Origin: a virus
IMG/VR virus record: IMGVR_UViG_3300022200_001639
Location: 1 to 22,187 of that record
Strand: one strand, 5' to 3'
Length of the DNA stretch: 22,187 bases
The position numbers and the translations under genes are program-made. Below, piece by piece: positions 1 to 22,187 of the stretch; position 1 is the first letter of the stretch; every line of letters begins with the position of its first letter. The notes below the pieces were generated by a model. It ran no database searches. It was not told the DNA's origin and was given only the letters and a program-made list of their open reading frames with translations.

Positions 1-2
1 GT

Positions 3-1052
3 TCGATTGTATGTTCTGCAACCAACGTTCCAATTATTCAAGTAGACAAAGACTCATTAAACTTTTTTTGGCAAATCAAAGACATGACGCTTGCGTATGC
101 TGCGCAGCAAACTGGGGCGTCTGCTGCTGCAATCCAAATATCAACAACCGGCAAGGTTGCTTACGAGTTTTTGATTGAAAACATTTTAGTAGACAAAGCG
201 ACATATGCGATTTATCTGCCAAACCTGACCAGTTGCCGCGCTTTTTTGGGGAGATTTGTAAACATTAACGCTAACAAATGTTCAGGAGCGGCATTCACAA
301 TTTACGGCGATCTATCTGGCGGAGCAAATACAACGCTTTCATTTATTGACTGCTGGTCTGTACAGACCGTTGGGTCTGAAATTGCAGGCTCTTCGTTGTG
401 TGATATCAGAAACACGCAAAACGTATACATAAACAACTTGGCCGGGGATCATCTTCAGGGAGCAACTCTTGCAAAGTTTGTTTCTTGTAGCGCCGTTATT
501 GACGCGATGGCTCTTGAGTCATGCGACCAATCTGCGTCGTCTGGATTGCTTAACACCTACAATTTTAGCGGCGGAAATTATGTTGTTGGTACGCTCACAA
601 CGACAGATAACAACATCAATATCAGCGGATCCGCAAGCGCCTCTATGGTTCGTGTTGACAGCAGCGCACAAGTAAACATTGGGTTGCTTGAGAACAAAAA
701 CACAAACGTCACTGATACCAGCTCGGACAACTACTACACAATTTCGATAGACGGCACTGGGTTTGTTAGAAACGAGCAGTGGAAATCAACTGGATCTACT
801 CCGGCAATCAGTACGAATGAGTTTGCGGCGAACGTTAGGAAGCGCGTTGAACGGCTAAACGGGATTGATTACACGCGATTCGAGGGCAGCAAGCTTGTTA
901 TTTACGGAACAGCCGCTCCAACCACCGGCACTTATGCTGTTGGTGATCAGCTAATCAACACTGCTCCAGTGGCCGGAGGCAATGTTGGCTGGGTCTGTAC
1001 AACGGCAGGAACACCTGGGACTTGGAAAACATTTGGTGCTATTTCTGCGTAA
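3..1052 (+). CDS. Tailspike / tail fibre protein, 5' end cut off by the window
   Basis: The frame is open from the first bases of the window to the TAA at 1052, so the 349 visible residues are the C-terminal part of a longer protein. The first ATG, at 84, lies inside a continuous reading frame (upstream residues include SLNFFWQIKD) and is unlikely to be the real start. The body is rich in Ser, Thr, Asn and Gly with short alternating hydrophobic stretches, as expected of a beta-helical receptor-binding spike. The last ~50 residues (FEGSKLVIYGTAAPTTGTYA onward) resemble a C-terminal module found on many phage tail fibres and spikes. Virion-exposed host recognition or polysaccharide binding is inferred from family and from the adjacent second spike gene. 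No catalytic residues can be identified from this fragment. The gene is followed after 44 bases by the next spike gene. Confidence 0.7.
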   Translation, partial: SIVCSATNVPIIQVDKDSLNFFWQIKDMTLAYAAQQTGASAAAIQISTTGKVAYEFLIENILVDKATYAIYLPNLTSCRAFLGRFVNINANKCSGAAFTIYGDLSGGANTTLSFIDCWSVQTVGSEIAGSSLCDIRNTQNVYINNLAGDHLQGATLAKFVSCSAVIDAMALESCDQSASSGLLNTYNFSGGNYVVGTLTTTDNNINISGSASASMVRVDSSAQVNIGLLENKNTNVTDTSSDNYYTISIDGTGFVRNEQWKSTGSTPAISTNEFAANVRKRVERLNGIDYTRFEGSKLVIYGTAAPTTGTYAVGDQLINTAPVAGGNVGWVCTTAGTPGTWKTFGAISA

Positions 1053-1096
1053 GGATTTAACCCACGCCCCCACCATCTCAAGGCAACTTTAAGTAA

Positions 1097-3157
1097 ATGT
1101 CAAACTACACAAAAACAACCAACTTTGGTGCTAAAGACACCCTTCCTTCAGGTGACTCTCAGAAGATCGTAAGGGGCTCTGAGTTTGATACTGAATTTAA
1201 TGCTATCTCAACTGCTATTGCTACTAAGCTTGAGTCTGGCGCAAGTTCTGCTGATGTAAATTTCTTGCAAAGCGGAACTGGTGCTACTACCAGGACGGTG
1301 CAGGCGAAGTTGAGGGATGTTGTTAGCGTTAAAGACTTTGGGGCGGTGGGGGACGGAGTCGCAGATGACACTGCGGCGATTCAGGCGGCTGTTAATTCTT
1401 GTCCGGCTGGTGGTGGTGTTTATATCCCAGAAGGGCGATACAAAATCTCGGATGCAATCCTATTGCCAAGGCCGATAACAATTTTCGGCGCAGGAATGGG
1501 GAACGTATACGCCGACTACACGGCTTCTTCATATGACAACTTTTCGGCAATTCAACAAACAAACGCCGCAAAGCCCGCATTTAAGATGGTCGCATCTCAG
1601 GAAAACTATGCGTTCAATGCATATGGCATTCTGAATGTCCACTTTCAAAATTTAATGATCTCTGGCCCCAGTAACTCATCTTACGCGCTTGCCGGTGTTT
1701 GTGCTGATACGACTGTGAACGGAGGAGACTTCCATATTCGACATTGCCACATGAACAATGTGGCTATCCGATACTTCACAACTGGTGTTGATTATACGGG
1801 CATTGCTTACCTAAACACTTTTAGTAACGCTCTAGTCTACAACTGCACGACTGGGTGGAAGGTTGCGCGCGGATTATCTGGAGATAACGGCGGACAAACC
1901 CGCTGGTTTGGGTGCACTGGAATTGCTTGCGGCACTGTTGCATCTCTCAACGAAAACGGATCTGCAGGATCATTTGCTTTTTTTGGCTGCACTCTTAGCG
2001 AAAGCCAGTACGGGATTCGGGCAGATGAAGAATGCGTTATAACAGTCTCTGGGTGCGAGTTTGAGTCTCTGACTAACTCTGGCAACGGCGCCGGTATATA
2101 TATCAACATTGCGGAAGCGAACCCAAACTCTAGCGCAGCAAAAACAATTGTCGGAAACAAGTTTTTAAGTAATGACGCGGACATTTGGATAGACAAGACA
2201 ACTAGCGCATTTTCTGGCGGCGGTTTTGCTTGGCCGATGCTAATTGATAGCAATACGCTTGTATCTTCGACTGCATTAAAAATTACCGTTCCAGCCGGGC
2301 ACGTGGGCATTGATAGCAAATTGTTTGTGTTTGGCGCGGCGAACGCTGGCCCTAATGGTCCTGTTTCATCTGGGCAAATTAGCGCAAATTTCTTGGGATA
2401 CGACGCAAGAACCTGGGCGGCCAAGTCTGCGCCAAGCGGCGTAGTTGTTGGGACATCAGATACACAAACACTTTCGGGAAAAACATTTAATCAAAACTCC
2501 CTGCAGTTGATCGGGACCGCATTTCAAAATGTTACCTATTCAATCAGCAGCGCAGCCGGAACTACTGGAAATTTTGCTAGACTGCAGTTTTATGACAACA
2601 ACGGATCTGGCGATATTGGGTCGCTGACGGGTTACGGCAGCGCATACGGCGGGATTTTTAACAATAATCTGGTCTTGGCTACTCAAGGCAGCAACCGAGT
2701 TTTTATCACAAGCTCATCAACACAGCCTGCGACAGATAATACTTATGCCTTAGGTGGTGCAGGAAACAGATGGTCTGTAGTTTATGCGGGGACCGGCACG
2801 ATCAACACCTCCGACGAACGCGAAAAGCAGGATATCTCTGCGCTTGATGAAGCAGAAAGGCGCGTAGCTATTGCGATTAAAGGACTTGTAAAAAAGTTTC
2901 GATTTAAAGACGCAGTGCAGAAAAAGGGCGACGGCGCTCGGATTCATGTCGGAGTGATTGTGCAGGAAGTTATGGCTGCGTTTCAGGCCGAGGGTTTGGA
3001 CCCGATGCGATATGGAATCATTTGCTATGACCAGTGGCAAGAAAGTCCGGAAGTTTTGGCCGACGACGGCGCAGTGATCAGCCCGCTTGTTCCGGCTGGC
3101 GACCGCTATGGCGTGCGCTACGAAGAGCTTTTGGCGTTCGTCATTTCGGCTTTGTGA
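1097..3157 (+). CDS. Tailspike with pectate-lyase-like beta-helix and C-terminal S74 chaperone domain
   Basis: This 686-residue protein has three visible parts. Residues 1-70 (MSNYTKTTNFGAKDTLPSGD onward) resemble the particle-anchoring N-terminus shared by many phage tail fibres. Residues ~76-120 contain KDFGAVGDGVADDTAAIQAA, the hallmark start of the pectate lyase 3 / right-handed beta-helix family, and a Gly/Asn-rich helix body follows. The C-terminus from Ser572 has the TSDEREK signature of peptidase S74 intramolecular chaperones, with Ser572 and Lys577 as the presumed dyad. By analogy with endosialidases, cleavage just before Ser572 would release a ~115-residue trimerisation chaperone. 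An AAGG-type ribosome site lies before the ATG. The role is host-surface polysaccharide recognition or degradation; the substrate is unknown. Base and codon use appears to change after roughly 1330-1450, suggesting that the receptor-binding part was exchanged. Confidence 0.85.
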   Translation: MSNYTKTTNFGAKDTLPSGDSQKIVRGSEFDTEFNAISTAIATKLESGASSADVNFLQSGTGATTRTVQAKLRDVVSVKDFGAVGDGVADDTAAIQAAVNSCPAGGGVYIPEGRYKISDAILLPRPITIFGAGMGNVYADYTASSYDNFSAIQQTNAAKPAFKMVASQENYAFNAYGILNVHFQNLMISGPSNSSYALAGVCADTTVNGGDFHIRHCHMNNVAIRYFTTGVDYTGIAYLNTFSNALVYNCTTGWKVARGLSGDNGGQTRWFGCTGIACGTVASLNENGSAGSFAFFGCTLSESQYGIRADEECVITVSGCEFESLTNSGNGAGIYINIAEANPNSSAAKTIVGNKFLSNDADIWIDKTTSAFSGGGFAWPMLIDSNTLVSSTALKITVPAGHVGIDSKLFVFGAANAGPNGPVSSGQISANFLGYDARTWAAKSAPSGVVVGTSDTQTLSGKTFNQNSLQLIGTAFQNVTYSISSAAGTTGNFARLQFYDNNGSGDIGSLTGYGSAYGGIFNNNLVLATQGSNRVFITSSSTQPATDNTYALGGAGNRWSVVYAGTGTINTSDEREKQDISALDEAERRVAIAIKGLVKKFRFKDAVQKKGDGARIHVGVIVQEVMAAFQAEGLDPMRYGIICYDQWQESPEVLADDGAVISPLVPAGDRYGVRYEELLAFVISAL

Positions 3158-3165
3158 GGTAACCC

Positions 3166-3360
3166 ATGCCCACCCTAAAACAACTCCTTCGCTCCCGCAC
3201 AGTGCTCTTTGCAGTCGCTATTGCAATCCTTAGCGTCCTCCAAGGCTTTATCTTTATGCTTCCAATAGGCCCCCATTGGCAAGCTTTGGTGGGGTGTTTG
3301 ATAGCAGTTTCAGTTGTTCTTCTTAGGGCTGTTACTAATCAACCTTTGTCTAATAAGTAA
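3166..3360 (+). CDS. Small two-helix membrane protein, candidate holin
   Basis: A 64-residue protein with a short basic N-terminus (KQLLRSR), two hydrophobic segments at about residues 13-31 and 38-55, and a polar end. Size and topology fit class II phage holins, which make lesions in the inner membrane at the end of infection. The adjacent 134-residue gene is a better match to a named holin family, so this one could equally be an antiholin or accessory lysis protein. The GAGGT ribosome site overlaps the TGA of the spike gene, and the stop is followed directly by the ATG of the next gene, so translation is probably coupled. No residue-level motif proves the function. Confidence 0.5.
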   Translation: MPTLKQLLRSRTVLFAVAIAILSVLQGFIFMLPIGPHWQALVGCLIAVSVVLLRAVTNQPLSNK

Positions 3361-3765
3361 ATGAACCTGTTAAACCTGATTCAAGGCATCTTTCAGCCAG
3401 CAGCAGAACTTATTGACCAAGTACACACAAGTCAAGAAGAAAAGCTACAACACAAAGAGCGTCTTTTGCTTACTCAGGCTACAGTCATTGATCAGGTTCT
3501 TAAATACGAAAAGGATTCATTTGAAGCAAGGGCAAAGATTATCGAGGCAGAAGCTAAGTCTGAACACTGGCTAACTGCAGTATGGAGGCCTATCACAATG
3601 CTGACATTCTTGGCACTGTGTGTTGGTGATAGCCTGGGGCTTCTTAGCACCCCTCTTAGGGATGAGGCGTGGACTTTGCTTCAACTAGGTCTTGGTGGTT
3701 ATGTGGTAGGCAGAAGTGCTGAAAAGATCACTAAATCGGTGTTAGGTCAATCAAAAGATGGTTAA
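3361..3765 (+). CDS. Holin of the GTA/3TM holin type
   Basis: A 134-residue protein. Residues ~1-70 are charged and helical, probably coiled coil (HTSQEEKLQHKERLLL). WRPITMLTFLALCVG at ~75-90 begins the first hydrophobic segment. The end (GLGGYVVGRSAEKITKSVLG) matches the conserved C-terminus of the GTA-type three-transmembrane holins of phages and gene transfer agents. The expected role is membrane permeabilisation timed to release an endolysin, although no endolysin gene lies within the window. It starts immediately after the stop of the small membrane protein gene and its 3' end overlaps the next gene by 8 bases, so the lysis pair and following virion gene look co-transcribed. The family is well recognised; the role is inferred from it. 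Confidence 0.7.
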   Translation: MNLLNLIQGIFQPAAELIDQVHTSQEEKLQHKERLLLTQATVIDQVLKYEKDSFEARAKIIEAEAKSEHWLTAVWRPITMLTFLALCVGDSLGLLSTPLRDEAWTLLQLGLGGYVVGRSAEKITKSVLGQSKDG

Positions 3766-5680
3766 TACTACTACTGGAATGTTCACTGTAGGGCCCCTAG
3801 AAGCCTCTATGGGCGTTTCTAATAGCATAGCAGTACCTACCCAAAGGGTAGCGCCTCCTGTGGCCCCTATAGCGCCCCCAATGCTGGGCAACACTGACTA
3901 CACCATTAGACAGACTCCAGCATCAGCCCTAAGCATGCTTGGTGGTTTGCCTGTATCAGTCCCCGCTGAAGTTGCTGCTTATCTTTCAAGTCAACCACAG
4001 ATTGTTTCACCTTTTGAAGGTATGCCTTCATTGGTAGGTGCTCAAGATATCTTTGGTGGCAGGTCTTATGTAACTCATAGTACAGCAGGCCCTGAAAAGC
4101 GCCGTGTTGGGCTTATGGAGATGAAGCAGCTTGCTCAGACTCCAGGATTTGATACTACAGTACGTCCTGAATTCTTAGGTGAAACTTATCTCCCCTTTAG
4201 GCCAGAAGGTACCGATCCTAATGTTGTAAACGATACTAAGCTTTGGCACCAGTATTACACTGACAATAAAGACTATCGCAAATATCTCTCTGCAGATGAA
4301 CAGACTGAGCTTGCTTGGCTTGATTATAGGACTGGTCTTACTGACAAGAATCAGTTTACTTCAGCAGTTAACCAAGTAAGAGAAAACTTTAATCTTCCTC
4401 AGAAAGTAGCTTTTGAAGACTTTGAAGCACACTTCTCGATTGGCACCAAGAGGAAGAAGTATTCAGACAACCCGTATCAGGATCTTCAAGACTACGGCCC
4501 TTCAATTGGTGGCTATTGGAACCCTGAGAATGACCCTAGTGAAACACAACAGGTGTTGTCTAACCCCTTTGTTCAGGGTGTTATTACATCTCTTGCTAGC
4601 TACTTTGGTGGTCCTGTAGGGGCTGCTCTTGCCTCTACAGCAACCACTAGGGCTACTGGCGCTGATTGGACTGATGCTCTTCAAGCAGGGGCAATGGCCG
4701 GTGCTGGGTCATTTGTAGATACATATGCTCCCGGTTTGTTTGGTAATCTTAATCCGCAAGTAAGCAGTGCTTTGATCAAAGGGGCTCGTGCTTTTGCCCA
4801 AGGTGGTGACATCAAGGACGTTTTGGTGTCTGCTGGCCTTGGGTATGCCGGTGGCCCTGGTGGAATGCTTAGCAAAACATTAGGTGATCTTGGTCTTAAT
4901 GTTGGTGAAGGTGTTATTTCCAAGGCTGTAGAGGGCCTTAGCTTGGCAGATGTTGCCAAGTTTGGTTATAAGTCTACAGAAGACTTTGGATCAGCTCTTG
5001 GTAGTCTGATCGAAAACATGGATCTTGGCACCCTAGAGCAAACAGGGCTTCTTAGTGTTCTTCCTCAAGGGATTCAAGATGCTGTTAGAAAAGTAGAAGT
5101 ATCTGATCTTCTTGCTTCAGGTGTTGGTGGGATTGATTCAGGTCTTGCTTTTAACATCTTGAATGACATCAACATGCCTTATGATCTAAAAGTTGGTATG
5201 TTGACTGGTAATGTTGAAATACCACAATGGATGAAAGATGCTTATGAAGCTGTTGAAGGGGTTGTACAGCCTGTAGCACAACAAGTTGAAAGAGTTGCAA
5301 GTAAAGGGTATGAAGCTGTAGAACAAGCTATTCAAGACGCCACTAGTGCGGTTCTACCAGCAAAACCAGAGTCTATGTTTAACATTCCAAATATAGATCT
5401 TTTTGCTTCTACCCAACCAATTCCTGAATTTAATATTCCTAATATTAATATTCCTAGTGTTAATGTTCCTAATGTTAATGTTCCTGATGTTAATCTACCT
5501 AATGTAAATCTACCTAATGTTGCTATGCCTAGTGTTAATCTAACTGGCGATCAAAAAAGCATGTTTGAAGATTATAAACCTTATCAGTTTAGTGGTATTA
5601 GGTTTGATCCAAGAGCCCCTGTGATTCCTGTGATTCAGCCAAGGGGACAAGATCCTCTCTCAATTCTTCTTAGAGGCTAA
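3758..5680 (+). CDS. Presumed virion protein with pentapeptide NVxxP-type repeats, function unknown
   Basis: A 640-residue protein not assigned to a named family. The N-terminus is Pro/Val rich (PPVAPIAPPM). Residues ~268-320 are Gly/Ala rich and weakly hydrophobic (ASYFGGPVGAALAS, QAGAMAGAGSF), a pattern seen in phage internal and ejection proteins that insert into or cross membranes. Residues 558-595 hold seven five-residue repeats of the type V-N-(V/L/I)-P-(N/D/S). No lysozyme, transglycosylase or protease motif was recognised. The ATG at 3758 overlaps the holin stop by 8 bases; an in-frame ATG at 3779 is an alternative. Position between the holin and the tail adaptor, in the same dense operon, argues for a late structural protein. 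A large tail or ejected protein is the most likely role, which is inference only. Confidence 0.55.
   Translation: MVNTTTGMFTVGPLEASMGVSNSIAVPTQRVAPPVAPIAPPMLGNTDYTIRQTPASALSMLGGLPVSVPAEVAAYLSSQPQIVSPFEGMPSLVGAQDIFGGRSYVTHSTAGPEKRRVGLMEMKQLAQTPGFDTTVRPEFLGETYLPFRPEGTDPNVVNDTKLWHQYYTDNKDYRKYLSADEQTELAWLDYRTGLTDKNQFTSAVNQVRENFNLPQKVAFEDFEAHFSIGTKRKKYSDNPYQDLQDYGPSIGGYWNPENDPSETQQVLSNPFVQGVITSLASYFGGPVGAALASTATTRATGADWTDALQAGAMAGAGSFVDTYAPGLFGNLNPQVSSALIKGARAFAQGGDIKDVLVSAGLGYAGGPGGMLSKTLGDLGLNVGEGVISKAVEGLSLADVAKFGYKSTEDFGSALGSLIENMDLGTLEQTGLLSVLPQGIQDAVRKVEVSDLLASGVGGIDSGLAFNILNDINMPYDLKVGMLTGNVEIPQWMKDAYEAVEGVVQPVAQQVERVASKGYEAVEQAIQDATSAVLPAKPESMFNIPNIDLFASTQPIPEFNIPNINIPSVNVPNVNVPDVNLPNVNLPNVAMPSVNLTGDQKSMFEDYKPYQFSGIRFDPRAPVIPVIQPRGQDPLSILLRG
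5429..5542 (+). repeat. 15-base tandem repeats encoding pentapeptides
   Basis: 114 bases within the 640-residue protein gene made of seven 15-base units plus nine bases. A typical unit is AATGTTAATGTTCCT. They encode V-N-(V/L/I)-P-(N/D/S) pentapeptides at residues 558-595. Units are imperfect, so the array is older or under less recent slippage than the 18-base array on the right. Confidence 0.8.
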
Positions 5681-5687
5681 TTTATAA

Positions 5688-6335
5688 ATGAATTATCTTA
5701 CTTTGGTTAACAATGTTCTTCGTAGGATGCGAGAAGATCAGGTTGATACTGTTTCAGAAACAACATATTCAAGTTTGATTGGTGACTTGGTTAATGATGC
5801 CAAGACTGCCACTGAACACGCTTGGGACTGGAGTGCCCTTAGGGACTCTAAAACTGTAACCACTGTTGCTGGTACTAATCAGTATACTCTGACTGGTTCA
5901 GGAAACGACTTTAAGTTTCTTTACTTTCTTGACACCACCAACAAGAACAACATTGTGTATCAATCTAAAGAATGGATTGATGTACAAAACAACACAGACA
6001 CACCCCTTCAGGGTCAACCAGTTTACTTTAGCTACACCACTACAGACGCTAATGGGGACATGAAGGTTATTCTTTATCCAACCCCTGATGCAACTTACAC
6101 CCTAAGCTTCAAAGGTGTCTTTAGGCAAGCTTTGTTGTCTGGAAACACAGATGTTATCAAGATTCCTTGGACTCCTGTAATGCACCTTGCGCTTGCTTTT
6201 GCTGTTAGAGAGAGAGGTGAAACGGGCGGTGTTAATGCTGCTGAATACTTTGCAATTGCAGATAAATACCTTTCTGATGCTATTTCTCTGGATGCCGAAA
6301 AGCACCCTGAAGAAATGATTTACAGGACTGTCTGA
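5688..6335 (+). CDS. Tail tubular protein A-like adaptor (T7 gp11 type)
   Basis: A 215-residue protein beginning MNYLTLVNNVLRRMREDQVD. This N-terminal helix, followed by SLIGDLVNDAKTATEHAWDW, resembles gp11-type adaptor proteins that join the portal ring to the tail nozzle in short-tailed phages. T7 gp11 has 196 residues, so the length fits. A C-terminal helical part (PWTPVMHLALAFAVRERGET) is also typical of the family. The stop overlaps the next ATG as TGATG, which couples its translation to the presumed nozzle gene, the same order as T7 genes 11 and 12. No Shine-Dalgarno sequence is close to the start, but an AGAGG lies about 17 bases upstream. Confidence 0.7.
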   Translation: MNYLTLVNNVLRRMREDQVDTVSETTYSSLIGDLVNDAKTATEHAWDWSALRDSKTVTTVAGTNQYTLTGSGNDFKFLYFLDTTNKNNIVYQSKEWIDVQNNTDTPLQGQPVYFSYTTTDANGDMKVILYPTPDATYTLSFKGVFRQALLSGNTDVIKIPWTPVMHLALAFAVRERGETGGVNAAEYFAIADKYLSDAISLDAEKHPEEMIYRTV

Positions 6336-7852
6336 TGTCTCAAGAACTTCAAACAGTAAACATTGTTGCCCCTGGCTTTATGGGGCTTAACACTGAAGAT
6401 TCAGTTTTATCGATGGAATCTGCTTATGCTACCATTGCTGATAACTGTGTCATTGACAAGTATGGACGCCTGGCGGCACGTAAGGGGTATGAACTTCTAA
6501 CCACTAATGCTACTCAGCTTGGATCAAGCTTTATTCAAAACATTCACCAGTTTAGAGATTCTTCAGGCAATCAGGTTATCTTCTCTACAGGTAACAACAA
6601 GATCCTGAGTGGCACTACTACTTTGACTAATGCTACTCCAGGCTCTTATACGATCAATGCAAACAACTGGAAGATGGTTAACTTTAATAACCATGCTTAT
6701 TTCTTCCAGAGGGGTCAAGAGCCCCTTGTGTACAGTAACGCTCTTGGGGCTGTCACCAAGATCTCTTTGCACCCGTCGTACTCAGGTACAGCCCCCCAAG
6801 CTAACGAAGTCCTGGCAGCCTTTGGACGCCTTTGGGTGGCTGATACAGCCTCTAATAAGTCCACTGTGTATTGGTCTGATCTTTTGATTGGTGCTGCTTG
6901 GTCTGGTGGTACTTCAGGATCTATTGATCTAACCCAGGTGTGGCCTGATGGTTATGATGAAATTGTCGCCTTGGCGGCACACAACAATCTTCTGATCATC
7001 TTTGGCGAGCATAGCATCCTTGTGTACCAAGGGGCTGATGCTCCTGGGACTATGGAGCTTATTGACACTGTGTCTGGTGTTGGGTGTATCTCAAGAGATA
7101 CTGTTCAATACATAGGCACTGATGTGTTGTTTATGAGCTACTCTGGCCTTAAAGCATTTGGAAGGACCATTCAGGAAAAATCACTTCCTATGAATGATCT
7201 TTCTAAAAATATCAAAACGGATATAGTTTCTATTATCCAAAGAGAAACAGGAAATTTAGCTTCAGTATACAGTCCAGAGAATTCTTTTTACCTTGTTTAT
7301 TTTCCAACAAGCACAACTATCTTTTGCTTTGATGTAAAGGGTGTTTTGGAGAATGGTGCCTATCGTGTTACTCGGTGGCCTGTTGACAAGTTTAAGTGTT
7401 TTATGCGTCTGGTGAACGGTGATGTTTATATTGGAACTTCATCAGGCATAGGTAAGTACACAGGTTACACAGACAATACTTCCCCTATTGTTGTTAAATA
7501 CTACAGCCCTAATCTGACCTTTGGAGCACCTTCAAGACTCAAGATTTTGAAGAAACTTAGACCCACAGTTGTGGGTGGTAGTTCTTCAACAGTTTCCTTT
7601 AAGTGGGGTTATGACTTTAGTGGTGCTACTAACTCATTTGTAATTTCTTTGGCTGATTATGGCAATAATGCTTTTTATGGAAGTTCACAATATGGCATAG
7701 ATCAATACACTGCAGGTATTAGTTACATTACTCCTAATATCAACACTACAAGCAATGGAACAAGCATTGTGGTTGGTATGGAAGCTACTGTTTCTGATTA
7801 CTTGTCCTTGCAGGAATTTAATGTGCTTACTTTACTTGGTAAACTAGTTTAA
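6335..7852 (+). CDS. Tail nozzle / tail tubular protein B-like protein (T7 gp12 type)
   Basis: A 505-residue protein starting with a Val/Asn-rich segment and NTEDSVLSMESAYATIADNC, then a KYGRLAARKGYE motif that recurs in gp12-like and stabilisation-type tail proteins of podoviruses. The rest is mostly beta-rich with repeated aromatic/Gly turns, as expected for a nozzle beta-propeller. It is shorter than T7 gp12 (794 residues), so it may lack the extra tip domains. The ATG overlaps the adaptor stop (TGATG). The assignment rests on the N-terminal pattern and on gene order after the adaptor. A P22 gp10-like needle-stabilising function is the main alternative within the same structural role. Confidence 0.65.
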   Translation: MSQELQTVNIVAPGFMGLNTEDSVLSMESAYATIADNCVIDKYGRLAARKGYELLTTNATQLGSSFIQNIHQFRDSSGNQVIFSTGNNKILSGTTTLTNATPGSYTINANNWKMVNFNNHAYFFQRGQEPLVYSNALGAVTKISLHPSYSGTAPQANEVLAAFGRLWVADTASNKSTVYWSDLLIGAAWSGGTSGSIDLTQVWPDGYDEIVALAAHNNLLIIFGEHSILVYQGADAPGTMELIDTVSGVGCISRDTVQYIGTDVLFMSYSGLKAFGRTIQEKSLPMNDLSKNIKTDIVSIIQRETGNLASVYSPENSFYLVYFPTSTTIFCFDVKGVLENGAYRVTRWPVDKFKCFMRLVNGDVYIGTSSGIGKYTGYTDNTSPIVVKYYSPNLTFGAPSRLKILKKLRPTVVGGSSSTVSFKWGYDFSGATNSFVISLADYGNNAFYGSSQYGIDQYTAGISYITPNINTTSNGTSIVVGMEATVSDYLSLQEFNVLTLLGKLV

Positions 7853-7863
7853 GGATAAAAATT

Positions 7864-8814
7864 ATGTCTTTGTGGTCTGATATTTTTGGTTTTATTGGTG
7901 ATAATGCCGGAGGTCTTGCACAAGGTGCTGGTCTTCTTGGTGGGGGTCTTCTGGCTAAAGAAGCTTATGAACAACTTGGTCAAGCAGGACAAACTGCTTA
8001 TCAAAGATCACAGCCCCTAGCCCAACAGCTTCTTGAGCTATCCCAGTTTAGACCCTTTACGGTCACAACTGGTCTTGGTGCTCTTCAGGCTACTCCAGAA
8101 GGCGGCTACACGTCCACTTTAAGCCCCCAGCAGCAAGCTTTGCAAAATCAGCTTATGACGGGTGCTCAAGGGTTTTATGGTCAGGCCACTACCCCTATGG
8201 CTCAACGTCAGCAGCAAGTTTATGACGCCTTGCGTGCCGTTCAGTCTCCTGAAGAAGAAAGGGCACGCCTTGAGCTTGAGCAGCGACTGGCAGCCCAAGG
8301 ACGCTTGGGGCTTCAGACGGCACAGTATGGTGGCTCTCCTGAATCTTTTGCTCTTGCCAAAGCACAGGCTGAGGCACGTAACCAAGCGTCTTTGATGGCT
8401 ATTGAGCAAGCTATGAAAGAGCAAGCACAACAAGCTGAGCTTGGTAAGTTGTATCAAACGATGGGTTATGCGCCTCTTGATGCCCAATTGTCTGCTTATG
8501 CACAAGGACTTGGTGGTGCTGGTCTTGCCCAAGCAGCCCAACAAGCAGGTGCAGGTTTGTTTGGTGAGGCTGAAATGAGCGGTTTGAGTGCTTTGCTTGC
8601 TGGTCGAATTGCACAGGCTAATCTTGCTGGTCAGCTTGGTACTGCTTTGCTTACAGGTACTGCTGGTGGAATGTTTGCTCAAGGTCAACAAGGAACCGGG
8701 GGTGGTAATTCGTTTACAGACATGCTAAGTAATTTTCTTGGTATTTTCAAAGGAAACAACGCCAACGACGCTATTCAAGAAATTGATCTTAGTACGCTTC
8801 CCCAACGTATTTAG
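7864..8814 (+). CDS. Ala/Gln-rich internal virion (ejection) protein candidate
   Basis: A 316-residue protein, very rich in Ala, Gln, Leu and Gly. The N-terminus has a Gly-rich hydrophobic stretch (GGLAQGAGLLGGGLLAKEAY, ~16-35). The middle is a long, probably coiled-coil helix (~115-195, with EEERARLELEQRLAAQG). The Gly/Ala-rich end contains GTALLTGTAGGMFAQGQQ. This composition is common among short-tailed phage internal core proteins that are ejected with the DNA. AAGGAT precedes the ATG as a ribosome site. It sits directly after the nozzle gene, where T7-like phages carry internal virion proteins. The family is not named; the role is inferred from context and composition. Confidence 0.55.
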   Translation: MSLWSDIFGFIGDNAGGLAQGAGLLGGGLLAKEAYEQLGQAGQTAYQRSQPLAQQLLELSQFRPFTVTTGLGALQATPEGGYTSTLSPQQQALQNQLMTGAQGFYGQATTPMAQRQQQVYDALRAVQSPEEERARLELEQRLAAQGRLGLQTAQYGGSPESFALAKAQAEARNQASLMAIEQAMKEQAQQAELGKLYQTMGYAPLDAQLSAYAQGLGGAGLAQAAQQAGAGLFGEAEMSGLSALLAGRIAQANLAGQLGTALLTGTAGGMFAQGQQGTGGGNSFTDMLSNFLGIFKGNNANDAIQEIDLSTLPQRI

Positions 8815-8827
8815 GAATTAAATAATC

Positions 8828-10159
8828 ATGGCAAGAATTAGTGACGCAGTTATTCAAGGTTTGATGAATCCTCAGTTTGGCTTTACTGGTCTTGCTGAGC
8901 CTATTGGAATGCTTATGGGTGGTGCCCAGGCACAACGACAAGCACAACAGAGGCAGATGGATGCTATTCAAACTGCTCTAGGTGCTCAGGACATAGGGGG
9001 GCTTCAAGGGGTCATTGGTGGCCTAAGGACGCCTCAGGAAGTACAAACTGCTTTGAGTGCTTTTAGTGCTGGTCAGCAAGCTAGGGCACAAGAGGCTGCT
9101 TCTCGCCGTGAACAATCTTTTAGAGACATGGTGAAAAGAACCGCATCTAGCCTTGGTGCTCCTGGTAAAAACTTGCTAGACATGGCAGATACTGCAGACA
9201 TTGAAGATCTTAGAAGAAGCTTTGGTAGCTTGATGGAGAATTTTAAGTCTAATGAAGGAATTCTTACTGCTTTTGGAGTTCCTCCAGAAGAATGGCCTAA
9301 ATATTTGAGTATGCAGCCAACACCGCTTTTGAATCTAATGAAAGAAACTCAAAGTTTTGGTAAAGGTACTCCACGAGACTATAGAACCCCTGATGGAAGG
9401 AATGTCACGTATGTAACTAATGCTAGAGGACAAGTTAGGGTTCCTGGTGGAACTTGGTCAAATATAGAAGATCTTGGACTACAGCCTGCAGTTAGAACAA
9501 CAGCATCTGTTGATGCGCTTCCTGTTGAAGATATTATAGGTAGAAAACAAACAGAAAATCTTTTTACAAGACTAGATGCAGCAGAAGCTTCATTGTCTGT
9601 TCTTGAAAATAACAAAACAGGACAAGAAATCTTGTCACAAATTCCAGAAGGAAGTTTTGGTATTTTGGCTAATGTCAGTCAAATGACAAGGCAAGCTAAG
9701 ATTGCTCTTGGTTTTGCAAATCCAGATGAAATTAAAACAGAAGCGGATTTGAACGCTTTTCTAAATTCTCGTGGACAAGCAGTAGCTAAACAGCTTGCTA
9801 CTGGAACTTATGGCGCTGGTACAGCTATTTCGGATGCAGACCGACAAGCAGCAAAAGAACTAGCAGGCCAAGACATCAAAGCCACTCCAGAAACTTTGAG
9901 AAAAATTCTGTATCTTGAAAGAAAACTGGCTTATGCAGATATTAAACGACACAATGAAAATATTCAAAAAAGACTCTCTAGACTTTCTCCAGAACAAGCA
10001 GGGAAACTATCTCCTGTTTTTGAAGTTGAATTGCCAACTGAGTTTTTTGCGCAACCTGAAAATTATGTAAAAAAATATACGGACGATAAAACAAATCAAC
10101 CTGTTTATGAAGATATGTTTGGTGTAAAAAGATATGCCAACGGGACTGAATATAAGTAG
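8828..10159 (+). CDS. Internal virion protein candidate
   Basis: A 443-residue protein. The first ~100 residues are Gln/Ala rich with QAQRQAQQRQMDAIQTALGA and a predicted helical segment; the remainder is mixed alpha/beta with charged helices near residues 355-400 (LRKILYLERKLAYADIKRHN). No enzyme motif was recognised. Its place between two other presumed ejection proteins, and the common Ala/Gln-rich N-terminal style, suggest it belongs to the core or ejection complex. AGGAA precedes the ATG by about 10 bases. The C-terminus (DMFGVKRYANGTEYK) is polar. Base composition becomes more A-rich in the second half than in the preceding gene. Confidence 0.5.
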   Translation: MARISDAVIQGLMNPQFGFTGLAEPIGMLMGGAQAQRQAQQRQMDAIQTALGAQDIGGLQGVIGGLRTPQEVQTALSAFSAGQQARAQEAASRREQSFRDMVKRTASSLGAPGKNLLDMADTADIEDLRRSFGSLMENFKSNEGILTAFGVPPEEWPKYLSMQPTPLLNLMKETQSFGKGTPRDYRTPDGRNVTYVTNARGQVRVPGGTWSNIEDLGLQPAVRTTASVDALPVEDIIGRKQTENLFTRLDAAEASLSVLENNKTGQEILSQIPEGSFGILANVSQMTRQAKIALGFANPDEIKTEADLNAFLNSRGQAVAKQLATGTYGAGTAISDADRQAAKELAGQDIKATPETLRKILYLERKLAYADIKRHNENIQKRLSRLSPEQAGKLSPVFEVELPTEFFAQPENYVKKYTDDKTNQPVYEDMFGVKRYANGTEYK

Positions 10160-10171
10160 TAGGAGCAAATA

Positions 10172-11800
10172 ATGGCGCTAACTCTTGTTGAAGATAAAAC
10201 AACTAAAGGTTTGTCTCTAGTTGAAGATAAAACACAACCTGCTACTTTAGGCCCTCAGGTTCCAGAAGCAACTCAAGATTCTCTTTTTAAAAGCCTTGAG
10301 GATATTCTTTACAAAAGAGGCGTTGAACAAGAACAAATTCAAGCTAGAGAGCTTGCTCCTGCAGTGGGTGGTCCTAAGGATGTGTATGGATATGCCTTAC
10401 AAACTCTAGGAAAAACAGGGGCCGGTACTCTTTCTGATATTGTTGGAGAGGTTACAGGGCGTGCTATTAGCGCCATAACGCCTGAAGCTGTTAAGCAGGG
10501 AGTTAAGTCTGCTTTTGAAACACAGGCGGGTCAGGCGCTTCTTTCAGGCATTGGTTTTACTGTAGATCAATACAGAGAATTTGCTAGAGAAAACCCAAGC
10601 GCAGCAGCAAGTATCGAAGCAGCAGCTAACCTTGCTCTTGCGGCTCCTGGCGGTGCCGGTAAAGCTGCTTTTAGAGAACAAGTAGGAAAACTTCTTTCTA
10701 AGGGTGTGTCCCCTCTTGAGACAGCAGCTACACAAGAAAACATCTCTAGGGCTAGAGAGATTGTTAGACCTGATCGAGAGCTTCTCTCAGAAAGAGAAAG
10801 AGAATTTCGTATTGGTGAAACTAAACCAAAAGGCCCTCTTAGGACTCTCACTATAGAACTAAATAAAGAAGAAGATCGTGCAGCAGAGCTTCTTGGTGAA
10901 GTTTACAATAAAGATAGAACTTTCACAGAAAATTATAACGAAGGCACTACTTTTATTCGGGATCAATCAAGAATTCTTCAAGAAGATTTAAATAAATATT
11001 CAGATATAGAAATAAACACAAACGATGTTACTTCTTCAATTGCTTCCGACATGGGTTCTTTGTTTAAAGAGACACCAACTCTTGCAGGAGCAAAAACACT
11101 TAGAAAAAATGTTCTAAACAACTATAAGTTGATTTTAAATAAGTATAGTAAAAACGGTAAAATCTCTCCTGGAGATCTCTACCAAGTCAGAAAAGAATTT
11201 GATGACTGGTGGGATACTGAAGTATCAGGGATTAACTTTGAAAAAACAGGAGGAAATAGGAGCCAAGCAGAACTTTTGATTCAATCTGTTAGACATAGTT
11301 TGAATTCTAAAATAGATTCTGTGGTCCCTGATGAAAAGTTTGCTGATCGTCTTTATGATCTTCATAGCATGATTCGTGGAAATAAAAACGTTCAGTTGAA
11401 AGCTGTGGCTGAAGATTCAAATGCTATTCAAAGAACAATATCAAATCTTGGAGTAGGTACAAGAGAACCTCTCAGCAGGCGTGTTGGAAGATATGGGGCT
11501 GCAGGCGCAGCCGTAGCTATTCCTTCTATGGCTAGTGGTTACTTTGCAGGAATTCAAGGAGCACTAGCTGCAGGCGCTGCAGCAGCTACAGTAGGGTCTA
11601 TTTATGGAGCTTACAGGGCTTTTAAGAGTCCTAAAGTAAAACGCAATATCGCTCAATTTGTTAAAGCGATGGATAGAGATGTCACAAATGCTGTGTGGTT
11701 TTCAAATCGAGCAGCTTTTGTTGAAAACATAAACAATCTTTATAATACTCTTGAAGAAGAATCACCACTTGAGCAAAAAGAAGAAGAACAAGCAAAATGA
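10172..11800 (+). CDS. Internal virion protein candidate with doubled LVEDKT N-terminal motif
   Basis: A 542-residue protein. The first 23 residues contain the same short motif twice, LTLVEDKT and LSLVEDKT, separated by three residues. A charged helical region at ~215-420 is probably coiled coil. A strongly Gly/Ala-rich hydrophobic stretch at ~440-483 (GYFAGIQGALAAGAAAATVG) is followed by a basic helix, suggesting membrane insertion during DNA ejection. AGGAGC gives a good ribosome site before the ATG. The 3' end overlaps the next gene as ATGA. Structural or ejection function is inferred from composition and position; T7 gp15/gp16-like roles are possible, but no lytic transglycosylase motif was seen. 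Confidence 0.5.
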   Translation: MALTLVEDKTTKGLSLVEDKTQPATLGPQVPEATQDSLFKSLEDILYKRGVEQEQIQARELAPAVGGPKDVYGYALQTLGKTGAGTLSDIVGEVTGRAISAITPEAVKQGVKSAFETQAGQALLSGIGFTVDQYREFARENPSAAASIEAAANLALAAPGGAGKAAFREQVGKLLSKGVSPLETAATQENISRAREIVRPDRELLSEREREFRIGETKPKGPLRTLTIELNKEEDRAAELLGEVYNKDRTFTENYNEGTTFIRDQSRILQEDLNKYSDIEINTNDVTSSIASDMGSLFKETPTLAGAKTLRKNVLNNYKLILNKYSKNGKISPGDLYQVRKEFDDWWDTEVSGINFEKTGGNRSQAELLIQSVRHSLNSKIDSVVPDEKFADRLYDLHSMIRGNKNVQLKAVAEDSNAIQRTISNLGVGTREPLSRRVGRYGAAGAAVAIPSMASGYFAGIQGALAAGAAAATVGSIYGAYRAFKSPKVKRNIAQFVKAMDRDVTNAVWFSNRAAFVENINNLYNTLEEESPLEQKEEEQAK

Positions 11801-12063
11801 TCAAAAAATCAGACCTCAAATGCAATAAACCCAAGCGCACCCCAGGCCACCCTAAGAAGTCTCATGTGGTTAAAGCGTGTGAGGGTGGTAAAGAAAAGAT
11901 CATCAGGTTTGGTGAGCAGGGTGCCAAGACAGCAGGAAAACCTAAGAAAGGAGAATCTGAAGAAATGAAGATGAAAAGAAAGAGCTTCAAAGCTCGACAT
12001 GGTAAAAACATAGCAAAGGGTAAATCCTCTGCTGCTTACTGGGCGGACAAAGTAAAATGGTAA
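11797..12063 (+). CDS. Small lysine-rich phage protein (DUF6321-like)
   Basis: An 88-residue protein with about 23 lysines. Recognisable parts are PGHPKKSHVVKACEGGKEK near the start and KSFKARHGKNIAKGKSSAAY near the end, a pattern known from a small protein widespread among environmental podo- and siphophages and matching, as far as I recall, DUF6321. The function is unknown. Its strong positive charge and place at the end of the virion operon would suit a nucleic-acid- or capsid-associated role, which is inference. The start overlaps the preceding stop as ATGA and the end overlaps the next start by 7 bases, so translation of the three tiny genes here is probably chained. Confidence 0.75.
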   Translation: MIKKSDLKCNKPKRTPGHPKKSHVVKACEGGKEKIIRFGEQGAKTAGKPKKGESEEMKMKRKSFKARHGKNIAKGKSSAAYWADKVKW

Positions 12064-12203
12064 AACCAGGTCTTTATGAAAACATCAGGAAGAAGCGTGC
12101 TCGTATAGCCGCAGGCAGTGGTGAGCGAATGCGTAAACCAGGCACTAAAGGTGCCCCAACAGCAGAAGCCTTCAAGAAGGCAGCATCAAAGAGGAAAAAA
12201 TAA
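12057..12203 (+). CDS. 48-residue basic phage protein (MxKPGLY family)
   Basis: A short gene of 48 codons with the pattern MVKPGLYENI, RARIAAGSGERMRKPG and KGAPTAEAF. This combination is characteristic of a tiny basic protein common next to the preceding lysine-rich protein in phage genomes. It is rich in Lys, Arg, Ala and Gly, with no Cys and no membrane segment. The start ATG overlaps the previous stop by 7 bases. The function is unknown. The conserved sequence and tight coupling make it a convincing gene despite its length. Confidence 0.8.
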   Translation: MVKPGLYENIRKKRARIAAGSGERMRKPGTKGAPTAEAFKKAASKRKK

Positions 12204-12207
12204 TATT

Positions 12208-12315
12208 ATGTTCAAACCATGTAAAGGATGCCCTACGCCCGCTAAGTGCAAGAAGGCCGGTAAGTGCCTTAAGAAAGAATCTAGAGAGAAGCATAAGGGT
12301 AAAGATAAATACTAA
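12208..12315 (+). CDS. 35-residue Cys/Lys-rich protein, possible metal-binding knuckle
   Basis: The peptide starts MFKPCKGCPTPAKCKKAGKC and is 35 residues long, 12 of them Lys. Four cysteines lie at residues 5, 8, 14 and 20 (C-x2-C-x5-C-x5-C), a spacing that could hold one zinc ion. A longer in-frame start at 12118 exists but would overlap most of the 48-residue gene, so the ATG at 12208, four bases after that gene's stop, is preferred. It is the last plus-strand gene before the terminator. Function unknown; metal binding is inferred from cysteine spacing only. Confidence 0.65.
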   Translation: MFKPCKGCPTPAKCKKAGKCLKKESREKHKGKDKY

Positions 12316-12325
12316 AAGAAAAAAT

Positions 12326-12346
12326 AAGGGGGCTCTAGGCCCCCTT
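12326..12346. terminator. Bidirectional intrinsic terminator between converging operons
   Basis: An inverted repeat AAGGGGGC / GCCCCCTT makes an 8-bp GC-rich stem with a five-base loop (TCTAG). On the plus strand the stem runs into TTTT; on the minus strand it is followed by TTATTTTTT. It lies between the last virion gene (ending 12315) and the 3' end of the reductase gene (12353), so it can stop transcription from both sides. Confidence 0.85.
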
Positions 12347-12352
12347 TTAGCT

Positions 12353-14248
12353 TCAGAGCGGGTCTTTTATTGAGTCTACAAACTCACAAACATTACCCAC
12401 ACAAGCCAGTGTTTGTGCCCCTTCAGTGTTATCTTGGGTCTCTTTTATAAGATCCCAATCGATGTCCGTTGGCATATTCTTGACACCTTCCAAATAATCT
12501 TGTTCGGTAATCTCCTGGTAAGGAGCTTGCTCATAAGAGTGTTCAGAAAACGGCAAGAAGGATACACCTGAAACGTCATCAAAGTTATTATAAATCCACT
12601 GTCCAACTGACAAGAACTCAGAGTCCTTATAGTAGACAGTCTGGGACACCTTGTGCTCACACCACCACTGCTGGTAAACAGCATTCAGTTCTAGCTGCTC
12701 CATAGCATCCTGCTCAGAAGCCATTACAGAGCCTTCTGGGGCCTTTTGATAGAAAGTGAATATCTTAGTACTGGGAGAAGTGATATCAGTCTCTACGGGC
12801 ACGCCAGAGGCTTCCAGAGCACCACACAGTGGATCCCTGGAGTCAGCCCTGACCCTACGGATATAGTAGGGGCTAAAGCGCCCATGGATGCCACTGGCAG
12901 AATCTACAAGCTGAGACACAGTGCCTGAAGGCTTCACACAGGTGATTGCCGTAGACTGATTAATTTTAAGTCTCTTAGCCCAGATCTTGTTAGTTTCAAT
13001 AGCAACATTTCTAAGCTCATTAAGCCACTTTGGCAAATCTTTAGACCTTGGCTTGGACAACAGATAGTGATCCATAATGCCAGTCAAAGACACACCAAGC
13101 AAGCACTCATCTTGAGTATTAAACTTCCAGATATTCCTCAAGTATCTAAAGTTAGTCAGTGTTGCTTGAAGGGTGCCAATTATGGTTGCAATTCTAACTT
13201 TGCGTATTAGATTTTCAATGTTATCTTCGCTACGGACAACAACTTCGCTTAGATTACAAAACTGGTTAGGACGCAGAATGATCTCTGAACAAGGGTTTGT
13301 TCCAAAGTCAAAATCAACATCCCGACGATCATTACGTGCAGCCTGCTTCTTTGCAGCTACCCTAGAAAAGATACCCCTCTCGCCACTCTTAGACTCGTAA
13401 AGAGCCACCCACTCAGACAAGAAGTGCTCAAAGTCAGGCTTCTCGGTGTAGCAAGCTGAGTTGTTAGAAAGACCCCTTTGCGGGGAATCTACCCACCATT
13501 GTCCGTGCTTTGCTCGGCGAAGACGTTCATCACTCAGGTTGCTTAAAGAGATCAGGGCGCTCCTGCGGACTCCACCAACGACAACAATTTGTGCGATTTT
13601 GCAGCAGAGGTCATGGCATTCCAAGCTTGTAAGCTTTCTTCCAGCTGCTCCCTTAAAGAGTTCAACTGCGAACCGGAATAAGCTGACAAGAGGCTCTGGA
13701 CCAGATGCCCTGCCTCCGAAAGTCTTGAGAGGGGCACCTGCAGGACGCACTCCACTGATGTCCCACTTGGGTATTTGGCCTGAGTAGAGTAGCGATACCA
13801 GTTCTCTGAATGCTTTGGCCCATCCAATTTTTGAATCCGCGACGTGAATGCTGGTGTTTGTGTCATAAAAAGATTCTGCTACCTCTGGGAGTTTGTTGAT
13901 GTATTGTCGTTCAACACTAAAACCTACCCCAGTGCCACACATCAAGATATACATCATCTCATCAAAGGCCCTTGGGCTATCAATGGTGATATAAGAGCAG
14001 TTAAATCCTGCTACATTGTCTCGATCAAGCGCTTCACCTGCGGTCATCATGGCACGCATTGAAGGCATCACTTCCATGTTAAAGATAGCTTCAAAAATCT
14101 CAGCTTCTTCTTCTTTGGTGATCAGGCCCTTTTGGGTCCAATAGCCCGTGTAGCGTTCTACAGTTTCTTTCCAAGACTCCCTTCGGTTCTGTTCTGGAAG
14201 ATAACGTGCATAACGGCTTTTATGAATGTACTGCTGATATAGATCCAT
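12353..14248 (-). CDS. nrdJ: Class II (adenosylcobalamin-dependent) ribonucleoside-triphosphate reductase
   Basis: Reduces ribonucleotides to deoxyribonucleotides using a cobalamin-generated thiyl radical, supplying dNTPs for phage replication. Read as 631 residues from the ATG at 14248; a TTG three bases earlier is unlikely. FNCSY (Cys84) and NPCSEIILRPNQFCNLSEVV (Asn318, Cys320, Glu322, Cys331) give the disulfide pair, radical cysteine and acid of the monomeric Lactobacillus-type enzyme. PSGTVSQLVD (~440-449) forms part of the conserved barrel. The CVGNVC pair near the end (Cys616, Cys621) matches the C-terminal reducing dithiol. All key residues are present, so the enzyme looks functional. 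It is somewhat shorter than the 739-residue Lactobacillus enzyme. Start and upstream stop overlap (TGATG). It is the last gene of the minus-strand operon. Confidence 0.95.
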   Translation of the reverse strand: MDLYQQYIHKSRYARYLPEQNRRESWKETVERYTGYWTQKGLITKEEEAEIFEAIFNMEVMPSMRAMMTAGEALDRDNVAGFNCSYITIDSPRAFDEMMYILMCGTGVGFSVERQYINKLPEVAESFYDTNTSIHVADSKIGWAKAFRELVSLLYSGQIPKWDISGVRPAGAPLKTFGGRASGPEPLVSLFRFAVELFKGAAGRKLTSLECHDLCCKIAQIVVVGGVRRSALISLSNLSDERLRRAKHGQWWVDSPQRGLSNNSACYTEKPDFEHFLSEWVALYESKSGERGIFSRVAAKKQAARNDRRDVDFDFGTNPCSEIILRPNQFCNLSEVVVRSEDNIENLIRKVRIATIIGTLQATLTNFRYLRNIWKFNTQDECLLGVSLTGIMDHYLLSKPRSKDLPKWLNELRNVAIETNKIWAKRLKINQSTAITCVKPSGTVSQLVDSASGIHGRFSPYYIRRVRADSRDPLCGALEASGVPVETDITSPSTKIFTFYQKAPEGSVMASEQDAMEQLELNAVYQQWWCEHKVSQTVYYKDSEFLSVGQWIYNNFDDVSGVSFLPFSEHSYEQAPYQEITEQDYLEGVKNMPTDIDWDLIKETQDNTEGAQTLACVGNVCEFVDSIKDPL

Positions 14249-14502
14249 CAAATATCCTCCCCTCCATTGGCCAGAACAGACATGTGCATCATAAACTTGT
14301 GCCTCTCAAAAGCACCCATGATTTCCACAACACTCAGTTGAGGTGTGGTGAGCGTATATACGTGATCGCCTTTCTCAAAAATAATAATACAAGCATCAGG
14401 CAAAACGTCATCAAGTTCAGCCTCCTTAAGCAGCTGAGCGACTGTCATCACTTCTTCTTCTTGTTGGTCTTTCTTGCCAAAGTTACCTTGAATGACATGC
14501 AT
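14248..14502 (-). CDS. Small conserved phage protein of unknown function
   Basis: An 84-residue acidic protein with MHVIQGNFGK at the start and ACIIIFEKGDHVYTLTTPQL plus VVEIMGAFERHKF in the second half. The hydrophobic beta-strand followed by a helix looks like a compact alpha/beta fold. Similar short proteins accompany nucleotide-metabolism genes in other phages, but no function is known to me. A strong AGGAGAT ribosome site precedes the ATG. It is flanked by the MazG-like gene (2 bases upstream) and the reductase (one-base overlap), which places it in the nucleotide-supply part of the operon. Confidence 0.65.
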   Translation of the reverse strand: MHVIQGNFGKKDQQEEEVMTVAQLLKEAELDDVLPDACIIIFEKGDHVYTLTTPQLSVVEIMGAFERHKFMMHMSVLANGGEDI

Positions 14503-14504
14503 CT

Positions 14505-14825
14505 TTAACGATCTCCTCGACCTTGGATAGTTCCTTCTGCCAGACGCTTTTCAAGCTTGGAGATGTTGGTACGTGCAACATCATTAAAACTAATGTTCAT
14601 ATCATCAAGAACCATTGCCAGGTTCCAAAGGACATCGCCAGCTTCGCTGACCACCTTATTGCGTTCAATAGAAACAGCATCACCACGCAACATAGGCTTG
14701 ATAAACAGATCAGCAAGCTCAGCAGCTTCAACCATCAGGGAAGCTACAGGATACATACGGTCTTCATAAATAGCAGTCTTGGAAGCAAGACGCTGATAAA
14801 GATCAAAGTCAATATATTTATCCAT
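14505..14825 (-). CDS. MazG-like nucleotide pyrophosphohydrolase
   Basis: A 106-residue all-helical protein with the MazG metal-binding pattern: E33-A-A-E36 in the first helix pair and E61-A-G-D64 in the second (VVSEAGDVLWNLAMVLDD). Family members hydrolyse NTPs or dNTPs to monophosphate plus pyrophosphate; in phages they are thought to tune nucleotide pools or alarmone levels. The ATG at 14825 is chosen over a TTG at 14846. It overlaps the upstream stop by 8 bases and has GAGGAGG about 12 bases upstream. Position between DUF3310 and the reductase fits a nucleotide metabolism cluster. The exact substrate cannot be told from the sequence. Confidence 0.8.
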   Translation of the reverse strand: MDKYIDFDLYQRLASKTAIYEDRMYPVASLMVEAAELADLFIKPMLRGDAVSIERNKVVSEAGDVLWNLAMVLDDMNISFNDVARTNISKLEKRLAEGTIQGRGDR

Positions 14826-15066
14826 TATATTTGAATACCTCCTCAATAAGTTTATCGAGATACCACCTAGCTTTTTTAAGGTCTTCTAGGCCATTTTTGT
14901 ATTTGTATCTGTGGAGGTATTTTAACACAGAACCTTCGTAATATGAAGACGCCGTGCTTCCTAATTGCTGCTTGATATAATCAATAGCTTCAATTGATCC
15001 TTGGTTATAATGTTTTGGTTTAGAAACTGCATCCCACTCTGAAGGGGTGGCTTTGTCAATGCTCAT
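14818..15066 (-). CDS. DUF3310 family protein (domain also found in T7 gp1.7)
   Basis: An 82-residue protein carrying the full DUF3310 pattern: SKPKHYNQGSIEAIDYI, then YYEGSVLKYLHRYKYKNG and LEDLKKARWYLDKLI. The domain is common in phages and occurs in T7 gp1.7, a nucleotide kinase, so a link to nucleotide metabolism is likely, but this short version has no obvious kinase part. The ATG at 15066 with AAGGA upstream is preferred over a TTG at 15102; it overlaps the stop of the GIY-YIG gene as ATGA. The gene is in the same run as the MazG-like enzyme. Confidence 0.85.
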   Translation of the reverse strand: MSIDKATPSEWDAVSKPKHYNQGSIEAIDYIKQQLGSTASSYYEGSVLKYLHRYKYKNGLEDLKKARWYLDKLIEEVFKYNG

Positions 15067-15908
15067 ATGGTGTCCTTCTTGTGTTTTTGTATTATGTTCC
15101 AAACCGCTGTTTGAGATATTTTTATTTCTTTTGCTGTTTTATTCATACTTTTTGTTTTTTCATAACTTTTAATAACAGCAGCTTCTAATTCTTCCCTAGA
15201 AGAAAAACCTGTTATTGCTAAAATGTGTTTACTGTTAGCAAGAGACAGTTTTTCTTTCCTGGCTTCTGAAAGAGGTTTTCCAAATTGTGGGTGTTTTTCA
15301 CCCCTATTAGCAAGAGACATCTTTTCTTTCGTTGATTCTGAATGAGGTTTTCCAAATTGTGGGTGTTTTTCACCCCTCCTAGCAAGAGATATCTTTTCTC
15401 TAGTTTCTTTAGTGAGGGTTTTACCTCTATTTAAAAGAGACAACTTTTCTCTAGCAGAGTCACTATGATGATCAGGCGGTCTGAACTTAATAGCAGCTAT
15501 ACTTTTGTTGTAGTATAGATACACATCTTCTGTAAGCTTCTCTGCCAAGACGTTTCTTACAGCCTGTTCTTTTATTTCTTCATAGTGAAGATCACCTTTG
15601 GTAGAGTGTTGGCTTAGAATAATAAATCTAAACTTATCTTTACCAAACTTCTTGATGTCTGCATTAAGCTCTCTGCTAGACCCTGTATAGTAGTTCCAGT
15701 CGCTAGGCTTCCATTGCTCAGGTCGCCACTTATCAGTTGATATATGGCTTGATCTGTTCCTAAAGTTGCCTGTAGCTGCCCAGTATTGCTTCTTGCCTAC
15801 ATACAGCCTGCCGTTTATGGTGTTTTCTATAAGATAGATAAAACCAAAAAAACAGTCGGGGTTAGGCTCAAGACCTCCCCAGTGGTGGTGATTACTCAAT
15901 TTGCTCAT
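15063..15908 (-). CDS. GIY-YIG homing endonuclease with NUMOD3 repeats
   Basis: A 281-residue free-standing homing endonuclease candidate. The GIY-YIG core is residues 22-38 (GFIYLIENT ... LYVGKK), followed by WNYYTGSSRELNADIKKFG (71-89), a pattern of the phage Seg-like subfamily; Glu110/111 is a possible metal ligand. Residues ~150-225 contain NUMOD3 DNA-binding repeats, including RGEKHPQFGKP twice exactly 24 residues apart. The C-terminal ~40 residues look helix-turn-helix-like (MNKTAKEIKISQTAVWNI). It cuts related phage DNA and spreads itself by repair. It sits between replication genes, overlaps the exonuclease gene by 17 bases, and looks more AT-rich than its neighbours, consistent with late insertion. 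The ATG at 15908 is chosen; one at 15935 would overlap more. Confidence 0.85.
   Translation of the reverse strand: MSKLSNHHHWGGLEPNPDCFFGFIYLIENTINGRLYVGKKQYWAATGNFRNRSSHISTDKWRPEQWKPSDWNYYTGSSRELNADIKKFGKDKFRFIILSQHSTKGDLHYEEIKEQAVRNVLAEKLTEDVYLYYNKSIAAIKFRPPDHHSDSAREKLSLLNRGKTLTKETREKISLARRGEKHPQFGKPHSESTKEKMSLANRGEKHPQFGKPLSEARKEKLSLANSKHILAITGFSSREELEAAVIKSYEKTKSMNKTAKEIKISQTAVWNIIQKHKKDTI
15234..15415 (-). repeat. 72-base tandem repeat inside the homing endonuclease gene
   Basis: Two 72-base units start at 15272 and 15344. Their first ~56 bases differ at only three positions. A partial, more diverged copy precedes them (15234-15271). Each unit encodes one 24-residue NUMOD3 repeat (RGEKHPQFGKP core), so copy-number change keeps the frame. 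Confidence 0.8.
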
Positions 15909-16761
15909 TAGGAATCTCAGGCACATTAGGCTCATTAACTACTTTAACCAGAAACCTGGGGCCATTTGAGTACACAAATCCTCTAACTTCCGGCCAGCAG
16001 ACTTTCTTAAAGTGACAATAAGAGCACCCAGTGTCCAGTTTCAGGTTGCCTGACTTACCATCAGGAACAGGATCATGGCAGTGCTTGGGTGGTTCTGGTT
16101 GCTTGACAACTTGGTTAATGTGCTTAACACGATCTTCAATCGAGTAAGAGATATCCTTGTGGATTGGAGCTTGTGTGTCTTGCTCATCATAAAGCAGATA
16201 GGTCAGGTGCCCATTCTGCTTGTCCATAGCCAGCCAGCCATACTTGGTTTCACCCTCTGAGTGTGCATATGCTTTGATCTGAGCCACATAACCAAAGTCA
16301 TCATCCCAAGCTAGGGTGCCTTCTTTGAACTTCTTAAACCCGTAGGTGCTGGTGGATTTAACGTCAGTCACCACCCCATCAATCTTGCAGTCCATGCTGC
16401 CATTGATGTCCCCTACAGTGCATGGGTGCTGCTCATGGGTGACTTGATGCCCTGACATCTTGGTCAGAAACAGCAGCATCTCCTCGATCAGGTGTCCATA
16501 CATAAATTTAATAAGATTCTCAGGACGATACTTCTGTTTAGCCTTAGAGTGATAGTGGTTCCACAGGTAGCGATCATCACGCCCAATGTTAGAAAGCCTG
16601 AGCTTACGTGCATCAAAGCTTTTATTTAGGAACTCCTTACGCATCAGATCCTTGACTGCTTCTCCAAAAGCATCAATCTCTTTTTCTACATCAACCCCAG
16701 GCGGTGCCCTTTTTGTCAGGACCAGGGTGTAAATATCTTGTACCAGTTTAAAGATTTTCAT
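15892..16761 (-). CDS. RecB/Cas4-like PD-(D/E)XK exonuclease with cysteine cluster
   Basis: A 289-residue nuclease. Visible motifs in order are G89-HLIE93 (helix with acidic ligand), D128 in KIDGVV, D133-V-K135 in TDVKSTS (the D-x-K core) and Q161-x3-Y165, the RecB-family Q-x3-Y motif. Cysteines at 228, 246, 249 and 255 (GCSYCHFKKVCWP) lie after the core, as in Cas4/AddB-type enzymes that hold an iron-sulfur cluster, though a zinc site is possible. It probably acts as the phage exonuclease for host DNA breakdown, recombination or primer removal, replacing T7 gp6, which belongs to a different fold. The start is 3 bases after the upstream stop; the homing endonuclease gene overlaps its end. Confidence 0.85.
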   Translation of the reverse strand: MKIFKLVQDIYTLVLTKRAPPGVDVEKEIDAFGEAVKDLMRKEFLNKSFDARKLRLSNIGRDDRYLWNHYHSKAKQKYRPENLIKFMYGHLIEEMLLFLTKMSGHQVTHEQHPCTVGDINGSMDCKIDGVVTDVKSTSTYGFKKFKEGTLAWDDDFGYVAQIKAYAHSEGETKYGWLAMDKQNGHLTYLLYDEQDTQAPIHKDISYSIEDRVKHINQVVKQPEPPKHCHDPVPDGKSGNLKLDTGCSYCHFKKVCWPEVRGFVYSNGPRFLVKVVNEPNVPEIPNEQIE

Positions 16762-16764
16762 ATA

Positions 16765-17046
16765 TTACTTGCGGTGCCTTACAAAACGAAGCTTGCGACT
16801 CTTAGGGTTGAAGCATAGGATCTGTACACCCAAGGCTTCCTGCTTAAAGGTTCTTTTGAATCCCCATGAAAGCTCAGACGCCTTTGACTTGATGTCGAGA
16901 AGATGTACTTTACCATTCTTGATAGCCACAATGTCTACAGGACCAGTGCATCCTGCATTCTTGTAGACTTCAAAGCCGTTATCCCAAAGCCATGTGATGG
17001 CATAGTGCTCTGCAAAGTCACCTTCTCTGCTGCTTGAGTTATTCAT
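16765..17046 (-). CDS. Small PD-(D/E)XK endonuclease (Holliday-resolvase-like)
   Basis: A 93-residue protein with a minimal nuclease fold: Glu13 in GDFAEHYA, Asp38 in GPVDIVAIKNGKV, and D51-I-K53 in LLDIKSKA, the classic E ... D ... D-x-K arrangement, followed by Gln75 in the next strand. Such enzymes include archaeal-type Holliday junction resolvases and phage endonucleases. Placed directly after the polymerase gene, it could do the job of T7 gp3, resolving branched DNA before packaging. The ATG at 17046 begins one base after the polymerase stop; a GTG at 17088 would overlap the polymerase gene and is rejected. The precise DNA substrate is not predictable. Confidence 0.75.
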   Translation of the reverse strand: MNNSSSREGDFAEHYAITWLWDNGFEVYKNAGCTGPVDIVAIKNGKVHLLDIKSKASELSWGFKRTFKQEALGVQILCFNPKSRKLRFVRHRK

Positions 17047-17047
17047 G

Positions 17048-18742
17048 TTAGTGTGTCTCGCTCCAATTGTTTCCAATGTGATATTCACCGTCTAAAGGAC
17101 AATTAAGATTAAAATGCAAGCCTGCTGCTTTGATGCATTCAACTGCTAACCAACCAAACTTTTTAGCATGGTCTGCCCTGACTTCAGTTTGTATTTCATC
17201 ATGGATATTCCCAACAAACTTAAAATCTAGTTCTTGGAGTTTAGCATACTGATCAAGAATGCATAGTGCCTTTTTCATCACTATGGCACCTGCTGATTGC
17301 AGTAAGGTGTTCAAAGCGGCATGTTCTGATCTTATGTGGAGTTTTCTTCTGTCTAACCCAAACAAGTATCCCCTTTGGGATGCTCTTGACACTTGTTCTC
17401 TAAGCTCTTTAAGTGCCGGTACGTTGCCTAAGAAAGCTTCTTTTAGCTTCTTTCCTTCCTTTGCCCCTTTGCCCACGATAGACCCAATCTTTTCATCGCC
17501 AGCGCCATACAGGAAAGCATAGATAAATGTCTTAGCTTGAGGTCTGGTTTCTAACCCTGCTGCTTTCTGGTTACGTGTATGGATATCACCAGTCAGAAGC
17601 TCTGAGGTGTATCCAGGATCATTCATGTAATGTGCAAGCATTCTAAGTTCTAGCCCAGAAGCATCCACACCTACCAATGTGTATTTAGGCTTTGCTATCC
17701 AACACTGGCGACACTCTTTACCCCACGGCTTACCGTTAGCAGTCACTTGGGCCATGTTGGGGTTACTGTGTGTCATCCTGCCCGTAACAGCACCGTTGGT
17801 CTTTACATCACCATGCACACGCCCATCAGGTTTCACCAGCTCTAACCATGATTCCACCATAGCTATACGCTTCTGGATCATCAGGTACTCTGCGATCATC
17901 TGTGCTTCAGGGATCTGAACCCCTTCAAGCACAGTCTCGTCCACCTTGGCCTGTCCTGTCTCTGTAAACTCAGTAGGCTTCCATCCAAAGTGTTGTAGGT
18001 AACGCCCGATCTGCTGTCTTGACCCCAGGTTAAACTCAGGCCAGTCAACACGGGTGAAGGCACCTGAGACATCCTTGAATTGATCCCCCATAAACTTAAG
18101 ACCCACAACAGACAAAGACCCGTCTGCTTTGAATTTAGGTTCTATCTCTTTTACTGAGACTGCTAGGGGTCTGAATCGCTGGTGCACTGATTGCTCTACC
18201 TGCATCAGGCGTTCCTTAAGTTGCCCTAAGAACTGAAAGCATTGCCTCTGGTCTAGGAGCCATCCATTTTTGATCTGATCAGAAATAACCCATGCTACCT
18301 GGTGTTCAAGCTCGATTGCTTCTTTTGAAGGCTCTTGCTTCATCAGGTACTCATAGGTGGCTTTAGTGACCTGTACGTCTCTTAGGCAATAGTCAATCAT
18401 CTCCTGAGTGAGTTGAGACCAGTCAGAATGATCACCTTTCGGGAATCCTAGATATTCCCCATAAGCTCTTAGTGAGTGCCCATCTTGCCTTGAGGGGTCT
18501 ATAAGCCTCCCAAGGACCAAAGTGTCGATCACTCTGTCCCTTGGGATCTCAATACCCCACAGGTCTTTTAAAACAGGGCAGTCAAAAAAGATCCCATTGT
18601 GGAACACCCATGTGTCTGACTGGTGCTCTTGAAAGAACTCTAAGAAGGATTCTTTTGTCAGAAACGCTTGACCATTGACACACACAACCCAGATGTGCTT
18701 TGGGTTAAGTGAATCTGCTTCAATGTCTGTAAAAAGAATCAT
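17048..18742 (-). CDS. T7 gp5-like family A DNA polymerase with 3'-5' exonuclease
   Basis: A 564-residue replicative polymerase. Exonuclease motifs are D6-I-E8, N49...D54 (NGIFFDCPVL) and Y118...D122, so proofreading should be active. Polymerase motif A is VGVDASGLELRMLAHYM (Asp360), motif B is K404-TFIYAFLYG (Tyr408 at the position of T7 Tyr526 and Taq Phe667), and motif C is H514-D-E516. Much of the palm, such as GAGDEKIG and HAALNTLLQSAGA, is very close to T7 gp5. It is shorter than T7 gp5 (704 residues), partly because the thumb insertion, where T7 binds thioredoxin, is smaller (about residues 190-238). ATG follows the helicase stop by one base; AGGTGA lies 12 bases upstream. Confidence 0.95.
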   Translation of the reverse strand: MILFTDIEADSLNPKHIWVVCVNGQAFLTKESFLEFFQEHQSDTWVFHNGIFFDCPVLKDLWGIEIPRDRVIDTLVLGRLIDPSRQDGHSLRAYGEYLGFPKGDHSDWSQLTQEMIDYCLRDVQVTKATYEYLMKQEPSKEAIELEHQVAWVISDQIKNGWLLDQRQCFQFLGQLKERLMQVEQSVHQRFRPLAVSVKEIEPKFKADGSLSVVGLKFMGDQFKDVSGAFTRVDWPEFNLGSRQQIGRYLQHFGWKPTEFTETGQAKVDETVLEGVQIPEAQMIAEYLMIQKRIAMVESWLELVKPDGRVHGDVKTNGAVTGRMTHSNPNMAQVTANGKPWGKECRQCWIAKPKYTLVGVDASGLELRMLAHYMNDPGYTSELLTGDIHTRNQKAAGLETRPQAKTFIYAFLYGAGDEKIGSIVGKGAKEGKKLKEAFLGNVPALKELREQVSRASQRGYLFGLDRRKLHIRSEHAALNTLLQSAGAIVMKKALCILDQYAKLQELDFKFVGNIHDEIQTEVRADHAKKFGWLAVECIKAAGLHFNLNCPLDGEYHIGNNWSETH

Positions 18743-18743
18743 T

Positions 18744-20354
18744 TTAAAACGGAATCACCTCTTGGTCTTCTTCTTGGGGCTCAACTTCGACAAGTCTACC
18801 TGTATCCCGCTCATAATACAGCTCACATGCTTTACCAGTCAGTCCTGCAAAGCGATTTTTTAGCACCCTCAATTTGGTGGTGTTTGCTTCTCTGAAGTCT
18901 TCTGCCTGCTGGTTGCGCTCTAGTCCTATCACACAATCAGACAGTTGTGCAATAGCAGCAGATCCCCTTAGCTCACTTAGAGACACCTGAGCACCTTCCT
19001 CGTGCCCCTTGCTACCCTGGGGCCTACGAAGGTGTGATACTAGGAACATGCCAATGTTTAGTTCTTGTACCAGTGTTCTAAGCTTGGTCATGATTGCATC
19101 AATGGCTTTTCTCTCATCACCAATACCTTCCTGAGAAGACACCATGATGCTGATGTGGTCTAGGATGACCCACTTGCAGTCATATGCTTTACACATGTAC
19201 CGAATGCGGCTATAGACACTTTCATCATCAGCAGACCCAAAGTGCTTCCAAAAGTAGAACCGTGACTGGTCAATTTGTTTGAGCCAATAAATTCTGTCTT
19301 CCTTGGTGATCCCTGAGTTGGGCAAATGTAGTGGTTTGTTTGCCAGCAAAGAGGCAATACCAAGCCCTGACCGCTTTGGAACTTCTTCCATGGCGATCAC
19401 TGCGATGTTGTCAGTGGTTTTTTGATAGAGGTAGAACTCTAATTCTCTGAGCAGTTGGGACTTACCCATACCTGCACCAGATGTGATCGTTACGAGCTCT
19501 GCTGGTCTGAAGCCGTAGGTCAGATCGTTAAGACCTTCCCATGGGTAAGGAACAGAATTATCTTCTTGTTCTTCCTCTACTTCTTTGATGATGTCTTCAA
19601 AGGTGACAATGCCGTCTGGCTTATGGAGCCTAGAGTCCCACCAGGCGGTCATAAAGTCTGTAATGCAGCCTTCCCGCAGATAGTCACAGGCGTCTTTGAA
19701 CTCTGCGGCCATCCGCATGATTCTGAGCTTGTGAGGGGAAAAAAGATCCTTTACTGAGTCAATGGCTGCCTTGCCAGCAGCATCATTATCAAAACACAAC
19801 ACAACATTATCATACCCTTCAAGCCACTCTAGCTGCTCTTGAATGTCTTTACGGGCACCGGACGATCCTGTCCGAATAGACACGACATCCCATTTGTTGC
19901 CAAACATCTCTGACACGGCCAAGGCATCAAGTTCACCTTCTGTGATTGTGATGTACTTGCCTGACCCTCTACAGATGTTTTGACCAAATAAACCTACTCC
20001 TTGTGTTATACCTGAACAGGTAAACTTTTTATTAGCTACATATCTCGTCTTGACCAGTAAGAGGTCACCGCTGAGAGCGTGAAAATAAGGATAATGGTGC
20101 TTGTTAATATTTCCACTAGCGTCATATTCTATGGTTACTCCGTATTTTTTACAGGTAGCTTCCGTTATTCTTCGGTCCTTGATTGAACCGACCACACCGG
20201 ACATTTCCATAGTTATATTATCCATACTTTGGGTGAATTTATCGTAATAATTACAACCAGGTGTAAAACAAAAAGACCCCCCATCATCATAAATAGCAAG
20301 ATTATCTTTAGAACCACATTTGGGACAATTTGTGTGCTTTAAGAATTTTGCCAT
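18744..20354 (-). CDS. T7 gp4-like bifunctional primase-helicase
   Basis: A 536-residue protein that makes primers and unwinds DNA at the fork. Domains in order: an N-terminal zinc ribbon (Cys10, 13, 29, 34), a TOPRIM primase core with Glu139 (TITEGELDA) and D189-N-D191 (CFDNDAAGKAA), a linker, and a RecA-like DnaB-type helicase with Walker A GAGMGKS (293-299), Walker B ILDH (Asp399) and His441. The length is close to T7 gp4 (566). The end is acidic and finishes in Phe (EEDQEVIPF), as in T7 gp4, where that residue docks onto the polymerase. The ATG at 20354 overlaps the upstream small gene by 16 bases and the stop is one base before the polymerase ATG. Confidence 0.95.
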   Translation of the reverse strand: MAKFLKHTNCPKCGSKDNLAIYDDGGSFCFTPGCNYYDKFTQSMDNITMEMSGVVGSIKDRRITEATCKKYGVTIEYDASGNINKHHYPYFHALSGDLLLVKTRYVANKKFTCSGITQGVGLFGQNICRGSGKYITITEGELDALAVSEMFGNKWDVVSIRTGSSGARKDIQEQLEWLEGYDNVVLCFDNDAAGKAAIDSVKDLFSPHKLRIMRMAAEFKDACDYLREGCITDFMTAWWDSRLHKPDGIVTFEDIIKEVEEEQEDNSVPYPWEGLNDLTYGFRPAELVTITSGAGMGKSQLLRELEFYLYQKTTDNIAVIAMEEVPKRSGLGIASLLANKPLHLPNSGITKEDRIYWLKQIDQSRFYFWKHFGSADDESVYSRIRYMCKAYDCKWVILDHISIMVSSQEGIGDERKAIDAIMTKLRTLVQELNIGMFLVSHLRRPQGSKGHEEGAQVSLSELRGSAAIAQLSDCVIGLERNQQAEDFREANTTKLRVLKNRFAGLTGKACELYYERDTGRLVEVEPQEEDQEVIPF

Positions 20355-20530
20355 CTGTCAATATTTACCACTTTATTAACATCATTAAGTAGCCTATCGA
20401 GCTCTAAGAACTTTGCTGGGTTTTTAAGGTCATACCGAATATGCCAGTATATAGCATCAATCTTGCTGTAAGACCAATAAAGATTATTGTGCTTATCCAG
20501 AACACAATAGTATTTCTTGTTATTATTCAT
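20339..20530 (-). CDS. 63-residue protein of unknown function
   Basis: A small Asn/Lys/Tyr-rich protein (MNNNKKYYCVLDKHNNLYWS ...), probably a short beta-strand pair followed by helices (DAIYWHIRYDL and FLELDRLLNDV). No family is recognised. It starts four bases after the stop of a 25-codon micro-gene and overlaps the start of the primase-helicase by 16 bases, so its translation is likely coupled to that gene. The region is AT-rich and lacks a clear Shine-Dalgarno sequence. Confidence 0.5.
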   Translation of the reverse strand: MNNNKKYYCVLDKHNNLYWSYSKIDAIYWHIRYDLKNPAKFLELDRLLNDVNKVVNIDRWQNS

Positions 20531-20534
20531 TTTA

Positions 20535-20612
20535 TTATTTATAAAGTTGTTCTAACTTTTCCCAAAGCTTTTTAAATTTAAATTCGTAATCAACGTATGA
20601 GTAGTATTTCAT
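20535..20612 (-). CDS. 25-residue micro-protein candidate
   Basis: ATG at 20612 shares an ATGA overlap with the stop of the 122-residue gene upstream, and its TAA ends four bases before the next ATG, so it fills an otherwise empty gap exactly. The peptide starts MKYYSYVDYEFKFKKLWEKL and is Tyr/Lys/Phe rich, probably an amphipathic helix. No family is recognised. Coupling geometry identical to that of the neighbouring real genes is the main support; the sequence could still be non-coding. Confidence 0.45.
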   Translation of the reverse strand: MKYYSYVDYEFKFKKLWEKLEQLYK

Positions 20613-20977
20613 TTAAACCACTCATCTACATAGGAAGGTCTAAGATCGAACTTCTTGCAAAAAGACTCCAGCAGTCTGTAGTCATGATCATCATCACATA
20701 TAGCATTATGAATGGCAAGATAACCTGCTAGTTGCGCAGGAGCATACGCTTCTGGACCCCAGCCAAACACGCTATAAAGAACATGGCGATAAGATCCTTT
20801 ATCTACTAGCTCACCTTGATTAATACGTCGAGACACTGCACAAAAAGCAGCCAGCTGCTGCTCTTTTGTTAGCGAGTTCCAATATTCTTCATGTTGCTGT
20901 TCAATTTCATTCATGGCGTTATTGAACAATTCGGAGAATTCGTCCCATGCTTTTAAAGTTTGTTCATCGTTGGTCAT
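20609..20977 (-). CDS. Conserved phage protein of unknown function (122 residues)
   Basis: The chosen ATG at 20977 has a strong GGAGGAGG ribosome site seven bases upstream and an ATGA overlap with the previous stop; a longer frame to 21034 lacks such support. The protein is acidic and helical, with WDEFSELFNNAMNEIEQQHE near the start, then SLTKEQQLAAFCAVSRRI, and an aromatic stretch VLYSVFGWGPEAYAPAQLAG. This layout matches a small uncharacterised protein found in many phages of diverse hosts. No catalytic motif or known function. It sits among accessory early genes upstream of the replisome genes. Confidence 0.7.
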   Translation of the reverse strand: MTNDEQTLKAWDEFSELFNNAMNEIEQQHEEYWNSLTKEQQLAAFCAVSRRINQGELVDKGSYRHVLYSVFGWGPEAYAPAQLAGYLAIHNAICDDDHDYRLLESFCKKFDLRPSYVDEWFK

Positions 20978-21621
20978 ACACAACCCTCCTCCCTCACTTT
21001 GCTTAGTCTTTCCAGCGCATCCAGGATTACGCAAGTTTCCTCGTGTTTTGGGTGTTCAGTTCCCCAATGCTCCCTCGCTTCAGGCATCGTAAAGTATCTG
21101 CATCCTGCAATGACTCTATGCTCCCTGTCGGCGCAGGACACATAGCAAAAGGAAAAGCCATCGCTTCTCATGACTCCGTAGACCCGCGCGTTTCCAAAGA
21201 CCCACGCGTTTCCGCAGACCCGCGCGTTTTCGCAGACCTGCGCGTTTTCGTAGACTTGCGCCTCTCCGCAGACCCGCGCGTTTTCGTAGATCCACGCGTT
21301 TCCAAAGACCCGCGCGTTTTCGTAGACCTGCGCGTTTCCGCAGACCCACGCGTTTTCGTAGACCCGCGCGTTTTCGTAGACTTGCGCCTCTCCGTAGACC
21401 CGCGCGTTTTCGTAGACTTGCGCCTCTCCGTAGACCCGCGCGTCTCCAGAGACCCGCGCGTCTCCAGAAACCTCCGCATTTCCAGAGACCCAGCAATTGC
21501 CCTCATGGCTGAGATTCGTTTCTGATTCAACGAACCCGCCAACATCTCCAGCCTTTACGAAGCCAAAGTTGCGTCGAGCAACGACTCGACCGTCTGCATT
21601 AATCTCGTATTTTTTGGTCAT
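20974..21621 (-). CDS. Hexapeptide-repeat beta-helix protein (YdcK-like)
   Basis: A 215-residue protein in three parts. Residues 1-42 (INADGRVVARRNF, VKAGDVGGFVESE) resemble the N-terminus of E. coli YdcK and related phage proteins. Residues 43-150 are exactly 18 hexapeptides of the type A-(R/Q/W)-V-(Y/C/S/F)-(G/E)-(N/D/E), which should form a left-handed parallel beta-helix or similar solenoid. Residues ~151-215 form a capping domain (VIAGCRYFTMPEAREHWG) also known from phage proteins. The function is unknown; such solenoids serve as acyltransferase scaffolds or as binding surfaces, but no catalytic His was identified. The ATG at 21621 with GGAGG five bases upstream is preferred over a TTG at 21633. 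The end overlaps the next gene as ATGA. Confidence 0.8.
   Translation of the reverse strand: MTKKYEINADGRVVARRNFGFVKAGDVGGFVESETNLSHEGNCWVSGNAEVSGDARVSGDARVYGEAQVYENARVYGEAQVYENARVYENAWVCGNAQVYENARVFGNAWIYENARVCGEAQVYENAQVCENARVCGNAWVFGNARVYGVMRSDGFSFCYVSCADREHRVIAGCRYFTMPEAREHWGTEHPKHEETCVILDALERLSKVREEGCV
21172..21495 (-). repeat. 18-base minisatellite, 18 units
   Basis: 324 bases made of 18 tandem 18-base units without spacers, each encoding one hexapeptide of the beta-helix protein. Read on the plus strand, a typical unit is GACCCGCGCGTTTTCGTA; units differ at a few positions and several carry ACGCGT. Because the unit is a multiple of three, units can be gained or lost by slippage without breaking the frame. 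Confidence 0.9.
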
Positions 21622-21646
21622 ACATGCCTCCAAGTTATTGTTGTGG

Positions 21647-21916
21647 TCATGCCTCTAACCATCGTATTTCTGGATTGGTTTTATAATATTCCGTGAGTAT
21701 CTGATCTAAGTTCCACTGCGTTTCTGTGCGGAAATAATTTAGCCATTCACTGAGTCTATTCCAGTCTTCTGAATGCATAGTCCAAAGTCCAATTTCATCC
21801 GGGTATGGTTCATCGCCACCATAGACATCTATACGACCTGCTGCCCAATGATTACCATTCTTTTGAATCCAATCAGAATTTATTGGACCCATCCAGTTTG
21901 TGCTGTATCTAAACAT
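21647..21916 (-). CDS. Conserved phage protein of unknown function (MFRYSTNWMGP family)
   Basis: An 89-residue protein beginning MFRYSTNWMGPINSDWI and ending NPEIRWLEA, with GRIDVYGG and SEDWNRLSEWL in between. This arrangement is familiar from a widespread uncharacterised phage protein family; the present copy is shorter in the region between the N-terminal motif and AAGRID than the copies I remember. It is aromatic-rich (many Trp), cytosolic, and has no catalytic motif. The ATG at 21916 overlaps the helix-turn-helix gene by 8 bases, with TGGATGGAAG just upstream; an in-frame ATG at 21934 is less likely. Its stop overlaps a ten-codon mini-frame upstream of the beta-helix gene. Confidence 0.7.
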   Translation of the reverse strand: MFRYSTNWMGPINSDWIQKNGNHWAAGRIDVYGGDEPYPDEIGLWTMHSEDWNRLSEWLNYFRTETQWNLDQILTEYYKTNPEIRWLEA

Positions 21917-22106
21917 GCTTCCATCCAGTACCATTCAAAATTACTTCTATCGCTCTTTTTGACACATAAAACTTCCTAGCAATAACCCTTTGAGACAAAC
22001 CTTCCTTGGATAGTGCCCTGATCAGGTGCACATCATCCTCGGTAAGCTTTGCCCTTGGATGCTTTACTCCACGCCTGGTGGCGTATAGGTCGAGACTAGT
22101 GGTCAT
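21909..22106 (-). CDS. Small helix-turn-helix DNA-binding protein
   Basis: A 65-residue protein. KLTEDDVHLIRALSKEG (20-36) followed by LSQRVIARKFYVSKRAIEVI (37-56) forms a typical resolvase/Hin-like helix-turn-helix, ending in NGTGWKHV. The same module is often found as the C-terminal domain of phage HNH endonucleases and as a stand-alone protein. This copy has no nuclease part, so it may be a small regulator or a remnant of a mobile endonuclease. GAGGGG lies seven bases before the ATG. The start overlaps the end of the truncated upstream gene by 11 bases. Targets are unknown. Confidence 0.7.
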   Translation of the reverse strand: MTTSLDLYATRRGVKHPRAKLTEDDVHLIRALSKEGLSQRVIARKFYVSKRAIEVILNGTGWKHV

Positions 22107-22187
22107 ATATACCCCTCAAACCGCCAACTAACATAGCGCACTCATTCACAATCACCTCGGCGAACTTTTCTCTATGGTTCCTAGACC
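22096..22187 (-). CDS. C-terminal end of a gene running off the right edge
   Basis: One minus-strand frame stays open from the window edge to a TAG at 22096-22098. It encodes 29 residues including HREKFAEVIVNECAMLVGGL. The (E)KFAE-x-IV-x-EC pattern is common near the C-terminus of small phage proteins of unknown role. The overlap of its stop with the helix-turn-helix start matches the style of this operon. Only the fragment is visible, so confidence is moderate. Confidence 0.5.
   Translation of the reverse strand, partial: SRNHREKFAEVIVNECAMLVGGLRGIYDH

Follow-up and report, generated by a model that had tools for sequence, protein, structure and literature searches.

The stretch of viral DNA analysed here, called the window, comprises 22,187 nucleotides (IMG/VR record IMGVR_UViG_3300022200_001639). 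Near one end it carries, on the minus strand, a gene in which a tandem array of short coding units lies between an N-terminal cap and a C-terminal domain (Table 1). An alternative in-frame start, a TTG at 21633 upstream of the ATG, is possible. The solenoid gene belongs to a minus-strand cluster with the order small HTH protein, 95-residue protein, solenoid gene, 123-codon gene, small ORF, primase/helicase and DNA polymerase. As the primase/helicase lies in the same cluster, the gene is placed in the replication (early) region, outside the tail module. The tail-spike genes of the window are found on the opposite strand and at the opposite end, so the solenoid gene is not placed like that of a receptor-binding protein. 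Its place suggests an early, non-virion protein.

Table 1. Features of the solenoid gene and its neighbours in the window.
Feature	Position	Strand	Remarks
Solenoid gene	20974..21621	-	215 codons plus stop; ATG at 21621; PF18836 E 9.6e-24; phrog_7964 E 1.2e-55
Likely ribosome binding site GGAGG	21627..21631	-	5 bases ahead of the ATG; read from the sequence
N-terminal cap domain, 42 codons	21496..21621	-	family motif GDxGGxxExxxNLSHEGNCW; columns conserved in 20 aligned relatives
Array, eighteen 18-bp units	21172..21495	-	each unit one hexapeptide A-X1-V-X2-[G/E]-[N/D/E]
Seventh unit	21370..21387	-	identical to the fourteenth; borders the seven-unit deletion of contig L003 (unit strings)
Fourteenth unit	21244..21261	-	other end of the seven-unit deletion (unit strings, window vs L003)
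C-terminal domain, 65 codons	20977..21171	-	exchanged together with the array between phages
Next gene, 123 codons including stop	20609..20980	-	ATGA overlap with the solenoid gene's stop; no assigned function
Primase/helicase	18744..20354	-	same gene cluster as the solenoid gene; Pfam and PHROG matches

Three other features of the window were observed. A 65-residue HTH protein (21909-22106) has its match in the C-terminal part of HNH endonuclease families of phages (phrog_6156) and is perhaps a homing endonuclease leftover. A GIY-YIG homing-type endonuclease (15063-15935) contains a duplicated 72-bp NUMOD3 segment and overlaps the preceding nuclease-like gene. A second coding tandem repeat, 15 bp x 8 with PxVNx-type pentapeptides, lies at 5420-5539 near the end of a 640-residue virion-region ORF.

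The array of the solenoid gene is 324 bases long and consists of 18 in-frame units of 18 bases without slip, just as the original prediction had described it. It lies within a single ORF on the minus strand, which the prediction had not named. One 18-bp unit is one six-residue side of the solenoid. Tandem Repeats Finder placed the array (period 18, score 323) at the top of 17 rows for the window, and its identity at lag 18 is 0.77, whereas 2,000 mononucleotide shuffles average 0.27 and reach 0.36 at most. Fifteen of the 18 units are distinct, the first (CWVSGN) and the last (ARVYGV) being edge forms. Position X1 is occupied by R (8), Q (5), W (4, the first unit included) and E (1), position X2 by Y (9), C (4), S (3) and F (2). 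The G+C content is 62% in the array vs 44% in the window. The open frame across the array on the plus strand is a by-product of the repeat.

The high mutual likeness of the units, also claimed originally, goes back to copying at the DNA level, as seen from codon use. On average the units are 75-80% alike at lags 1-9, and a gradient is absent. Alanine is encoded by GCG in 17 of 17 cases, valine by GTC in 16 of 17 and arginine by CGG in 8 of 8, vs 9%, 14% and 4%, respectively, in 18 other phage genes tabulated. The binomial probabilities of this choice (2e-18, 3e-13 and 7e-12, from rounded frequencies) assume independent codons, the very assumption that copying breaks. For glutamate, GAA is used at unit position 5 (7/7) and GAG at unit position 6 (3/3). 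Skewed codon use together with this dependence on position indicates that the array grew via DNA duplication and that its units have not drifted to the codons of the phage. We also weighed a mechanism acting through four TNY codons (F/S/Y/C) at X2 and did not adopt it; the four residues do hold across the family (79%), but 24% of X2 codons are non-TNY, and structure may explain the choice equally. A role of the array as DNA (iterons, CRISPR) was rejected; relatives keep the protein pattern with other DNA.

By sequence, the phage solenoid protein is a member of the YdcK beta-solenoid family, a known family common in phages and Bartonella. PF18836 (YdcK beta-solenoid repeat) matches with 81.7 bits (cut-off 30), four of five stretches in the gene passing the cut-off, and PHROGs 7964 and 5070, both annotated as function unknown, match at E 1e-55. 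YdcK (PDB 2f9c/2pig) is the sole solved relative found by phmmer (E 1.3e-15, residues 11-128) and the closest solved relative by sequence of a 20-sequence profile (E 4e-36). The phmmer alignment begins in the cap (residues 11-45), so a YdcK-type N-cap precedes the repeats. No Pfam family matched the C-terminal 65 residues. The idea that the array encodes a beta-helix thus gains support at the level of the repeat. Structure prediction, proposed as a check, did not confirm fold and handedness. The AlphaFold models reached a mean pLDDT of 64.2 with 20 sequences and 56.8 with a single sequence; both low-confidence models place a short strand every six residues along the array, and both are too weak to fix the handedness of the solenoid. 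The YdcK-type fold is a triangular, left-handed beta-solenoid. Foldseek with both models returned nothing at E 0.001 or less, the best match being YdcK (E 0.069, rmsd 11.2). The best VIA-align rows for these weak models were left-handed-type acetyltransferase folds at an rmsd of about 12 and a bactofilin at 2.2 A; YdcK was absent among the best 50 matches listed.

Two further identities were weighed against this family assignment. Profile matches to LpxA- and LpxD-type enzymes (E 5e-8 to 1e-6) and phage-record names such as 'putative transferase' would fit an acyltransferase of the LpxA/hexapeptide superfamily. In LpxA-like hexapeptide acyltransferases the catalytic histidine usually lies within the solenoid; none was found in the 18 array units, the conserved histidine of the N-cap is glutamine in Vibrio relatives, and Hexapep (PF00132) scores 20.2 bits, below its cut-off of 27, all of which makes an acyltransferase improbable. 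The GenBank label 'polymer-forming cytoskeletal protein' implies instead a bactofilin-like, filament-forming protein. Bactofilin (PF04519) matches weakly (20.4 bits, E 6e-4, cut-off 27.9), and the low-confidence single-sequence model superposes on the bactofilin BacA with Z 9.7 and 2.2 A over 103 residues. However, the score is under the Pfam cut-off, YdcK is the closer solved relative by sequence, and folded caps at both ends would probably hamper end-to-end stacking; we consider a filament former to be similarly improbable.

Comparison with related phages shows that the array gains, loses and exchanges units at a far higher rate than the DNA around it changes, even though this is not always fast, as several pairs with identical arrays indicate. 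Contig L003, by its flanks the same phage as the window, differs from it by 1 mismatch in 3,887 flanking bases (1/692 before the array, 0/3,195 after). Its array of 11 units equals the window string minus positions 8-14, cut between two identical units. Three records of one prophage (L307, L308 and L309), probably isolate genomes to judge from their contig names, have 30, 18 and 15 units with 0 mismatches in 1,000 bases before and 200 after the array; for L307/L308 (the same as L137/L132) the flanks are free of mismatches over 1,650 and 1,659 bases. L235 and L249 have 27 vs 20 units (flank mismatches 1/228 and 3/1,503), L117 and L144 15 vs 24 units (flanks 96.0 and 99.2% identical) and L013 and L015 25 vs 26 units. 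The genes of the Edwardsiella phages KF-1 and ZHX are a single 18-bp unit apart, ZHX holding one irregular unit. Outside the Vibrio group, all array differences in the compared pairs are multiples of 18 and the frame is kept. Changes in whole turns (54 bp) were rejected as a rule, since steps of 1 and 7 units were seen. Across 363 array frames, some loci being counted twice, unit numbers span 7 to 69.

A survey of 71 pairs, each flank being at least 95% identical, gave 55 identical arrays, many of them the same contig twice or two records of one strain, 6 arrays of equal length and different content, and 10 of different length. Among these 10, one repeats the window/L003 pair (L193 = L003), three are from Vibrio and two more are spurious (L184/L214 is a single contig read in two frames), which leaves window/L003, L117/L144, L132/L137 and L235/L249, differing by 7, 9, 12 and 7 units. 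Complete E. coli genomes were considered as a long-read test set and rejected. The gene of plasmid pSTEC648_2 had no full match there, 91 of 5,426 genomes matching beside the gene, over 13-20% of the query in the 60 rows listed, and the L137 region had none either. The claim that the solenoid changes length between individuals without losing its frame holds for relatives with identical or nearly identical flanks; for individuals of this phage it is represented by one short-read pair, window/L003. Comparing repeat counts among related phages had a similarly divided outcome, with varying numbers in several pairs and constant length in three Streptococcus phages and in many identical arrays.

In these Streptococcus phages (Sfi18, Sfi19 and CHPC919) it is the content that changes. 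All three have 18 units, and 12 unit types occur among them. Pairwise, 10, 14 and 13 of 324 array sites differ vs 6, 6 and 4 of 2,901 sites outside, i.e. 3.1-4.3% vs 0.1-0.2% (Fisher P 4e-7, 2e-10 and 1e-10). Changed codons are 7, 11 and 11 nonsynonymous vs 1, 1 and 0 synonymous (29/31 over the three pairs). Units 4-6 of Sfi19 match its own units 15-17 exactly, as if a block had been copied. In L143/L146 one unit is swapped between identical flanks. Xanthomonas phages CP1 and MK21 are a counter-example, with 94.9% identity in the gene, 95.3% in 400 bases upstream, no indel and no whole-gene excess.

Array and C-terminal domain also move between phages. From 21831 to 21532 the window and L004 agree at 100%; identity drops to 74-82% across array and C-domain, recovers to 99-100% beyond the stop (20967 to 20368) and is about 85% thereafter. 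Over the 125 bases available, the C-domain of L004 in turn shows 100% identity with its counterpart in L007, in a different context (43.8% upstream). L002 has the last ten units and the C-domain (99.5%) in common with the window, with an N-domain at 74.6% and both flanks unrelated. These patterns indicate that array and C-domain move as a block, with crossovers in or beside the array.

If short reads fail to span such an array, the length differences could be assembly artefacts around arrays that are stable in reality. The Vibrio phages give substance to this explanation. Table 1 of PMC6029569 gives 1.034.X as a technical replicate of 1.034.O, yet the arrays differ by 15 bp and out of register, while the 5,994 flanking bases show 0 mismatches; genome-wide, the two are distinguished by the array and by about two further sites. 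Sub-lineages 1.139.A and 1.139.B, which PMC6029569 describes as purified from one plaque, differ in the array by 201 bp, which 18 does not divide, and the array of B contains stops. According to the same paper, these genomes were built from reads of 100-150 bases. Moreover, stops or a frameshift interrupt the arrays of Vibrio records L039 and L041, L008 is identical to the window over 3,351 bases and ends within the array, and in L319 and L320 the match breaks off after 56-58 query residues. The replicate indicates that short-read arrays can be wrong, possibly including the 18 units of the window, a number that is certain for the sequence and less certain as the true number in nature. The explanation fails to account for non-Vibrio pairs that differ by exact multiples of 18 and in frame, or for L004 and L005, which show the same 20 units in two data sets. 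It is also at odds with the window/L003 junction at two identical units. Both contigs come from short-read metagenomes; their junction units share about 29 identical bases (counted by eye in the unit strings), a length that long word sizes would resolve, for which reason we judge the seven-unit deletion to be more probably real than not. Sfi18 and Sfi19 diverge in the array at constant length, and their records (1999) presumably date from the Sanger era, so that short-read collapse cannot explain this divergence. Altogether, assembly artefacts are an unlikely explanation of the variation as a whole.

The variation may also be real and neutral, the rod accepting whatever number of units it has and the repeat growing and shrinking as coding minisatellites do. 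The wide span of unit counts fits this reading, as do steps of one or seven units that ignore the three-side turn. When the units of an array are compared with each other, pN/pS amounts to 1.02 for the window and 1.6-1.8 for the Streptococcus trio, and 16 of 115 arrays with at least 10 units exceed 1; as values above 1 are rare, our claim is one of fast change at outward positions, without proven positive selection. Against neutrality, 2,445 units from 141 distinct arrays keep A in 83% and V or I in 96%, X2 is restricted to four residues (Y/F/S/C in 79%), and the codon changes of the Streptococcus trio are nearly all nonsynonymous. We therefore regard purely neutral change as somewhat unlikely. 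Both caps are under purifying selection, in line with the original statement that the flanking domains are intact: dN is 0.06-0.21 vs dS 0.2-1.1 for the N-terminal cap in all pairs that differ, with 0.186 vs 1.080 for window/L002, and 0.127 vs 1.137 for the C-domain of window/L004.

The reading we favour, at a probability of roughly 0.55, is a non-virion phage rod of the YdcK family whose surface is rewritten by recombination of units and which binds a variable partner inside the cell. Two conserved caps would hold a rod of 18 hexapeptide sides, three sides per turn. Recombination or slippage between near-identical DNA units would delete, add or replace units in steps of 18 bp with the frame intact. 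In hexapeptide solenoids, the X1 and X2 positions generally face outward. With core A, V and G/N fixed, the presumably outward X1 (R/Q/W/E/K) and X2 (Y/F/S/C) would vary, and the surface of the rod could be rewritten quickly. The protein may then serve as an intracellular binding protein, its partner varying from host to host or from one competing element to another. The data support a fast-evolving solenoid, and the rewriting of units is well supported by the relatives; binding is putative, and the adaptive value of unit change is a conjecture. If unit shuffling is adaptive, such arrays point to a binder that evolves fast, its probable targets being hosts or rival elements, with a simple, testable repeat code. 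More tentatively, and with less than even odds, the whole family may be a natural combinatorial repeat library, in which unit recombination and exchange of array and C-domain rewrite X1 and X2 faster than the rest of the genome, some phages carrying several tandem copies with alike caps and different arrays. Recombination would in this way give an intracellular binder new targets, with no need of a reverse transcriptase or an invertase.

The family is widespread. A search of IMG/VR with the window protein gave 35 loci, and a search with alignment A2 gave at least 577 stretches, of which 79 loci were kept. Family matches comprise 76 phage records, 25 plasmid records and 51 loci in bacterial genomes, mostly Bartonella. 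Tandem copies occur on Streptococcus salivarius plasmid pIKMIN-B502 (five). Six tandem solenoid genes with near-identical starts and ends and differing arrays of 9 to 27 units were seen at L235:26-2883, and the Bartonella tribocorum plasmids L103 and L102 have tandem paralogues, different in gene number within otherwise alike surroundings of repC.

Family members bear the labels 'polymer-forming cytoskeletal protein', 'putative transferase', 'glycerol kinase' and 'CRISPR spacer'; many differently labelled phage genes thus belong to one YdcK-type family. In phage records Javan174, Javan318, Javan249, Javan68 and Javan420, family members overlap 'glycerol kinase' features, a label that is apparently wrong. 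In the Vibrio breoganii phages L037, L038, L039, L040 and L041 (about 3100-3470), GenBank annotates coding units as CRISPR spacers. We rejected a CRISPR array there, the 'spacers' of 1.034.O being units of an intact 260-codon reading frame. PMC6029569 reports 32 viruses with 'putative CRISPR features', and at least some of these consequently carry the solenoid gene family. That short-read genomes misreport such arrays matters to anyone comparing them. Our literature search found no study of array variation in phage YdcK-like proteins, and this mode of change seems little described in the literature searched.

Among known systems, YdcK, a chromosomal protein of E. coli and Salmonella, shares the N-cap and the solenoid repeat with the window protein; our literature search found no tested function for it. 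YdcK is longer (a 334-residue chain) and its units have diverged, whereas the window protein has DNA-identical units and a different C-terminal domain. Bactofilins are likewise beta-solenoids with short repeats, their profile match to the window protein being weak and sub-cut-off. The variable repeat of NeuO is reportedly short, separate from the solenoid and a switch or modulator of enzyme activity. NeuO, the polysialate O-acetyltransferase of prophage CUS-3, is prophage-encoded and reportedly combines a hexapeptide solenoid with a variable-number repeat (PMC3046976), as found here. However, NeuO is an enzyme, and in the window protein the variable repeat is the solenoid itself. The phage proteins of PHROGs 7964 and 5070, including gp229 of Sfi18/Sfi19, have the same architecture with 18 units, encoded just before helicase/primase genes; in Sfi18 and Sfi19, too, the relative of the solenoid gene lies shortly ahead of a helicase gene. 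In the three Streptococcus isolates compared, the 18 units are kept and the units themselves are shuffled.
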